In this document: piece by piece, positions 1 through 64,000 of the stretch
Numbering within the stretch: the stretch's first letter is position 1
Layout: every line of letters begins with the position of its first letter
Assembly (NCBI RefSeq): GCF_003014555.1
Contig: NZ_PYGE01000002.1
Span: 310,001-374,000 of the forward strand
DNA from: Haloactinopolyspora alba
GTDB taxonomy: Bacteria > Actinomycetota > Actinomycetes > Jiangellales > Jiangellaceae
Reading direction: 5' to 3'
Length of the DNA: 64,000 nucleotides
Made by a program: the position numbers and the translations under genes
The notes under the pieces: model-generated
What the model was told of the DNA's origin: nothing
Seen by the model: the letters and a program-made list of their open reading frames with translations, nothing else
Databases searched by the model: none

Positions 1-24
1 CAACGTCGTTCCGGGCTGATCGTC

Positions 25-993
25 GTGGGTGGCCGGGTCGCGGTGGTGACCGACTCGACGGCGCACCTCGCCCCGGATGTCGTCGCCGACCGGGGTGTCC
101 GGGTGGTGCCGCTGCAGGTGATCGTCGACGGCCGGCCGTTCGACGACGGCGTGCCCTCTGACCGCACCGCTGGTGAGCCGTCCGGCGACGGTGCCAGTCG
201 TGGGCCGGTCGACGGCACCGCGGCCGGGCGGGTCGCCGCCGGGCAGATCGCCGACGCGTTGCGCCGCCACGTGCCGGTGAGCACGTCCCGGCCGAGCCCA
301 CGGGCGTTCCTCGACGTGTACGAGTCGGCGGCGGCGTGCGGCGCGGAAAGCGTGGTGTCGGTGCACCTGTCCGCGAGCCTGTCCGGGACGGCGGACGCGG
401 CCCGGCTCGCGGCGCGGGACGCGCCGGTGCCGGTGCACGTGGTCGACTCCCGGTCGCTGGGCATGGGGCTCGGATACGCCGTGCTGGCGGCGGCGGCCGC
501 GGCGGATCGCGGGCTGACCGCGGACGAGGTCGCGGCGGCGGCCTCGGACCGGGCGGGCCGGTCGTCGGCGTACTTCTACGTCGACACGCTGGACTACCTG
601 CGCCGCGGAGGGCGGGTCGGCGCCGCGTCCGCCATGGTGGGATCGGCGCTGGCCATCAAACCGCTGCTGTATCTGCGCGACGGCTGGATCGAGCCGCTCG
701 AGAAGGTCCGCACCGCCTCACGCGCACAGGCCCGGCTGGTCGAGCTGGCCGTCGACCGGGCGGTGTCGGGACACGATCTCGCCGACGTCGCGCCCGGGCG
801 CGCACACGGAGGCAACGGCCGAGTGGACGTCGCGGTGCACCACCTGGACAACGCCGTGCGTGCGCAGGATCTGGCCGGGAGACTGGCGGATCGGCTGCCC
901 TCGCTGGGGGAGCTCGTGGTGAGCGAGGTCGGGGCCGTGATCGGCGCACATGTCGGCCCGGGCCTGCTGGCCGTCGTGATCAGCCCTCGCTGA
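25..993 (+). CDS. DegV family fatty-acid-binding protein
   Basis: DegV proteins bind a fatty acid between two domains; in Firmicutes the homologue FakB presents it to a fatty-acid kinase. The N-terminal strand carries TDST at residues 9-12, followed by STSRPSP near 86-92 and the HLSASLSGT ligand loop at about 114-122, which are the family's conserved patches. At 322 residues it is somewhat longer than the usual 280, because of a Gly/Ser/Ala-rich insert at about 45-70. GTG at 25 is the first start in frame. A TGA at 17-19 could end an upstream gene whose body lies outside the window. No fakA-like kinase is visible. The substrate is inferred from the family only. Confidence 0.85.
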   Translation: MGGRVAVVTDSTAHLAPDVVADRGVRVVPLQVIVDGRPFDDGVPSDRTAGEPSGDGASRGPVDGTAAGRVAAGQIADALRRHVPVSTSRPSPRAFLDVYESAAACGAESVVSVHLSASLSGTADAARLAARDAPVPVHVVDSRSLGMGLGYAVLAAAAAADRGLTADEVAAAASDRAGRSSAYFYVDTLDYLRRGGRVGAASAMVGSALAIKPLLYLRDGWIEPLEKVRTASRAQARLVELAVDRAVSGHDLADVAPGRAHGGNGRVDVAVHHLDNAVRAQDLAGRLADRLPSLGELVVSEVGAVIGAHVGPGLLAVVISPR

Positions 994-1008
994 CGCCCGG
1001 CCTGCGCC

Positions 1009-1088
1009 GGGAATGATCACGTCCCGCATAGAATTCCATGCGTCACCACCCTGACAGGCCTGGTGATGCGGGGACGATCCTCGTGATG
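1009..1088 (+). repeat. Family A dispersed repeat, copy 1
   Basis: First of five copies of an about 80-bp intergenic element. It reads GGGAATGATCACGTCCCGCA, then a palindromic core (here GCATaGAATTCCATGC with one base off), then TCACCACC and two spaced copies of a TGGTGATG/CGTGATG motif. It lies between the degV stop and comEA. Other copies are at 27146, 34181, 35081 and 39844. Confidence 0.85.
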
Positions 1089-1181
1089 CACGGTCGCTCG
1101 GCGGTGTCCACAACGAGGGCGCGGCCGGCAGCGTCATCCACATTTCGGCGTCGGACGGTGGAGGCCGGTATCGGCCGTGTC

Positions 1182-1187
1182 TAGCGT
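1182..1187 (+). promoter_or_regulatory. Candidate -10 of a leaderless comEA promoter
   Basis: TAGCGT lies 8 bases before the comEA ATG and no ribosome binding site is present, as in leaderless actinobacterial transcripts. No convincing -35 is visible. Confidence 0.45.
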
Positions 1188-1195
1188 GCTCAGGC

Positions 1196-2185
1196 ATGCG
1201 ACTCCTCCGCTCCGGCCGTGCCGCCGACGACCACCACGACGCCGCACTCGTGCGGGCGAGGATGGCGCGTGTCGTCGGTGCCGTCCCGATCGTCGACGGA
1301 GCGGCCGACTCGGTCCGCGCCCGGTTGTCCGCCCCGCTCCCGCCGGCGGCAGAGCGCTGGAGCGGCAGGCCGGACGACGCGGACCATGCGGACGCGAGGG
1401 AGGACCGTGCGGACGCGAATGCCGCGGACCGGACTGCTGCGCACGCGGACGCGCATGGACGCTCGCGGCTGCGCGTGGGCCTGGAACGCGGCCATGTGGC
1501 GGTGATCGCGGTGGTCGTGGTGCTCGGCGTGGTGGGTGCGGTGCTGCTGCTGACGTCGGGTCGACCGGAGGTCGTGCCGGTCGAGGCGACCGTGGAGTCG
1601 ACCGGCACGGCGACGCCCACCGCGGAGCCGACCGAGAACGCGCCGGCCACGGCGGGGCATCCCGCGGCCGAAGCGGCTCCGGACGGACCGGCGGGTGCCT
1701 CCGACGCGACTCCCTCGGGGCCGATCGTCGTGCATGTCGCCGGGCTGGTCGCCGACCCCGGCGTCGTCGAGTTGCCGCCGGGTGCACGCGTGGTCGACGC
1801 GGTGAAGGCCGCCGGGGGACCGACCGACGACGCCGACCTGACCCCCATCAATCTCGCGCGCGTCCTGTCCGACGGCGAACAGGTGGTCGTGACGCCGACG
1901 CCACCTCCGGGCACACCGCTGGGAGCCGAGGCCCCGCCGGATGCCGGCTCGACGAGTGGAGACGCCGGCTCCGGTGCCGATGCCGGCCCGACGAGCCCGG
2001 TGGACCTGAACACGGCGACGTCCGCCGAGCTCGAGGAACTTCCCGGAATCGGCCCGGCATTGACGCAGCGCATCCTCGACTGGCGCGCCGACAACGGCGG
2101 GTTCTCGATGGTCGAGGAGCTACTGGAGGTGTCCGGTATCGGTGAGCAGCGGCTCGCGGATCTCGAGGGTCTGGTGACGGTGTGA
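1196..2185 (+). CDS. comEA: ComEA, DNA-binding competence protein
   Basis: ComEA is the membrane-anchored receptor that binds incoming double-stranded DNA and passes it to ComEC. Residues 1-95 are an Arg/Asp-rich cytoplasmic segment, followed by one membrane helix at about 100-120 (VIAVVVVLGVVGAVLLL). Next come an Ala/Thr/Glu-rich linker, a SLBB-like domain starting IVVHVAGLVADPG, and a C-terminal tandem helix-hairpin-helix beginning VDLNTATSAELEELPGIG with a second motif ending VSGIGEQRLADL. The stop overlaps the comEC start by 4 bases (GTGA), so the two are translationally coupled. Many actinomycetes keep comEA/comEC without known natural competence, so DNA uptake is inferred from the family. 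Confidence 0.95.
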   Translation: MRLLRSGRAADDHHDAALVRARMARVVGAVPIVDGAADSVRARLSAPLPPAAERWSGRPDDADHADAREDRADANAADRTAAHADAHGRSRLRVGLERGHVAVIAVVVVLGVVGAVLLLTSGRPEVVPVEATVESTGTATPTAEPTENAPATAGHPAAEAAPDGPAGASDATPSGPIVVHVAGLVADPGVVELPPGARVVDAVKAAGGPTDDADLTPINLARVLSDGEQVVVTPTPPPGTPLGAEAPPDAGSTSGDAGSGADAGPTSPVDLNTATSAELEELPGIGPALTQRILDWRADNGGFSMVEELLEVSGIGEQRLADLEGLVTV

Positions 2186-4647
2186 CGGCGCTGCCGGGCG
2201 CAGGCCGCCCGCTCGACCTGCGTCTCGTACCGGCCGCCACGGCGTTGTGGCTCGGCGCGTTCGCGGCGCTGTCGTCGTGGTGGCGGGCAGGACTGGTCGG
2301 GTGCGCGGCCGTCCTGGTGGTCGCGGCGCTCGCCGTGGTTCGGCTTCGGGACGACGGTCTGCGCCGCGCGGTGGCCGTGGCAGCGATGTGCGTGATCGCC
2401 GGGTTCGCGGTCGGAGCCGCCCGGGCGGTGCCGGTCCGGACGGGGCCGGTGGCCGAGCTCGCCGGTGCCGGTGCCTACGTGGAGGTCGAGGGGGTGGTCG
2501 CCGAGGACCCGCAGCGACGGCACGCGGCCGCGACACCCGGCTGGGCCGGCGACGACGCGGGCTACGTCGTGGTGCGCGTCCGTGTCGACCGGGTCACCGG
2601 GCGCGGCAGCAGCCATCGGGTCCGCACTCCGGTACTGGTCGTCGCCGGTGACGCCGCGTGGGCGTCGGTGCTGCCGGGCCAGCGGGTGCGTGCCGGGGGA
2701 CGGCTGGAACCGACGCGAAGACCGGCGGACGACGTCGCGGCCGTGCTGCGTCCGCGGGCCGGTCCGGGGACGGTGGGCGGCCCGGGCCTGGTGGCCCGCG
2801 CCACCGAGCCGTTCCGTGCCGGGTTGCGCGGCAGCGTCGCGGGTGTGGGCGAGGACGCCCGAGGCCTGGTGCCGGGCCTCGTCGTCGGTGACGAGTCGCT
2901 GCTGAGTGACGACCTGCGCGACGACATGCGCACCACCGGGCTGTCCCATCTGACCGCGGTCTCCGGGACGAACGTGACGATCGTGCTGGTCGTCGTCCTC
3001 GGCGCGGCGCGCTGGGCGGGTGTGCGCGGCTACGGCATCCCGGCGGCCGGGGTGGTCTGCGTGCTCGCGTTCGTCCTGCTGGCGCGTCCAGACCCGAGCG
3101 TGCTCAGGGCCGGGGCCATGGGCGTCGTCGCCGTCGTCGGGCTGATGGTGGCCGGACGGCGCCGTGGCCTTTCGGCGCTTGCCGCGGCGGTCTGCGTCCT
3201 CGTGCTGGTCGACCCTTGGCTCGCACGCAGCGTGGGGTTCGTCCTCTCGGTCTGCGCGACGGCCGGCATCCTGCTCCTGGTGCCACGATGGCAGGCCGTC
3301 ATGGGCTGGGTGCCGCGGTCGGTGGCGGCGGCGGTGGCTGTCCCGCTGGCGGCGCAGGTGGCGTGCGCGCCGGTGATCGTGGCGGCCTCGGGTGAGCTGA
3401 GTCTCGCGTCGTTACCGGCGAACATGCTGGTCGCGCCGGTGGTCGCTCCGGCGACGGTGCTGGGTCTCCTGGCGGCCGTCGTGAGCCCGGTCGTGCCCGG
3501 TGTGGCGGCGGTCTTCGGATGGCTGGCCGGTGTTCCGGCGTGGTGGATCGCCGCCGTCGCGCGCTGGTTCGCCGATCAGCCCGGTGCCGCGACCCGGTGG
3601 CCGGGGGGAGCAGCCGGCACGGTGGCCGCACTGCTGCTGGCGGGGGTGGCCGTCGTGGTGGCTCCGCTGGTGCTGCGCCGACCGCTGGTGTCGCTCGTCG
3701 CGGCGGCCGTTCTCGCGCTCGGCCTGTTCCGGGCCGCACCGACACCGGGCTGGCCGCCGCCGGACTGGGTGGTGGTGGCCTGCGACGTGGGGCAGGGCGA
3801 CGCGCTCGCGCTGCGGGTCGCCGAGCACACGGCGGTGGTGGTCGACACCGGACGCGATCCACCTCCGGTCCGCCGTTGCCTCGACACGCTGGACATCCGG
3901 CACGTCCCGCTGCTCGTGCTGAGCCACTTCCACGCCGACCACGTCGGCGGCGTCCCCGGCGTGCTGGCCGGGCGCGACGTCGGCCGCGCCCTGGTGTCGC
4001 CTCTCGCGGAACCGGCGGGCAACGCCGCCGTCGCCCGTACGTGGCTCGACGACGCCGGCGTGCCCGTCGACGTGGCCCGTGCGGGCGAACGACGACGGGT
4101 GGGCGAGCGGTTGACGATACGGGTGGTGTGGCCGCGTCGGGTGATCGCAGCGCCGGGTTCGGCGTCGAACAACGCCAGCGTGGTCCTCGACGCGACGGTC
4201 GACGGAGTCGAACTGCTGCTCACCGGCGACCTCGAACCGCCCGCCCAGCGGGCGCTGCTTCGCGCCGAGCCGGACCTCGCGACGGACGTGCTCAAGGTGG
4301 CCCATCACGGCTCGGCGGACCAGGAGGAAGCGCTGCTGACCGGTGTCGGCGCGGACGTGGCTCTGATCAGCGTGGGCGAGAACGACTACGGGCACCCGTC
4401 GCGGCACGTGCTGCGCAGCCTGAGGGCCTCCGGCGTGTCGACGTTGCGGACCGACGAGGACGGCAGCGTCGCGGTCGTTCGCACCGGCGCGGACGGCCTG
4501 GGCATCGTGCGCCGCGGATCACGTGGTCCGCCGGTCCGGGGCCGGTCGCGGCCGATACGCTGGCCGCAGGTAACCCGTTCGGGTCGCCGCACATCTCGGG
4601 CACATCCCACCCATCGGCACAGGAACGAAAGGAATCCAGGTGCGTAG
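2182..4647 (+). CDS. comEC: ComEC/Rec2 DNA translocation channel
   Basis: Polytopic channel thought to carry single-stranded DNA across the membrane. The N-terminal part (about 1-230) has two or three helices and a soluble OB-like segment. The Competence domain at about 235-510 has many helices, including the typical GLSHLTAVSGTNV. The C-terminal metallo-beta-lactamase-like domain starts at VVACDVGQGDALALRV. Its metal motif is intact: H582, H584, D586 and H587 (SHFHADHVGG), with AHHGS further on. The GTG start overlaps comEA by 4 bases and the 3' end overlaps the next gene by 8. The last 30 residues are Arg/Pro-rich and look like run-on rather than a domain. Confidence 0.95.
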   Translation: MTALPGAGRPLDLRLVPAATALWLGAFAALSSWWRAGLVGCAAVLVVAALAVVRLRDDGLRRAVAVAAMCVIAGFAVGAARAVPVRTGPVAELAGAGAYVEVEGVVAEDPQRRHAAATPGWAGDDAGYVVVRVRVDRVTGRGSSHRVRTPVLVVAGDAAWASVLPGQRVRAGGRLEPTRRPADDVAAVLRPRAGPGTVGGPGLVARATEPFRAGLRGSVAGVGEDARGLVPGLVVGDESLLSDDLRDDMRTTGLSHLTAVSGTNVTIVLVVVLGAARWAGVRGYGIPAAGVVCVLAFVLLARPDPSVLRAGAMGVVAVVGLMVAGRRRGLSALAAAVCVLVLVDPWLARSVGFVLSVCATAGILLLVPRWQAVMGWVPRSVAAAVAVPLAAQVACAPVIVAASGELSLASLPANMLVAPVVAPATVLGLLAAVVSPVVPGVAAVFGWLAGVPAWWIAAVARWFADQPGAATRWPGGAAGTVAALLLAGVAVVVAPLVLRRPLVSLVAAAVLALGLFRAAPTPGWPPPDWVVVACDVGQGDALALRVAEHTAVVVDTGRDPPPVRRCLDTLDIRHVPLLVLSHFHADHVGGVPGVLAGRDVGRALVSPLAEPAGNAAVARTWLDDAGVPVDVARAGERRRVGERLTIRVVWPRRVIAAPGSASNNASVVLDATVDGVELLLTGDLEPPAQRALLRAEPDLATDVLKVAHHGSADQEEALLTGVGADVALISVGENDYGHPSRHVLRSLRASGVSTLRTDEDGSVAVVRTGADGLGIVRRGSRGPPVRGRSRPIRWPQVTRSGRRTSRAHPTHRHRNERNPGA

Positions 4648-5446
4648 AACGCTTGCCGTGGTCGGTGTGCTGACGGTCGTGTCGGTCGCCGCGTGTGGCG
4701 ACGAGTCGGCCGAGACCAGCGGATCGCCGACGGAGTACGGCAGTGTGTCCGAGCTGGTCGAGGCGACCGGCGCCGCGAGCGCCGAGTACGAGACCGCACA
4801 GCTGACGCTGACCGGATCCGGCGACGTGCTCAGCGGCGACGGCATGTCCGGGCAGATGCGCTTCGGCGATGACCACACGGATCTCGCGATGTACGCCGAC
4901 GGCGCGAAGGGTGGCATCGTCCTGCTGGACGAGGTGGTCTACCTGAACTCCTCGCAGGAGATGGTGCCGGGTAAGCCGTGGGTCCGCATCGACCCGGAAC
5001 AGGAACAGAAGGGCGTCGCGGCCTTCCTGCGGCTGATGGCACGGCAGATGATCCAGTCCAGTGACCCCACGCGCACACTCGGCGACTACGAGAAGGCGGC
5101 ACGGATCGTGGCGGCCGAGCCGGAGAGTGTCGACGGCACCGAGACCGTCCGGCACGACGTCGAGGTCGATCTGAAGACGCTGGCCGACGTCGTCGAAGAC
5201 GGCACCGACAAGCTGCTCATCCAGACGTCCGTCGACATGGGCGTCGAGACGGTCAAGTACAGCATGTGGGTCGACGGCCGTGACCTGCCGATGAAGGTCG
5301 AGACGGAGTCGATGTCGCCGCAAGGCGAACCCGTCAACTCGACGCTGACCTATGACGGGTGGGGTGATCCGGTGGAGATCGAGACACCTCCTGATGCCAA
5401 GACCGCCGACGTGTCGGAGGTCAGGATGCCGGGGATGCCGAATTGA
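4640..5446 (+). CDS. LppX/LprG-like lipoprotein
   Basis: The signal peptide ends in lipobox VAAC with Cys19 as the lipidation site, so the mature protein should be an exported, membrane-anchored lipoprotein. The remaining 249 residues resemble the LolA/LppX/LprG-type fold family: short strands, a mid-region DVEVDLKTLADVV, and a C-terminal stretch MKVETESMSPQGEPVNSTLT then WGDPVEIETPPDAKT, typical of actinobacterial members. Members of this family carry lipids or lipoglycans across the envelope, but the ligand here is unknown. The start is GTG at 4640 behind AAAGGAA. It overlaps the comEC end by 8 bases and precedes holA by 40, so it may be cotranscribed with both. Confidence 0.75.
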   Translation: MRRTLAVVGVLTVVSVAACGDESAETSGSPTEYGSVSELVEATGAASAEYETAQLTLTGSGDVLSGDGMSGQMRFGDDHTDLAMYADGAKGGIVLLDEVVYLNSSQEMVPGKPWVRIDPEQEQKGVAAFLRLMARQMIQSSDPTRTLGDYEKAARIVAAEPESVDGTETVRHDVEVDLKTLADVVEDGTDKLLIQTSVDMGVETVKYSMWVDGRDLPMKVETESMSPQGEPVNSTLTYDGWGDPVEIETPPDAKTADVSEVRMPGMPN

Positions 5447-5486
5447 GCACGGACGCTGTCGGTGCCGCATGCCATGCTGAGCTGAC

Positions 5487-6479
5487 ATGAGCGCACTGTC
5501 CACCGACCCGCTGGTACCGGTCACTCTCGTCGCCGGTCCGGAGAGCCTGCTCGCCGAGCGGGCGGTCGCCGCGGTCGTCCGGGCCGCCCGTGCGGCCGAC
5601 CCGGACGCCGACGTGTCGCACACGACGGGCGGGGAGCTCACCGCGGGGGGCGTGGCCGAACACGTCAGCCCGTCGCTGTTCGCCACCCGCCGAGTGCTGG
5701 TGGTGAACGACGTCCAGGACGTGTCCGACGCGGTAGGCGAGCTTCTGGTCGAACAGGTCCGGGCGCCCGCCCCGGACGTGCACATCGTTCTCGTCCACCC
5801 GGGCGGGGTGAAGGGCAAGAAGCACCTCACGGCGTTGCGTAAGGCCGGTGTGCACGAGGTCGGCGCCGAGCGGATCACCCGGCCGGACGACCAGGTCGGC
5901 TTCGTGCGGGCCGAGGTGCGGCGGGCCGGCGGCCGTATCGACGAGCCCGCGGCGCGGCAACTCGTCGACGCGGTCGGCGGCGAGCTGCGCGCACTGGCGT
6001 CGGCCGCGGCCCAACTGGTCAGCGACTCCGCGGACGGCGTCGTGTCGGAGTCGGTCATCGCCACCTACTTCGAAGGCCGCGCCGAGGTCAAGGGCTGGGT
6101 CGTGGCCGACCGCGCCGTCGAGGGGAAGACCGGCGAGGCGGTCGAGCAGCTGCGGTGGGCGCTGGAGACCGGCACCGACCCGGTCCTGATCACCGGCGCA
6201 CTGGCGACGGCGCTCCGGTCGCTGGCCCGCCTGTCGAGCGTGCCGCGGGGCCAGCGCGACGCCGACGTGGCGAGCGACCTCGGCGTGCCGCCGTGGAAGG
6301 TGCGCATCCTGCGTGGCCAATTGCGCGGCTGGTCCTCCGATGGTCTGGCCCGTGCGGTCCGGGCGGTGGCCGACGCCGACCTCGCCGTCAAGGGCGGTGG
6401 GAACGACCCGACCCTCGCGCTCACCACGGCGCTGGTGCACATCGGCGACGCGCGAGCGCAGCAGCCCGCCACCACCTGA
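5487..6479 (+). CDS. holA: DNA polymerase III subunit delta
   Basis: The delta subunit opens the beta clamp as part of the clamp loader. The protein has 330 residues, as in the family. It begins PVTLVAGPESLLAERAV, the N-terminal AAA-like domain of HolA, which lacks a working Walker A. The middle holds VHIVLVHPGGVKGKKHLTAL and the C-terminal collar domain includes EGKTGEAVEQLRWALETGTD and DLGVPPWKVRILRGQL. It follows comEC, as in most actinobacteria. The usual next gene, rpsT, is displaced here to 19314 by the carbohydrate island. Confidence 0.95.
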   Translation: MSALSTDPLVPVTLVAGPESLLAERAVAAVVRAARAADPDADVSHTTGGELTAGGVAEHVSPSLFATRRVLVVNDVQDVSDAVGELLVEQVRAPAPDVHIVLVHPGGVKGKKHLTALRKAGVHEVGAERITRPDDQVGFVRAEVRRAGGRIDEPAARQLVDAVGGELRALASAAAQLVSDSADGVVSESVIATYFEGRAEVKGWVVADRAVEGKTGEAVEQLRWALETGTDPVLITGALATALRSLARLSSVPRGQRDADVASDLGVPPWKVRILRGQLRGWSSDGLARAVRAVADADLAVKGGGNDPTLALTTALVHIGDARAQQPATT

Positions 6480-6538
6480 CATCCTCACTGGTGGACGTGA
6501 GGGACAGGCAGGAGCAGGCTTCTTGTCTGCACCCCGGG

Positions 6539-6576
6539 TCTGTCGGGTCACTCAGCGTCTGTCGGGTCACTCAGCG
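6539..6576 (+). repeat. Tandem direct repeat, 2 x 19 bp
   Basis: TCTGTCGGGTCACTCAGCG occurs twice back to back, at 6539-6557 and 6558-6576, with no mismatch. Confidence 0.9.
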
Positions 6577-6740
6577 AACCCCGCGCACGAGTTCTTCACG
6601 GCTGGGAACTCGCTGGCGGCACCGGGCCCAAACCGCGACGGGCGTACCCTGAACGACCTGGTCACGAGGTCATGGCCTCGTGGCCCTGCGTAACGTCGTG
6701 GTCTTCCGTCACGTTCCGGGGCCGGAAAAGGGCTCTGCGC

Positions 6741-6776
6741 GTGACATGAGGCCACGACGTGACATCAAGCCACGAA
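6741..6776 (+). repeat. Degenerate tandem repeat, 2 x 18 bp
   Basis: GTGACATGAGGCCACGAC is followed directly by GTGACATCAAGCCACGAA, so the two units share 14 of 18 bases. Confidence 0.7.
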
Positions 6777-6853
6777 GCCGAGCCAGTCGTGCAGGGTACC
6801 GCGATGCGGCCACGGTGCAGCGACGCCGTCGTCCAACGCTTGCGCCGCGGCGG

Positions 6854-8872
6854 TCAGCGGGTGAGCACCGGGAGCCACACCCGCATCGCAGTCGGCTCCC
6901 GCTCGGCCCACTGGTGGTACGGGGTGAGGGTCACGTCGAAGCCGTCCGTGCGGGTCTCGTCCGGGCCGGTCCCGTCCGGGCCCATCCCGTCGGCGTGCGC
7001 CTGCTCGTTCGACCGGGACGGGCCGAGCAAGGGCGCTCGCCGATGGTACGGCCAGCGGGAGTCCTCCGGTCCGGGCTGCACCACTGCCCGCACGATCACA
7101 CGTCCGTCACGTGCCACGGGTTCGGTGTCCGTGTCGAGCACGACGTCCTCGAGGTCGACCCCTTCGGGTAGGTCGATCGCTTCCGCGCAGTACACGAGCG
7201 GTCCTCGCTCGACGGCCACGCAGCCTCGCACGGCATCGACGTGCCGGTCCGGCCAGGTGAAGCGCGGGGCCGTGGGCAGCTGCAGGCGCAGCTCTTCGCC
7301 GTCCTCCAGCTCGCGGTCCACGACCGCGAACCCCGGCTGTACCCGTCGCAGCCGCCCGCCCTCGTCGAGCAGCGCGTCCTCGGCCCATTCGGGCACGCGC
7401 AGCCGGAGCGCCACGGGCCCGGAGGGCGCTCGCACGATCCGGAACCGGACGAGGCCGTCGTCGGGGTAGTCGGTGTCGACGTCGACGCTGACGGACCGCC
7501 CGTCGCCGAGCTCGGCGTCGACGCGCATCCCGGTGAACTGCAGAAACGTCAGGTCGCGTTCGCCCGCGGATGCCGCGTAGGCCTGCCAGCTCGCCAGCGT
7601 CCGCGCGACGTTCGTGGGACAGCACGACACGTCGAACCACGCCGCGCGCGCACCGCTTTCCGCGCGCAGGCTCACGCCGTCCTCGCCGGGCCAGTCGTCG
7701 GCGACGCGCTGGTGCAGCGGGTTCGCGTAGAAGAACGCCCGGCCGTCGGAGCGCGGCGAGGTCGCGACGACGTTGAGGAACGTGCGCTCGATCAGGTCGG
7801 CGTACCGGACCTCACCGGTGGCGAGGTAGAGCCGCCACGACACCATGACCGACGCGACGCCCGCGCACGTCTCGCAATAGGCGCGATCCGACGGGAGCTC
7901 CCAGTCCGAACCGAAGCCCTCGTCCTGGTGTCGTGAGCCCATGCCCCCGGTCAGGTACGTCTGCCGCGCCACGGCGTGCGCCCATTGCCGTTGCACCGCG
8001 TCGAGCAGCGCCCCGTCGTCGCGCTCCACGGCGACGTCGACCGCGGCGGCAGCGAGGTACAGCGCACGCACGGCGTGCCCGCGCCAGGTGTCCGCCTTCC
8101 GGATCGGCACGTCGTCCTGGAAGTAGGCCCGGCCCAGCGGGATGTCGCGCAGTGTGCCGTGCCCACGTCGGTCCAGGAACAGCTGTGCCTGTTCCAGGTA
8201 ACGCTCCTCGCCCAGGACACGGCCCAGTTCGGCGAGCCCGACCTCGATCTCGGGATGCCCGCAGACGGCGCGCAGCCCGTTCTCGCCGAACGTCTCGCAG
8301 ACGTGATCCGCGGCCCGCCGGGCCACCTGCACCAGCTCGTCCGTGCCGGTGGTGCGCAGCCGGGCGACGGCCGCCTGCAGCAGGTGCCCGGTGCAGTACA
8401 GCTCGTGGCCCATCTCCGGATCGCTGTAGCGCGGCTGCTGCTGCGGGTGCCCGTAACAGGTGTTGAGGTATCCGTCCGGGTCCTGGGCGGGCGCGATGCG
8501 CGCGGTCAGCCGCCGCACGGCGTCATCGACGACGGGATCCCCGGATCGGGCGAACTCCCAGCACAACGCCTCGATGAGCTTGTACACCTCGGAGTCGGAG
8601 AACGACCAGCCCGGCCGGTCCGGGCCGGTGGTTCCCGCCGCCACCCGGTCGAAGTTGGCCAGCCACCCGAGCCGTTCCATCCAGTGCTCGCAGTGCTCGA
8701 ACGTGGCCGCCGCGTTGGTGGCCTGGAGCGTCGCCCAGAACCCGCCGGTCAGCTCGATCTCGTTCACCCCGAGCGGCCGTCGCCGTCCGAGCGAGGGGAC
8801 GACCGGTCGCCCTCCGGTGGGGTCGGTGCCGGTCGACGTGCGTTGCGCAGTCACGTTGCTCCTTGCGGTCAT
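6854..8872 (-). CDS. GH127 beta-L-arabinofuranosidase-like enzyme
   Basis: Cytoplasmic glycosidase of 672 residues without a signal peptide. GH127 enzymes, such as bifidobacterial HypBA1, remove terminal beta-L-arabinofuranose with a zinc-bound cysteine nucleophile. The matching residues are visible here: E334 and C336 in CETC, and C417-C418 in SCCPTN. E318, 16 residues before E334, sits where the HypBA1 acid/base glutamate is expected. The N-terminal barrel begins EIELTGGFWATLQ and the C-terminal part has beta-domain composition. The ATG overlaps the GH31 stop by 4 bases, making it the last gene of the lacI-led operon. Its likely role is trimming imported oligosaccharides. The substrate could differ, since GH127 is broader than arabinofuranosides. 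Confidence 0.85.
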   Translation of the reverse strand: MTARSNVTAQRTSTGTDPTGGRPVVPSLGRRRPLGVNEIELTGGFWATLQATNAAATFEHCEHWMERLGWLANFDRVAAGTTGPDRPGWSFSDSEVYKLIEALCWEFARSGDPVVDDAVRRLTARIAPAQDPDGYLNTCYGHPQQQPRYSDPEMGHELYCTGHLLQAAVARLRTTGTDELVQVARRAADHVCETFGENGLRAVCGHPEIEVGLAELGRVLGEERYLEQAQLFLDRRGHGTLRDIPLGRAYFQDDVPIRKADTWRGHAVRALYLAAAAVDVAVERDDGALLDAVQRQWAHAVARQTYLTGGMGSRHQDEGFGSDWELPSDRAYCETCAGVASVMVSWRLYLATGEVRYADLIERTFLNVVATSPRSDGRAFFYANPLHQRVADDWPGEDGVSLRAESGARAAWFDVSCCPTNVARTLASWQAYAASAGERDLTFLQFTGMRVDAELGDGRSVSVDVDTDYPDDGLVRFRIVRAPSGPVALRLRVPEWAEDALLDEGGRLRRVQPGFAVVDRELEDGEELRLQLPTAPRFTWPDRHVDAVRGCVAVERGPLVYCAEAIDLPEGVDLEDVVLDTDTEPVARDGRVIVRAVVQPGPEDSRWPYHRRAPLLGPSRSNEQAHADGMGPDGTGPDETRTDGFDVTLTPYHQWAEREPTAMRVWLPVLTR

Positions 8873-10872
8873 GCGGACAGGGGGATGTCGGCACCCTCGC
8901 GGGTGAAGACGGGAATCCGGTCGATCGGGCTGTCGACCTCACGCGTGCGGCCGCCGTCGACGGCCTCACCCGTGGCGGCGTCGACCCAGCGCGTCCCGGC
9001 GGGCAGGTAGACGCGGCGGGACCGTTGCCCGGGGTGCGTCACCGGCGCGACCAGAATGTCCGGCCCGAAGAGGAACTCGTCGTCGACGTCCCATGCCCGC
9101 GGGTCCGCGGGGTGGTCCACGAACAGCGGGCGCATCGGCGGCAGCCCGGCCCGCGACGCGGCCGTCATCTGCTCGTGGATGTACGGCCGCAGCCGCTCAC
9201 GCAGCTGCAACAGGCCGGAGATGATCTCATGGGCCTCGTCACCGTACGACCAGATCTCGTTCGGGCCGCCGGTCTGCGCGTACGACGTCGGGGTGCGGGG
9301 CTCGCGGTCTCCGTGCAGCCGGAACAGGGGACAGAACACGCCGTACTGGAACCAGCGGATCATCAGTTCCCGGTATGCGGGGTCGCGGGCGTCGCCGCCG
9401 TGGAAGCCGCCGATGTCGGTGGTCCACCAGGGGATGCCGGAGATCGCGATGTTCAGCCCGGCGCGCAGCTGCCGGCGCAGCGACTCCCACGTGGCCGGGA
9501 TGTCTCCGGACCACACCGCCGCGCCGTACCGCTGGGAGCCGGCCCAGGCGGAGCGGCACAGCAGCACGGTCGGCTCCCGCCCGGAGGTGGCCATCCCCTC
9601 GGCGAACAGCCGGGCGTTGTCCCGCGGGTAGATGTTCGCGACCTCCGCCCCCGGGCCCGCGTACATGGTCAGGTTCTGCGGGTGGGCCGGGTTCAGCTCG
9701 GGCTCGGACGCGTCCAGCCAGAAGACCCGGATGCCGTGGTCGAGGTAGTTGCGGCGGATCAGGTCCCAGACGTACTGGCGGGTCGCGGGGTTGGTCGGGT
9801 CGTAGAACGCGACCGGCATCGGGGCGGCCATGCCCTTGTCCTGGATGGTCTGGTGGAACTCGACGCCCTGGTCGGAGCCGACCAGCAGGCCACGGTCGCG
9901 GAACTCGGCGAAGTTCTCCGACAGCGGCGAGACCGTGGGCCAGACCGAGACCATGAGCTCGACGTCCATCTGCGCCAGCTCGGCCACCATGGCCCGCGGA
10001 TCCGGCCACTCCGCGGGGTCGAAGCGGTAGTCGCCCATCGCGGACCAGTGGAAGTAGTCGGTGACGACGACCGACAGCGGGAGTCCGCGGCGCCGGTGCT
10101 CCCGGGCGACGCCGAGCAGCTCCTCCTGGTCGAGGTAGCGCAGCTTGCTCTGCCAGAACCCGCTGGCCCATGCGGGCAGGTCCGGGGCGTGCCCGGTCGC
10201 GTCGGCGTAGCGGGCGAGGATCCCGGCCGGCGTCGGCGCGGCGGTGATCCAGTAGTCGATCTCCCGCGCCTGGCCCGCCTGCCAGCGGGTGCCGTTCTCG
10301 GCGAACTCGACCCGTCCGACGGCGGGGATGTTCCACAGCAGCCCGTAGCCGCGGCTGGAGAGCACGAACGGGATCGACACCTCGGCGTTGCGCTGAACCA
10401 GGTCGAGCGTCAGCCCCTTGATGTCCAGCCGGCCGTGCGTGCGCTGGCCCAGCCCGTAGAGCCGCTCGTCCGGGTACGCCGCGAACCGCTGGTGGATCTC
10501 GTACGCACCGGACCGGTTGCCCTGGAAGTGCCGCGCGCCGGGCAACCAGAAGTGCTCCCGGCTCTCGGCGAGGAGCTCGGCGCCGGTACTCGTCCGGGTG
10601 AAGGTCAGCAGCGGCTCCGGGTAGGGCGCCTCGCGGTCGAAGGTCACGTCGACGGTGAGCTCGCCGTGCACGATTCGTGCCGAGCCGTCGTCGACGTCGA
10701 TGGCCGGCGGGTCGGCCGCGGGCGCGACGTCGAGCGCTCCGTGACTCTCCGAAGGGATCCGGTACTGCGCCGCGCGGACGCGGACGCTGTCGGCGCCCCA
10801 GGCTTCGATGGTCAGGACTTCGTGGCGGTGCCGGACCTCGAGGCCGTTCGGCGTGCGGTGGAACGAGACCAT
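8869..10872 (-). CDS. GH31 alpha-glycosidase, probably alpha-xylosidase
   Basis: GH31 retaining alpha-glycosidase of 667 residues. The N-terminal beta-sandwich includes ESREHFWLPGARHFQG and YGLGQRTHGRLDIKG. The catalytic barrel has the nucleophile D387 in FWLDASEPEL and the acid/base D457 in SGDIPATWESL, followed by GIPWWTTDIGGFHGGD. No signal peptide is present, so it should act on imported oligosaccharides. The reading frame runs open far upstream through the permease genes. I start at ATG 10872, which follows an AGGAG site. The gene ends 4 bases inside the GH127 start. Alpha-xylosidase is the best guess from the DASEPE motif and the plant-glycan context, with alpha-glucosidase as the alternative. 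Confidence 0.85.
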   Translation of the reverse strand: MVSFHRTPNGLEVRHRHEVLTIEAWGADSVRVRAAQYRIPSESHGALDVAPAADPPAIDVDDGSARIVHGELTVDVTFDREAPYPEPLLTFTRTSTGAELLAESREHFWLPGARHFQGNRSGAYEIHQRFAAYPDERLYGLGQRTHGRLDIKGLTLDLVQRNAEVSIPFVLSSRGYGLLWNIPAVGRVEFAENGTRWQAGQAREIDYWITAAPTPAGILARYADATGHAPDLPAWASGFWQSKLRYLDQEELLGVAREHRRRGLPLSVVVTDYFHWSAMGDYRFDPAEWPDPRAMVAELAQMDVELMVSVWPTVSPLSENFAEFRDRGLLVGSDQGVEFHQTIQDKGMAAPMPVAFYDPTNPATRQYVWDLIRRNYLDHGIRVFWLDASEPELNPAHPQNLTMYAGPGAEVANIYPRDNARLFAEGMATSGREPTVLLCRSAWAGSQRYGAAVWSGDIPATWESLRRQLRAGLNIAISGIPWWTTDIGGFHGGDARDPAYRELMIRWFQYGVFCPLFRLHGDREPRTPTSYAQTGGPNEIWSYGDEAHEIISGLLQLRERLRPYIHEQMTAASRAGLPPMRPLFVDHPADPRAWDVDDEFLFGPDILVAPVTHPGQRSRRVYLPAGTRWVDAATGEAVDGGRTREVDSPIDRIPVFTREGADIPLSA

Positions 10873-11021
10873 GGATGGTGCTCCTCGGAGATGGAGAGTG
10901 GTGGCGCGGCAGGTCAGGGCCCGCCTGCCGGCGGGCGTCGGTTGCCCGCCGGCACGGCGTCGGTTGCCCCGGGCGGGGCGTCGGTTGCCGGCCGGGGCCC
11001 GCCGTTGCCGGCCGGTGGCGG

Positions 11022-11837
11022 TCAGTCCTTGATGGCGCCGGCGGTGACGCCGCCGGCCACGTAGCGCTGCGCGACGACGAGCAGCACGGCGGCGGGAATG
11101 GACGCGACCACGGCGGTGGCCATGATCGAGTTCCACTGTGTCGTGTTGTTCCCGATGTAGCTGTAGATGCTCAGCGTGATCGGGATCTGGTCGCCGTTGC
11201 GGTTGAGCGTCGAGGCGAAGATGAAGTCCGACCACGCCCAGAGGAACGCGAACAGCGAGACGGTCAGCATCGCGTTCCTGCTCACCGGCAGGACCACCGA
11301 GCGGAACGTGCGCCACGCGCCCGCGCCGTCGATCTTGGCCGCGTGCATCAGCTCCTGCGGGATCCCGGACATGAACGCCGTGAACAGCAGCACGCCGAAC
11401 GGCACGGCGATCGTCGAGTCCGCGATGATCAGGCCCCAGACGGTGTTCAGCCAGCCGAGCCGGACGTAGATGGCGTAGAAGCCCATCGCCATCACCACGC
11501 TCGGGATCATCTGCGCCACCAGCAGCGTGAAGTTCAGCGGTCCCGCGCCCCGCGGCCGGAGCTTGGCGATCGAGAACCCGGCCGGCGCCGAGATCGCCAG
11601 CGTGAGCGCCACGCAGCCGAGGCCGATGACGAGGCTGGTGACCAGCGCCGGAAGCTGCTGGGCGAACACATCCGAGAACCCGACGAAGGTCGGGTCCCAC
11701 GGGAACCAGTGCGGCGGGTCCGCACGCATGTCGCTCGTCTTGGTCAGCGACACGTTGAACATCCAGTAGACCGGGAAGAGCATCAGCGCGGTGAACAGGA
11801 TGCCCAGGGCCGTCTTCCACCACATGCGTGCCGTCAT
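11022..11837 (-). CDS. ABC sugar permease, MalG type
   Basis: Inner-membrane component of a carbohydrate ABC importer (CUT1 class), 271 residues with six predicted helices, the first at about 8-30. The EAA-loop that docks on the ATPase is MHAAKIDGAGAWRTFRSVVL. ATG 11837 overlaps the partner permease stop by 4 bases. No ATPase gene lies in this operon, so the importer must borrow a shared MsiK/MalK-type ATPase encoded elsewhere, as is common in actinomycetes. About 150 bases of Gly/Arg-rich GC spacer with CGTCGGTTGCC repeats separate it from the GH31 gene. Confidence 0.9.
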   Translation of the reverse strand: MTARMWWKTALGILFTALMLFPVYWMFNVSLTKTSDMRADPPHWFPWDPTFVGFSDVFAQQLPALVTSLVIGLGCVALTLAISAPAGFSIAKLRPRGAGPLNFTLLVAQMIPSVVMAMGFYAIYVRLGWLNTVWGLIIADSTIAVPFGVLLFTAFMSGIPQELMHAAKIDGAGAWRTFRSVVLPVSRNAMLTVSLFAFLWAWSDFIFASTLNRNGDQIPITLSIYSYIGNNTTQWNSIMATAVVASIPAAVLLVVAQRYVAGGVTAGAIKD

Positions 11838-12847
11838 GTCCGCTCCTGCCGTCGCTGGAGGTAGAGATGGACGAAGCCGAAGACCAGCGCGATGACGATC
11901 AGCAGGTTCCCCACGGTGGCGGCGGGGGAGAACTCCGGCTGGCCGGTGCCGAAGGCCTCGCGGTAGGACCAGATCGCCAGCGTGGTCGACGAGTTGCCGG
12001 GGCCGCCCGTGGTCATGATCCAGATCACGTCGACGACCTTGAGCGTGTAGATCAGCCCGAGCAGCAGCGTCACCGCGGACACCGGCCGCAGCAGCGGGAA
12101 GGTGACCCGCCAGAACTGCTGCCACACGCTCGCGCCGTCCAGGGCGGCCGCCTCGTACAGGTCCTTCGGGATGTTCTGCAGGCCGGCGTAGAGGATCACC
12201 AGGTTGAACGGGATGCCGAGCCAGATGTTGGCGATGATGACGGAGGTCAACGCCCAGTCCGGCGAGGTCAGCCAGTTGATCTGGCCGATCCCGAAGGACT
12301 CCAGCACGGAGTTCACGATCCCGTTCTCGCTGTTCATCATCCACGACCACGTGGACGCCGAGACGATCCACGGCAGCAGCCACGGGATCAGGAACATCCC
12401 GCGCAGCAGCCCGGACAGCCGGAAGTTGTTGTGGAAGAACACCGCCAGGGCGAGCCCGACGGCGTACTGCGCGGCGATCGACACGAACGTGAACAGCGCC
12501 GTGTTCCGCAGCGCCAGGCCGAACGCGTCCGACGTGACGACGTCGACGTAGTTGGCCAGGCCGAGGAACTCCGGGTTGCCCATCACGAACGCGCGGGGCG
12601 TGTAGTCGTGCAGGCTGAGGTCGACGTTGCGGTACAGCGGGTACGCGTAGAAGATCGCCAGGTAGGCGAGCAGCGGCGCGATGAACCCGAGGGCCGCCCA
12701 CCGCGGCTCGCGTAGCCGGGATCTGCGGGCGACGTTCTCGGGCGGACCGTCCACGCGGCCGCCGGACGGGCCGGAAGGCGGCGTCACGACCGCCTCCCGG
12801 CCGTCGGCTTCGGTGCCGCCGGCGGTCTTGGGGCTGGTGGATCTCAT
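11834..12847 (-). CDS. ABC sugar permease, MalF type
   Basis: Partner membrane subunit of the CUT1 importer, 337 residues. An N-terminal Pro/Gly-rich cytoplasmic tail of about 40 residues precedes six helices, the first starting WAALGFIAPLLAYLAIFYAY. The EAA-loop is LYEAAALDGASVWQQFWRVT. I chose ATG 12847 because GAGGA lies 8-9 bases upstream on the coding strand; the frame is open 31 codons further. It sits between the solute-binding protein gene and the MalG-type gene, overlapping the latter by 4 bases. Confidence 0.9.
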   Translation of the reverse strand: MRSTSPKTAGGTEADGREAVVTPPSGPSGGRVDGPPENVARRSRLREPRWAALGFIAPLLAYLAIFYAYPLYRNVDLSLHDYTPRAFVMGNPEFLGLANYVDVVTSDAFGLALRNTALFTFVSIAAQYAVGLALAVFFHNNFRLSGLLRGMFLIPWLLPWIVSASTWSWMMNSENGIVNSVLESFGIGQINWLTSPDWALTSVIIANIWLGIPFNLVILYAGLQNIPKDLYEAAALDGASVWQQFWRVTFPLLRPVSAVTLLLGLIYTLKVVDVIWIMTTGGPGNSSTTLAIWSYREAFGTGQPEFSPAATVGNLLIVIALVFGFVHLYLQRRQERT

Positions 12848-12893
12848 GTCATGGTTCCTCGTTTGACTCGTACAGAGCCCCCGCGGCCGAAGG

Positions 12894-14147
12894 TCACTCG
12901 ATCTCAGCCTCGGCATTGGACTGCGCCTCGGCCAGCGCATCCTTCGGGCTCATCGAGCCGCTCAGCGCCTTCTGCACGGCCGTCCACAGTGCCTCGGAGA
13001 TCTTCGGGTAGTCGGTGCCGAGGTCGTCGCTGGTGCGGCCCTTGGCGTTGCGCACCGCCTCGACCCACGTCTCGAGCTCGGGATGCTGCGCCAGCAGTTC
13101 CTTCTGCCCGGCCTGCGTCGACGGGATGTAGTAGGCGAACGTGTTCGCGGTCTTGACGAGACCCTCCGGCGTGGTCATGCACTCGACGATCTGCTTGGTG
13201 ACGTCGTAACGAGCCTCGTCCTCCTGGACCGGCGCGGTGATGAACTCGCCGCCGGTGGGTGTCTGCGCGACGCCGCCGTCCCGGCCGGGGATCTGGATGA
13301 CACCGGTCGGGAACTCGGCCTCGGCGGCGCTGTTCACCTGCCAGGTGCCGTTCTCGGCGAACGCGAACCTGCCGGTGAGGAACTCCTCCCAGGTCGTGTT
13401 CTGGGAGTTGTTGATCACCGTGTTCGGCGCGTAGCCGGCGTCGAGCCATCCCTTCCACAGCTCGAGCGCCGCGACGGCCTCGGGAGAGTCGAGATCGCGC
13501 AGGTCCGCGCCCGCGCCCCAGAACCACGGCAGGAACTGGAACGAGCCCTCCTCGGTGCCGATGCCGGCGAAGGTGATGCCCTTGTCGCCGTTCGCGACGA
13601 CCTTCTCGAGCGCCGCGGTCAGCGACTGCCAGTCGGTGATGGAGGCCGGGTCGACGCCGGCGGCGTCCAGGATCGTCTTGTTGTAGTAGAGCGAGAGCGT
13701 GTTGGCGCCGATCGGGATGCCGTACGCGTCGCCGCCGACGACCCCGGCGGCCAGCAGGTTCTCGTCGAACCGGGAGGTGTCCAGCCCGAACTCGGACATC
13801 GTGGTGAGCATGCCGGCGTCGGCGAGCGTGGAGACCGCGGGGTTGTCCAGCAGGATGATGTCCGGCGAGTTGCCCTCCTGCGCGGCCAGCAGCGCCTGGT
13901 TGGTGAGCGCGGTGGTGTCGTAGGCGGTGCGCTCGATGGTCACGCCGGCTTCGTCGCCGCAGGCGGCGACGCGCTGGGCCCAGTCGGACGACTCGTCGTG
14001 CTGGGGGTACGGGTCCCACCAGGTGTAGGTGTCGCTGCCGGCTTGCGCGCTGTCGTCGGACGACGAGCAGGCGGACAGCCCGGCGATGCACAGGACCGCC
14101 GTTCCGGCCGCGCTCACGGCGCGGACCGGGGTGGAGAAGCGCTTCAC
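12894..14147 (-). CDS. Sugar-binding lipoprotein of the ABC importer
   Basis: Extracellular solute-binding protein (SBP family 1), 417 residues. The signal peptide ends in LSAC with Cys27 as the lipidated residue, followed by a Ser/Asp-rich tether. The mature part begins YTWWDPYPQHDESSDWAQRV and includes the domain-linking YGIPIGANTLSLYYNK, both typical of CUT1 oligosaccharide binders. It captures the glycan fragment for the two permeases encoded 46 bases downstream. The exact ligand cannot be read from sequence; arabinose- or xylose-containing oligosaccharides would match the hydrolases. Confidence 0.9.
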   Translation of the reverse strand: MKRFSTPVRAVSAAGTAVLCIAGLSACSSSDDSAQAGSDTYTWWDPYPQHDESSDWAQRVAACGDEAGVTIERTAYDTTALTNQALLAAQEGNSPDIILLDNPAVSTLADAGMLTTMSEFGLDTSRFDENLLAAGVVGGDAYGIPIGANTLSLYYNKTILDAAGVDPASITDWQSLTAALEKVVANGDKGITFAGIGTEEGSFQFLPWFWGAGADLRDLDSPEAVAALELWKGWLDAGYAPNTVINNSQNTTWEEFLTGRFAFAENGTWQVNSAAEAEFPTGVIQIPGRDGGVAQTPTGGEFITAPVQEDEARYDVTKQIVECMTTPEGLVKTANTFAYYIPSTQAGQKELLAQHPELETWVEAVRNAKGRTSDDLGTDYPKISEALWTAVQKALSGSMSPKDALAEAQSNAEAEIE

Positions 14148-14182
14148 GGTGTTCCTCCTAGAACCGTATGGATTCGGATGGA

Positions 14183-15202
14183 TCAGGTGGGCGGGGCCGC
14201 GGTACTCCCGCGGTCGACGAGCTCGGGGGAGACGAACCGCACGACGTGCGGCTGGTTCCTGGCCTCCGGCGACTCGATCCGGCGGACGAGCTGGCGCACC
14301 GCCATCCGGCCGAGCCGGTCGGGTGCGCTCTCGATCGACGAGAACGGCAGCGAGAAGGTGCGCGCGAACTCGTCCGAGTAGCGGCCGATGACGGACAGGT
14401 CCGCGGGTGCGCTGAGCCCGCGTGCGTGCAGCACGGACGGCAGCGCGGCCGCGGCGGCCTCGTTGTTGAGCAGCAGCCCGGTGGCGCCCGGGTGCGTGTC
14501 CAGTAGGGAGTTGAGCAGTTGCCCGACGGCGGGTTGCTTGGACTCGCCGAACACCGCGTGCAGCCGGACGCCGCGGATCCTGGCCTGCTCCAGGGCCGCG
14601 TCCTGCAGCCGCCAGACGTACGCGCCACCGCGCTCGACGACGTGCTCGGGCTGCGAGACCAGGATCAGCTCGCGATGGCCGAGCCGGTGCATGTGGTCGA
14701 CCATCATCCGGCCGGCCTCTTCGAAGTCGAGGTCGAAGACGTCCAGGCTGGAGCAGTCGCCGGGCAGTCCCACGAGCGCGCCCGGCTGCGGCGCCGCACG
14801 CAGGACCGGCAGGCGCTTGTCGTCCTCGGCGACGTTGAGCAGCACGACGCCGTCGACCATCCTGGAGTCGGTGATCCGGCGCAGCGCGCGTGCGCCGTCC
14901 GACTCGGTGACCAGCAGGATGTCGTAGTCGAGCTCGCGGGCGGTGTCCGAGACACCGAGCATGTACTGCAACATGGCCGGTGCGAACTCGTCCTCGTGGA
15001 ACTGCGCCAGCAGGCCGATCACCATCGTCTCGGAGGTGGCGAGCGCGCGTGCTCCGGCGTTGGCGGTGTAGCCGAGCTCGCGGACCGCGTCGTCGACGCG
15101 CTGTCGTACCTCGGCGGAGATGGACCGCTTGCCGGACAGCGCGTACGACGCTGTGCTGCGCGAAACCCCGGCGGCACGCGCCACATCACCGATGGTGACC
15201 AC
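14183..15202 (-). CDS. LacI-family regulator of the glycan operon
   Basis: Transcription factor of 339 residues. The N-terminal helix-turn-helix is VTIGDVARAAGVSRSTASYA with hinge TANAGARALATSETM, followed by a periplasmic-binding-protein-like effector domain. The frame is open upstream, but GTG 15202 has GAGGAGG five bases before it and gives the standard LacI start. It is the first gene of the operon, 35 bases before the binding-protein gene. The palindrome CGAACCGGTTCG sits 20 bases upstream of its start, and again before the large secreted enzyme, so it most likely represses both itself and that enzyme until a sugar is bound. Confidence 0.92.
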   Translation of the reverse strand: MVTIGDVARAAGVSRSTASYALSGKRSISAEVRQRVDDAVRELGYTANAGARALATSETMVIGLLAQFHEDEFAPAMLQYMLGVSDTARELDYDILLVTESDGARALRRITDSRMVDGVVLLNVAEDDKRLPVLRAAPQPGALVGLPGDCSSLDVFDLDFEEAGRMMVDHMHRLGHRELILVSQPEHVVERGGAYVWRLQDAALEQARIRGVRLHAVFGESKQPAVGQLLNSLLDTHPGATGLLLNNEAAAAALPSVLHARGLSAPADLSVIGRYSDEFARTFSLPFSSIESAPDRLGRMAVRQLVRRIESPEARNQPHVVRFVSPELVDRGSTAAPPT

Positions 15203-15221
15203 ATTCGCCTCCTCGTCACGC

Positions 15222-15233
15222 CGAACCGGTTCG
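15222..15233. promoter_or_regulatory. Predicted LacI operator, operon promoter
   Basis: CGAACCGGTTCG, a perfect 12-bp palindrome, lies 20 bases before the lacI GTG. The same palindrome, extended to 16 bp, precedes the large secreted enzyme gene. Confidence 0.75.
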
Positions 15234-15313
15234 ACGCCTGTCCGTCGACGGGGTGCCGAGCCGGCCCTCGGTAGCGCCGGCCCGGCACCCCGCACGTTGT
15301 CAACCCGTGGGTA

Positions 15314-18300
15314 TCACGGCATCGGCAATCGTGCGCTGCTGAACCTCGTCACCGAGATCGTGTCGATGATCGGTGCGTACTGCGAACGCAGGTGGATGCC
15401 CGGCCACAGGTCGTCGCTGTACGTCTCGCCGTCGAAGTTCGGCTTCTCCTCCGACGAGAACACGACCGTGTTGGCCCCCGCCTCCAGCCGCACCGGAACG
15501 GTCAGCTCCCAGAAGTTGTTCTCGTGGAACGAGCCTGGGAACAGCACGCTGCGCCGTGCGTCGCCGTTGACCGAGATGTCCGCGCGCCGGGCCATCGGGT
15601 TCGGGTTGTAGTGCGAAGCCTCGGACTGTTCCGGGTTGGCGTAGCGGACCCGCATCGCGTACGTGCCGGGCTCGTCCACCGTGACATCGAACTCCAGGGT
15701 GTTCGAGTTGCCCGGCTCGCCGCCGATTCCGCTGACCGCGGAGCCGCCGCTGGCCAGCGAGAGCGAGGTGACCTCGGCGGAGCCCGTGGTGGTGGCCTCC
15801 TCCGCCTGGTAGCTGGTCGTCTCGAGGACGTCGGTGCCCGGCCGGACCTCGAGCCGGTCGATGAGCGAGCGCCCGGCTCGCCCGGTGAGCGTGACCTTGT
15901 TGATGCCGCCGGAAAGCGAGACCGCGACCGCCGACGTCTTGGGCGCCACCCGCATCACGTCCTCGCCGTTGACGGCGAGCTGTGTGGTGCCACCGCCGAG
16001 CGTGTGGACGTCGATGGTCGACTCCGCGTCCTTCTCGGAGTACACCCAGAACGTCGCCGTGTCGCCCTCGCCGATCTCGACCGCACCGGAGCCGGTGGCG
16101 CCGCGGCGCTTCACCCGCGGGTCCGCGTAGACCGGGTCCGCGCCGTTCAGGCCGGCCGTCTCGGCCTCGTAGATCGTGCTGCTCGCCTCCGGGTCGGGCA
16201 GGGACAGCGTGATCCGGTCGATGAGCGCGTCACCCGTGGTCGCCCCGGACCCGTCGAGGCTGCGCGCGGCCAGCGAGATGGTGTGCTTGCCCTCGGTCAG
16301 CTCGACGGTGGTGTCCGCGTGGTCCCAGACCACCCACTTGTACCCCAGCGGGAGGAACAGCTCCTGTTCCGCCTTGCCGTCGACGCGGACGAACACGTTG
16401 GTGGGGCCCTGCTCCTGCACGAGGTCGTGCGTGTTGAGGGAGTTGGCGAAGACGCTCAGGTCGTACGTGCCGTCCTTCGGCACGTCGACGGTGAAGTCGA
16501 GCACCCCGTCCGAACCGGTTCGCAAGCCGCCCACGTCGAACCCGCCGGAGGTGTAGAACTTCGACACGTCGTCCGGCGAGCCCTCGGGGCCGTTCAGGCT
16601 GTAGCCCGATCCGGTGTACTCGGCGTCCTCGGCCTCGTACGAACGCTCCCACAGCTGCGGGGGGACCGCGGCCGCCGTGCCGTCACCGGCCGGCGTCAGC
16701 ACGATCTCGTACGCGGAGGACTCCTTCATGGCCGGGAGGTCCTCGCCGAAGTCGAAGCTCACCGAGCCGTCGGTCACCTCGACGTTCCGCTCGGCGATGA
16801 TCTCCGGCTGGGGGGAGTCGCCGATCTGCCCGGTCCAGGGGATCTCCCTGATCCACGCGTGGACCCGCTCGCCGAGCAGATCGGCCGGCACGTTGTCGAA
16901 CGTGACGTGCCCGGTCCCGTCCGAGCCGCCGAACAGCGCCCTGGCCTGCTGCTTCCGTTCGTCGAGCGTGGCCACGCCCTGCATGGTGTAGTTCTCGCCG
17001 GGGAACGGCGGGCTCACCCGGACGGTGTGCCCGCTCATGCCGGCGTAGGTGTTGAACAGCCACCACTGGCCGTTGCCGCGGTTGGCCTGCACGGCGCTGT
17101 CGGAGAGGTTGCCGTTGATGTTCCAGAACGCCATCATCGCGTCGACCTTCGACTCCTCGATGGCGGAGATCCACTGGATCATCTGGCCGGGGACGGAGGT
17201 GTGGTAGTTGAACGCGTACTCGTTGATGTTGATCGGCAGTTCGGTGCCCTCGTGCGGAGTGCCCGCGAAGACCTCGGCCTCCCACTGCCGGTACCTCGCG
17301 ACCGAGTCACGGACGTTTTCCGGGTGGCTCAGTTCGTGCCAGGTGATGACGTCCGGCACCGTCCCGGCCTCGACCGCGTGCTCGAGGAACCCCTTGACCT
17401 CGTCGTAGAGCGCGCTGGTGTTCGGGCCCGAGACCCGGACGCCGGGCAGCTTCTCCTTGATCATGGCATAGGCGCGGTCCCAGGCGCGGAAGTAGTCGGC
17501 CGGGTCGTCCAGCCAGCTGACGCCGTTGTAGCTCCACTCGCCGGTGCCGAACATGTTCCCTTCGGGCTCGTTGAACGGCTCGACGACGATGTTGTCGCGG
17601 TACTCGGGGTCGAGCTCGCGGATCTGGTCGAGCTGGCGCTCCAGGACGTCCATGTACCCGGAGAGCTTCTCCTGCGGGGTGTCGCCGGGCCACTGGTACG
17701 GGAAGCCCCGGTAGAAGTCGGTGGTGCGGACGTAGACGTCGCCGTCGGTCGCGTCGGCCAGTGGCTTCACCACCTCGAGCGCGTCCGACCCGGGGTGCTG
17801 CGCGCCGTCCTGCCCCTTGGTGGCGACGCTGCGCACGTTCATGCCCTCGATGATGTTGCTGGTGGGCACGCCGTCGCCGTAGAGGCCGTACAGGCTGCCC
17901 GACGCGCCGCCGTGGAACGCGCCGGTGTTCTGCGCGAGGTCCACGGTGAGCTCGTTGCGGACGACGGTGATCTCTGCCGTCACGGGCAGGCTGCCGACGG
18001 TTCCGGCGACGGTGAACGTGCCGGGCTGCCCGTAGGCGCCGGGATCGACGTCGTCCCACTCGACCGGCACCTCGCGGTCGTAGCCGTCGGAGTAGGTCGC
18101 GTCGACGGCGCGCGGGAGCTCCGGGGCGACCCCGGTCCTGGTGCTCACCTCGAACGTGTCCTGCGACAGGCCGGTCGGTACCGGAACCTCACCGGGGTGC
18201 AGCTCCGCGACCTGGTCGCCGGTCAGCGCGGACCGGTAGATCCGGAAGTCGTCGACGGCACCGGCGAACAGCGGGTCGGGGTAGAACGAGTTGCCGATGT

Positions 18301-18970
18301 AGCCCGCGGTGGACGTGGCGTCGTCGACGAGCTGGTCCGCGGACACGGTGGTCGGCGCGGATCCGACCGGGGCGCCGTCGAGATAGGTGGTGACCCGTCC
18401 GGCGTCGGTGTCGAGCGTGACGGTGACGGACTTCCACTCCTGCGCCGGAAGCGCCGCGGACCCGGTGACCTGGGCCTCGCCGCCGGCACCCGAGGTCGTG
18501 ACGGCCGTGCGCAGGTCGCCGTCGCCGTTGCTCGGCGTGCTGAACAGGTACCTCGTGGTGTCCGATCCGAGCGCGTAGATCCATTGCCAGGGGGCGCTGG
18601 TCCCGTCCCACCGGACCCGCGCGGAGACGGTCAGGTCGGTGGCGCCGTCCAGTGCCGCGGCCGGCAGCTCGACGTGTGCGCCGTCGGAGCTGGAGCCGCC
18701 GGGCAGGTCGAGGGCGGTGCCGTCGCCCACGCCGTCGACGAGCGAGGCGGTGGAACCGTTGACCAGCGTGCCGTCGAGCCCGTTGCCGGATGCGTCGGTG
18801 ATGACGCCGCTGGTCGGATCGCCGGAATCGAAGTTGTAGTGGAGCGCGGGTTCAGGGACGTCGGTGGCCGCGGCCGGGACGTCCTGGCCGCCGGCCAACG
18901 CGAGAGTGCCCAGCGCCATGGCGAGCATGGCTGACACGGCGGTACGTGGTCGTGGTCTCGTGTGCACCAT
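15314..18970 (-). CDS. Secreted multidomain clan-A glycoside hydrolase
   Basis: Exported enzyme of 1218 residues. Domains in order: signal peptide 1-35; LamG/concanavalin-like domain about 40-265; Ig-like domain about 275-350 (VPVEWDDVDPGAYGQPGTFT); catalytic TIM-barrel about 355-720; then three carbohydrate-binding-like modules, at about 785-935 (WERSYEAEDAEYTGSGYSLN), about 940-1045 and about 1050-1205. The barrel has the clan GH-A pair: acid/base E468 in EPFNEPEGNM and nucleophile E584 in NINEYAFNY, 116 residues apart. I cannot assign a GH family; GH39- or GH30-like members are the nearest guess. It probably cuts an extracellular plant polysaccharide into fragments for the neighbouring importer. 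It has its own promoter with a LacI-type palindrome. Confidence 0.75.
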   Translation of the reverse strand: MVHTRPRPRTAVSAMLAMALGTLALAGGQDVPAAATDVPEPALHYNFDSGDPTSGVITDASGNGLDGTLVNGSTASLVDGVGDGTALDLPGGSSSDGAHVELPAAALDGATDLTVSARVRWDGTSAPWQWIYALGSDTTRYLFSTPSNGDGDLRTAVTTSGAGGEAQVTGSAALPAQEWKSVTVTLDTDAGRVTTYLDGAPVGSAPTTVSADQLVDDATSTAGYIGNSFYPDPLFAGAVDDFRIYRSALTGDQVAELHPGEVPVPTGLSQDTFEVSTRTGVAPELPRAVDATYSDGYDREVPVEWDDVDPGAYGQPGTFTVAGTVGSLPVTAEITVVRNELTVDLAQNTGAFHGGASGSLYGLYGDGVPTSNIIEGMNVRSVATKGQDGAQHPGSDALEVVKPLADATDGDVYVRTTDFYRGFPYQWPGDTPQEKLSGYMDVLERQLDQIRELDPEYRDNIVVEPFNEPEGNMFGTGEWSYNGVSWLDDPADYFRAWDRAYAMIKEKLPGVRVSGPNTSALYDEVKGFLEHAVEAGTVPDVITWHELSHPENVRDSVARYRQWEAEVFAGTPHEGTELPININEYAFNYHTSVPGQMIQWISAIEESKVDAMMAFWNINGNLSDSAVQANRGNGQWWLFNTYAGMSGHTVRVSPPFPGENYTMQGVATLDERKQQARALFGGSDGTGHVTFDNVPADLLGERVHAWIREIPWTGQIGDSPQPEIIAERNVEVTDGSVSFDFGEDLPAMKESSAYEIVLTPAGDGTAAAVPPQLWERSYEAEDAEYTGSGYSLNGPEGSPDDVSKFYTSGGFDVGGLRTGSDGVLDFTVDVPKDGTYDLSVFANSLNTHDLVQEQGPTNVFVRVDGKAEQELFLPLGYKWVVWDHADTTVELTEGKHTISLAARSLDGSGATTGDALIDRITLSLPDPEASSTIYEAETAGLNGADPVYADPRVKRRGATGSGAVEIGEGDTATFWVYSEKDAESTIDVHTLGGGTTQLAVNGEDVMRVAPKTSAVAVSLSGGINKVTLTGRAGRSLIDRLEVRPGTDVLETTSYQAEEATTTGSAEVTSLSLASGGSAVSGIGGEPGNSNTLEFDVTVDEPGTYAMRVRYANPEQSEASHYNPNPMARRADISVNGDARRSVLFPGSFHENNFWELTVPVRLEAGANTVVFSSEEKPNFDGETYSDDLWPGIHLRSQYAPIIDTISVTRFSSARLPMP
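16511..16522. promoter_or_regulatory. Intragenic copy of the LacI-type palindrome
   Basis: A third CGAACCGGTTCG lies inside the coding region of the large glycosidase, encoding LRTGSD. It might be an auxiliary operator or a chance occurrence. Confidence 0.4.
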
Positions 18971-19000
18971 CGTTGCTGCTCCTGAGCTTGTCGGTGGTGT

Positions 19001-19016
19001 TTCGAACCGGTTCGAA
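19001..19016. promoter_or_regulatory. Predicted LacI operator, large glycosidase
   Basis: TTCGAACCGGTTCGAA is a perfect 16-bp palindrome 31 bases upstream of the glycosidase start, sharing its 12-bp core with the site before lacI. Confidence 0.8.
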
Positions 19017-19101
19017 TGTCGGGCGGATCAATGGCTTTCGGGTTCGGTTCTGGTGTGACTCGGTGTGGTCGTCGCCGGCGCCGGCGCGCTTGGCGCACTA
19101 G

Positions 19102-19115
19102 TGTGAACGCTCACA
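19102..19115. promoter_or_regulatory. Second LacI-type palindrome
   Basis: TGTGAACGCTCACA has the TGTGA/TCACA arms common to many LacI-family operators. It lies 132 bases upstream of the glycosidase start, so it could bind a second LacI-family protein encoded elsewhere. Confidence 0.45.
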
Positions 19116-19260
19116 ATCCGTCGGTCAACCCCCGCGGCCGACCAGTCGGCCGTGCCAGGGCAAGCGACGTGGTGTCCGCGTCTCGCGCCGCCGGTGGTCG
19201 GTCAGGGCGGCGCCGAGCGCTCGCCGGGACCTGTCACGCGCAGCGGTCGGAGCACGAGAA

Positions 19261-19295
19261 ACGGCGCCGCGCCCCGGTGTGGGGCACGGCGCCGT
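19261..19295 (-). terminator. rpsT terminator hairpin
   Basis: The arms ACGGCGCCG and CGGCGCCGT enclose an inner GCCCC/GGGGC stem with a 5-base loop, giving about 14 pairs with one mismatch. It lies 18 bases past the rpsT stop and is followed on the minus strand by TTCTCG, only a weak U tract. Confidence 0.7.
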
Positions 19296-19313
19296 CTCGC
19301 GCGTCGACGGTCG

Positions 19314-19574
19314 TCAGAGCATGGAGGCACGCTTCGCGATGGACGACTTGCGGTTGGCCGCCTGGTTCTTGTGGATGACGCCCTTGGACACCGCCTTGTC
19401 GAGCTTGCGGGAGGCGCTGCGGGCCGCCGCGGTCGCGCGTTCGGTGTCGCCGTTGGCGGCCGCCTGTTGGAACTGGCGGATCGCCGTCTTGAGCTCGGAC
19501 TTCACCGACCGGTTGCGCAGCCGCGCCTTCTCGTTGGTGAGCATGCGCTTCTTCTGGGACTTGATGTTCGCCAC
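19314..19574 (-). CDS. rpsT: 30S ribosomal protein S20
   Basis: Binds the 5' domain of 16S rRNA early in 30S assembly. The 86 residues match the family length. The start is [20 protein letters not shown] and the end [17 protein letters not shown], with the Lys/Arg-rich three-helix bundle between. In most actinobacteria it lies directly beside holA in opposite orientation. Here it is about 12.8 kb from holA, because the carbohydrate island occupies the gap. Confidence 0.97.
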
Positions 19575-19888
19575 GGACGTGTGCCTTCGCTTCGATCGGA
19601 CAGGTCAAGAGGGCGTCGGATATCCTCGGGACACACGGCGGTGGGGAACCACCGTGGGCGGCGTGAGGTACTCCGGCGCATCCGCGACCTCGGCGGACGC
19701 GCGATGAGCAAGCGTACCAGCCGCGACGGCGTCCCTGCGAATCCGGCTGATCCCTCGCCACCCGTGAGCGGTCCTTGCGCGTGTCAGCGTCGAATGACGC
19801 GGTGATTGGGCCCGCACGCGTCGCTTTTCGCAGTAAGGAGCGCTCACACACGCAAGGATGCGGCAACCGTGCACGCCGCGCGGCTGGG
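19575..19888. other. rpsT 5' region and C39 gene 3' flank
   Basis: Both flanking genes are on the minus strand. The region holds the rpsT leader with a small hairpin, CGGTGG/CCACCG at 19639-19654 around GGAA. I see no clear promoter consensus, no tRNA and no supported ORF. Confidence 0.5.
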
Positions 19889-21229
19889 TCACCAGGAGCC
19901 GTGGCCGCCGTCCGGGAGCGGGACGTCGTACGGGCGGATGACGTAGGCGATACCACCGGAGCCGCCCGCGACCGATCCGTCGGCGAGGCGGCGCTGCGTC
20001 CGCAGCCACACCCGTTCGAACTGCTCACGCGGATACACCCGCCGGACGGAGTCGTTCGAGTCGGCGGCGGGGTCGTTGACCACGACGTCGCCGTCCGCCG
20101 TGAATCCCACGACGACGAACAGGTGCCCGGCGGTGCCGTAGCCGGCGCCGTCGAGCTCGTCCGCGGTGAACGACTGCGACGTGACCACCGGGATGCCCGC
20201 CGCGATCAGCCGTTCGAGGTCGTCGAGGGAACGCAGACGGGTGACGAACGCGTCGAGCTTGCCGGACGAGGCGGCGTAGGCGGTGTTGAACGGCCAGTTG
20301 CCGGCGCCCTGGTAGGCGTGGTCCCAGGTCACCCGCGCGGCATGGGCGACCTGCGGGTCGGTGTAGCCGGGCTCGATCCAGTCCATCTCGGTGCTGGACG
20401 GGCCGGCGCCGAAGTACTCCATGACCATGGTGGTCGACGCCGGGCTGCACCACACCTCACCGCCACCGCCGTACTCCGGGTAGTTGCCGCTGTGGATGTT
20501 CTGCGAGCGCCGTGGAACGTCCAGCTCGGTGCCCCAGGCGATGCTGCCCCGGCTCGGCTCCACCGCGAAGCGCTCGGGTACGTGCGAGGCCATCGAGCCG
20601 ATGGACCACACCCGCGGTGTCGCCAGCGACCCAGGTGAGCGGTGCAGGCGCAGCCGGAGCTCGTACCCGCGGATCAGCACGTCGGCGCCGTCCTCGACGG
20701 CCACGGTGTCGGTGTGCACGGCGCTGCGGCCGTCGGACTGGTCCGGGACGCTGGTGCGCCGGATGCTGGTGTCGCCGGTGGCCCAGTTCCCCAGGTCGTA
20801 CCACGGTGAGGTCTCGCCGTCGGTGTACGTGGCACGCAGTTCGACCGAGATCCACGTGCCGTGCGGTGTCGAGGCGTTCCACGAGGGCACGAGCTCGTTC
20901 GCGGCGAAGTCGAGCTCGGTGAACGGCGACGTCCAGGTGGCGTACTCCCAGCTGGTGGTGGCGCCGGTGTTCGGGTCGGTGTAGTCGGTGGTGCCGGCGG
21001 GAGTGCTCATCATCACGCCGGCGTGCGGACCGGGCAGTACCCACACGCCCTGCGACGTGCCCGACCGCCAGTCGGCGCTACCGCTCCAGCGGCGGACGTC
21101 CACCTGCGCGTCCCTGGCCCGTGAGGCACGGTCCGGCTCGTCGTCCGGGCCGGGCGTGCCCGAGGACGGCACCACGGACAGCGCGAGCAGCGCCGTGGTG
21201 ACGAAGGCGACGACGAGCGGGCGTGGCAT
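19889..21229 (-). CDS. Secreted C39-like cysteine peptidase
   Basis: Exported protein of 446 residues with signal peptide MPRPLVVAFVTTALLALSVV. Residues about 40-235 form a beta-rich region unrelated to the peptidase. Residues about 240-400 are a papain-like C39_2 domain with C261 in VWCSPASTTMVMEY, H369 in AGHLFVVVGF and a following NDPAA aspartate, the expected catalytic triad. Actinobacterial homologues are common, but their substrate is unknown. It is monocistronic and divergent from lepA. It has no neighbouring ABC exporter or leader-peptide gene, so a role in bacteriocin maturation is unlikely. Confidence 0.8.
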   Translation of the reverse strand: MPRPLVVAFVTTALLALSVVPSSGTPGPDDEPDRASRARDAQVDVRRWSGSADWRSGTSQGVWVLPGPHAGVMMSTPAGTTDYTDPNTGATTSWEYATWTSPFTELDFAANELVPSWNASTPHGTWISVELRATYTDGETSPWYDLGNWATGDTSIRRTSVPDQSDGRSAVHTDTVAVEDGADVLIRGYELRLRLHRSPGSLATPRVWSIGSMASHVPERFAVEPSRGSIAWGTELDVPRRSQNIHSGNYPEYGGGGEVWCSPASTTMVMEYFGAGPSSTEMDWIEPGYTDPQVAHAARVTWDHAYQGAGNWPFNTAYAASSGKLDAFVTRLRSLDDLERLIAAGIPVVTSQSFTADELDGAGYGTAGHLFVVVGFTADGDVVVNDPAADSNDSVRRVYPREQFERVWLRTQRRLADGSVAGGSGGIAYVIRPYDVPLPDGGHGSW

Positions 21230-21422
21230 GTGAGACTCCCGGTACGCGGGACCATTCGACGAGGCACACTATGACGCCCGCGAGCTCCCGGGCGCCAGCC
21301 GGGGTGTTCGGCGCGTCGGCTGCGCTGTGAGCGGGGGCCGTGAGCATGGGATGATGGAGGAGCCGGCCGGTCCCGAGCCGCCGGCCGCACACCCACCGAA
21401 CAGGAAGTCTTGAGGACGCTGC

Positions 21423-23300
<1,878 letters not shown>

Positions 23301-23352
23301 CCGAGCCGCCCGGCGGGCCCTCGTGGTGTCGGCAGGGGCGTCGGCCCCGGGG

Positions 23353-23898
23353 TCAGCCGGCCGGCGGGTAGCCCAGATGGGCCAGCGCCTGGCGCAGCAG
23401 CAGCCCGTGCCCGCCCAGCATCTCCTTCTGCACGGCGTCGTCGGCGGCGTCGGACGGCGGCAGCCACACCAGGTCGAGCGCGTCCTGGCGGGGCGTGCAG
23501 TCGCCGGTGACCGGGATGACGAACGCGAGCGCCACGGCGTGCTGGCGCGGGTCGTGGTAGGCGCTGGCCCCGGGCGTCGGGAAGTACTCGGCGACCGTGA
23601 ACGGCAGTGGTGAGGCCGGGATCTGCGGCAGGGCGTGCGGTCCGAGGTCCTTCTCGATGTGGCGTTTCAGCGCGTCGCGGACGCGTTCGTGGTGCATGAC
23701 CCGTCCGGCGACGAGCTCGCGATGGATCTCGCCCTCGGGGGTGGAGCGCAGGAGCAGTCCGAACGCGGTCACGACGCCGGTGTCGTCGACCCGTGTCGGT
23801 ACCGCGTTGACGTACAGGATCGGTAGCCGCCGCCGGGCGAACTCGAGGTCTTCCGGATCGAGCCAGTTCTCGTGCGTGTCCACCGCGGTCCTGTTCAT
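23353..23898 (-). CDS. Nudix-like DUF4916 protein
   Basis: A 181-residue cytoplasmic protein beginning WLDPEDLEFARRRLPILYVN, the hallmark start of the actinobacterial DUF4916/Nudix-like family. A full Nudix box (GX5EX7REUXEEXGU) is not visible: the corresponding region reads GRVMHHERVRDALKRHIEKD. It may therefore be a non-hydrolytic relative. It is convergent with lepA and divergent from the glycosyltransferase, with a family B repeat between. No function is established. Confidence 0.7.
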   Translation of the reverse strand: MNRTAVDTHENWLDPEDLEFARRRLPILYVNAVPTRVDDTGVVTAFGLLLRSTPEGEIHRELVAGRVMHHERVRDALKRHIEKDLGPHALPQIPASPLPFTVAEYFPTPGASAYHDPRQHAVALAFVIPVTGDCTPRQDALDLVWLPPSDAADDAVQKEMLGGHGLLLRQALAHLGYPPAG

Positions 23899-23954
23899 GA
23901 CGTCCGTTCTACCTGACGATGATCGGGCCCGCCCACCCGACCGTGCTGCTCGCT

Positions 23955-24011
23955 CCCATGATCATCGGCACTTACCGGCCATATGGCCCGGAAAGTGCCG
24001 ATGATCATGGG
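23955..24011. repeat. Family B palindromic repeat, copy 1
   Basis: Perfect 19-bp arms, CCCATGATCATCGGCACTT at 23955-23973 and its complement at 23993-24011, enclose a second palindrome, GGCCATATGGCC, at 23977-23988. It lies between two divergent genes. Confidence 0.9.
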
Positions 24012-24086
24012 GACGGGGCGGCGATGTTCACTGGGGTGTCACGTCGCCGTCCCCCGGCGCACGCACGGCGCCTGCACGATGCTGGC

Positions 24087-25235
24087 GTGCGCATCCTGCA
24101 GGCGGCCAACTTCGTCGCGCCGCACTCCGGTGGCATCCGGACGATGATGCGGCACCTGGCGGACGGCTACGCCGCGGCCGGACACGAGGTCGTCGCCGTC
24201 GTGCCGGGGGAGCGGAACACGACGAGGACGACCGGGTACGGGCGCCTCGTCGAGATCGCCGCGCCGACGATCCCCGGCACCGGCGGTTACCGCATGATCA
24301 CGGCATGGCGCACCGTCGAGGACCTGCTCGCCGCGGTCGCGCCGGACCGGGTCGAGGTGTCCGACCGGCTGACGCTGGGCCGGATCGGCCCGTGGGCCCG
24401 CCGCCGCGGGATCGGCGCCGTCGTCTTCTCGCACGAACGGCTGGACGCGCTGCTGCGGTTTCATCTCGGCCGCGCGCTGCCGACCGCGCGGATCGCGAAC
24501 GCATGGAACCGCAGGCTGGCCGCGTCGTTCGACACGGTCGTGTGCACCACCCGGTGGGCGGCCGAGGAGTTCGTCCGCGTGGGCGTGCCGAACCTCGCCC
24601 ACGTGCCGCTCGGCATCGACCTGGAGACCTTCCATCCGAGCCGCCGCGACCCGGCGCTGCGCACCCAGCTGGCGCGCGGCGCGGAGGTGGTCATCGCGAC
24701 TGCCGTGCGGCTGTCGCCGGAGAAGCGCCCGGACCTGCTGGTGCCGATGGCCGACGAACTGCGCCGGCTCGGCGTGCGTGCCCGGCTGGTGGTCTGCGGG
24801 GACGGCTCGGTGCGTGATCTCGTGGCGGCGCAGGCCGTCGGTAAGCCGGTCACCATGGCCGGGTTCGTCGCCGACCGCGAACGGCTGGCGTCGATCCTGG
24901 CGAGCGTCGACGTGGTCGCCGCGCCCGGGCCGTACGAGACGTTCGGGCTGGCGGCGCTGGAGGCGATGGCCTCCGGGACGCCAGTGGTCGCCAGCTCCTC
25001 CGGGGCGTTGCCGGAGCTCGTCGTCGGCGACGCCGGGCGCACGGCACCACCGGATCCGGCCGCGATGGCCCGGGCGGTCGCCGAGCTCGCCGACCTGGGC
25101 GCACCGGCACGGGCCGCGGCGCGGTGCCGTGCGCAGGAGTACTCGTGGTCGGCTACGGTGGAGGAAATGCTTGCGGTGCACGGTTTGGACACAGGTAGGC
25201 CGCAGAGGCTGTCGCAGGGAGCTACCAGGTCGTAA
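24087..25235 (+). CDS. GT4-family glycosyltransferase
   Basis: Cytoplasmic GT-B glycosyltransferase, about 382 residues. It begins RILQAANFVAPHSGGIRTMM, an acceptor-side start typical of GT4 mannosyl/glucosyltransferases. It has the donor-site sequences VRLSPEKRPDLL and GPYETFGLAALEAMASGTPV, the latter with the E-x7-E nucleotide-sugar motif. The frame is open back to 23919, but that part contains the family B repeat and Arg/Pro-rich residues, so I start at GTG 24087; ATG 24024 is possible. The next gene, an acyl-CoA ligase, starts 61 bases later. Actinobacterial homologues next to fadD are mannosyl- or glucosyl-transferases for lipids, but that role is only a guess. Confidence 0.8.
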   Translation: MRILQAANFVAPHSGGIRTMMRHLADGYAAAGHEVVAVVPGERNTTRTTGYGRLVEIAAPTIPGTGGYRMITAWRTVEDLLAAVAPDRVEVSDRLTLGRIGPWARRRGIGAVVFSHERLDALLRFHLGRALPTARIANAWNRRLAASFDTVVCTTRWAAEEFVRVGVPNLAHVPLGIDLETFHPSRRDPALRTQLARGAEVVIATAVRLSPEKRPDLLVPMADELRRLGVRARLVVCGDGSVRDLVAAQAVGKPVTMAGFVADRERLASILASVDVVAAPGPYETFGLAALEAMASGTPVVASSSGALPELVVGDAGRTAPPDPAAMARAVAELADLGAPARAAARCRAQEYSWSATVEEMLAVHGLDTGRPQRLSQGATRS

Positions 25236-25296
25236 CCTTCCTCCCACCTGACCGTGTACCGACCGGCCCGCCGCGGACGGTGATTGGGGAGGAATC

Positions 25297-27135
<1,839 letters not shown>

Positions 27136-27145
27136 CCTCCGGGTC

Positions 27146-27233
27146 GTGAATGATCCACGTTGTTGACGCATGGATGGAATTCCATGCGTCACCACCCCTG
27201 CATGCCTGGTGACGCGTGCAATCGCCTGGTGAT
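27146..27233 (+). repeat. Family A dispersed repeat, copy 2
   Basis: It has the GTGAATGATCCACGTTGTTG lead-in, the palindrome CATGGATGGAATTCCATG region, TCACCACC, and two TGGTGA boxes. It lies between the fadD-like stop and hemW. The lead-in is a few bases longer than in copies 1 and 3. Confidence 0.85.
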
Positions 27234-27254
27234 GGCCACAGCCCTCGCCCGGGG

Positions 27255-27260
27255 GACAAT
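27255..27260 (+). promoter_or_regulatory. Leaderless -10 of hemW
   Basis: GACAAT lies 6 bases before the hemW GTG with no ribosome binding site. The same arrangement, GACAATGG then six bases to GTG, occurs at recO. Confidence 0.5.
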
Positions 27261-27266
27261 GGACGT

Positions 27267-28493
27267 GTGCCCTCCACGCTGCCCGACGGCGCGCCCGCGC
27301 CGGTCGACGGAACGCTGCCGGCGTCGGCGCTGAACGGCGTCGGCGACCGCCCCTTCGGCATCTACCTGCACGTCCCGTTCTGCACGACCCGGTGCGGCTA
27401 CTGCGACTTCAACACCTACACCGCCACCGAGTTGGGAACGGCCCCGGGCGCGTCCCGGTCCACCTGGGCCGACGGCGCGACGGCCGAGCTGCGGCTGGCG
27501 CGACGCGCGCTCGGCGCCGCTGACGTCGAGGTGTCGACGGTGTTCGTGGGCGGGGGCACGCCGACGCTGCTGCCGCCGTCCGAGCTGGCCCGGGTGCTGG
27601 ACGTCGTCGACGGCGAGTTCGGCCTGGCCCACGACGCCGAGGTGACGACCGAGGCCAACCCCGAGTCCGTCAGCAAGGCGTCTCTCGACGAGCTGCGTGC
27701 GGCGGGTTTCACCCGGGTGTCCGTCGGCATGCAGAGCGCCCGGCCACACGTGCTGTCCACCCTCGACCGCGTGCACACCCCCGGACGTCCCGCCCGGGCC
27801 GCGGCCGACGCGTACGCCGCCGGGTTCGAGCACGTCAGCCTCGACCTCATCTACGGCACGCCCGGCGAGAGCCTGGACGACTGGCGCGCCAGCCTCGAGA
27901 CGGCACTGGAGTCCGCTCCCGACCACGTCAGCGCCTACGCGTTGATCGTCGAGGAGGGCACGGCGCTGGCCGCGCGGATGGCCCGCGGTGAGTTGCCGAT
28001 GCCGGACGACGACGATCAGGCGGACAAGTACCTGCTGGCCGACGACCTGCTCGCAGCCGCGGGCTACGACTGGTACGAGCTGTCGAACTGGGCGACGATG
28101 GCCGACGCGCGGTGCCGGCACAACGAGCTGTACTGGACCGGCGCCGACTGGTGGGGCGTCGGGCCCGGCGCGCACAGCCACGTCGGCGGCACCCGCTGGT
28201 GGAACGTCAAGCATCCGGCGGCGTGGGCCGGGCGGCTGTCCGACGGTTCCAGTCCCGCCTACGCGCGAGAGATACTGGACGCGGCGACCCGCCGCACCGA
28301 GCGCGTCCTGCTGGAGGTGCGCCTCGCCGGCGGCCTGGACCTGGGCCTGCTCGACGACGACGGCCGCCGTGCCGCCGAGCACGCGGTCGAGCGCGGACTC
28401 GGCGCGGCCGACGCGTTCGCGCACGGACGGCTGGTGCTCACCCGTCAGGGGCGGCTGCTGGCCGACGCCGTGGTGCGCGACCTGCTCGGCTGA
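27267..28493 (+). CDS. hemW: HemW, radical SAM heme chaperone
   Basis: Radical SAM protein of 408 residues related to coproporphyrinogen dehydrogenase (HemN). HemW binds heme and a 4Fe-4S cluster and is thought to deliver heme to respiratory enzymes. The CX3CX2C cluster motif is C39, C43 and C46 in FCTTRCGYCDF. It is followed by VFVGGGTPTLLP, the typical SAM-binding glycine stretch, and EANPESV and the family end LVLTRQGRLLADAVVRDLL. The frame extends to 27216 inside a repeat; I start at GTG 27267 because of the leaderless promoter and the conserved N terminus. The neighbourhood lepA-hemW-hrcA is the standard actinobacterial order. Confidence 0.92.
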   Translation: MPSTLPDGAPAPVDGTLPASALNGVGDRPFGIYLHVPFCTTRCGYCDFNTYTATELGTAPGASRSTWADGATAELRLARRALGAADVEVSTVFVGGGTPTLLPPSELARVLDVVDGEFGLAHDAEVTTEANPESVSKASLDELRAAGFTRVSVGMQSARPHVLSTLDRVHTPGRPARAAADAYAAGFEHVSLDLIYGTPGESLDDWRASLETALESAPDHVSAYALIVEEGTALAARMARGELPMPDDDDQADKYLLADDLLAAAGYDWYELSNWATMADARCRHNELYWTGADWWGVGPGAHSHVGGTRWWNVKHPAAWAGRLSDGSSPAYAREILDAATRRTERVLLEVRLAGGLDLGLLDDDGRRAAEHAVERGLGAADAFAHGRLVLTRQGRLLADAVVRDLLG

Positions 28494-28529
28494 TCGGCCG
28501 GCTTCCGGTGCACTGCGGCGATCAGCCGA
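28486..28529. terminator. Bidirectional hairpin between hemW and DUF3097
   Basis: The arms TCGGCTGATCG and CGATCAGCCGA (11 bp, perfect) bracket 22 bases. They overlap the hemW stop and precede the convergent DUF3097 stop, so the hairpin can serve both genes. No U tract is seen. Confidence 0.6.
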
Positions 28530-28553
28530 ACGGCAGCGCGGCGACGGCGACGA

Positions 28554-29396
28554 TCAGGCGGACGACGGCGCGGTGACGAAGTCGATCAGCTCTTCGACGC
28601 GGCCCAGGAACGACGGTTCCAGGTCGGTGTACGACCGCACCGACGCCAGGATGCGCTGCCAGGCGGCCGGCGGCTCCTCGGCCCAGCCGATGCGCTCGAG
28701 GACGCCCTCCTTCCACGGCACACCCTTGGGCACGTCCGGCCACTCGCGCAGTCCGAGGACCGACGGACGCACGGCCTGCCAGACGTCGACGTAGGGGTGC
28801 CCGAGTACCAGGACGTGCTCGCCGGACGGACCGCCGGTGACCTGCTGCGCGAGACGGGTCTCCTTCGAGCCCGCGACGAGGTGGTCGAGCATCACGCCGA
28901 GGCGCCGCTGCGGTCCCGGTGCGAACTCGTCGACGATCGCGGCGAGGTCGTCCGCGCCGCCGAGCTCTTCCACCACGACGCCCTCGACCCGCAGGTCGTG
29001 ACCCCACACCTTCTCGACGAGCTCGGCGTCGTGCTTGCCCTCGACGTAGATGCGGCTCTCGCGGGCGGTGCGGGCGCGATGGTTCAGCACGGTGACCGAT
29101 CCCGATGCGCTGCGGGCGGGTGCCGTCGGAGCGGACGCGGCGGTCGGCCGGACCAGCGTGACCGGTGCGCCGTCGATCCAGAATCCCGGTCCGAGCGGGA
29201 AACTACGCAGTTTCCCGTGCCGGTCCTCGAGCGTCACGCCGTGTTTGTCGCACTCGACGACGGCCCCGCAGAAGCCGGACTGCACGTCCTCGACGACGAG
29301 GCCGGTCTCGGCCGGCTGCTCGACGCTGGCCCGGCGCTTCGGGTGCGGCGAGCTGGTCAGGACGTCACGGCCGTAACGGTCGGAAGAGCTGCTCAC
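28554..29396 (-). CDS. DUF3097 family protein
   Basis: Soluble protein of 280 residues belonging to the actinobacteria-specific DUF3097 family, recognisable by SGFCGAVVECDKHGVTLEDR, IYVEGKHDAELVEKVWGHDL and LVLGHPYVDVWQAV. The IYVEGKHDAELVEK part resembles the Toprim fold, in which the conserved acidic residue and GKHD binds Mg. A nucleotide-handling role is therefore plausible but unproven. It sits beside hemW, as in many actinomycetes. Confidence 0.85.
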   Translation of the reverse strand: MSSSSDRYGRDVLTSSPHPKRRASVEQPAETGLVVEDVQSGFCGAVVECDKHGVTLEDRHGKLRSFPLGPGFWIDGAPVTLVRPTAASAPTAPARSASGSVTVLNHRARTARESRIYVEGKHDAELVEKVWGHDLRVEGVVVEELGGADDLAAIVDEFAPGPQRRLGVMLDHLVAGSKETRLAQQVTGGPSGEHVLVLGHPYVDVWQAVRPSVLGLREWPDVPKGVPWKEGVLERIGWAEEPPAAWQRILASVRSYTDLEPSFLGRVEELIDFVTAPSSA

Positions 29397-29431
29397 GGAC
29401 CGTGACGCTACTCGGTCCCGGACGCGGGAAC

Positions 29432-29479
29432 CGGCAGCGACACGTCACCGTCGTCGATCGCGGTGACGTGTCACTGCCG
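29432..29479 (-). terminator. Hairpin 2 downstream of the MFS gene
   Basis: 19-base arms at 29432-29450 and 29461-29479, with one wobble and a 10-base loop, read CGGCAGCGACACGTCACCG on the plus strand. No U run follows. Confidence 0.55.
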
Positions 29480-29489
29480 ACACGCTCGT

Positions 29490-29520
29490 CCGGCCCGCCC
29501 GAGGACGTCGGGCGGGCCGG
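29490..29520 (-). terminator. Hairpin 1 downstream of the MFS gene
   Basis: Perfect 13-bp arms, CCGGCCCGCCCGA and TCGGGCGGGCCGG, with a 5-base loop, begin 4 bases past the MFS stop. This is a typical GC-rich actinobacterial terminator. Confidence 0.7.
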
Positions 29521-29524
29521 CGGG

Positions 29525-31015
29525 TCAGTGCGCCATGACGGGCGCGGCCTCGCCCTCGTCGTCTTCGGCGACCGCCTCGGCGCGCTGTGGCTCGGCGTTG
29601 ACCAAGGTCCCGGCGACGGCGGCCGCCACGGTCAGGATGCCGACGGCCCACCACAGCGCGGTGCTGTAACCCTCGACCATGCCCGCGTGCTGCACCAGCA
29701 CCGGCGACTCGGCGCCGGCGATGTTCGCCGCGATGTAGGACGAGGTGGCGCTGGCGGCGATCGTGTTGAGCAGCGCGGTACCGATGGCGCCGCCCACCTG
29801 CTGCGAGGTGTTGATCATGGCCGAGGCGATGCCGGCGTCCCGCGGCTCGACGCCGTACGTCGCGAGGCTCATCGCGGGCATGAACGTCGAGCCCAGTCCG
29901 AGGCCGAGCATGATCATAGCCGGCATGAGCAGGCCGACGTAGGAGCTGTCGACCTCCATCTGCGCGAGCAGCAGCATGCCGCCGGCTGCGAGCAGCAGGC
30001 CCGGCGTCATGATGTAGCGCGGCGGGACGCGGGTCATCAGCCGGGCGCCGATCTGCGTCGACCCCGTGACCATGCCGACCACCATCGGCAGGAACGCCAG
30101 CCCGGTCCGGATCGGGCTGTAGCCGCGCACCTCCTGCATGTAGTACGTCAGGAACAGGAACAGCCCGAACATCGCGATGACGGCGAGCCCGAGGGCCAGG
30201 TAGACGCCGCCGCGGTTGCGGTCGAGCACCACGCGCAGCGGCAGCAGCGGAGCCTTGACCCGCTGCTCGACCAGCACGAAGCTGCCCAGCAGCGCGACTG
30301 TCAGCACGAACATGGCGATGGTTCCGCCTTCGGACCAGCCCTCCGACTCCGCGCGGGTGAAGCCGTAGACCAGCGAGACGAGCCCGAGTGTGCCGAGCAG
30401 TGTGCCCGGGATGTCCAGCGGAGAGCGGTTCCGGCCGGCGGGGTCCGTGACCTGCGTCATCGCGCCGACGAACGCGACGGCGGCGATCGGGATGTTCACG
30501 AAGAAGACCCAGCGCCAGTCGAGGTACTCGGTGAGCAGGCCGCCGAGGATCAGGCCGACGGCGGCACCGCCGCCGGCGATGGCGCCGAAGATGCCGAACG
30601 CCTTGGCCCGCTCCTTGCCGTCGGTGAACATGACGGACAGCAGCGAGAGCGCGGCCGGCGCGAGCAGGGCGCCGAAGACGCCCTGAAGTCCGCGTGAAGC
30701 GAACATCATGGCGCCTCCGGTGGCCGCGCCGCCGATGGCCGAAGCGCCGGCGAACCCGACGAGGCCGGTGAGGAACGTCCGCTTGCGGCCCCACATGTCG
30801 GCGACGCGCCCGCCGAGCAGGAGCAGGCCGCCGAAGGCCAGGGCGTAGGCGGTGATGACCCACTGCCGGTTGCCGTTGGATATGTCGAGGGCTTGCTGAG
30901 CGGACGGGAGGGCGATGTTGACGATGGTCGCGTCCAGCACGACCATCAGTTGCGCCACCGCGATGAACGCGAGTGCTTTCCAGCGCCGTGGATCGGGCTG
31001 AAGGGTTTCAGACAT
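29525..31015 (-). CDS. MFS drug exporter, DHA2 (EmrB/QacA) type
   Basis: Proton-driven multidrug efflux protein with 496 residues and about 14 helices, as in DHA2 antiporters. It carries the motif A-like GGRVADMWGRKRTFL between TM2 and TM3 and begins ALAFIAVAQLMVVLDATIVN, the family's motif D1 region. It is 63 bases downstream of a tetR gene on the same strand, so it is most likely controlled by that repressor. The substrate is unknown. Confidence 0.92.
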   Translation of the reverse strand: MSETLQPDPRRWKALAFIAVAQLMVVLDATIVNIALPSAQQALDISNGNRQWVITAYALAFGGLLLLGGRVADMWGRKRTFLTGLVGFAGASAIGGAATGGAMMFASRGLQGVFGALLAPAALSLLSVMFTDGKERAKAFGIFGAIAGGGAAVGLILGGLLTEYLDWRWVFFVNIPIAAVAFVGAMTQVTDPAGRNRSPLDIPGTLLGTLGLVSLVYGFTRAESEGWSEGGTIAMFVLTVALLGSFVLVEQRVKAPLLPLRVVLDRNRGGVYLALGLAVIAMFGLFLFLTYYMQEVRGYSPIRTGLAFLPMVVGMVTGSTQIGARLMTRVPPRYIMTPGLLLAAGGMLLLAQMEVDSSYVGLLMPAMIMLGLGLGSTFMPAMSLATYGVEPRDAGIASAMINTSQQVGGAIGTALLNTIAASATSSYIAANIAGAESPVLVQHAGMVEGYSTALWWAVGILTVAAAVAGTLVNAEPQRAEAVAEDDEGEAAPVMAH

Positions 31016-31078
31016 GAGCGGGGTCCAACCAATCGGCTTCTGGTGCGGATAGACGGGTTCGGACGGGGATCGGGATGG

Positions 31079-31723
31079 TCAGGCCTCGCGGTGTTCGAGG
31101 TCTTCGATGTTCGCGGCGGATCCGGTCAGCGTGGACCGGGCGGGCGTACGGAGCCCGTCGAGAAAGAGTTGAAGGTGCCGGTGGACGTAGCGGTCGATGT
31201 CGACACATGCGGTGCCGGGCACCGGCCGCGTGAGCTGGGTGATCGCCAGCATCAGGTCGCCGAAGCCGACGTCGGGCCGCAGCCGGCCGCTGCGGTGCGC
31301 GGCTTCGAGCACGCGGTTGATCGCTCCGTCGAGACGGGTGCGTGCCTCGACGACGTCGGGGGCCGTCTTGTCGAAGCCGGTGCCGAGCAGCGAGCACAGC
31401 GCCCCGACCCGTTCGTCCGCGGCGTGGTGGACGAACCGCTGGAGCGCGTCGAAGGCGTCCGGCTCCTCGGCGAGGGCGGTCTCGGCCGCGGCAGTGACCC
31501 GTGCCATCGAATCGATCGTCACCTGGTGGATCAGCTCGGCGCGATCGACGAAGTGCCGGTACAGCGTCGCGTTGCCGACCCCGGCGCGTTGCGCGACGGT
31601 GTCCAGCGGCACGTCCGGGCCCTGTTCGACGAATGCGTCGCGGGCAGTGGCGATGATGCGTTCGCGATTGCGCGTGGCGTCGACGCGAAGGCGTGGCCGG
31701 GTCTGTTCCGCGGTGGCGGTCAT
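31079..31723 (-). CDS. TetR-family repressor of the MFS exporter
   Basis: Regulator of 214 residues. The N-terminal helix-turn-helix is VPLDTVAQRAGVGNATLYRH, followed by an all-helical ligand domain with LQRFVHHAADERVGALCSLL. I start at ATG 31723 (MTATAEQTRPRL), which has GAGAGGAA upstream, rather than the longer frame start at 31795. It leads the tetR-MFS operon and is divergent from hrcA. A 13-bp perfect inverted repeat 33 bases before its start is the natural operator candidate. Confidence 0.88.
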   Translation of the reverse strand: MTATAEQTRPRLRVDATRNRERIIATARDAFVEQGPDVPLDTVAQRAGVGNATLYRHFVDRAELIHQVTIDSMARVTAAAETALAEEPDAFDALQRFVHHAADERVGALCSLLGTGFDKTAPDVVEARTRLDGAINRVLEAAHRSGRLRPDVGFGDLMLAITQLTRPVPGTACVDIDRYVHRHLQLFLDGLRTPARSTLTGSAANIEDLEHREA

Positions 31724-31755
31724 GGTGGTCGGATTCCTCTCCGGATCGAGCACAC

Positions 31756-31784
31756 GGCAACCGGGGAGGTTCTCCCCGGTTGCC
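31756..31784. promoter_or_regulatory. 13-bp inverted repeat, candidate TetR operator
   Basis: GGCAACCGGGGAG at 31756-31768 pairs perfectly with CTCCCCGGTTGCC at 31772-31784 across a 3-base centre. It lies between tetR and hrcA. Confidence 0.6.
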
Positions 31785-31915
31785 AGCACACCCACTCAAA
31801 CGGAAAGGGAGTCCCCGGAAATTTCCGCACCTGGTGGTGACCTGCGCCACATCCGCTCAGGTCGTCCGTGCCGCCACTCGGCGGCCGAGCGAGCCAGGCA
31901 GCTGAGCACGTAGAC

Positions 31916-31942
31916 TTGGCACTTTGAACGGTCGAGTGCCAG
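31916..31942 (+). promoter_or_regulatory. CIRCE-type operator for HrcA
   Basis: TTGGCACTT, nine bases, GAGTGCCAG. The 9-9-9 layout and the GCACT/AGTGC cores match the CIRCE consensus TTAGCACTC-N9-GAGTGCTAA with a few changes. It lies 26 bases before the hrcA start and implies autoregulation. Confidence 0.85.
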
Positions 31943-31968
31943 TGATTCCCGACGGGAGGTGTACCCGG

Positions 31969-32991
31969 GTGTCCATCGATGACCGCAAGCTCGATGTGCT
32001 GCGGGCGATCGTCGAGGACTACGTCGCCACGCAGGAGCCGGTCGGGTCGAAGGTGCTCGCCGATCGGCACCACCTGGGAGTGTCACCGGCGACGATTCGC
32101 AACGACATGGCCACCCTCGAGGAGGAGGGCTACATCGCCCAGCCGCACACGAGTGCCGGCCGGGTGCCCACCGACAAGGGGTACCGCCTGTTCGTCGACC
32201 GGCTCTCCACCGTCAAGCCGCTGTCGGCGGCGGAGCGCCGGGCGATCCAGACGTTCCTCGACGGGGCCGTGGACGTCGACGACGTCGTCTCCCGGACGGT
32301 CCGGTTGCTGGCACAGCTGACCAGCCAGGCCGCCGTCGTCCAGTACCCGTCGCTGACCCGGTCGACGGTCCGTCACGTCGAGCTCGTGGCGCTGGGCGCG
32401 GCGCGGGTGCTCGTCGTGCTGATCACCGACACCGGCCGCGTCGAGCAGCGCGTCGTCGAGCTGCCGACCGAGGTGGACGAGTACCTGCTCGGCGACCTTC
32501 GGGCGCGGATCAACGCGCGGGTGGCCGGGCAGGACTTCACCGCCGTCGAGGCGCGGGTCAGTGAGCTCACCGAGCAGTTCGACCCCGAGGACCGGCCGTT
32601 GGTCACGGCGGTCACGGCGGCTCTGCTCGAGTCGCTGGTCGAGCGGCACGAAGAGCGGCTCGCGGTGGCGGGCACCGGAAACCTCGCCCGGTACGGGCAG
32701 GAGTTCGACCAGGAACTCGAGCCGCTGCTGTCGGCGCTGGAAGAGCACGTCGTCCTGTTGCGGCTGCTCGGCGAGGCGACCAGCCCGTCGACGTTGCGGG
32801 TGCGCATCGGTCACGAGAACGCGCTCTCGGGCCTGTCGACCACGTCCATCGTCGCCACCGGCTACGGACCGGACGAAGAGGCACTGGCGAGCATGGGGGT
32901 CGTGGGGCCCACCCGGATGGACTATCCGGGAACGATCGCGGCCGTCGGTGCTGTTGCCCGGTACGTCAGCAGGATTCTCGCGGCACGTTAG
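31969..32991 (+). CDS. hrcA: Heat-inducible transcription repressor HrcA
   Basis: Repressor of the chaperone regulon that binds CIRCE operators, 340 residues. The N-terminal winged helix is [20 protein letters not shown] with [20 protein letters not shown]. The remainder is the GAF-like HrcA domain ending [20 protein letters not shown]. The frame extends back to 31924, but GTG 31969 has GGGAGG upstream and gives the conserved N terminus, and the extension would overlap the CIRCE site. dnaJ follows 36 bases downstream. Confidence 0.95.
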
Positions 32992-33027
32992 GCCACGCAG
33001 GCTAGAAATCGGTTGGAGATCACGCAG

Positions 33028-34167
33028 GTGCCCACCACGGACTACTACGACGTTCTCGGCGTGTCGAAGGACGCCTCGAACGACGACATCAAGAAGGCGT
33101 ACCGCAAACTGGCGCGCCAGCTGCACCCGGACGTCAATCCCGACCCCGAGACCCAGGAGCGGTTCAAGGAGGTCGTGACGGCGTACGAGGTGCTCACCGA
33201 CCCGCAGAAGCGCGAGATGTACGACCTCGGCGGCGACCCGACGTCCAGCGGCGGCGGGGCCGGCGGCAACTTCGGCGGCGCGTTCTCCTTCAACGACATC
33301 ATGGACGCGTTCTTCGGCGGCAGCGCCACCCGCGGACCACGGAGCCGGGTGCGCCGCGGCCAGGACGCGCTGGTCCCGCTGAAGATCGAGATGTCCGAGG
33401 CGATCTTCGGCGCGACCAAGGAACTGCAGGTCGACACCGCCGTCGCGTGCACCGTGTGCAGCGGTTCCGGTACCGCCGCCGGCGCGCAGCTGTCGACCTG
33501 TCCGACCTGCCGCGGCCAGGGTGAGGTCAGCCAGGTGCAGCGGTCGTTCCTCGGCCAGGTCATGACGACCCGGCCGTGCCCGCAGTGCCAGGGCTTCGGC
33601 ACCGTCAACCCGAACCCGTGCGTCGAGTGTTCCGGCGACGGCCGGGTGCGTACCCGCCGCAAGCTGACCATCAAGGTGCCCGCCGGCGTCGACAGCGGCA
33701 CGCGCATCCAGCTCGCCGGGCAGGGCGAGGTCGGACCCGGCGGTGGCCCCGCCGGCGACCTGTACATCGAGCTGGCCGTCACGCCGCACCCGGTCTTCCG
33801 GCGCGACGGCGATCACCTGCACTGCACCCTGCCGCTGCCGATGACGGCGGCCGCGCTGGGCACGAGCGTCGAGCTCGAGACCTTCGACGGTCCGGCGACC
33901 ATCGAGGTACGCGCCGGCGCACAGCACGGCGAGGAGATCCGGCTGAACGCCCGGGGTGTGCCGAAGCTGCGCGGCACCGGCCGCGGCGACCTCGTCGTCC
34001 ACCTCGAGGTGCAGACGCCGACGAAGCTCGACGCGCGCCAGGAGGAACTGCTGCGTGAGCTGGCGTCGCTGCGCGACGAGGAGTCGGTGCCGGGGCCGTC
34101 GACGGAGGCCCAGCACGGCAGCTTCTTCTCCCGCATCCGGGACGCCTTCAAGGACGGCCTCAACTGA
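33028..34167 (+). CDS. dnaJ: Chaperone DnaJ (DnaJ2)
   Basis: DnaK co-chaperone of 379 residues. The J domain is at about 1-65 with the HPD motif in [10 protein letters not shown], followed by a Gly/Phe-rich stretch at about 70-100. Four zinc-binding repeats follow: [24 protein letters not shown] and CVECSGDG. The C-terminal substrate-binding domains follow. GTG 33028 is chosen because GGAG lies 9 bases upstream and the protein then starts at the conserved [10 protein letters not shown]. This is the hrcA-linked copy found across actinobacteria, and it is expected to be derepressed with hrcA on heat shock. Confidence 0.95.
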
Positions 34168-34180
34168 CGCTGTGCTGCGG

Positions 34181-34261
34181 CGGGAATGACCACGTTCACC
34201 ATGGAATTCCATGCGTCACCACCCTTACAGGCCTGGTGATGCGGGTGAACGCCTAGTGATG
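34181..34261 (+). repeat. Family A dispersed repeat, copy 3
   Basis: Cleanest forward copy: GGGAATGACCACGTTCACC, core CATGGAATTCCATG, GCGTCACCACCCTTACAG, then GGCCTGGTGATG and CCTAGTGATGGG. It fills the gap between dnaJ and rsmE. Confidence 0.88.
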
Positions 34262-34272
34262 GGACGTCACCG

Positions 34273-35010
34273 ATGAGCGCACCGGTCTTCCTCGCCGACC
34301 CGGAGGCGCTGCGTTCGTCGGAACGCGTCCGGGTCGACGGTGACGAGGGCCGGCACGCTGCCGTTGTCCGTCGTATCGCCGCCGGCGAGAACGTCGAGCT
34401 GACGGACGGCGCCGGGCAGCTGGTCCGGTGCACCGTCGTCGCCGCCGACCGCAACGGCATCACCTGCGACGTCGACGAACGCATCGAGGTGGCGCAGCCG
34501 CAGCCGCGGATCGTCGTCGCGCAGGCCATCCCGAAGGGCGACCGCGGCGAGACCGCCGTCGAGACGATGACCGAGGTCGGCGTGGACGAGATCGTGCCGT
34601 GGTCGGCGGCGCGGTGCATGGTGCGCTGGAAGGGCGAGCGCGGCGAGAAGGCGCTGCGGCGCTGGCGTTCGACCGCGCGCGAGGCCGCGAAGCAGGCCCG
34701 GCGGCCGTGGTTGCCGCAGGTGAGTGACGCGGTGACGACCGCAGGCCTCGTCACCCGGGTCGCCGGCGCCACGCTCGCGCTGGTACTGCACGAAGAGGCC
34801 GGGCGCCCACTTCGTACGGTCGAGCCGCCGGACGACGGCGACGTCGTCGTCGTGGTGGGCCCGGAAGGCGGCGTCACGCCGGACGAGCTCGCGGAGCTGG
34901 AGGAAGCCGGCGCGACACCGGTGCGTCTGGGGCCGACGGTCCTGCGGACGTCGACAGCAGGCACCGTCGCCGCCGGGGTACTGCTCGCGGCGTCGCGTCG
35001 CTGGGCCTGA
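34273..35010 (+). CDS. rsmE: 16S rRNA m3U1498 methyltransferase RsmE
   Basis: SPOUT-class methyltransferase of 245 residues that modifies U1498 of 16S rRNA. An N-terminal PUA-like domain (about 1-70) holds RHAAVVRRIAAGENVELTDG. The trefoil-knot domain has VVVVGPEGGVTPDELAELEE and the SAM-binding RLGPTVLRTSTAGTVAAGVL, both family signatures. Position after dnaJ is conserved in actinobacteria. Confidence 0.95.
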   Translation: MSAPVFLADPEALRSSERVRVDGDEGRHAAVVRRIAAGENVELTDGAGQLVRCTVVAADRNGITCDVDERIEVAQPQPRIVVAQAIPKGDRGETAVETMTEVGVDEIVPWSAARCMVRWKGERGEKALRRWRSTAREAAKQARRPWLPQVSDAVTTAGLVTRVAGATLALVLHEEAGRPLRTVEPPDDGDVVVVVGPEGGVTPDELAELEEAGATPVRLGPTVLRTSTAGTVAAGVLLAASRRWA

Positions 35011-35080
35011 CGAAGCGGACGGCGACGGTGGGCCCGGCACGCGTCCGCGTCCTGGCGACATCCGGTTGAGCCCCGCCGGC

Positions 35081-35163
35081 CATCACCAGGATTGTCGCCG
35101 CGTCACGAGGCGTGTAGGGGTGGTCCCGCATGGAATTCCATGCGGGACGTGATCATTTCCGGG
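35081..35163 (-). repeat. Family A dispersed repeat, copy 4 (inverted)
   Basis: Read on the minus strand it begins CCCGGAAATGATCACGTCCC, then the core GCATGGAATTCCATGC. The downstream CTCGTGACGCG and CCTGGTGATG boxes are degenerate. It lies between the convergent rsmE and GerMN gene ends. Confidence 0.85.
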
Positions 35164-36300
35164 TCAGTCGACGGTGAAGGTCTTGGTGTCGCTCATCGGC
35201 GGACGGCCTTCGCCGCCGGAGACGTCGACCTCGCTGACGAAGACCTCGTACGTCCCGGGCTCGAGTTCGACGTCGAACCGGAACGGGGACATGGTGCAGC
35301 ACTCCTCGGCCATCGTCGTGCCCTCCTCGACCACCTGGCCGTCGCGACGGATCTCCCATCGCAGCGTCGCCTCGAACGCCGCCGCCGAGCCCCGGACGGT
35401 CACCGGGCTGTCGACCGTCGCGCCGTGGGTCGGGTCGTCGATCTGCACCAGCTGGCGCATCTGCAACGGGTCCGCGCGCGGCACCGGCTCGGAGAGGTCC
35501 ACGCCGCCGTAGTCACCGGCAGCGTCGCCGTCGACGGTGATCCGCACCGGCTGCGAGCCGCCCAGGTCGTGCATCGACGCGGCCGCGGTGGCGGTGTACA
35601 CGAGCTCCTGCACCGCGAGCTCCTGCCGGGACGGGGTGGAGCCGACGGCCTCGACCGAGGGCAGCCGGGCCACGTCGACGGTGATCTCGCTGTCGGTCAC
35701 GTCGACGGAGCGGATGTCGCCCTGCCAGAAGCCGAAGTCGCGATAGTCGGGGTCGAGCGCCTCGCCGTCGGCCATCTGCCGCAGGGCGGCGAGCACGGGC
35801 GACGCGGACGTCGCGACGGTACGGAACTCGCGGGCGAGCCGGAGCGAGTCGAACCCCTCGGGAACCTCCAGCGTGACCCCGTAGTAGACGGGCACGGTGA
35901 TGTTCTCCGCGGTGCCGTCGCCGGTCGGTTCGCCGGACGGCGACGTGTGCGGCGATCCGGATGCGGACTCCCCGGCCCCGGACGGCGACGGCTCGCCGCC
36001 GGTCGACTCGTCGTCCGCGGCGGGCTCGGACGACGAGTCGGCCGTGACGACGGGAGCGTCGCCGTCGTCGTCACCGAGCAGTGCGACGCCGCCGCCGATG
36101 ACCGCGACGGCCAGGACGCTCGCACCCAACAGCCCGATCGCGACCGGGCTGCGCCACCACGGCGTTCCTGCCGCAGTGCGCCGGCGGATCCGGGCGAGGC
36201 CGTCGGGTCCGGGCGTGACCTGGCCCGCCGCGGCGGTCAGGGCGTCGCGCAACCGCCGTTCCTCGGCGGAGAGTTCGTTCGGTTCATCTGGCGTGTTCAC
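35164..36300 (-). CDS. GerMN/Gmad2-domain membrane protein
   Basis: Membrane-anchored protein of 378 residues. Residues 1-50 are cytoplasmic and Arg-rich, with one helix at about 55-78 (VAIGLLGASVLAVAVIGG) and an acidic Ser/Gly linker. A GerMN-like domain spans about 135-255 (VPVYYGVTLEVPEGF...QELVYTATAAASM). A Gmad2 immunoglobulin-like domain occupies about 275-378 (IDDPTHGATVDSPVTVRGSA). GerMN/Gmad2 pairs are found in spore-germination and cell-envelope proteins. Its start is 9 bases after an ECF sigma gene. Although it lacks the ZAS anti-sigma motif, a regulatory link to that sigma factor is a fair inference from the operon. Confidence 0.78.
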   Translation of the reverse strand: MNTPDEPNELSAEERRLRDALTAAAGQVTPGPDGLARIRRRTAAGTPWWRSPVAIGLLGASVLAVAVIGGGVALLGDDDGDAPVVTADSSSEPAADDESTGGEPSPSGAGESASGSPHTSPSGEPTGDGTAENITVPVYYGVTLEVPEGFDSLRLAREFRTVATSASPVLAALRQMADGEALDPDYRDFGFWQGDIRSVDVTDSEITVDVARLPSVEAVGSTPSRQELAVQELVYTATAAASMHDLGGSQPVRITVDGDAAGDYGGVDLSEPVPRADPLQMRQLVQIDDPTHGATVDSPVTVRGSAAAFEATLRWEIRRDGQVVEEGTTMAEECCTMSPFRFDVELEPGTYEVFVSEVDVSGGEGRPPMSDTKTFTVD

Positions 36301-36309
36301 GTCTTCCCC

Positions 36310-36822
36310 CTACGACCATGCGGCCAGGGCCGCGCGCAACCCGGCCATACCGCGTGAGATGTGGCTCTTGACGGCGCCCCTACTGATCTTCATCGCCGTT
36401 GCGATCTCGGCCTCGACGAGGCCGCCGTAATAGCGCAGTACGAGGGCCTCGCGTTGCCGCGCGGGCAACTCGCGCAGCGCCTCGACGACGGCGTTGCCGG
36501 CGGCGCCGACGACTGCCTGCTGTTCGGCGCTCGGTGCGTTCGGCGGTGGGTCCTCGGGATGCCGGGCCGCGACACCACGGCGGCGTTGAACCGACCGGCT
36601 GCCGTGCACGACGGACCGCCGCAGGTAGCCGACGGCGCGGTCGGTGTCGCGCAGCGTGCGCCAGCGCCGGTGCAGCGCCACGAACGCGTCCTGGACGACC
36701 TCCTCGGCGACGGCGTGGTCGCCCTGGAGCAACGCCGACAGTCGGACCAGGTGGACGTAGTGCGCCGCGTACAGTTCGGTGACCGCCGCGTCGGCGCCGG
36801 ACTCCCTCTGCTCTTCCACCAC
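36310..36822 (-). CDS. SigE-family ECF sigma factor
   Basis: RNA polymerase sigma-70 factor of 170 residues with region 2 (LVRLSALLQGDHAVAEEVVQ then DAFVALHRRW) and region 4 (LPARQREALVLRYYGGLVEA then EIATAMKISRGAVKSHISRG). It lacks regions 1 and 3, as ECF factors do. It leads a two-gene operon with the GerMN-domain protein and is divergent from the DUF4091 gene. Confidence 0.9.
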   Translation of the reverse strand: MVEEQRESGADAAVTELYAAHYVHLVRLSALLQGDHAVAEEVVQDAFVALHRRWRTLRDTDRAVGYLRRSVVHGSRSVQRRRGVAARHPEDPPPNAPSAEQQAVVGAAGNAVVEALRELPARQREALVLRYYGGLVEAEIATAMKISRGAVKSHISRGMAGLRAALAAWS

Positions 36823-36903
36823 ATACCCCTACAGACGCTCAGCCCGGTGGCCGGGTTTACCGGCGCCGAGCCACCGTAGGTGATCGGCCGGGTGGGAGTC
36901 AGT

Positions 36904-36929
36904 GTTTCGTGCACGCGTGTGCCCGAAAC
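36904..36929. promoter_or_regulatory. 26-bp interrupted palindrome upstream of DUF4091 gene
   Basis: GTTTCG, one base, GCAC, GCGT, GTGC, one base, CGAAAC: a near-perfect 26-bp palindrome between two divergent genes. It lies just upstream of a TTGACA at 36953-36958. Confidence 0.6.
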
Positions 36930-36978
36930 GGGTCCGTGCTGCGGGCAAGATCTTGACAGGCTCCGGCGTGTGCATGAA

Positions 36979-37008
36979 CCTGACTGATCAAAATATCGAT
37001 CAGTCAGG
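36979..37008. promoter_or_regulatory. 11-bp inverted repeat overlapping the DUF4091 ribosome site
   Basis: CCTGACTGATC and GATCAGTCAGG flank AAAATATC. The right arm contains part of the AGGAG ribosome site (37006-37010), so the repeat could be an operator near the transcription start or an RNA hairpin that hides the start. Confidence 0.7.
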
Positions 37009-37016
37009 AGTGAGCA

Positions 37017-39827
37017 ATGGTGCGACGTGGCTGGAACTCAGTGGTGGGCCTGGTGGTGACCGCTTCGTGCGTCGCCGCCGGGTTGTCGTTGTCGGCGCCG
37101 GCCACGTCATCACCCGTGCAGGGCGAGCAGGCGGCCGCGTCCGTGTGGGTGCCCAGCGGGTCGTTCGCCGGCTCCTCGATGGTCCGGGTCGACCGGGACT
37201 CCGGACCGGGGGCGCCGCTCGGCGGCGACGACGTGCTCTGGGCGCAGGCGCTGCCCGGCGGACGCGCATCGGCGCAGCTGGCGGTGCACGCGCAAGCCGA
37301 GCTCAGCGACCTGACGGTCCAGGTCGGCCGGCTGCAAGCGCCGGGCGCCACCCCGTTGAGCGAGGACGCGGTGCAGGTGCGTTACCCGCGCTACATCCCG
37401 TTCGACGGTGGCGGCGTCGTCGCCGACCCACTGCGCGAGACCGGCGCCGTCGACGTCGCGGCGGGCGACAACCAGCCGGCGTGGATCACCGTCGACCTCC
37501 CGGCGGACACCACTCCGGGCACCTACACCACCGAGGTCCGGGTGAGCAGTGACGACGGCGAGATCGGCAGGTGGACGATGCGCGTCGACGTGCCGGACGT
37601 CCGGTTCGACCCGGTCGACGAGCGTCCGTTCATGCTCGACCTGTGGCCGCACCCGGACGCCGTCGCCGACCGGACCGGCGTGGAGCTGTGGAGCGAGCAG
37701 CACTGGGCGGCGCTGCGTCCGTACCTGCGTGACCTCGCCGACCACGGCCAGCGTGTCGTCAACGCCGCCATCACCCAGGACCCGTGGATGGTCACCCACC
37801 AGGGCGAGTGGCGCCCGCAGACGTACAACCACTACAACTCCACGGTCGAGTGGCGCTGGGACGGCGAGCGGTTCTCCTTCGACTTCTCGGTGTTCGACCG
37901 CTACGTGCGCGAGTCACGTGCCGCGGGAATCGGTGATCGCATCCACGCGTTCGCGATGCTGCAGTTCGACCACCGTGAGCGCTTCGTCTACACCGACACC
38001 CGCACCGGCGAGGAGGTCGTCGAGGAGGTCGATCTCGGCGACGCCCGCTACCGCGAAGGCTGGGGGCAGTTCCTGCGCGCGTTCGCCGCGCACCTGATCG
38101 AGCGGGGCTGGTTCGACGACGCGTCGCTGGGCTTCGACGAACGTCCGGCGAACGAGATGGCGACCGTGTTCGACGTTGTCGAGTCCGAGGCGCCGCAGTG
38201 GATGGGCAAGATCGCGATCGCGGCGAACAGCCTGGACGTGCAGGACTACGCCGACTACGTCAGCTACAACTACTCGTTCCTCGACAGCGTGCCGGACCAG
38301 GACATCGCCGAGCGTCGCGCGGCCGGCAAGCCCACGCTGTTCTACACCTACTTCAACCCGGTCCGTCCGAACACCGTGACGGCCTCGCCGCCGATGTCGG
38401 CGCGGGTGCTCGGCTGGGTCGTGGCGCAGCGGAATCTGGACGGGTACCTGCGCTGGACGTACAACTCCTGGCCCGCCGACGTGTACAGCGACCCGAGCTT
38501 CCGCTACGGGCAGGGCGACGAGTACATCGTCTACCCGGGCGAGGACGGGCCGGTCTCGTCCATCCGCTGGGAGTCCTTCACCGACGGGCAGGACGACGCC
38601 GAGCTGCTGCGGATGTACACCGAACGGTTCGGGCGCGACGACGAGCTGTTCCGCTCGGTCGTCGGCGCCGTCGACCCGCGGGCGCAGAACACACCGGAGG
38701 CGTGGACGTCGATGCTGCTCGGCCGGGACCGGATCGTGCGGCGTCTCGAAGGCGGCAACGGGCTGGACGTGCGCGCGTCGGTGTCGGACCGGTCCGTGGC
38801 CGCCGGTGACACGGTCGAGCTGACGGTCTCCGCCACCGTCACGGGGGCGCGGCCGGTGCCGTCGCCGCGGCTGGACCTGCCCGAGCAGGCCGGCTGGGAC
38901 GCGAAGGTCGTCGACCGTCCGCACCGTGAAGCACTGCCCCCCGGCGCGAAGGCCGAATGGACCGTCGAGGTCACCGTGCACGACGACGCGGGATCCTTCC
39001 TCTACCTGCCGGGCACCGTGACCGCCGGTGAGGGCGCCGACGTGGAGGGCCGCTTCACCACGGCGTTGACGGTGCGGCCGCCGGTCGAGCTCACCGCGCC
39101 TCCGGCCGCGTCGCCGGCCAGCTCCCCGGACGCGTCCGCGCCGGTGACCGTCACCGTGCCCGTCGCCAACGTCTCGGACCGCGAGCAGGTCGTCGACGTC
39201 GAGGTGAGCGGCCTCGGCTTCTGGCGTGCCGATACACCTTCCCGGCAGGTCACCGTCCCCGCGGGCGAGAGCGCCGAGGCGACGGTGGAGCTGTTCCCGG
39301 ACGGCGACACCGGATGGACGACCGTCGACGTGACCGTCGGCCACGGCGGGACGACGGTCGGCAGCGGTCGTGTCGACGTGGTGTCCGGCGGCAGGCACGT
39401 CTCCGACTGGGAGTGGACGGACGAGACCAACGGCTGGGGCCCGGCCGAGCGCGACACCAGCAACGGTGAGGACCAGCCCGGCGACGGCGCGCGGATGTCC
39501 ATCAACGGCCGCGAGTACGGCAAGGGCGTCGGTGCGCACGCCCCGTCGCGCATCGGCCTCGACCTCGCCGGGCGGTGCAGCCGGTTCCAGACCGACATCG
39601 GGGTCGACGACGAGATCGCCGGCGGCAGCGTGCGGTTCCGGGTGCTGGCCGACGGAGCGGAGATCTTCGCGTCGCCGGTGCTGACGCAGTCGGACGACGC
39701 TCGCTGGGTGGACCTCGACGTCACCGGCGTGGATCGCCTGGAGCTCGTGGTCGACGACGGCGGTGACGGTATCGCCCAGGATCACGGCGACTGGGCCGGC
39801 GCCTGGCTGCGCTGCTCCGGCCGGTGA
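37017..39827 (+). CDS. Secreted DUF4091 protein with NPCBM domain
   Basis: Exported protein of 936 residues. The signal peptide spans about 1-40. A beta-sandwich follows at about 45-200. A TIM-barrel-like region at about 205-570 includes DLWPHPDAVADRTGVELW and LDGYLRWTYNSWP, with DUF4091 at the end (SSIRWESFTDGQDDAELLRM). NEW3/NPCBM-associated modules (about 590-780) follow, and an NPCBM domain at about 790-936 (INGREYGKGVGAHAPSRIGL). DUF4091 proteins are glycoside-hydrolase-like, often with plant- or host-glycan targets, but no activity is fixed. It is monocistronic behind two palindromes, suggesting tight control by a repressor not encoded here. Confidence 0.8.
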   Translation: MVRRGWNSVVGLVVTASCVAAGLSLSAPATSSPVQGEQAAASVWVPSGSFAGSSMVRVDRDSGPGAPLGGDDVLWAQALPGGRASAQLAVHAQAELSDLTVQVGRLQAPGATPLSEDAVQVRYPRYIPFDGGGVVADPLRETGAVDVAAGDNQPAWITVDLPADTTPGTYTTEVRVSSDDGEIGRWTMRVDVPDVRFDPVDERPFMLDLWPHPDAVADRTGVELWSEQHWAALRPYLRDLADHGQRVVNAAITQDPWMVTHQGEWRPQTYNHYNSTVEWRWDGERFSFDFSVFDRYVRESRAAGIGDRIHAFAMLQFDHRERFVYTDTRTGEEVVEEVDLGDARYREGWGQFLRAFAAHLIERGWFDDASLGFDERPANEMATVFDVVESEAPQWMGKIAIAANSLDVQDYADYVSYNYSFLDSVPDQDIAERRAAGKPTLFYTYFNPVRPNTVTASPPMSARVLGWVVAQRNLDGYLRWTYNSWPADVYSDPSFRYGQGDEYIVYPGEDGPVSSIRWESFTDGQDDAELLRMYTERFGRDDELFRSVVGAVDPRAQNTPEAWTSMLLGRDRIVRRLEGGNGLDVRASVSDRSVAAGDTVELTVSATVTGARPVPSPRLDLPEQAGWDAKVVDRPHREALPPGAKAEWTVEVTVHDDAGSFLYLPGTVTAGEGADVEGRFTTALTVRPPVELTAPPAASPASSPDASAPVTVTVPVANVSDREQVVDVEVSGLGFWRADTPSRQVTVPAGESAEATVELFPDGDTGWTTVDVTVGHGGTTVGSGRVDVVSGGRHVSDWEWTDETNGWGPAERDTSNGEDQPGDGARMSINGREYGKGVGAHAPSRIGLDLAGRCSRFQTDIGVDDEIAGGSVRFRVLADGAEIFASPVLTQSDDARWVDLDVTGVDRLELVVDDGGDGIAQDHGDWAGAWLRCSGR

Positions 39828-39843
39828 CGTCGACGGGAGGGCC

Positions 39844-39924
39844 GTCACCAGGCGAGTGCACGCGTCACGAGGCCCGTACGGGTGGTGACGCATGGAATTC
39901 CATGCGGGACGTGATCATTCCGGA
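39844..39924 (-). repeat. Family A dispersed repeat, copy 5 (inverted)
   Basis: On the minus strand: TCCGGAATGATCACGTCCCG, core GCATGGAATTCCATGC, GTCACCACCC, then GCCTCGTGACGCG and CGCCTGGTGA. It lies between the convergent DUF4091 and LCP gene ends. Confidence 0.88.
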
Positions 39925-39928
39925 GCGG

Positions 39929-41011
39929 TCAGTTGACCTGTTGGCCGGTGACGAGGTCGGGGTTGTCGGCGAGGTAGGAGTCCATGTCGTCGGCCTTCAG
40001 CGCCTGCCACAGCACGTCGGCGCGCGCGGCGTCGTACACGACGATGCTCTGCTCGCCCGCCCAGCCGGTGCCGTCGGTGGGCACGGTCAGGAAGGTCATG
40101 TCCTCGGCGCGGAGGTTGCGCATCGACATGCCGAGGCGGGCCATGTCGAACGCGCCGAGGTCCTCGTCCACGCGCGCCGCCTGGCCGACGGCCTCGGTCA
40201 GCCCGTTCATCGTGCCGAAGTCGGTGAACGTGCCGGCAGAGAGCAGCTCGTGCATGAGCCCGCGCAGGTAGTTCTGCTGGCGTTTGACGCGGTCGAAGTC
40301 GCCGGCCGGTAGGTCCTTGCGTTCACGCACGTACTGCAGGGCCTGCTCGCCGTCGAGGGTGTGCCGGCCCGGCGGCAGCGTGGTGTCGTCGGCCAGCACC
40401 GTCGGCTCGTCGAACGTCAGCGTGACGCCGCCGAGCTCGTCCGTCAGCTGCTCGAAGCCGTTCCAGTCGATCAACGCCAGATGATCGACCCGGATGTCGG
40501 TGAGCTGCTCGACGGTCCGGACGAACAGGCTGGGCCCGCCCAGCGAGTACGCGGCGTTGATCTTGTTCTCGCCGTGCCCCGGCACCTCGACGTACGTGTC
40601 CCGGGGGATCGACACCAGATAGCCGTGGTCGCGGCCGTCCGGGAAGTGCGCCAGCATGATGGTGTCGGTGCGGGCCGCGCCCGGTTCGTACACGTCCACC
40701 TCGTCGGGTCCGTCGAGGCCACCGAGCAGGAACGTGACGGCGTCGCCACCGGCAGCCGGAGGGCGCTGCTCGTCCGGGATGTCGAACGCTCCCGGGATCC
40801 GCTCGATGTTCGACGAGACCCGGCCGACGAACCAGGTCGTCACCCCCGCGGCGGCCAGCGCCAGGACCAGCAGGGTGCACAGGGTCCCGATGACGATGCG
40901 CTTGTTGCGCTTACGCCGGCGGACGGTCTCCTCGTACTCCTCCTGCTCACGGACCGCCTCGTTATAGGCGGCCACCTCGTCGGGATCGGGCTCGCGATTC
41001 CGTCTCGCCAT
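39929..41011 (-). CDS. LytR-CpsA-Psr cell-wall ligase
   Basis: LCP proteins attach teichoic acids or arabinogalactan-type polymers to peptidoglycan. This 360-residue protein has a charged cytoplasmic N terminus, a helix at about 38-62 (IVIGTLCTLLVLALAAAGVT) and the LCP core. The core carries RTDTIMLAHFPDG, LVSIPRDTYVEV, the Arg/Asp-containing INAAYSLGGPSLFVRTVEQL and VRERKDLPAGDFDRVKRQQ, which bind the polyprenyl-phosphate and metal. It is divergent from HIT, with 26 bases between starts. Confidence 0.92.
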   Translation of the reverse strand: MARRNREPDPDEVAAYNEAVREQEEYEETVRRRKRNKRIVIGTLCTLLVLALAAAGVTTWFVGRVSSNIERIPGAFDIPDEQRPPAAGGDAVTFLLGGLDGPDEVDVYEPGAARTDTIMLAHFPDGRDHGYLVSIPRDTYVEVPGHGENKINAAYSLGGPSLFVRTVEQLTDIRVDHLALIDWNGFEQLTDELGGVTLTFDEPTVLADDTTLPPGRHTLDGEQALQYVRERKDLPAGDFDRVKRQQNYLRGLMHELLSAGTFTDFGTMNGLTEAVGQAARVDEDLGAFDMARLGMSMRNLRAEDMTFLTVPTDGTGWAGEQSIVVYDAARADVLWQALKADDMDSYLADNPDLVTGQQVN

Positions 41012-41023
41012 GGCACCAGAGGG

Positions 41024-41029
41024 TACGGT
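41024..41029 (+). promoter_or_regulatory. Leaderless -10 of the HIT gene
   Basis: TACGGT lies 8 bases before the HIT GTG, and no ribosome site is present in the 26-base divergent gap. Confidence 0.4.
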
Positions 41030-41037
41030 GTGGTGGT

Positions 41038-41385
41038 GTGAACCAAGATCCCGACTGCCTCTTCTGCAAGATCGTTGCCGGCGAGATACCGGCGACCGTC
41101 GTCCGCCGCTCCGAGCGGACGGTGGCCTTCCGTGACGTGTCGCCGCAGGCGCCGACGCATGTGCTGGTGATCCCGAAGGAGCATCACGCCGACGTGCCCA
41201 CGCTGGCCGAGGTTGCTCCGGACACGCTGACCGAGCTGGTCAACGAGGCCGGCGCGGTCGCCGCCGACGAGGGCATCGACGCCTTCCGGCTGGTGTTCAA
41301 CACCGGCGCGGAGGCCGGCCAGTCGGTGTTCCACGTCCACGGGCACGTCCTCGGCGGCCGCGCGATGACCTGGCCGCCCGGCTGA
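41038..41385 (+). CDS. HIT-family nucleotide hydrolase
   Basis: Small purine-nucleotide phosphoramidase/hydrolase of the HINT branch, 115 residues. The N terminus is CLFCKIVAGEIPATVV, with zinc-binding cysteines at 8 and 11, and the C terminus has the histidine triad H99, H101 and H103 (FHVHGHVLGG). The physiological substrate is usually unknown. In other actinobacteria it sits between rsmE and phoH; here DUF4091, LCP and AbiEi-like genes have been added around it. Confidence 0.95.
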   Translation: MNQDPDCLFCKIVAGEIPATVVRRSERTVAFRDVSPQAPTHVLVIPKEHHADVPTLAEVAPDTLTELVNEAGAVAADEGIDAFRLVFNTGAEAGQSVFHVHGHVLGGRAMTWPPG

Positions 41386-41419
41386 CCTGGCGCCGCGCGA
41401 TGCCCTGCGCGTTCAGTGG

Positions 41420-42496
41420 TCAGGTGTTCCATCCGGCGGGAAGCACGAAGGAAACGGGCCACGGGGAGGGCCAGTCGTGCGGCTGCGGTTCGATCGGTCC
41501 GGCGTCCGGGTGGTGTTTCCACCAGCGCACGGGCTGTTGGCGAGCCGGGTTGTCCCGCAGCAGGGCAGCGAACCGTCGGGCGAGTTCGGGCCGGTCGCGG
41601 CTGGCGAGGTCCCAGTCGTAGCGGCCGATGTCGAGTCCGAGCCTGCGTAGGCGCCATTCCCGTTCGGTCTGGCGGGCGACGATCCGGGACGCGTCCGACC
41701 GGTTGTCGTACTTGATCGCGCCGTCGGCCTCGCTGGCCACCCAGTGGTAGGGCCACAGGCCGTCGACACGAAACTCCGGCCGGTCGGCGCCGACCCAGGC
41801 GTTGGAGACCGGCATAGGCAGGTCGAATTGGATGCACGTGAACCGGCCGAGGGTCTCGAGCGGCGACTCCGCCAGTGCGTCGGCATGCTCGGCGACCCAT
41901 CGCGCCCGGTGCACACCGGGCCAGCCGGCCATGTGCCGCACGGCCTCGTGCAGGTCTGCCCCCGACTGCGCGGCGGCGTCGGCGACCACCAGCGCGTCCG
42001 GGATCGGGCTCGACCGTGCCACGTCGGCTACGGCCCACTGCCTGCTCATCACGCTCACGTCGCCGAGGCGCCGTGCCTGGCCGGCGGGAATGCAGACGGC
42101 GCGGATGATCCCGAACTGTGTGGCCTGGGTGGACGCTCGGAAGGCGGCTGATCTCAACGCTTGGGGCAGGCGGGGCGGCGACCCGACGGTCGGGAGATCG
42201 AAGGTGACGACGGCGGACCATCCGGTGAGGAACACCGGTTGATCGCGGGACAGGACGAATGCCGCTGCGTGGAGACGATGGCGCTCCCACGGGGATGCGG
42301 CGCCGAGGTTGACGGTCGAGACGTAGCACCGGGGCGCGACTCGGGTCAGCAAGCCCGCGTCCCGCAGCCGTCGCAACCGACCTTCGTGTATGCCGGCGGC
42401 GAGGGCCACCGAGGTGGTCAGCACGCCACGGTGGCGGGCGAGCAGTTCGGTGACGTCCGAGGGGAGGGTTCGCGGCCGGGCGGGCATGGGTCGCAC
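41420..42496 (-). CDS. AbiEi-like/nuclease-fold protein
   Basis: 358-residue protein without signal or membrane segments. Residues about 8-70 form a winged helix of the AbiEi antitoxin type (LLARHRGVLTTSVALAAGIH, ...GLLTRVAPRCYVS). Residues about 215-320 resemble a PD-(D/E)XK/Vsr-like DUF559 domain (ESPLETLGRF, EFRVDGLWPYHW, EADGAIKYDN, REWRLRRLGLDIGRYDWD), keeping acidic and Lys residues in plausible order. This fusion is common in actinomycetes as a single gene. No AbiEii toxin partner is visible, so the antitoxin label is only structural. It is convergent with HIT. The function is unknown. Confidence 0.65.
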   Translation of the reverse strand: MRPMPARPRTLPSDVTELLARHRGVLTTSVALAAGIHEGRLRRLRDAGLLTRVAPRCYVSTVNLGAASPWERHRLHAAAFVLSRDQPVFLTGWSAVVTFDLPTVGSPPRLPQALRSAAFRASTQATQFGIIRAVCIPAGQARRLGDVSVMSRQWAVADVARSSPIPDALVVADAAAQSGADLHEAVRHMAGWPGVHRARWVAEHADALAESPLETLGRFTCIQFDLPMPVSNAWVGADRPEFRVDGLWPYHWVASEADGAIKYDNRSDASRIVARQTEREWRLRRLGLDIGRYDWDLASRDRPELARRFAALLRDNPARQQPVRWWKHHPDAGPIEPQPHDWPSPWPVSFVLPAGWNT

Positions 42497-42870
42497 CTTG
42501 CATCGAGCAGTGCCACGGCACCAGATCAGATGCTGGGGTTGTGGAAAACTCGGCGCTCGGTGGCGTCGCGGCGACGCGTGGCGGCTCCAGCCCGAGCACG
42601 TCGAGCTTCACGACATACAACACAGCGTCGGATAGACAACTGAGCGCCGGACCGAGCTCGAAAAGCCCGTCCATCCGGCGCTCAGTTGTCTATCCGACGC
42701 TCAGATGTACCTGGAAGAGCAACCGACCCGCGGCAGGAAGCCCGGAACCAGCTCGCCCCGTTCCGTCACCGGCGGCGCGCCGCGATCAACGACGCACAAT
42801 CGACGCGACCAGCCCCGGCGCGCGCGGGTAACATGGCAAATCAAATCATCGGTCGATACCGGAAGGCGGC
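42497..42870. other. Divergent region before phoH with long inverted repeat
   Basis: Gap of 374 bases between the divergent AbiEi-like and phoH genes. Apart from the 28-bp inverted repeat at 42624-42701 I find no clear promoter consensus and no RNA gene. A GGAAGG ribosome site lies at 42861-42866. Base composition drops in GC relative to the genes. Confidence 0.7.
42624..42701. repeat. 28-bp perfect inverted repeat
   Basis: Arms at 42624-42651 and 42674-42701 are exact complements across a 22-base spacer. The left arm starts AGCGTCGGATAGACAACTGA and ends GCGCCGGA. No T run follows on either side. The arms are too long to be a chance event. They would fold into a very stable hairpin in RNA, or could be the remains of a small mobile element. 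Confidence 0.9.
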
Positions 42871-43928
<1,058 letters not shown>

Positions 43929-43932
<4 letters not shown>

Positions 43933-44393
43933 CCATCGAGGTCAACAACGAGTCCGACGTCGAGGTCGACGAGAAGGCGCTGTCGGACCTCGCCCGGTTC
44001 GTGCTCGACCAGCAGCGCATCCATCCGGCCGCGGAGCTGGCGGTGATGCTGGTCGACACGGGTGCCATGGAACAGCTGCACGTGCAGTGGATGGACGAGC
44101 CGGGGCCGACCGACGTGCTGTCGTTCCCCATGGACGAGCTTCGCCCGACCCCCGACGACGAGGACCCGGTCCCGGGCCTGCTCGGCGACGTCGTGCTGTG
44201 CCCGCAGGTCGCGGCCACCCAGGCGCGGGCGGCGGGGCACAGCACCGAGGACGAGCTCCACCTGCTGACCACGCACGGCATTCTTCACCTGCTCGGCTAC
44301 GATCACGCCGAGCCGGAGGAGGAGAAAACGATGTTCGGCTTGCAGAAGCAACTGCTCAGCGACTGGCGAGACGCCTGGCAGGGCAGAAGCTGA
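43929..44393 (+). CDS. ybeY: Endoribonuclease YbeY
   Basis: Zinc-dependent single-strand RNase of 154 residues needed for 16S rRNA 3'-end maturation and ribosome quality control. The H3xH5xH zinc motif is intact: H116, H120 and H126 in [12 protein letters not shown]. It also has the family's DVLSFPMDE and [20 protein letters not shown] 43929 overlaps the phoH stop (GTGA). The stop shares one base with the corC start (TGATG). Confidence 0.95.
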
Positions 44394-45700
44394 TGTTCGC
44401 GTCAGCCACGGCCTGGCTGCTCGGTTCGGCGGCCGTGCTGGTGGTGCTCGCGGGCCTGATCGCGATGGCCGAGGCGGCACTGTCGGCATACTCCCGGGCA
44501 CGGGCGGAGGAGCTGGCCCGTGAGGAACGCCGCGGGTCGGCGGCGCTGCAACGCGTGGCCGCCGACCCGGTGCCGGCGCTGAACACCGCGCTGCTGCTGC
44601 GCATGGCCGCCGAGATCTGCGCGGTCGTGCTCGTGGCCGTGGCGTGCGAGGAGTACTTCGAGCCCTGGTGGCTGACGCTGCTGGTCGCCGCCGGGGTGAT
44701 GCTGGTGGTGTCCTACGTCGTGGTCGGTGTCGCTCCGCGGACCATCGGCCGCCAGCACGCCGACGGCGTCGCGCTCGCGTTCGCCGGTCCGCTGCTGAGC
44801 CTCACCCGCGTGCTGGGGCCGGTCGCACGGCTGCTGATCCTGCTGGGCAACGCGCTCACGCCGGGTAAGGGGTTCCGCGAGGGGCCGTTCGCCACCGAGG
44901 CGGAGCTGCGCGAGATGGTCGACCTCGCCGAGGCCGGGCGGATCATCGAGTCCGGTGAGCGCGAGATGATCCACTCGGTGTTCGAGCTCGGCGACACCGT
45001 CGTCCGCGAGGTCATGGTGCCGCGCACCGACGTGGTGTTCATCGAGTCCGGCAAGACCCTGCGCCAGTTCCAGTCGCTGGCGTTGCGCAGCGGCTTCAGC
45101 CGCATCCCGGCGGTCGGGCCGGGTGGGCTCGACGACATCGTCGGCGTCGTCTACCTCAAGGACGTCGCGCGGCGGCTGTACGACAACCGCGACGCCGAGT
45201 CGGTCGAGCGGGTGGGCACGGTCACCCGGCCGGCGTTCTTCGTCCCGGACTCCAAGCCCGCGGACGACCTGCTGCGCGAGATGCAGGCGCAGCGCACCCA
45301 CGTCGCCGTCGTCGTCGACGAGTACGGCGGGACGGCGGGGCTGGTGACCATCGAGGACATCCTCGAGGAGATCGTCGGCGAGATCACCGACGAGTACGAC
45401 ACCGACGAGGCCGACGTGCAGGAGCTCGAGAACGGCGCCGTGCGGGTGAGCTCCCGGCTGCACATCGACGACCTCGGCGACCTCTTCGGGATCGAGCTGT
45501 CCGACGACGACGTCGACACCGTCGGCGGGCTGATGGCCAAGCAGTTGGGCCGGGTCCCGATCCCGGGCGCGGAGGTCGACGTCGCCGGGTTGCACCTGAT
45601 CGCCGAGGAACCCGAAGGTCGGCGCAACCGGATCGGAACCATTCGGGCCAGCCGAATCGTCAGAATCGAGGACACCCACCCGCACGAGGAGCACGCGTGA
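44393..45700 (+). CDS. CNNM/CorC-type transporter-associated protein
   Basis: Membrane protein of 435 residues. The DUF21/CNNM domain has about four helices ([48 protein letters not shown]). Two CBS domains follow at about 205-330 ([37 protein letters not shown]). A C-terminal CorC_HlyC domain ends [13 protein letters not shown]. Homologues take part in Mg or Co efflux; older names call them hemolysins. The ATG shares one base with the ybeY stop and the 3' end overlaps the next gene. Confidence 0.92.
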
Positions 45701-46044
45701 GCGACCAGCCGGGCCTCGATCCCGAGGATTCCAAGATCATCACCCTCGCGCGGTCGGCCCGTGCGCGGGGCAGTGGCGTCGAGGGGGCGGCCGTGCGTGA
45801 CGCCGACGGCCGCACGTACGCGGGCGCGGACGTCGCACTGACCTCGTTGTCGTTGTCGGCGTTACAGGTGGCCGTGGCGATGGCGGCGTCGAGCGGCGCC
45901 CGCGGGCTCGAGGCCGCGGCGGTGGTCACGACCGCCGGTGTCGACGACATCGACGTGGCGGTCGTGGCCGATCTCGGCGGCCCGGGGGTTCCGGTCCACG
46001 CGGCCGGCGCCGACGGGGCACTGCTCGCCACGATCAGGACGTAG
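45697..46044 (+). CDS. Cytidine deaminase-like protein lacking zinc ligands
   Basis: A 115-residue relative of cytidine deaminase, with [20 protein letters not shown] matching the family's substrate-side strand. The two zinc motifs are absent: where C/HAE should be, the sequence reads [13 protein letters not shown], and no PCxxC is found, as the whole protein contains no cysteine. It therefore should not deaminate by the usual mechanism and is more likely a regulatory or structural relative. It starts 4 bases inside corC and is placed as in the actinobacterial ybeY-corC-cdd-era order. Confidence 0.8.
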
Positions 46045-46067
46045 AGATCTGCACGTGAGTGCGCTAG

Positions 46068-46104
46068 CGTGCCGCCCGTCCCACCTGCGCTTGAGGGCGG
46101 CACG
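46068..46104. promoter_or_regulatory. 10-bp inverted repeat before the zinc-ribbon gene
   Basis: CGTGCCGCCC and GGGCGGCACG flank 17 bases, 24 bases after the deaminase-like stop and 28 before the next start. TAGCGT overlaps its left edge (46065-46070). It may be a terminator or a leader hairpin. Confidence 0.5.
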
Positions 46105-46132
46105 ATCGCGATCGATCGAGACGGAGATGTGA

Positions 46133-48184
46133 ATGAACTTCTGCAGTAACTGCGGGGCTCCGGCCTCGGGAACGGCGTACTGCGGCAACTGTGGACAACC
46201 GATGACGGCCGCGGCATCCACGTCGTCGCCGGGGGCCGAGACGCAGCGCCGGGCCGCGCCCGCGGCGACCGGAGCGCGCTCGGGCGTGGCCAACCCGTTC
46301 TCCGACATCCCGATCATCGACTATGCGCGCGACGCCGTCGCGCTCATTCTGCTGCTCGTGTCGTTCGGCATGCCGTGGGACCTCACGGACTCGTCGACCG
46401 GCAAGGTGTACGTCATCCTCGCCACGCTGCTGTCGGTGGCCTCGCTCACCGTGCCGTACCTGAAGCGCGGCGGCATCCTCCCGGCGACCTGGGGTGCGTC
46501 GCAGCTGCGCCTGACCCGGCTGGCGGCCAACGCGCCGTACTTCATCGTGGTACTGGTGACCTTCGTGCTGGCTTACGTCGGTGACGGCGGTGGCGACGGG
46601 GTCGGCATCGGTATTGCCTTCGGGCTGGCCGGGGCTGTTCTCGCGGCGCAGGGACGCCGGAGCGAACAGCTGCCCGAACCCGGTGACGGTGCGTTGTGGC
46701 GTGCCGTCACGGCCGGCTTGGGCGGCTTGTTCGTCCTGCTCACGGCCATCAGTGTGGTGTGGTATCTGGTCGACGCCGACGAGACCCTCGAATGGGCGCC
46801 GATCACGATGCAGATCCTCGTCGGGCTGTTCTTCCTCGCCCTGATCGCACTGCCGGTGGCTGGATTCGTTCGTGGCCAGGCCGGCTGGGGCGACGTTCTG
46901 CTGCTGCTCGGCGGCGTCGGGTTGTTCGTCGGTCTGTGGCAGCTGAGTGCCGAGCGCACGATCGTCGACGCGTGGAGCCTGCAGACGGGCGTGCACGGTG
47001 TGCTGTTGTACCCGGCCATCGGCGCCGCGGCGTCGGCGGCCGGTGTGGCGAAGTTGGTCCGTCCCGTCGTCGGTGCGGCACGGTGGGTCACCTTCTCCGT
47101 CCGGCTGTTCCAGCTGGTCGCCCTGGTGTCCACGTTCGGCGCCGTGATGTACGTGGTGTGGCTGATCGGGTTCGACGACGGCCGCGGCAGCGCGATCACC
47201 GTACTGGTACTGCACTTGTTGATCGTCGTCGGCGCGCTGGTGGGGCGGAATGCGTTGGTCGGCGATCCCGCTCAGGGCCGTGCCGTCGCCATCGGTGCCG
47301 GGTTGGTCTCCGCGGTGGTCGGAATCGTGATCGCCGCTGTGCTGGGCGCCTCGGATCTCACCTCCGTCACGTTGGTGGATGCGACGATGGTCAGCGTCAT
47401 GTGGTTCTCGGCCGTCGCAGTTCTGCTGGCACTCACCGCGCCGGCGTCGGTGCGTGACGAGTACGGCCCGGTGGCCATGAACATGAACGGGCTCGGCATG
47501 AACGGAGCCGGCGGCGGAGGCACCGCTATCGCTTCGGCCCCGGCGGCGCCGCAGGCGCCGACGGCTCCGGCAGCTCCCACGACCACCGAACGCTCGAGTG
47601 AGTCGGCGGCCCCGGCCTCCACCGCGGCGGCCGCGGCGGCAGCCGGGACGGCGGCGTCGAGCGACGCGGACACCGGCCGGACCGGCTCGGCCGCGGGTAC
47701 CGAACGTGGCATGGACGAGCAGGTCGACGTGGACGGCCCGTCGCAGGACGGGACCGACCGGACGGAAGCCTCGACTCGGCCCGGCGAGACACAGTCCGGT
47801 GAGGCCCGGTCCGGCGAGACCGGCGAGGCCGAGTCGGCGGCCGAGACGGAGGCCGCCGAGACCGGCGCCGAGACCGAGGCCGCCGAGACGGAGGTGACCG
47901 GCGGGGCCGGCTCCACCAGTGCTTCCTCGCCGGACCAGACGGCGGTCCTTCCGCAGGCCGGCGCCAGCGGTGAGCCGGAGGTCGTGCACGAGGCCGGCTT
48001 CGACTCGCGAGTCGCCGCCGATCCGGACACCCCGTTGCAGACCCTGGCCGACATCGCGGCGCAGGCGCCGTCCCTGCGCCCGTACGTCGCGTCGAACCCG
48101 TCGACCTACCCGGAGCTGGTGGAGTGGCTGCGCCAGCTCGGTGACCCGGCGGTCGACGCGGCGCTGCAGCGCCGCGGACGGTGA
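46133..48184 (+). CDS. Zinc-ribbon, multi-pass membrane protein with LRV tail
   Basis: Membrane protein of 683 residues with an uncommon layout. A double zinc knuckle lies at 4-20 (CSNCGAPASGTAYCGNCG). Residues about 60-445 hold about 12 helices arranged in pairs. A long Ala/Pro/Thr/Glu-rich linker at about 470-620 is full of Thr/Glu/Ala repeats (ETEAAETGAETEAAETE). The C terminus is a leucine-rich-repeat-variant-like region (DPDTPLQTLADIAAQAPSLR and LVEWLRQLGDPAVDAAL). Similar proteins occur in actinomycetes without known function. No transport or enzymatic motif is seen. It sits alone between the corC operon and tetR. ATG 46133 is chosen because the zinc knuckle begins there. Confidence 0.7.
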   Translation: MNFCSNCGAPASGTAYCGNCGQPMTAAASTSSPGAETQRRAAPAATGARSGVANPFSDIPIIDYARDAVALILLLVSFGMPWDLTDSSTGKVYVILATLLSVASLTVPYLKRGGILPATWGASQLRLTRLAANAPYFIVVLVTFVLAYVGDGGGDGVGIGIAFGLAGAVLAAQGRRSEQLPEPGDGALWRAVTAGLGGLFVLLTAISVVWYLVDADETLEWAPITMQILVGLFFLALIALPVAGFVRGQAGWGDVLLLLGGVGLFVGLWQLSAERTIVDAWSLQTGVHGVLLYPAIGAAASAAGVAKLVRPVVGAARWVTFSVRLFQLVALVSTFGAVMYVVWLIGFDDGRGSAITVLVLHLLIVVGALVGRNALVGDPAQGRAVAIGAGLVSAVVGIVIAAVLGASDLTSVTLVDATMVSVMWFSAVAVLLALTAPASVRDEYGPVAMNMNGLGMNGAGGGGTAIASAPAAPQAPTAPAAPTTTERSSESAAPASTAAAAAAAGTAASSDADTGRTGSAAGTERGMDEQVDVDGPSQDGTDRTEASTRPGETQSGEARSGETGEAESAAETEAAETGAETEAAETEVTGGAGSTSASSPDQTAVLPQAGASGEPEVVHEAGFDSRVAADPDTPLQTLADIAAQAPSLRPYVASNPSTYPELVEWLRQLGDPAVDAALQRRGR

Positions 48185-48204
48185 CGCCGTCCTGAGACGA
48201 TCCT

Positions 48205-48241
48205 CGGCGGTCCGCCACGTCAACGGCGTGGCGGACCGCCG
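48205..48241. terminator. 15-bp bidirectional terminator
   Basis: Perfect arms CGGCGGTCCGCCACG (48205-48219) and CGTGGCGGACCGCCG (48227-48241) with a 7-base loop lie between the convergent zinc-ribbon and tetR genes. The right arm is part of the tetR 3' coding end. Confidence 0.8.
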
Positions 48242-48804
48242 TTCGTCATCTCCAGAACCGTGGCCAGCGCGCCGGCGGCTGCCTGTCTTGGTGCCCGACC
48301 CCCGGTGGCGAGCGCGCCGACCACGGCCCCGTCGACGATCGCCAGCACCACGTCCGCCGGGAGGACGCCCCCGTGTCCGGACGCGGTGAGCACGGCGTCG
48401 ACGTGCTCGCGTGCGGCGTCGTTGGTCCGTCGGGCCGCTGCCGCGAACAGCGGCTCGCGTGCGGCGCCCACGTAGCGTTCGTACCAGGCGAGCAGTTCGT
48501 CGTCGGCGGCCGGAGTGAGCAGCCCGGTGACGAGCTCCGCGGTGTGCTCCGCGGCCCGTGACTCGACGCTGAGCACGGAGACGGTGCGGCGCATCCGTTC
48601 GAGGTCGGCGTCGACCGATGCGTCGACGGCGGCGCGGCGCAGGTCGCCGAGGTCGGTGAAGTAGTAGGTGGTCGCGCCGAGCGGGACGCCGGCGGCAGCC
48701 GCGACCGCACGGTGACTGACCGCGTCCAGTCCGCCCGAGACGAGGACGGACCTGGCCGCGTCGGTCAGGAGGGCGCGGCGGCGTTCTCCCTTGCTGGTGG
48801 CCAT
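48220..48804 (-). CDS. TetR-family regulator of the SMR pump
   Basis: 194-residue repressor. The helix-turn-helix region is SGGLDAVSHRAVAAAAGVPL then GATTYYFTDL, and the rest is all-helical. It starts 4 bases after the SMR gene stop, so the pair is one operon (SMR first). Two GTAC-type inverted repeats in front of the SMR gene are the likely operator, making it self-regulating through read-through. Confidence 0.9.
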   Translation of the reverse strand: MATSKGERRRALLTDAARSVLVSGGLDAVSHRAVAAAAGVPLGATTYYFTDLGDLRRAAVDASVDADLERMRRTVSVLSVESRAAEHTAELVTGLLTPAADDELLAWYERYVGAAREPLFAAAARRTNDAAREHVDAVLTASGHGGVLPADVVLAIVDGAVVGALATGGRAPRQAAAGALATVLEMTNGGPPRR

Positions 48805-48808
48805 GAGG

Positions 48809-49135
48809 TCAGTGCGCCGAGCCGCCGGCGAGGTTGAGCATGACGACGCCGCCGACGATCATCGCGATGGCGGCCGTGCGCAGCACCGTGGCCGGATCGC
48901 CGAGATACAGGATGCCCACGACGGCGGTGCCCACGGCGCCGATGCCGACCCACACCGCGTATGCGGTGCCGACCGGAAGGTCCCGCAGGCCCAGGCCGAG
49001 CAGGCCCATGCTGATCGCGACGGACACGGCGAACCCGAGCGTCGGCCAGAGCTTGCTGAAACCGTCCGAGGCCTTCAGGCACAGCGCGAAGGCGGTCTCG
49101 AACAGTCCGCCGACGATGACGAACAGCCAGGCCAT
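48809..49135 (-). CDS. Small multidrug resistance (SMR) protein
   Basis: Four-helix proton antiporter of the EmrE/SugE group, 108 residues. The membrane-embedded glutamate lies in the first helix (WLFVIVGGLFETAFALCLK), and the last helices hold VGTAVVGILYLGDPATVLRT. The FETAFALCLK segment leans towards the SugE/guanidinium-exporter branch more than EmrE. Cytosolic substrates cannot be named. It leads the SMR-tetR operon and is divergent from era. Confidence 0.9.
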   Translation of the reverse strand: MAWLFVIVGGLFETAFALCLKASDGFSKLWPTLGFAVSVAISMGLLGLGLRDLPVGTAYAVWVGIGAVGTAVVGILYLGDPATVLRTAAIAMIVGGVVMLNLAGGSAH

Positions 49136-49166
49136 GATCCGTCTCCTGACAACGACGACAATTTCA

Positions 49167-49202
49167 TGTACGAGTGTACACAAAAAATGGTACGGCAGTA
49201 CA
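49167..49202. promoter_or_regulatory. Tandem GTAC-type operators, SMR/era gap
   Basis: TGTACGAGTGTACA at 49167-49180 and GGTACGGCAGTACA at 49189-49202 are two 14-bp inverted repeats with starts 22 bases apart, about two helical turns. They are good candidates for cooperative binding of the nearby TetR protein. Confidence 0.7.
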
Positions 49203-49241
49203 GGTTTACAGCCAGTGCGACCGCGGTGGGAGACTTCATGC

Positions 49242-50183
49242 GTGAGTGACGAGAGCGGCGAGACCGCAGCGCAGTTCCGATCCGGATTCGTCTGTTTCGT
49301 GGGGCGCCCGAACGCGGGCAAGTCCACACTCATGAACGCGATGGTGGGCGACAAGGTCGCCATCACCTCCAGCCGGCCGCAGACCACGCGGCACGCCATC
49401 CGGGGCATCGTGCACCGCGACGACGGCCAGCTGGTGGTCGTCGACACCCCCGGACTGCACCGCCCCCGCACCCTGCTCGGCCAGCGGCTGAACGACGTCG
49501 TCCGCACCACCTGGGCCGAGGTGGACGTCATCGGCATGTGCATCCCGGCCGACGAGGACATCGGACCTGGCGACCGGTTGATCGCCGGCGAGATCGCCGA
49601 GATCGCCCGGACGCCGAAGATCGCTGTGGTCACCAAGACCGACCTCGTCGACGACGGACGGCTGGCCCAGCAGCTGGCCGCGGTGGGTGAGCTCGCGACG
49701 GAGTACGGCTTCGACTGGGCCGACGTGGTGCCGGTCTCGGCGACCACGGGGGCCCGGGTCGACCTGCTGGCCGAGCTGGCGCTGGGACACTTCCCGGAAG
49801 GGCCGCCGCTGTACCCGGAAGGCGACCTGACCGACGAGCCGGAGGAGAAACTCGTCGCCGAGCTCGTGCGGGAGGCCGCACTGGAGGGCGTGCGCGACGA
49901 GCTGCCGCACTCCATCGCCGTCGTCGTGGAGGAGATGATCCCGCGCGAGGACCGGCCCGAGGACCAGCCGCTCCTGGACGTGCACGTGAACCTGTTCGTC
50001 GAGCGAGAGAGCCAGAAGGGCATCGTCATCGGGCGCGGCGGCACCCGCCTGCGCAGCGTCGGCGCGCAGGCGCGGACGCACATCGAGCGGCTGCTGGGAA
50101 CGCCGATCTATCTGGACCTGCACGTCAAGGTCGCCAAGGACTGGCAGCGGGACGCGAAGAAGCTGGGCCGGCTCGGCTTCTGA
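49242..50183 (+). CDS. era: GTPase Era
   Basis: GTPase of 313 residues for 30S assembly. G1 is GRPNAGKS at 21-28, G2 includes TTRHAIRG, G3 DTPGL and G4 TKTDL. The C-terminal KH domain reads GIVIGRGGTRLRSVGAQART then HIERLLGTPIYLDLHVKV. The frame is open upstream; GTG 49242 gives the conserved N terminus, and a short MRE-stop lies just before it. The partner leuA follows 149 bases on, behind an attenuator. Confidence 0.95.
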   Translation: MSDESGETAAQFRSGFVCFVGRPNAGKSTLMNAMVGDKVAITSSRPQTTRHAIRGIVHRDDGQLVVVDTPGLHRPRTLLGQRLNDVVRTTWAEVDVIGMCIPADEDIGPGDRLIAGEIAEIARTPKIAVVTKTDLVDDGRLAQQLAAVGELATEYGFDWADVVPVSATTGARVDLLAELALGHFPEGPPLYPEGDLTDEPEEKLVAELVREAALEGVRDELPHSIAVVVEEMIPREDRPEDQPLLDVHVNLFVERESQKGIVIGRGGTRLRSVGAQARTHIERLLGTPIYLDLHVKVAKDWQRDAKKLGRLGF

Positions 50184-50210
50184 GCGGGCGGGGGTGCTAC
50201 AGTCGTCCCG

Positions 50211-52072
<1,862 letters not shown>

Positions 52073-52124
52073 TCGAACCACCCGCAGGAGCGCAAGGCCC
52101 AGGACCGGGCCGTGGCCGGATGCC

Positions 52125-52158
52125 GCCGGGTGCTGCGCCGGAGGGCGCGGCACCCGGC
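52125..52158. terminator. leuA terminator, bidirectional
   Basis: 14-bp arms, GCCGGGTGCTGCGC at 52125-52138 and GCGCGGCACCCGGC at 52145-52158, have one wobble and a 6-base loop, between leuA and the convergent DUF5994 gene. Confidence 0.7.
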
Positions 52159-52206
52159 ACCCGGCGCGCGGCATCGCCCGGACGCCACGCGCCCGGTACG
52201 GCGGGC

Positions 52207-52725
52207 TCAGGACGGCGTGAGCTGTGTGCGGTTCTTGCCGCCGCGGGCGCGCGGTACCTTGACCGCGGGCACGCCGGCGCCGTGCGTGGTGGTCGCCGCC
52301 GCGAGGGCGGAGCTGGCGCTGGCGCGGTTGTCCCAGTTCAGCACGCGCGCGAACGCCTCCGCGGCGAGCGTGGTCCGGCACGTGGGAGGGACGACGAGCA
52401 GGTCGATGCGGGCACTGCCGTCGTTGCCGCTGAGCCTGACCATGTTCGGGTCGATCGATTGGAACAGCGCGAGTCGGACGGGCCGACCGGCGACGATCAT
52501 CTGCTGCGAGACCGTGTCCCAGCCCTTGTGACTGAACGAGATCCACTCGGTGGTGAACCCCCTGCTGTCCAGTGAGTTGATCAGTGACGGCAGTTCCGCC
52601 GTCAGTTCGTGCGACCTGGGCCACCACACACCGTGCAGACGAGGATGGTCACCCGGTCGGACGACTCGATAAGCGATCCGTGCGGTGACGTCGTCGTCGG
52701 GCATCGGAAGGATTGACTGGCGCAT
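52207..52725 (-). CDS. DUF5994 family protein, copy 1
   Basis: 172-residue soluble protein of unknown function. The core LHGVWWPRSHELTAELPSLI is followed by FQSIDPNMVRLSGNDGSARI and DLLVVPP, a pattern shared with the divergent gene at 52942. The C terminus is basic (KVPRARGGKNRTQL). DUF5994 proteins are typical of actinomycetes and often occur near STAS/anti-sigma genes, but no such gene is present here. It has no signal peptide. Copy 1 has a Ser/Ala-rich tail that copy 2 lacks. Confidence 0.75.
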   Translation of the reverse strand: MRQSILPMPDDDVTARIAYRVVRPGDHPRLHGVWWPRSHELTAELPSLINSLDSRGFTTEWISFSHKGWDTVSQQMIVAGRPVRLALFQSIDPNMVRLSGNDGSARIDLLVVPPTCRTTLAAEAFARVLNWDNRASASSALAAATTTHGAGVPAVKVPRARGGKNRTQLTPS

Positions 52726-52941
52726 GTACGCCGCCTGACTTCGGCTGACTGGGCCGAGATTCTCGTTCGACGCTGCAGCGGATCTGGAGTGTCCGGTGTC
52801 GGCGCGATGTCTTCACTGTACACGTCCGTATCAGCCGCTCAGCAGCGTAGACTGGAGCCATCGGCGCTGGTACGGCTTCGTTCACGTCCCCGACGGCGCC
52901 GGATCGGTGATCCCGGCTGTGGCCGGAGACTGGTGGCGACC

Positions 52942-53565
52942 ATGCCAGAGACCACCCCTCATCCATCCGTGCAGGCCGCTGCCGCGCGCGCGGTGTTCCG
53001 TCCGGGTACGGCCGGTGTTCGTGCTCTCGACGGCGCCTGGTGGCCGCGGTCGCGCGATCTGACGGCTGAACTGCCCGCGTTGGTGGCGGCGCTTACCGGC
53101 AACGGTTTCGAACCTGCTCGGGTCGCGTACAACCCGCAGACGTGGGATGCCGCGGGCCGGAAGGTCGCCGTGGCGGAGCGGACGATCCGATTGGGTTGGT
53201 TCCGGACCATCGACCCGCACCTGGTGAGCGTGACGGGACTCGACCGGTGGGATCGAGCCGATCTGCTGGTCGTGCCGTTCGACAGCGACCCGGGCGTGGC
53301 CGACCGCGCGTTTGCGCGGGTCCTGGGCGGGTACGAGCATGAGAAGGCGACCGTGATGTTGGCAGCGGTGCAGCAGTGCCCGCCGGGCGGAAACACCCGG
53401 CGGCCGAGTGGGTCAGCGGCTGTGGACGTATGGGAGTCCGAGGGGGGATCTCGCGGCCGTGACATGCCCGGCCGCGGTGTCGTTGTGAAAGGTCAACCTC
53501 ATGAGCGAGTCCCCTACACCGGAACGACATGGCGTCGTAGACCGGCAACCCCCGCGCCCCGGTGA
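52942..53565 (+). CDS. DUF5994 family protein, copy 2
   Basis: Paralogue of the minus-strand gene, sharing LDGAWWPRSRDLTAELPALV, FRTIDPHLVSVTGLDRWDRA and DLLVVPFDSD. The start ATG 52942 (MPETTPHPSVQAA) follows a run of open frame that begins at 52789. The homologous part ends near residue 147 (AAVQQC). The last 60 residues are Arg/Gly/Pro-rich and overlap the desaturase start by 65 bases, so they may be run-through after a lost stop. Confidence 0.75.
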   Translation: MPETTPHPSVQAAAARAVFRPGTAGVRALDGAWWPRSRDLTAELPALVAALTGNGFEPARVAYNPQTWDAAGRKVAVAERTIRLGWFRTIDPHLVSVTGLDRWDRADLLVVPFDSDPGVADRAFARVLGGYEHEKATVMLAAVQQCPPGGNTRRPSGSAAVDVWESEGGSRGRDMPGRGVVVKGQPHERVPYTGTTWRRRPATPAPR

Positions 53566-54619
53566 CAGCGGAGGATCCCGACGAGAGCGGTACGTGAGCG
53601 CGTACACCGAACTGTCGCGTCGGGTTCAGGACCAGGGTCTGCTCCGCCGCCGGTACGGCTACTACTGGTCCGTGATCATCGCGACGGTGGGCGCGTTCGC
53701 CGGAATATGGGTGGCGTTCGCGTTTCTCGGCAACTCGTGGTTCCAGCTGCTGCTGGCCGCGGGGCTGGCCGTGGTACTCACCCAGTGTGGCTTCCTGGGC
53801 CACGACGGCGCGCACCGGCAGATTTTCGCCTCGCACCGCTGGAACGAGTGGACGTCCCGGGTGCTCTCGGGGGTGTTCGCCGGGCTCAGCTACGGGTGGT
53901 GGCTACCGAAGCACAACCGGCATCACGCCAACCCGAACAAGGAGGGCAAGGATCCCGACGTCGGCCCCGGCGCGGTGGCGTTCACACCCGCCGTCTCCGA
54001 ATCGAGGCGTGGCCTGGCTGCCAGGCTGACCCGCGCACAGGGCTACTTCTTCATCCCGCTCCTGCTGTTGGAAGGGCTGTCCCTGCACGTGTCGAGCATC
54101 CGCACGATCGTGAGCCAGCGGTCGTTGAAGCACCGATGGACCGAGGCGGCGTTCGTCACCGGCCGCCTCGGTGGATACATCACCGTCCTGCTGCTCGTCC
54201 TGCCCCCGGGCAAGGCCGCCGCGTTCTTCGGTGTCCAGATGGGCCTGTTCGGGCTGTTGCTCGGTGGCTCGTTCGCACCGAACCACATCGGCAGGCCGAT
54301 CGTGCCGCCGGCCGAGAAGCTCGACTTCCTGCGCCGCCAGGTGCTGATGTCGCGCAACATCAGGGGCGGCCGGGTGATGGACTTCGCGATGGGCGGGCTC
54401 AACAACCAGGTCGAGCACCATCTGTTCCCCAGCATGCCGCGGCCGAACCTGCGTCGGGCCCGGCCGCTCGTGCAGGCTCACTGCGCACAGCACGGGATCA
54501 CCTACACCGAGGCCGGACTGTTCGGCGCCTACAGGGCGGTGCTGCGCTACCTCAACGCTGTGGGGCTCAGGGCGAGGAGTTCGTTCCGTTGCCCGCTCGC
54601 GGCGGAGTACCGCGCCTGA
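53501..54619 (+). CDS. Membrane fatty acid desaturase
   Basis: Di-iron desaturase of 372 residues from the DesA3/acyl-lipid group. Three histidine boxes are present: H101-D-G-A-H105, H138/H141/H142 in HNRHHANPNK, and Q303-V-E-H306-H307. Hydrophobic segments at about 50-95 and 180-230 anchor it. It introduces a double bond into membrane fatty acids, but the position is unknown. AAAGG precedes ATG 53501 by 10 bases. The first 65 bases overlap the DUF5994 gene. No ferredoxin or reductase gene lies nearby. Confidence 0.9.
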   Translation: MSESPTPERHGVVDRQPPRPGDSGGSRRERYVSAYTELSRRVQDQGLLRRRYGYYWSVIIATVGAFAGIWVAFAFLGNSWFQLLLAAGLAVVLTQCGFLGHDGAHRQIFASHRWNEWTSRVLSGVFAGLSYGWWLPKHNRHHANPNKEGKDPDVGPGAVAFTPAVSESRRGLAARLTRAQGYFFIPLLLLEGLSLHVSSIRTIVSQRSLKHRWTEAAFVTGRLGGYITVLLLVLPPGKAAAFFGVQMGLFGLLLGGSFAPNHIGRPIVPPAEKLDFLRRQVLMSRNIRGGRVMDFAMGGLNNQVEHHLFPSMPRPNLRRARPLVQAHCAQHGITYTEAGLFGAYRAVLRYLNAVGLRARSSFRCPLAAEYRA

Positions 54620-54729
54620 GTCCGTGACGTGGCCCGTTTCCGGCGGATCGGATCGACCTTTGTGCGTCGATATTTTGCGTCGAGTCATGGTGATCGCGAC
54701 AGATTGTTCGGCGATGTCTTGACAGGGCG

Positions 54730-54745
54730 AAAGGTATAGACCAGT
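54730..54745 (+). promoter_or_regulatory. DasR-like (dre) box candidate before dacB
   Basis: AAAGGTATAGACCAGT matches 13 of 16 bases of ACTGGTCTAGACCAGT, the DasR binding site used for GlcNAc control in Streptomyces. A TTGACA lies at 54719-54724, but its spacing to any -10 is poor. Confidence 0.35.
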
Positions 54746-54788
54746 CTTCTCGACTTGAGAGCGTGATCTTCGACGTCGAGGAGCTGCC

Positions 54789-56393
54789 ATGAGCGGACGT
54801 ACCCGGCACATCGTCACCTCGATCGCGGTCGGCGCACTGGTCGGCGGAGCCGGTCTCTCGTCGCCTCTGTTCGGCGCGGACCCGCCGGCGCCGGGCGGCT
54901 CGCTGCGGCAGGTCGACACCGCGCACGAGGGACTCGCCGCGGACATCGACGAGATCCTGGCCGACAGCCGTCTCGACGGCGCCCAGGCGGCGGTCGTCGT
55001 CCGCGACGCCGAAACCGGCGAAACCGTGTACGAGCACGAGCCGGACCAGCGGTTCATGCCCGCCTCCAACGCGAAGCTGCTGACGTCCGCGGTGGCGCTC
55101 GACGTCCTGGGACCCGAGCACACCTTCACCACCACCGTCGCCACCACGGGGCGCCGGAGCGGCACGGTGCTGCGCGGCGACCTCCACCTGCGCGGCGGCG
55201 GCGATCCGACGATGCTGGCCGAGGACTACGCCGCGCTGGCCGAACAGGTCGCCGACGCGGGTGTGCGCACGATCGTCGGCGACGTCGTGGCCGACGACAG
55301 CCGCTACGACGACGTCCGGCTCGGCAACGACTGGAACTGGAACGACGAGCCGTACTACTACGCCGCTCCGGTGTCGGCGCTGACCGTCGCGCCGAACACC
55401 GACTACGACGCAGGCACCGTCATCGTCGACGTCGACCCGGCCGCGGAACCGGGCGCGCGTCCGGACGTCACCGTCGTCCCGGAGACCGACAGCGTCACCG
55501 TCGTCAACGAGGCCACGACGGCCCCTGCCGGCGACGGGTCCGGCATCCGGGTGGGGCGCGAGCACGGAACCGACGTCATCACCGTCACCGGCAGCATCGC
55601 CGTCGACGCCGGCGGCAGCCGGGACTGGGTGAGCGTGTGGGAGCCGACCGAGTACGCCGCGGACGTGTTCGTGCGGCAACTGCGCCGCAACGGCGTGCGT
55701 GTGCTCGGCGGCGCCGCCGAGGGCGTCACCCCGGACGGCGCGCGCCGGATCGCCGCGCACGAGTCGATGCCGCTGCGTGAGTTGATGGTGCCGTTCATGA
55801 AGCTGAGCAACAACGGCCACGCCGAGGTGCTGATCAAGGAGATGGGTCGCGTCGTGGCGGGGGAGGGCAGCTGGGACGCCGGGCTGGACGTGCTGCGTGA
55901 CGAGCTCGCCACCGGCTACGGGCTGGACGTCGACACGATGTCCAACCGGGACGGGTCGGGACTCTCGCGGCGCAATCTGATCCCGCCGGAGCAGATCGCC
56001 ACGCTCCTCGAGGAGGTGCAGGACCGGCCCTGGTTCGACGAGTGGCACGAATCGCTGCCCATCGCCGGCGAGTCGGAGCGGATGGTCGGCGGCACGCTGC
56101 GCTCCCGTATGGACGGCACGGCAGCTGACGGCAACGTGCACGCGAAGACCGGCACGCTCACCGGCGCGACGGCGCTGTCCGGCTACGTCACCGACGCCGA
56201 CGGGCGGCGGCTGATCTTCTCGGTCATGTTCAACGACTACCTCAGCGACAAGCCGAGTGACCTGGAGGATCGCATCGCGGTGCGGCTCGCCGAGTACAGC
56301 CAGGACGCCGCGACCCTGCGCCGGCCGGCGGCGGAGGTGCCCGCAGTGGATCTGCCCGGCAACGTCGAGTGCTCGTGGGTGAAGGCCTGCTGA
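54789..56393 (+). CDS. dacB: D-Ala-D-Ala carboxypeptidase/endopeptidase PBP4 type
   Basis: Exported class C penicillin-binding protein, 534 residues. A signal-like N terminus is followed by the catalytic SXXK as S93-N-A-K96 (MPASNAKLLTSAVAL), SXN as S340-N-N, and KTG at K453 (VHAKTGTLTGATALSG). This is the full serine-protease set. The long insert between SXXK and SXN is typical of PBP4/DacB. It trims or cuts peptidoglycan cross-links outside the membrane. A family B repeat separates it from recO. Confidence 0.93.
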   Translation: MSGRTRHIVTSIAVGALVGGAGLSSPLFGADPPAPGGSLRQVDTAHEGLAADIDEILADSRLDGAQAAVVVRDAETGETVYEHEPDQRFMPASNAKLLTSAVALDVLGPEHTFTTTVATTGRRSGTVLRGDLHLRGGGDPTMLAEDYAALAEQVADAGVRTIVGDVVADDSRYDDVRLGNDWNWNDEPYYYAAPVSALTVAPNTDYDAGTVIVDVDPAAEPGARPDVTVVPETDSVTVVNEATTAPAGDGSGIRVGREHGTDVITVTGSIAVDAGGSRDWVSVWEPTEYAADVFVRQLRRNGVRVLGGAAEGVTPDGARRIAAHESMPLRELMVPFMKLSNNGHAEVLIKEMGRVVAGEGSWDAGLDVLRDELATGYGLDVDTMSNRDGSGLSRRNLIPPEQIATLLEEVQDRPWFDEWHESLPIAGESERMVGGTLRSRMDGTAADGNVHAKTGTLTGATALSGYVTDADGRRLIFSVMFNDYLSDKPSDLEDRIAVRLAEYSQDAATLRRPAAEVPAVDLPGNVECSWVKAC

Positions 56394-56416
56394 ACTGTCT
56401 CCGTCACCGTCTCCCA

Positions 56417-56465
56417 TGATCATCGGCACTTTCTTGGCCATACGGCGGGAAAGTGCCGATGATCA
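56417..56465. repeat. Family B palindromic repeat, copy 2
   Basis: Arms TGATCATCGGCACTTTC and GAAAGTGCCGATGATCA (17 bp, perfect) flank a 15-base centre containing GGCCATACGGC, between dacB and recO. Confidence 0.88.
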
Positions 56466-56521
56466 GCGGGAGGACGGTTCGAGGACGGCGAGCCTGGTGT
56501 GCCGGCGTGCCGGCTTCGGGC

Positions 56522-56527
56522 GACAAT
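56522..56527 (+). promoter_or_regulatory. Leaderless -10 of recO
   Basis: GACAAT lies 6 bases before the recO GTG, as in front of hemW. Confidence 0.45.
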
Positions 56528-56533
56528 GGGCGG

Positions 56534-57262
56534 GTGAGTCTCTACCGTGACGAAGGGATCGTCCTGCGCACCCAGAAGCTGGGTGAGGCGGACAGGATCG
56601 TCACTCTGCTGACGCGCGGGCACGGCCGTGTACGAGCCGTCGCCAAGGGCGTACGCCGCACGAGCAGCCGCTTCGGAGCTCGCCTCGAGCCGTTCATGCA
56701 CGTCGACATCCAGCTCGCCACCGGGCGCACCCTCGACGTCGTCACCCAGGCCGAGACCATCGCGCCGTACGGCATGAGCATCACCGACGACTACGGCCGC
56801 TACACCGCGGCCACGGCGATCCTCGAGACCGCCGAACGGCTCACCGCCGAAGAGGGCGAGCCGACGGTGCAGCACTACCTGCTGCTGGTGGGCGCGCTGC
56901 GCACGCTGGCCGAAGGCGCACACGAGCCGGGTCTCGTGCTGGACGCGTACCTGCTGCGCGGGTTGTCGGTGGCCGGTTTCGCGCCGAGTTTCTCCGACTG
57001 CGCCCGGTGCGACGCCGAGGGGCCGCACCGGTTGTTCTCGGTGCAGGCCGGTGGCATCGTGTGCCGGTCCTGCCGACCGTCCGGTACGGTGGCGCCGGCG
57101 CCGGACACCGTCGCCCTGCTGGGGGCGCTGCTCACCGGCGATTGGGACGTCGCCGACGCGAGCGAACCCCGGGCCCGGCGCGAGGCCAGCGGCATCACGG
57201 CGGCGTTCCTGCAGTGGCATCTGGAACGAGGGCTGCGCTCGCTGACTCTGGTGGAGCGGTGA
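56534..57262 (+). CDS. recO: DNA repair protein RecO
   Basis: RecFOR-pathway mediator of 242 residues. The N-terminal OB domain starts [20 protein letters not shown]. Zinc ligands include CARCDAEG and CRSC, and the C-terminal helical domain ends [14 protein letters not shown]. The frame is open back to 56453 inside the family B repeat; GTG 56534 is used because of the conserved start and the leaderless promoter. uppS follows. Confidence 0.92.
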
Positions 57263-57340
57263 GGTGTCCGAACGCGACCAGGTGGGTGGAGCGGTGAGGC
57301 GCCGAGCGTCCGGAGTGGCCGGCCCGACGGAGGAGCGAGG

Positions 57341-58129
57341 GTGAGCAAGAAGGTCCACACGCCGCCGACACCGCACCCGTCGGGGGCGACCCCGCCACCC
57401 ATCCCGGCGGAGTTCGTGCCGGACCACGTCGCCATCGTCATGGACGGCAACGGCCGGTGGGCGAACCGGCAAGGGCTGCCGCGCACGAAGGGGCACGAGG
57501 CGGGCGAGTCGGTGCTGCTCGACGTCATCCACGGCGCGATCGAGATCGGCATCCGGCACCTGTCGGTCTACGCGTTCTCGACCGAGAACTGGCGCCGCAC
57601 CCCGGAGGAGGTCCGCTTCCTGATGGGGTTCAACCGGGCGGTGATCCGGCGGCGCCGCGACGAGCTGGACGACCTGGGCGTGCGGGTGCGCTGGGCGGGG
57701 CGCCGCCCGCGGCTGTGGAAGAGCGTGATCTCGGAGCTGGAGAACGCCGAGCGCCGCACCCGGTCGAACGACGTCATCACGTTGCAGTTCTGCGTCAACT
57801 ACGGCGGACGGGCGGAGCTGGGTGACGCTGCCGCGGCGCTGGCGGCGGACGCGGTCGCCGGCCGGGTGAATCCGGCGCGGGTGAACGAGCGGACACTGGC
57901 GCGGTACCTGTACAACCCCGACCTGCCCGACGTCGACATGTTCGTCCGGCCGTCGGGTGAGCAGCGGACGTCGAACTTCCTGCCCTGGCAGGCCGCCTAT
58001 GCCGAGTTCGTGTTCCTGGACACGCTGTGGCCGGACTTCGACCGGCGGCAGCTGTGGGAGGCGGTGGAGATCTTCGCCCGCCGTGACCGTCGGTACGGCG
58101 GCGCCGATCCGGCGGCGCCGGCGGTGTGA
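57341..58129 (+). CDS. uppS: Polyprenyl diphosphate synthase (UppS)
   Basis: cis-Prenyltransferase of 262 residues making the lipid carrier for peptidoglycan. Region I is HVAIVMDGNGRWANRQGLPR with the catalytic Asp; other family patches are SVYAFSTENWRRTPEEV and the C-terminal RPSGEQRTSNFLPWQAAYAE. A GTG start is used 78 bases downstream of the recO stop. The product chain length (decaprenyl in many actinobacteria) cannot be told from sequence. Confidence 0.95.
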   Translation: MSKKVHTPPTPHPSGATPPPIPAEFVPDHVAIVMDGNGRWANRQGLPRTKGHEAGESVLLDVIHGAIEIGIRHLSVYAFSTENWRRTPEEVRFLMGFNRAVIRRRRDELDDLGVRVRWAGRRPRLWKSVISELENAERRTRSNDVITLQFCVNYGGRAELGDAAAALAADAVAGRVNPARVNERTLARYLYNPDLPDVDMFVRPSGEQRTSNFLPWQAAYAEFVFLDTLWPDFDRRQLWEAVEIFARRDRRYGGADPAAPAV

Positions 58130-58136
58130 TCCGGCG

Positions 58137-58595
58137 TCAGATCGGTCCCATGTCGCGTTCCTCGGACCAGCCGAGATTGGTGGCCATCCGTTCGAGCACG
58201 GCCACGGTGGTGCGGTAGTCGTCGTCGCTGATGCCCTCGGTGATGCGGGCACGGTCCGCCGCGACCTGCCCTTGGATGTCGACGAGCGCCTTCTGGCCGG
58301 TCTCGGTCAACCCGACCCGGTCCGGTCCGATGGGCGCCGCCCAGCCGCGGCTGCACAGGTCGTCGACGATCGGGCGGACGGTCGGCATGTGCGGAGCCAG
58401 GTACGGTGCGGCCTCGTCGTCGATGTGTGCGTAGCTCGCTGGGCCGTCCTGCAGGAGGTTCAGGATCTGCCAGTGCCGTGGCGTGACGGCGGCGCCGCCG
58501 AGGACGGCGTCGAAGCTCTGGTCGATGAGCCGATCGACCAGCTTCAGCCAGTACCCGATGGGGTGGCGATCCGCAGGCGCCCCGGGCGCGTTCAT
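58137..58595 (-). CDS. MarR-family regulator, copy 1
   Basis: 152-residue regulator with a winged-helix pattern (VTPRHWQILNLLQDGPASYA, MPTVRPIVDDLCSRGW and LTETGQKALVDIQGQ). I start at ATG 58595 (MNAPGAPADRHP), behind a GGAGCTGGAG site; the open frame further upstream runs into the divergent gene. It ends 7 bases from the convergent uppS stop. It is one of two divergent MarR genes with a 67-base gap. The target is unknown. Confidence 0.82.
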   Translation of the reverse strand: MNAPGAPADRHPIGYWLKLVDRLIDQSFDAVLGGAAVTPRHWQILNLLQDGPASYAHIDDEAAPYLAPHMPTVRPIVDDLCSRGWAAPIGPDRVGLTETGQKALVDIQGQVAADRARITEGISDDDYRTTVAVLERMATNLGWSEERDMGPI

Positions 58596-58624
58596 GGTGA
58601 GCTCCAGCTCCTTCGAGCAACGAC

Positions 58625-58652
58625 TTACATGTCCGAATACAAGTGCATGTAA
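58625..58652. promoter_or_regulatory. MarR-type inverted repeat
   Basis: TTACATG and CATGTAA flank 14 bases in the 67-base gap between the two divergent MarR genes. The gap is markedly AT-rich compared with the surroundings. Confidence 0.6.
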
Positions 58653-58662
58653 ATTAGCAGTC

Positions 58663-59241
58663 ATGTCTGGCGCTGCGTCGGAGAACGATGTGATGGCGAC
58701 GATTGAACGCGCCATGATAACGCTGCAGTGGGCGATGACGCGGCGTGTTCCGCGTGAGTCGTCGTCGCGGCACGGGACGCTGCCGCCGCCGATGTACGAC
58801 GTCCTGGCCGCGGTCGACGACGGCGCCAGCACCGAACACCCGATCGGGGTCACGGAGGTCGCGACGCTCGTGCGCGTCGACCAGCCGAGGGCCAGCCGGC
58901 TCGTCGCTCAGGCGGTGACCGGCGGCCTGCTGCGGCGCGAGGCGGATCCGCGGGACGGCCGGCGCAGCGTGCTCGTGTTGACCGCGCACGGCGGCGACGT
59001 GCTCGCCGACGCGCGGCGGCGCCGTCGAGCCACCATCGAGGCGGCGATGACCGGCTGGTCACCCGCGCAGCGTCGTGACTTCGGGCGGTTGCTGACCGCG
59101 TTCGCCGCCCGATGGGACAGCCAGCACGACGGTGACGCGACGCTGCCGGAGCCGGACGATGCGGGCCACCTCGTGGGCCGTGCCGGTCACGACGGGCCGG
59201 AGTTTCCGGCGTCCAGCAGCGCTGCCCGCGACTCGAGGTAG
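58663..59241 (+). CDS. MarR-family regulator, copy 2
   Basis: 192-residue winged-helix regulator. Residues about 20-150 contain LPPPMYDVLAAVDDG, VTEVATLVRVDQPRASRLVA and READPRDGRRSVLVLTAHGG, the MarR recognition helix and wing. ATG 58663 gives the standard N terminus. Its last 55 bases overlap the convergent ECF42-type sigma gene. The two MarR proteins differ clearly in sequence, so this is not a recent duplication. Confidence 0.82.
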   Translation: MSGAASENDVMATIERAMITLQWAMTRRVPRESSSRHGTLPPPMYDVLAAVDDGASTEHPIGVTEVATLVRVDQPRASRLVAQAVTGGLLRREADPRDGRRSVLVLTAHGGDVLADARRRRRATIEAAMTGWSPAQRRDFGRLLTAFAARWDSQHDGDATLPEPDDAGHLVGRAGHDGPEFPASSSAARDSR

Positions 59242-60446
59242 TGCCGTTCCGGCAGGCTGGTCGTGCGCCGCGCGGCCTGGCGGTACGCGGCGCGGGCGGC
59301 TTCGTCGTCGCCGGCCATTTCCAGCAGGTGCGCGCGGACGGCGTGCAGCCGGTGGTGTTCGGCCACCCGGTTGTCGTCCTCGAGCTGCGTGAGCATCGCC
59401 AGCCCGTCCTCCGGTCCGCGGACCATGGCGACGGCGACGGCGTGGTTGAGCGTGACCATCGGGTTCGGCGCGATCCGGGTGAGCAGTTCGTAAAGCGCGA
59501 CGACCTGCGGCCAGTCGGTGTCCTCGGCGGCGCCGGCTTCGTCGTGAATCGCGGCGATGGCGGCCTGTAGCTGGTACGGCCCGACGGGCCGCGACGACAG
59601 CGCCTCCGTCACCAGCTCGACGCCCTCGGCGATGGCGGAGGCGTCCCAGCGGCTGCGGTCCTGCTCCGCCAACGGCACCAGGGCGCCGTCGTCGGTGGTC
59701 CGCGCGTTCCGCCGCGCGTCGGTGAGCAGCAGCAGCGCCAGCAGCCCGGCGACCTCTCCGTCGTCCGGCAGCAGCCGACGGACCTGCCGGGTGAGCCGGA
59801 TCGCTTCGCGGGTGAGATCGGCGCGGTGCAGGTCGTCGCCGGACGTCGCCGTGTATCCCTCGTTGAAGATCAAGTACAGCACGTGCAGGACGGCGCTGTG
59901 CCGGTCGGCGTGCTCGTCGTCGGCCGGCATCCGGAACGGAGCGTCGACGGCCTTGAGCCGCTGCTTGGCCCGGCTGATCCGTTGCCCCATCGTCGCCTCG
60001 GGGACGAGGAACGCGCGGGCGATCTCGGCGGTCGTGAGCCCGCCGACGGCACGCAGCGTCAGCGCGATCTGGGAGGCCGACGACAGCGCGGGGTGGCAGC
60101 ACAGGTAAAGCAGCGTGAGCGTGTCGTCCTGTGCGGGTGTCACGTCGGCAGGGGACGATGCGTGGTAGTCGCCCGGCGGGACCATCGCGAACGCCGTCTC
60201 CTCGCGGCGGCGCCGTGCCGACTCGCTGCGCAGCTGGTCGGTCATCCGGCGGGCGGCCACCGTGATCAGCCAAGCCCGCGGGTTGGACGGCACACCCTCG
60301 GCGGGCCACTGTGCGGACGCGGCGAGCAGGGCCTCCTGGACGGAGTCCTCGGCGGCGTCGAAGTGCCCGTAGCGGCGCACGAGTGCGGCGAGCACCTGCG
60401 GCGCTTGCTCGCGCAGCAGGTCTTCCACGTCGGTCGTCGTGCTCAC
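59187..60446 (-). CDS. ECF42-type sigma factor with TPR-like C terminus
   Basis: Sigma factor of 419 residues, far longer than normal ECF factors. Region 2 (RYGHFDAAEDSVQEALLAAS, PSNPRAWLITVAARR) and region 4 (GGLTTAEIARAFLVPEATMG) are followed by a helical DUF6596/TPR-like extension (about 185-419) containing VLYLIFNEGYTATSGDDLHR. This fits the ECF42 group, which is usually next to a DGPF/YCII-domain gene. None is visible here. It overlaps MarR copy 2 at the 3' end. Confidence 0.85.
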   Translation of the reverse strand: MSTTTDVEDLLREQAPQVLAALVRRYGHFDAAEDSVQEALLAASAQWPAEGVPSNPRAWLITVAARRMTDQLRSESARRRREETAFAMVPPGDYHASSPADVTPAQDDTLTLLYLCCHPALSSASQIALTLRAVGGLTTAEIARAFLVPEATMGQRISRAKQRLKAVDAPFRMPADDEHADRHSAVLHVLYLIFNEGYTATSGDDLHRADLTREAIRLTRQVRRLLPDDGEVAGLLALLLLTDARRNARTTDDGALVPLAEQDRSRWDASAIAEGVELVTEALSSRPVGPYQLQAAIAAIHDEAGAAEDTDWPQVVALYELLTRIAPNPMVTLNHAVAVAMVRGPEDGLAMLTQLEDDNRVAEHHRLHAVRAHLLEMAGDDEAARAAYRQAARRTTSLPERHYLESRAALLDAGNSGPS

Positions 60447-60484
60447 ATCTCCATCCCGGCGACGAGGGTCACAGTCTCACACCT

Positions 60485-60541
60485 CCGCTGATCATCGGCA
60501 CTTTCCGGGTCATACGCCGGGAAAGTGCCGATGATCAGCGG
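60485..60541. repeat. Family B palindromic repeat, copy 3
   Basis: Perfect 22-bp arms start at 60485 (CCGCTGATCATCGGCACTTT) and end at 60541, with a 13-base centre. They lie between the sigma start and the znuB stop. Confidence 0.9.
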
Positions 60542-60560
60542 GCGGGGCCGGTCGGTTTCG

Positions 60561-61556
60561 TCAATGTTCGTCGTAATGGCGCCCGTGCGCGGCGTGCAGA
60601 TGCCCGTCGTGCAGGTAGTCGGTGTGGTCGTCGTGCTCGACGGCCGGGTGGCCGCACTGCTCGTCGTGCTGGTGCGGATGGACCTCGGTGGGCACGTGCA
60701 CGCCGGTGACCCGCGGATCGTCGGCGGGCGCCGGCGGACGGCGGCGCTGTCGCCATCGGCGGACGACGGTGCCCAGCGGCCAGGCCACGACGAAGCCGGC
60801 GAGGGCCAGCACGACGATCCCGGCGCCCGGCGCGACGTTGACGTAGTAAGAGAACACGACGCCGGACAGCGACGGAACGACCCCCAGGATCAGCGCCAGC
60901 GTGAACGTCGTCCTGAACCCGCGCGTCAGCTGCTGCGCGGTGGCCACCGGAACCACCATGAGCGCGCTGACCAGCAGCAGCCCCACGGTGCGCATGGCCA
61001 CGGTGACGGTCACGGCGGCCATCACCGCGATCAGCGCGCTGTACAGCCGCACCGGCAGGCCGTTGACCTTCGCGAACTCCTCGTCCTGGCAGACGGCGAA
61101 CAGCTGCGGTGCCAGCCCGACCGCCAGCACGACGACCACCACCGCCAGGATCGCCACCACCCACAGATCGGCGGCTGACACCGTGGTGATGGAGCCGAAC
61201 AGATACGTGTTCAGGGTCGCGGCGGTACTGCCGGCCAGCCCGGTGAGCAGGACGCCACCGGCGATGCCGCCGTAGAACAGCATCGCCAGCGCGACGTCGG
61301 CCGAGGCCCGTCCGTGTGCGCGCACCGTCTCGATGGCGAGGGCGCCGGCGACGGCGACGACGACCGACGTCCACACCGGCGCCCATCCGGTGAGCAGACC
61401 CACCGCCACACCGGTCAGGGCGACGTGGCCGATGCCGTCGCCCATGAGCGCCAGCCGCCGCTGGACCAGATAGGTGCCCACGGCCGGGGCCGCCAACCCG
61501 GTGAGCAGCGCGGCGATGAGCGCGCGCTGCATGAAGTCGTAGTCGAGCAGACTCAT
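60561..61556 (-). CDS. znuB: Zinc ABC permease ZnuB with His-rich tail
   Basis: Membrane subunit of a Zn2+ importer, 331 residues with about 8-9 helices in the first 280 residues (QRALIAALLTGLAAPAVGTY, GDGIGHVALTGVAVGLLTGW, ...). Typical ABC-3 members stop at about 270-290. Here an extra 50-residue C-terminal tail carries many histidines (HPHQHDEQCGHPAVEHDDHT, DGHLHAAHGRHYDEH), which would extend into the cytoplasm and could bind or buffer zinc. The start overlaps znuC by 4 bases. Confidence 0.93.
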   Translation of the reverse strand: MSLLDYDFMQRALIAALLTGLAAPAVGTYLVQRRLALMGDGIGHVALTGVAVGLLTGWAPVWTSVVVAVAGALAIETVRAHGRASADVALAMLFYGGIAGGVLLTGLAGSTAATLNTYLFGSITTVSAADLWVVAILAVVVVVLAVGLAPQLFAVCQDEEFAKVNGLPVRLYSALIAVMAAVTVTVAMRTVGLLLVSALMVVPVATAQQLTRGFRTTFTLALILGVVPSLSGVVFSYYVNVAPGAGIVVLALAGFVVAWPLGTVVRRWRQRRRPPAPADDPRVTGVHVPTEVHPHQHDEQCGHPAVEHDDHTDYLHDGHLHAAHGRHYDEH

Positions 61557-62302
61557 CCGAACATGCCCGTCTCGTGCTCGTCGTCGTGATGGTCGGGGAC
61601 GCCACCGGGTGCGACGGTCGCCGGTGCGGTGGCCAGGGCTCCGTCGTGGACCACCCGGCCGTTGTCGAGCACCACACCGCGATCGACCAGCGACGCCAGC
61701 GGTCCCATGTCGTGCAGGACCAGCAGCAGGGTGCGCCCGGACGCCACGAACGTGCGCAAGGCGCGGGCGAAGGCCTCCTGGCTGCGCTGGTCGACGCCGG
61801 CGTTCGGCTCGTCCAGGACGAGCATATCGGGCTCGGCGGCCGCGGCGCGTGCGATGAGCGTGCGCTGTTGCTGACCACCGGACAGCGACGAGACCGGGTC
61901 GCCGGCGCGGTCGCGGAGTCCGACCAGTGCGATCGCGTCGTCGACGGCGGCACGGTCGGCACGCGTCAGCGGCCGGAACACCCGGCGCCTGGCGAGGCGC
62001 CCGGAGGTGACGACCTCGCGCACGGTGGCCGGGACACCGGACGCGGCGTTCGCGCGCTGCGGCACGTAGCCCAGGCGGGAGAAGTCGCGGAACGTGCGCA
62101 ACGACCGGCCGAACAGGCTGATCTCGCCCGCGGCGGCGGGCACCAGGCCGACCGCGGCCCGGACCAGCGTGGACTTGCCCGATCCGTTGGCGCCGAGCAG
62201 GCAGACGACCTCGCCCTCGTCGACGCGCAGGTCGACGTCGTGCAGGACGGTGCGCTCGTCGAGGTCGACGCGCAGCCGGCGGATGTCGACGACGGTGGTC
62301 AT
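61553..62302 (-). CDS. znuC: Zinc ABC ATPase ZnuC
   Basis: ATPase of 249 residues with Walker A GANGSGKS, signature LSGGQQQ and Walker B MLVLDEPN. It drives zinc import through ZnuB. It lies 28 bases downstream of znuA and overlaps znuB by 4 bases. Confidence 0.95.
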   Translation of the reverse strand: MTTVVDIRRLRVDLDERTVLHDVDLRVDEGEVVCLLGANGSGKSTLVRAAVGLVPAAAGEISLFGRSLRTFRDFSRLGYVPQRANAASGVPATVREVVTSGRLARRRVFRPLTRADRAAVDDAIALVGLRDRAGDPVSSLSGGQQQRTLIARAAAAEPDMLVLDEPNAGVDQRSQEAFARALRTFVASGRTLLLVLHDMGPLASLVDRGVVLDNGRVVHDGALATAPATVAPGGVPDHHDDEHETGMFG

Positions 62303-62330
62303 GACCGCGACCGTACTCGTGCCGCAGCCG

Positions 62331-63347
62331 TCACGCGCACTGGTTGGCCGTGCGCAGCGCCTCGAGGTTGGCGCGCATCAGCTCGAGGTAGTCCTGGTCG
62401 GCGGTGTCGTCGGTGCGGCCCTCGATCGGGTCGAGGACGGCCGCCTCGACACCGAGATCGTCCGCGAGCGTCTCGGCGACGTCCGGGCTGACCAGCCGTT
62501 CGTAGAAGATCGTCGTGACGCCCTCGGCCCGGACGACGTCGTGTACCTCGGCCAGCCGCTCCGGCGAGGGTTCGGCCTCGGGATCCAGGCCGCCGATGCC
62601 GACCTGACGCAGGCCGTAGCGGTCGGCGAGGTAGCCGAACGCCTCGTGCGCGACGACGATCATGTCCTGCTTGCAGTCGGCGAGACCGGTGGTGAAGTCC
62701 TGGTCCAGCGTGCGCAGCTGCTCGGTGAGCGCGTCGGCGTTGGACCGGTAGGTCTGCGCGTTGTCCGGGTCGGTCTCGGCGAGCTGGTCGGCGACGGACT
62801 CGGTGATGGTCACCATGATCGTCGGGTCGAGCCAGATGTGCGGGTCGCCCTCCAGGTTCTCGTGGTCGTGCCCCTCGTGGCTCTCGCCTTCGTGGGTCTC
62901 ACCCTCGTGTTCCGCGTGACTCTCGTCCTCGTGGGTCTCACCCTCGTGTTCCGCGTGACTCTCGTCCTCGTGCCCGCCGTCGCCGTGGTCGGCGAAGTCG
63001 ACCAGGGTGCCGACGTCGAGCGCCTCGTCCTGCGCGTTCTGCTCCACGGCGGCGTCGACCGACGGCTGGAAGCCGTGCAGGTAGACGACCAGGTCGGCGT
63101 CGGCGACCTGACCGACCTGCTGCCCGGTGAGCTCGAGATCGTGCGACTCCGCCCCTGGCTGGGTCAGGTTCTGGACGTCGACGTTCTCGCCGCCCACCCG
63201 CTCCGCCGCGAAGGCCAGCGGATAGAACGAGGCCACGACGGTGGGGCCGCCGCCGTCCGCCGCGTCGCTGGACGAACCGCAGGCGGTGAGGAGCAGGGCG
63301 GCACCGGCAACGGCCGCGACGGCAGTGCTCGTACGTCCGATGTTCAT
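62331..63347 (-). CDS. znuA: Zinc-binding lipoprotein ZnuA
   Basis: Cluster A-I binding protein, 338 residues. The signal peptide ends in LTAC (lipid on Cys21 from this start), and the core has VASFYPLAFAAERVGGENVD and DPHIWLDPTIMVTITESVAD. A His/Glu/Asp-rich loop between the two lobes (about 130-170) carries two perfect copies of a 13-residue unit. Such loops sense or gather zinc in ZnuA. ATG 63347 is chosen because it sits right after a TTGACA / GAGAAT promoter, and is probably leaderless; starts at 63356 or 63362 are possible. Confidence 0.92.
   Translation of the reverse strand: MNIGRTSTAVAAVAGAALLLTACGSSSDAADGGGPTVVASFYPLAFAAERVGGENVDVQNLTQPGAESHDLELTGQQVGQVADADLVVYLHGFQPSVDAAVEQNAQDEALDVGTLVDFADHGDGGHEDESHAEHEGETHEDESHAEHEGETHEGESHEGHDHENLEGDPHIWLDPTIMVTITESVADQLAETDPDNAQTYRSNADALTEQLRTLDQDFTTGLADCKQDMIVVAHEAFGYLADRYGLRQVGIGGLDPEAEPSPERLAEVHDVVRAEGVTTIFYERLVSPDVAETLADDLGVEAAVLDPIEGRTDDTADQDYLELMRANLEALRTANQCA
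62891..62968 (-). repeat. 39-bp tandem repeat in znuA
   Basis: Two perfect 39-bp units (62891-62929, 62930-62968) encode the 13-residue unit HEDESHAEHEGET twice in the metal loop of ZnuA. Confidence 0.9.
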
Positions 63348-63354
63348 GGGAGAC

Positions 63355-63384
63355 ATTCTCATCTGTATTGAGAGCCATTGTCAA
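63355..63384 (-). promoter_or_regulatory. znuA promoter
   Basis: On the minus strand TTGACA (63384-63379), 18 bases, then GAGAAT (63360-63355). The ATG at 63347 follows 7 bases later, so the transcript is probably leaderless. The Zur-like box lies inside this promoter. Confidence 0.65.
63369..63383. promoter_or_regulatory. Zur box candidate
   Basis: TGACAATGGCTCTCA on the minus strand keeps the TGA, ATG and TCA parts of the 15-bp actinobacterial Zur consensus TGAAAATGATTTTCA. It covers the -35 and spacer of the znuA promoter. Confidence 0.65.
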
Positions 63385-63526
63385 AACGGCGCTGGTGTCA
63401 ACAGCGTCGAGGTTGCCCACCGGGTTGCCCGTGGCGGCTACCATGAACAACAGAATCATCATCGATTCGCTCGTGACGGTGCTGTGTCGCCGGTGTGTCG
63501 GGCGAGCAGGGAGGCGGGCCAGCCCA

Positions 63527-63949
63527 GTGTCGGTCAGCGGACAGCCGGTCAAGGAGCAGCGCCGCACGCGTCAGCGGGCGGCCGTCGACGAGGTGCTCGA
63601 CGAGACCGCCGACTTCATCAGCGCCCAGGAGCTGCACGCCATCCTGCGCTCACGCGGCGCCGGAGTCGGCCTGGCTACCGTGTACCGCACCCTGCAGACC
63701 ATGGCCGACGACGGCCGTGTCGACGTGCTGCGTGCCGACGGCGGCGAGGCGGTCTACCGGCGGTGCCTGCGCGAGGAGCACCACCACCATCTGGTCTGCC
63801 GCTCGTGCGGCGCTGCCGTCGAGATCGCCGGTCCCACCGTGGAACGGTGGACGAAGTCGATGGCGGACAAGTACGGCTACGTCGACATCTCGCACACGCT
63901 GGAGATCTTCGGCACCTGCCCGCGCTGCGCGGCGCAGAGTTCCCCATGA
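63527..63949 (+). CDS. zur: Zinc uptake regulator Zur (Fur family)
   Basis: Repressor of zinc uptake, 140 residues. A winged helix contains FISAQELHAILRSRGAGVGL and ATVYRTLQTMADDGRVDVLR. Metal ligands include EEHHHHLVCRSCG and CPRC. The frame extends back to 63368 with no signal; GTG 63527 is used because GGGAGG lies 12 bases upstream and the protein then has the typical length. It is divergent from znuA and carries a family B repeat that overlaps its stop codon (63947-63949). Confidence 0.92.
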   Translation: MSVSGQPVKEQRRTRQRAAVDEVLDETADFISAQELHAILRSRGAGVGLATVYRTLQTMADDGRVDVLRADGGEAVYRRCLREEHHHHLVCRSCGAAVEIAGPTVERWTKSMADKYGYVDISHTLEIFGTCPRCAAQSSP

Positions 63950-64000
63950 TCATCGGCACTTTCCCGTCACATGGGCGGGAAAGTGCCGATGATCATGGGG
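63942..64000. repeat. Family B palindromic repeat, copy 4
   Basis: Perfect 24-bp arms at 63942-63965 and 63977-64000, starting CCCCATGATCATCGGCACTT, with an 11-base centre. The element supplies the zur stop codon and reaches the window edge. Confidence 0.9.

Follow-up and report, generated by a model that had tools for sequence, protein, structure and literature searches.

Haloactinopolyspora alba (Jiangellaceae) carries a 78-bp intergenic hairpin repeat, and both this repeat and its association with a gene that inverted repeat copies bracket, encoding a protein with an AbiEi-like and a Vsr-like half, are well supported. Together they probably form a REPtron-like system with a non-HUH enzyme, in which the repeat would be the dispersed, non-autonomous part and the AbiEi/Vsr-like gene the other part. 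The relation between gene and repeats is one of association and not of causation, and we infer the transposition.

The repeat in the window and in the genome

The best copy of the repeat (covariance model E 7.6e-26, model span 34182-34262) occupies positions 34184..34261, forward strand, of the window, the whole 64,000-nt stretch of DNA analysed. It lies between dnaJ (stop codon 34165-34167) and rsmE (start 34273); the names dnaJ, rsmE and sdhB are our reading of the encoded proteins, and the RsmE of the window is 71-72% identical to that of two Jiangella species and 62% to that of Phytoactinopolyspora halophila. All parts of this copy read on the forward strand: the 5' tag RAATGAYCACGT (34184..34195), the palindrome CATGGAATTCCATG (34200..34213), which in H. 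alba replaces the left outer arm, the 5' arm (GCGTCACCA, 34213..34221) and the 3' arm (TGGTGATGC, 34234..34242) of the conserved hairpin, the inner CCTNGTGAYG box (34232..34241), which in five other copies of the genome is the site of an IS30-like insertion, and the terminal CCTNGTGAYG box (34252..34261), which is the 3' end of the repeat. Two further forward copies, at 1009..1089 and 27146..27235, lie between co-directional genes, with a stop codon 15 and 10 bp before them, respectively; the second belongs to a 90-bp subfamily. The copies at 35080..35160 and 39842..39922, both on the reverse strand, lie between convergent genes, with the stop of the leftward gene 3 and 6 bp away.

A covariance model run over the window recovered all five copies of the preliminary description with their parts and strands. 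It yielded no sixth copy at E ≤ 0.01 (best new place 51201-51268, E 0.14); two additional rows under this threshold were the same copies on the opposite strand. The intergenic position of all five, two between convergent and three between co-directional genes, was borne out by a codon-usage gene caller. The unit, described as about 80 bp long, measures 78 bp in most copies and 90 bp in the subfamily that includes the copy at 27146. Two spaced boxes are indeed present, 20 bp apart, with the letters CCTNGTGAYG and not 'TGGTGATG'. As for the two hairpins proposed, the one formed by TCACCA and TGGTGA is conserved across genera, and the 16-bp palindrome is special to H. alba.

In the whole genome (G000 among our genome handles; a 5.54-Mb draft in 49 contigs), a covariance model built from 32 copies (R1) gave at least 150 matches at E ≤ 0.01, corresponding to at least 139 sites after overlaps were merged. 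The sequence CATGGAATTCCATG with up to two mismatches occurs 136 times per strand, and its reversed control 0 times, so the repeat is not due to chance. Full-length copies number 115, of which 111 span exactly 81 model positions; no two of these 111 are alike, and their mean pairwise identity is 0.83. The edges of the repeat are sharp (78 bp, RAATGAYCACGT...CCTNGTGAYG): the information profile of the 111 copies goes up at RAATGA and is at background right after GTGAYG. Each repeat has two CCTNGTGAYG boxes, in which the N is unconstrained. Within the tag, GAYCACGT, positions G7, A8, C10, A11, G13 and T14 (81-nt frame) do not vary among 48 copies taken from several families. No called ORF shares 40 bp or more with any of the 139 sites. 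No Rfam family matched at the gathering score in 139192 bases from 9 sources. A coding reading was rejected: short ORFs (ATGA...TGATG) are present, but by our reading the variable positions show no third-codon preference.

The preliminary description had suggested a genome-wide element of the REP/BIME type or a non-autonomous mobile repeat. The number of sites agrees with this, as do the paired bases kept by double changes and the R1 counts from 0 to at least 150 in relatives, and neither of the outcomes named as contrary to it, few further copies or unconserved pairs, was encountered. The mobility of the repeat itself is what we infer from these data.

Several variants were observed. MITEs of DDE transposons are marked by terminal inverted repeats and a target-site duplication; in the present repeat, long forms have inverted AATGATCACG/CGTGATCATT at their ends, which short forms lack. 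In the 90-bp subfamily a GTTGTTGAAG-type stretch replaces the usual spacer; its members are the window copy 27146-27235 and copies at C1:269998, C15:98335, C10:131814, C18:63040 and C14:86901 of the H. alba contigs. Palindromes of 45 bp, at C2:423009-423053, C10:140758-140802 and C20:40602-40646 with related forms at the contig ends of C3 and C38, correspond to two 5' quarters of the repeat joined head to head, as read from the letters of the C2 and C3 copies.

Compensatory changes in the hairpin

Conservation of the hairpin was evaluated in an alignment of 48 copies of 81 nt, 27 from Jiangellaceae and 21 from other families. Partial matches and copies of other lengths were left out, and the lack of gaps is therefore partly by choice. 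In this alignment 77.5% of the cells pair and both sides have changed in 24 of 27 pairs; R1, the model used to find copies, already contained 7 of the pairs. The covariation score was 0.414, compared with 0.169 (sd 0.011) for shuffled alignments and 0.086-0.131 for slid partners. These results show that the hairpin is kept by compensatory changes. The apparent G-U tolerance at pairs 31/62 and 34/59 sits at CpG-type transitions and was not used as evidence. The H. alba copies retain the hairpin in its inner part only, with the palindrome GCATGGAATTCCATGC in place of the outer left arm.

The folding energy of the repeats was -28.5 kcal/mol, versus -20.0 kcal/mol for shuffled sequences. The sense strand was the more stable in 36 of 111 copies, that is, the two strands fold alike, which gives no sign of selection at the RNA level. 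RNAalifold applied to 32 copies returned a weak structure (-3.66 kcal/mol); with this and the similar sense and antisense folds, an RNA-only reading was set aside.

The repeat is polar with respect to stop codons

Genes were called with our own simple codon-usage caller. Of the 139 sites, 59 lie between convergent genes, 58 between co-directional genes (in 40 of these the repeat points the same way) and 10 between divergent genes, and 12 are at contig edges. Ten partial or dimeric copies were excluded, and stop-codon distances were taken from 127 copies. A gene stop faces the 5' end of the repeat in 102 of these, within -8 to +20 bp in 89; in 27 of the 127 the distance is exactly -8, where the repeat's own AATGA supplies the TGA stop. 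Both neighbours were called for 121 copies (56 convergent, 56 co-directional and 9 divergent), and 83 of these have their 5' end no more than 20 bp from the facing stop, against 6.7% under random placement, a small control drawn from 44 gaps of the window. Proximity to a facing stop was seen at the 5' end only in 67 copies, at the 3' end only in 6, at both in 16 and at neither in 32 (p 4e-14). A similar trend was observed elsewhere: among 69 distinct copies of other Jiangellaceae, a stop lies within -10 to +20 bp of the 5' end in 32 and of the 3' end in 8, and among 24 copies outside this family, 14 are near a stop at the 5' end and 6 at the 3' end. Thus, the repeat has a polarity behind stop codons. 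Neither this polarity nor the nuclease-like partner was foreseen in the preliminary description.

Strong polarity of this kind, with the scarcity of divergent positions among the 121 copies, would also suit elements that the host keeps at gene 3' ends as terminators or mRNA stabilisers, the AbiEi/Vsr-like protein being a regulator that binds them. Four convergent gene pairs in G003, G007 and G009 have a copy behind each of their two genes, which fits such a role, as does folding more stable than that of shuffled sequences; furthermore, binding to inverted repeats has been reported for AbiEi antitoxins, at the promoters of their own genes (PMC7319586). Nonetheless, we consider this explanation unlikely. 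Equally good folding of both strands speaks against it, as do the distribution and turnover described below, and it leaves the amplification and the species-specific sequence of the repeats unexplained.

Distribution and turnover among relatives

With R1, repeats were detected in 18 of 22 Jiangellaceae genomes, several of them with at least 150 matches; there were none in G008, G017, G018 and G021 and 5 in G015. Counts from 0 to at least 150 occur within one genus, contrary to what host-kept 3'-end elements would lead one to expect. A second covariance model (R2), built from the 48 aligned copies, was run on 393 Actinomycetes genomes at E ≤ 1e-5 and gave 31 positives, comprising 18 of the 22 Jiangellaceae and 13 of 371 other Actinomycetes (seven in family f9, two in f40 and one each in f6, f19, f26 and f28). 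Low counts were found in G029, G086 and G175 (1 match each) and in G026 and G331 (2 each), and G008, G017, G018 and G021 remained at 0. In G002 R2 found at least 11 matches, so the 3 found with R1 are an undercount. By eye, tag and hairpin are present, and the 3' end is similar, in the matches from 7 of 8 outside genomes, and the gene-bracketing copies of G029, G123 and G168 are tagged as well. R1 matches in G033 and G055 were dropped, given their absence with R2 (G033 had 0 and G055 was not positive); the two G033 stretches lack the tag.

Two gene borders were compared. Between dnaJ and rsmE, among 22 genomes, 10 of the 12 from the Jiangella genus g3 have a short, repeat-free overlap of the AACTGACCGCACC type, and differing versions of the repeat are found in G000, G013 and G020. 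In the 150 nt behind the sdhB stop, examined in 21 genomes, 4 have a repeat and 17 have none, which again argues against elements kept by the host. The filled sites are at the stop codon in G000 and G020, 9 nt behind it in G001 and nearly 60 nt behind it in G004. Several of the empty relatives already have GAA-TGA; the empty G013 has GAT-TGATCA, and the same GAT codon is retained in the filled G020. From these letters, insertion seems to use sites resembling the AATGATCA tag. Target duplications and base-exact junctions were not definable at dnaJ|rsmE, sdhB or the other junctions.

Insertions into the repeat and other hairpin families

In five copies of the H. alba genome (C10 start, C27 start, C12 end, C36 end and C29 end; L141, L142 and L146-L148) the inner CCTNGTGAYG box is interrupted by an IS, always at one and the same position. 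Its end, TLDLKTPAQALDELL, reads like the C-terminus of an IS30-family transposase. The repeats serve as IS targets, as REPs do. The copy at the C10 end (L149) contains a related IS end. Another kind of insertion lies in the palindrome, directly before GGAATTCC, at the C11 and C6 starts (L144 and L145), and a similar but different insertion end occurs at C18:102577 (L156).

Other hairpins were also noticed. A family of about 53 bp, CATGATCATCGGCACTT...AAGTGCCGATGATCATG, is found in the window at approximately 23957-24009, 56415-56467 (imperfect) and 63945-63997. Hairpins ended by TGATCA but with other stems occur in G002, G007, G008, G010, G013 and G018, including genomes without the present repeat. 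In G003, G009 and G019 some repeats combine the core hairpin with a GATGATCATC-type end in place of the AATGATCACG tag (L251 12560-12650, L255 10185-10275 and L262 14170-14270), which suggests a possible exchange of modules between these two families of hairpins.

A gene bracketed by two inverted copies

The preliminary description had proposed looking for an associated RAYT-type or other transposase. No RAYT was found, and the search for another enzyme pointed to a gene of a different kind that repeats bracket. When the 671 proteins from 200 repeat loci were compared all against all, one protein stood beside repeats at six distinct places in two taxonomic families, and tblastn added a seventh. 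Two larger clusters of neighbours (12 and 10 loci), of the ABC-transporter and ROK types by eye, were put aside as apparently common families. A profile of the six members was run on 51 genomes: the 22 of the family, 13 repeat-positive outsiders and 16 repeat-negative outsiders that we chose. It separates a subfamily (E ≤ 7e-82) from paralogs (E ≥ 7.9e-58). The subfamily gene is present in 25 of 31 repeat-positive and in 0 of 20 repeat-negative genomes (Fisher p 3.7e-9; like the other tests here, this one makes no correction for shared descent). There is one such gene in 22 of the 25 genomes and two in G070, G113 and G133; that of H. alba lies outside the window, on contig 30 at 7375-8337. In G015, a genome with only 4-5 repeats, the gene is about 50 codons short at its end (270 aa). 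Among Jiangellaceae, R1 numbers differ between the 15 genomes with the gene and the 7 without it (p 0.001, the top counts being lower bounds). The repeat carriers without the gene are G011, G012 and G004 (an 81%-complete genome), with 64, 16 and 18 R1 matches, and G086, G175 and G331, with only 1-2 matches each. A paralog of the partner protein is encoded in the window at 41540-42457, reverse strand (profile E 2.1e-29), without a bracketing repeat.

Of the 25 subfamily genes examined with R2 (30 loci), one per genome and with the second genes of G070, G113 and G133 left aside, 23 are bracketed by an inverted pair of repeats whose tags point outward. The resulting units of about 1.25 kb, exemplified by G007, L410 1311-2558, have a single ORF of about 320 aa. 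The exceptions are G000, with the left copy only, and G026, with none at E ≤ 0.1; some bracketing copies are weak (right copy of G014, 19.9 bits; left and right copies of G029, 15.6 and 24.3 bits). Bracketing was absent from all 5 paralog genes (p 1.5e-4 versus the subfamily). According to neighbouring proteins shared in BLASTP, without requiring full synteny, the genes fall into groups of 9, 4, 4 and 4 genomes, with four alone. This indicates that the gene is inherited at fixed places, yet at more than one place over time, and the identical neighbours within groups suggest that the bracketing copies may be old. For all the dispersed copies of G000 (109/109), G005 (9/9), G013 (8/8) and G014 (3/3), the nearest bracketing copy was that of their own genome; among near Jiangella species the result was mixed (G007 3/5, G020 3/7, G003 1/2 and G009 0/2).

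Could another enzyme, such as an IS transposase acting in trans, spread the repeats, with the AbiEi/Vsr-like gene as mere cargo or serving in defence? Such a scheme would agree with the two kinds of IS seen in H. alba repeats and with the three genomes that have 16-64 repeats without the gene. However, the visible IS ends are unlike the repeat, bracketing holds in 23 of 25 cases within at least four different sets of neighbours, and the gene is missing from all 20 repeat-negative genomes, so that we regard this possibility as quite improbable. That these are classical REP elements moved by a RAYT (a Y1 HUH transposase) is hardly credible in spite of the copy number, extragenic place, hairpin and bracketed single-copy gene, since Y1_Tnp (PF01797) was detected, at the sensitivity of the Pfam model, which a very divergent Y1 protein might escape, in 0 of the 22 family genomes and in 5 of 14 controls, and the repeat has no GTAG tag.

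The partner protein combines AbiEi-like and nuclease-like parts

The 24 members compared are 38-71% identical to the H. alba protein. E207, D239, E250-x-D252-G-x2-K256-Y, E274, R277, E278 and R290, among others, are invariant in all of them; the candidate catalytic residues were read off this alignment. At E ≤ 0.5, Pfam AbiEi_4 matched 24 of 24 members, DUF559 three (best E 0.033) and MTES_1575 two (best E 0.017); AbiEi_4 was above its curated cut-off in 3 of 5 members. PADLOC AbiEi models match the N-terminal part. NCBIfam gave no match for three members, a sequence search of the PDB gave nothing credible, and no relative of the protein was found in the plasmids and viral contigs searched.

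An AlphaFold2 model of the H. alba member (pLDDT 92.2, pTM 0.87) was compared with known structures. Foldseek retrieved the AbiEi antitoxin 6y8q (E 5.8e-5) and Rv2827c 1zel (2.2e-4), and VIA-align matched residues 1-199 to AbiEi (Z 10.4). For residues 204-315, VIA-align gave I-Bth0305I (Z 11.8; 97 residues, rmsd 2.5), the putative endonuclease 3hrl (Z 10.8), Vsr (Z 10.0) and TnsA (Z 6.9), where a Z below 8 may mean a common arrangement only. The C-terminal half is thus predicted to have the Vsr/I-Bth0305I nuclease fold; as a fold held in common does not in itself establish function, the protein is a putative nuclease.

A proposed mechanism

Under the interpretation of a REPtron-like system with a non-HUH enzyme, it is likely that the partner protein spreads the repeats, probably in trans. 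Its AbiEi-like half would read the CCTNGTGAYG boxes or the hairpin, and its nuclease-like half would cut at or beside the tagged hairpin or the target; new copies would then arise by transposition or by break-repair (homing-like) copying. The targets would be AATGATCA-like sites, possibly stop codons (GAA-TGA). By landing tag-first behind a gene, or surviving there, the element would give it a stop codon and a 3'-UTR hairpin, so that copies may be tolerated or even useful at transcript ends. We see an even chance for the more specific proposal that a REP-like system evolved in Actinomycetes independently of HUH transposases, in which a protein that is Vsr-fold homing-endonuclease-like and AbiEi-like copies hairpins to gene ends by cleavage and repair and not in the manner of a classical transposase. 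If this is true, many genes receive stop codons and 3'-UTR hairpins from the action of a single gene that stays at fixed places.

Among the short repeats that persist as populations in bacterial genomes, REPs with their RAYTs are known best. If another system had this layout but an unrelated enzyme, it would represent convergent evolution, and would allow one to ask which feature is essential: the hairpin, the stop-codon tag or the bracketed single-copy enzyme. The present system also provides a subfamily of AbiEi/DUF559-like proteins with a role that can be tested, and it reveals a class of repeats from which genes of Actinomycetes obtain stop codons.

Comparison with known systems

In mycobacteria, MIRU is an intergenic unit of about 77 bp whose ends overlap stop and start codons; we know of no partner enzyme for it. 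In the open-licence literature we found no paper on repetitive palindromic sequences of Jiangella and none on RAYT and REP sequences in Actinobacteria. Among the open-licence matches listed, titles and the beginnings of abstracts mention no link between AbiEi/Vsr-like proteins and REP repeats.

GTAG REPs and their RAYT/TnpA-REP enzymes (REPtrons) are reported mostly from Proteobacteria (PMC2817692, PMC8266576, PMC3733652). TnpA-REP is described as mostly single copy and without evidence of its own mobility, and how REP repeats spread is given as still open (PMC8266576). In the genomes treated in PMC3733652, REPs are found mainly between convergent or co-directional genes, most of those between convergent genes are less than 20 bp from ORF 3' ends, and GTAG termini often give the stop codon TAG. 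The repeat described here resembles GTAG REPs in being an extragenic hairpin that carries an unpaired tag at one of its ends and has more than 100 copies, in its place behind ORFs and between convergent genes, in a tag that gives a stop codon (TAG in REPs, TGA here), in complementary stem changes and in being targeted by IS elements. The mostly single-copy enzyme gene bracketed by two inverted repeats recalls REPtrons. In contrast, the tag is GAYCACGT and not GTAG, the length is 78 bp and not 20-40, and the protein, found in Actinomycetes, has an AbiEi-like part and a Vsr-like fold with no Y1/HUH domain detected. The present system thus resembles a REPtron in its layout and probably in its working, and is not a member of the REPtron family.

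CGTC REPs, reported without a dedicated transposase, are likewise hairpins downstream of ORFs without a RAYT (PMC3733652); by their description they stand apart, being shorter (20-40 bp), with a CGTC tag and in other phyla (PMC3733652). Vsr-fold nucleases (the homing endonuclease I-Bth0305I, Vsr and TnsA of Tn7) are similar to the predicted C-terminal half, which differs from them in its fusion with an AbiEi-like part and in the hairpin repeats on both sides of its gene. Finally, the antitoxin AbiEi of the type IV toxin-antitoxin system AbiE resembles the N-terminal part, but here there is one gene per unit, with a nuclease-like C-terminus and no separate AbiEii toxin gene.
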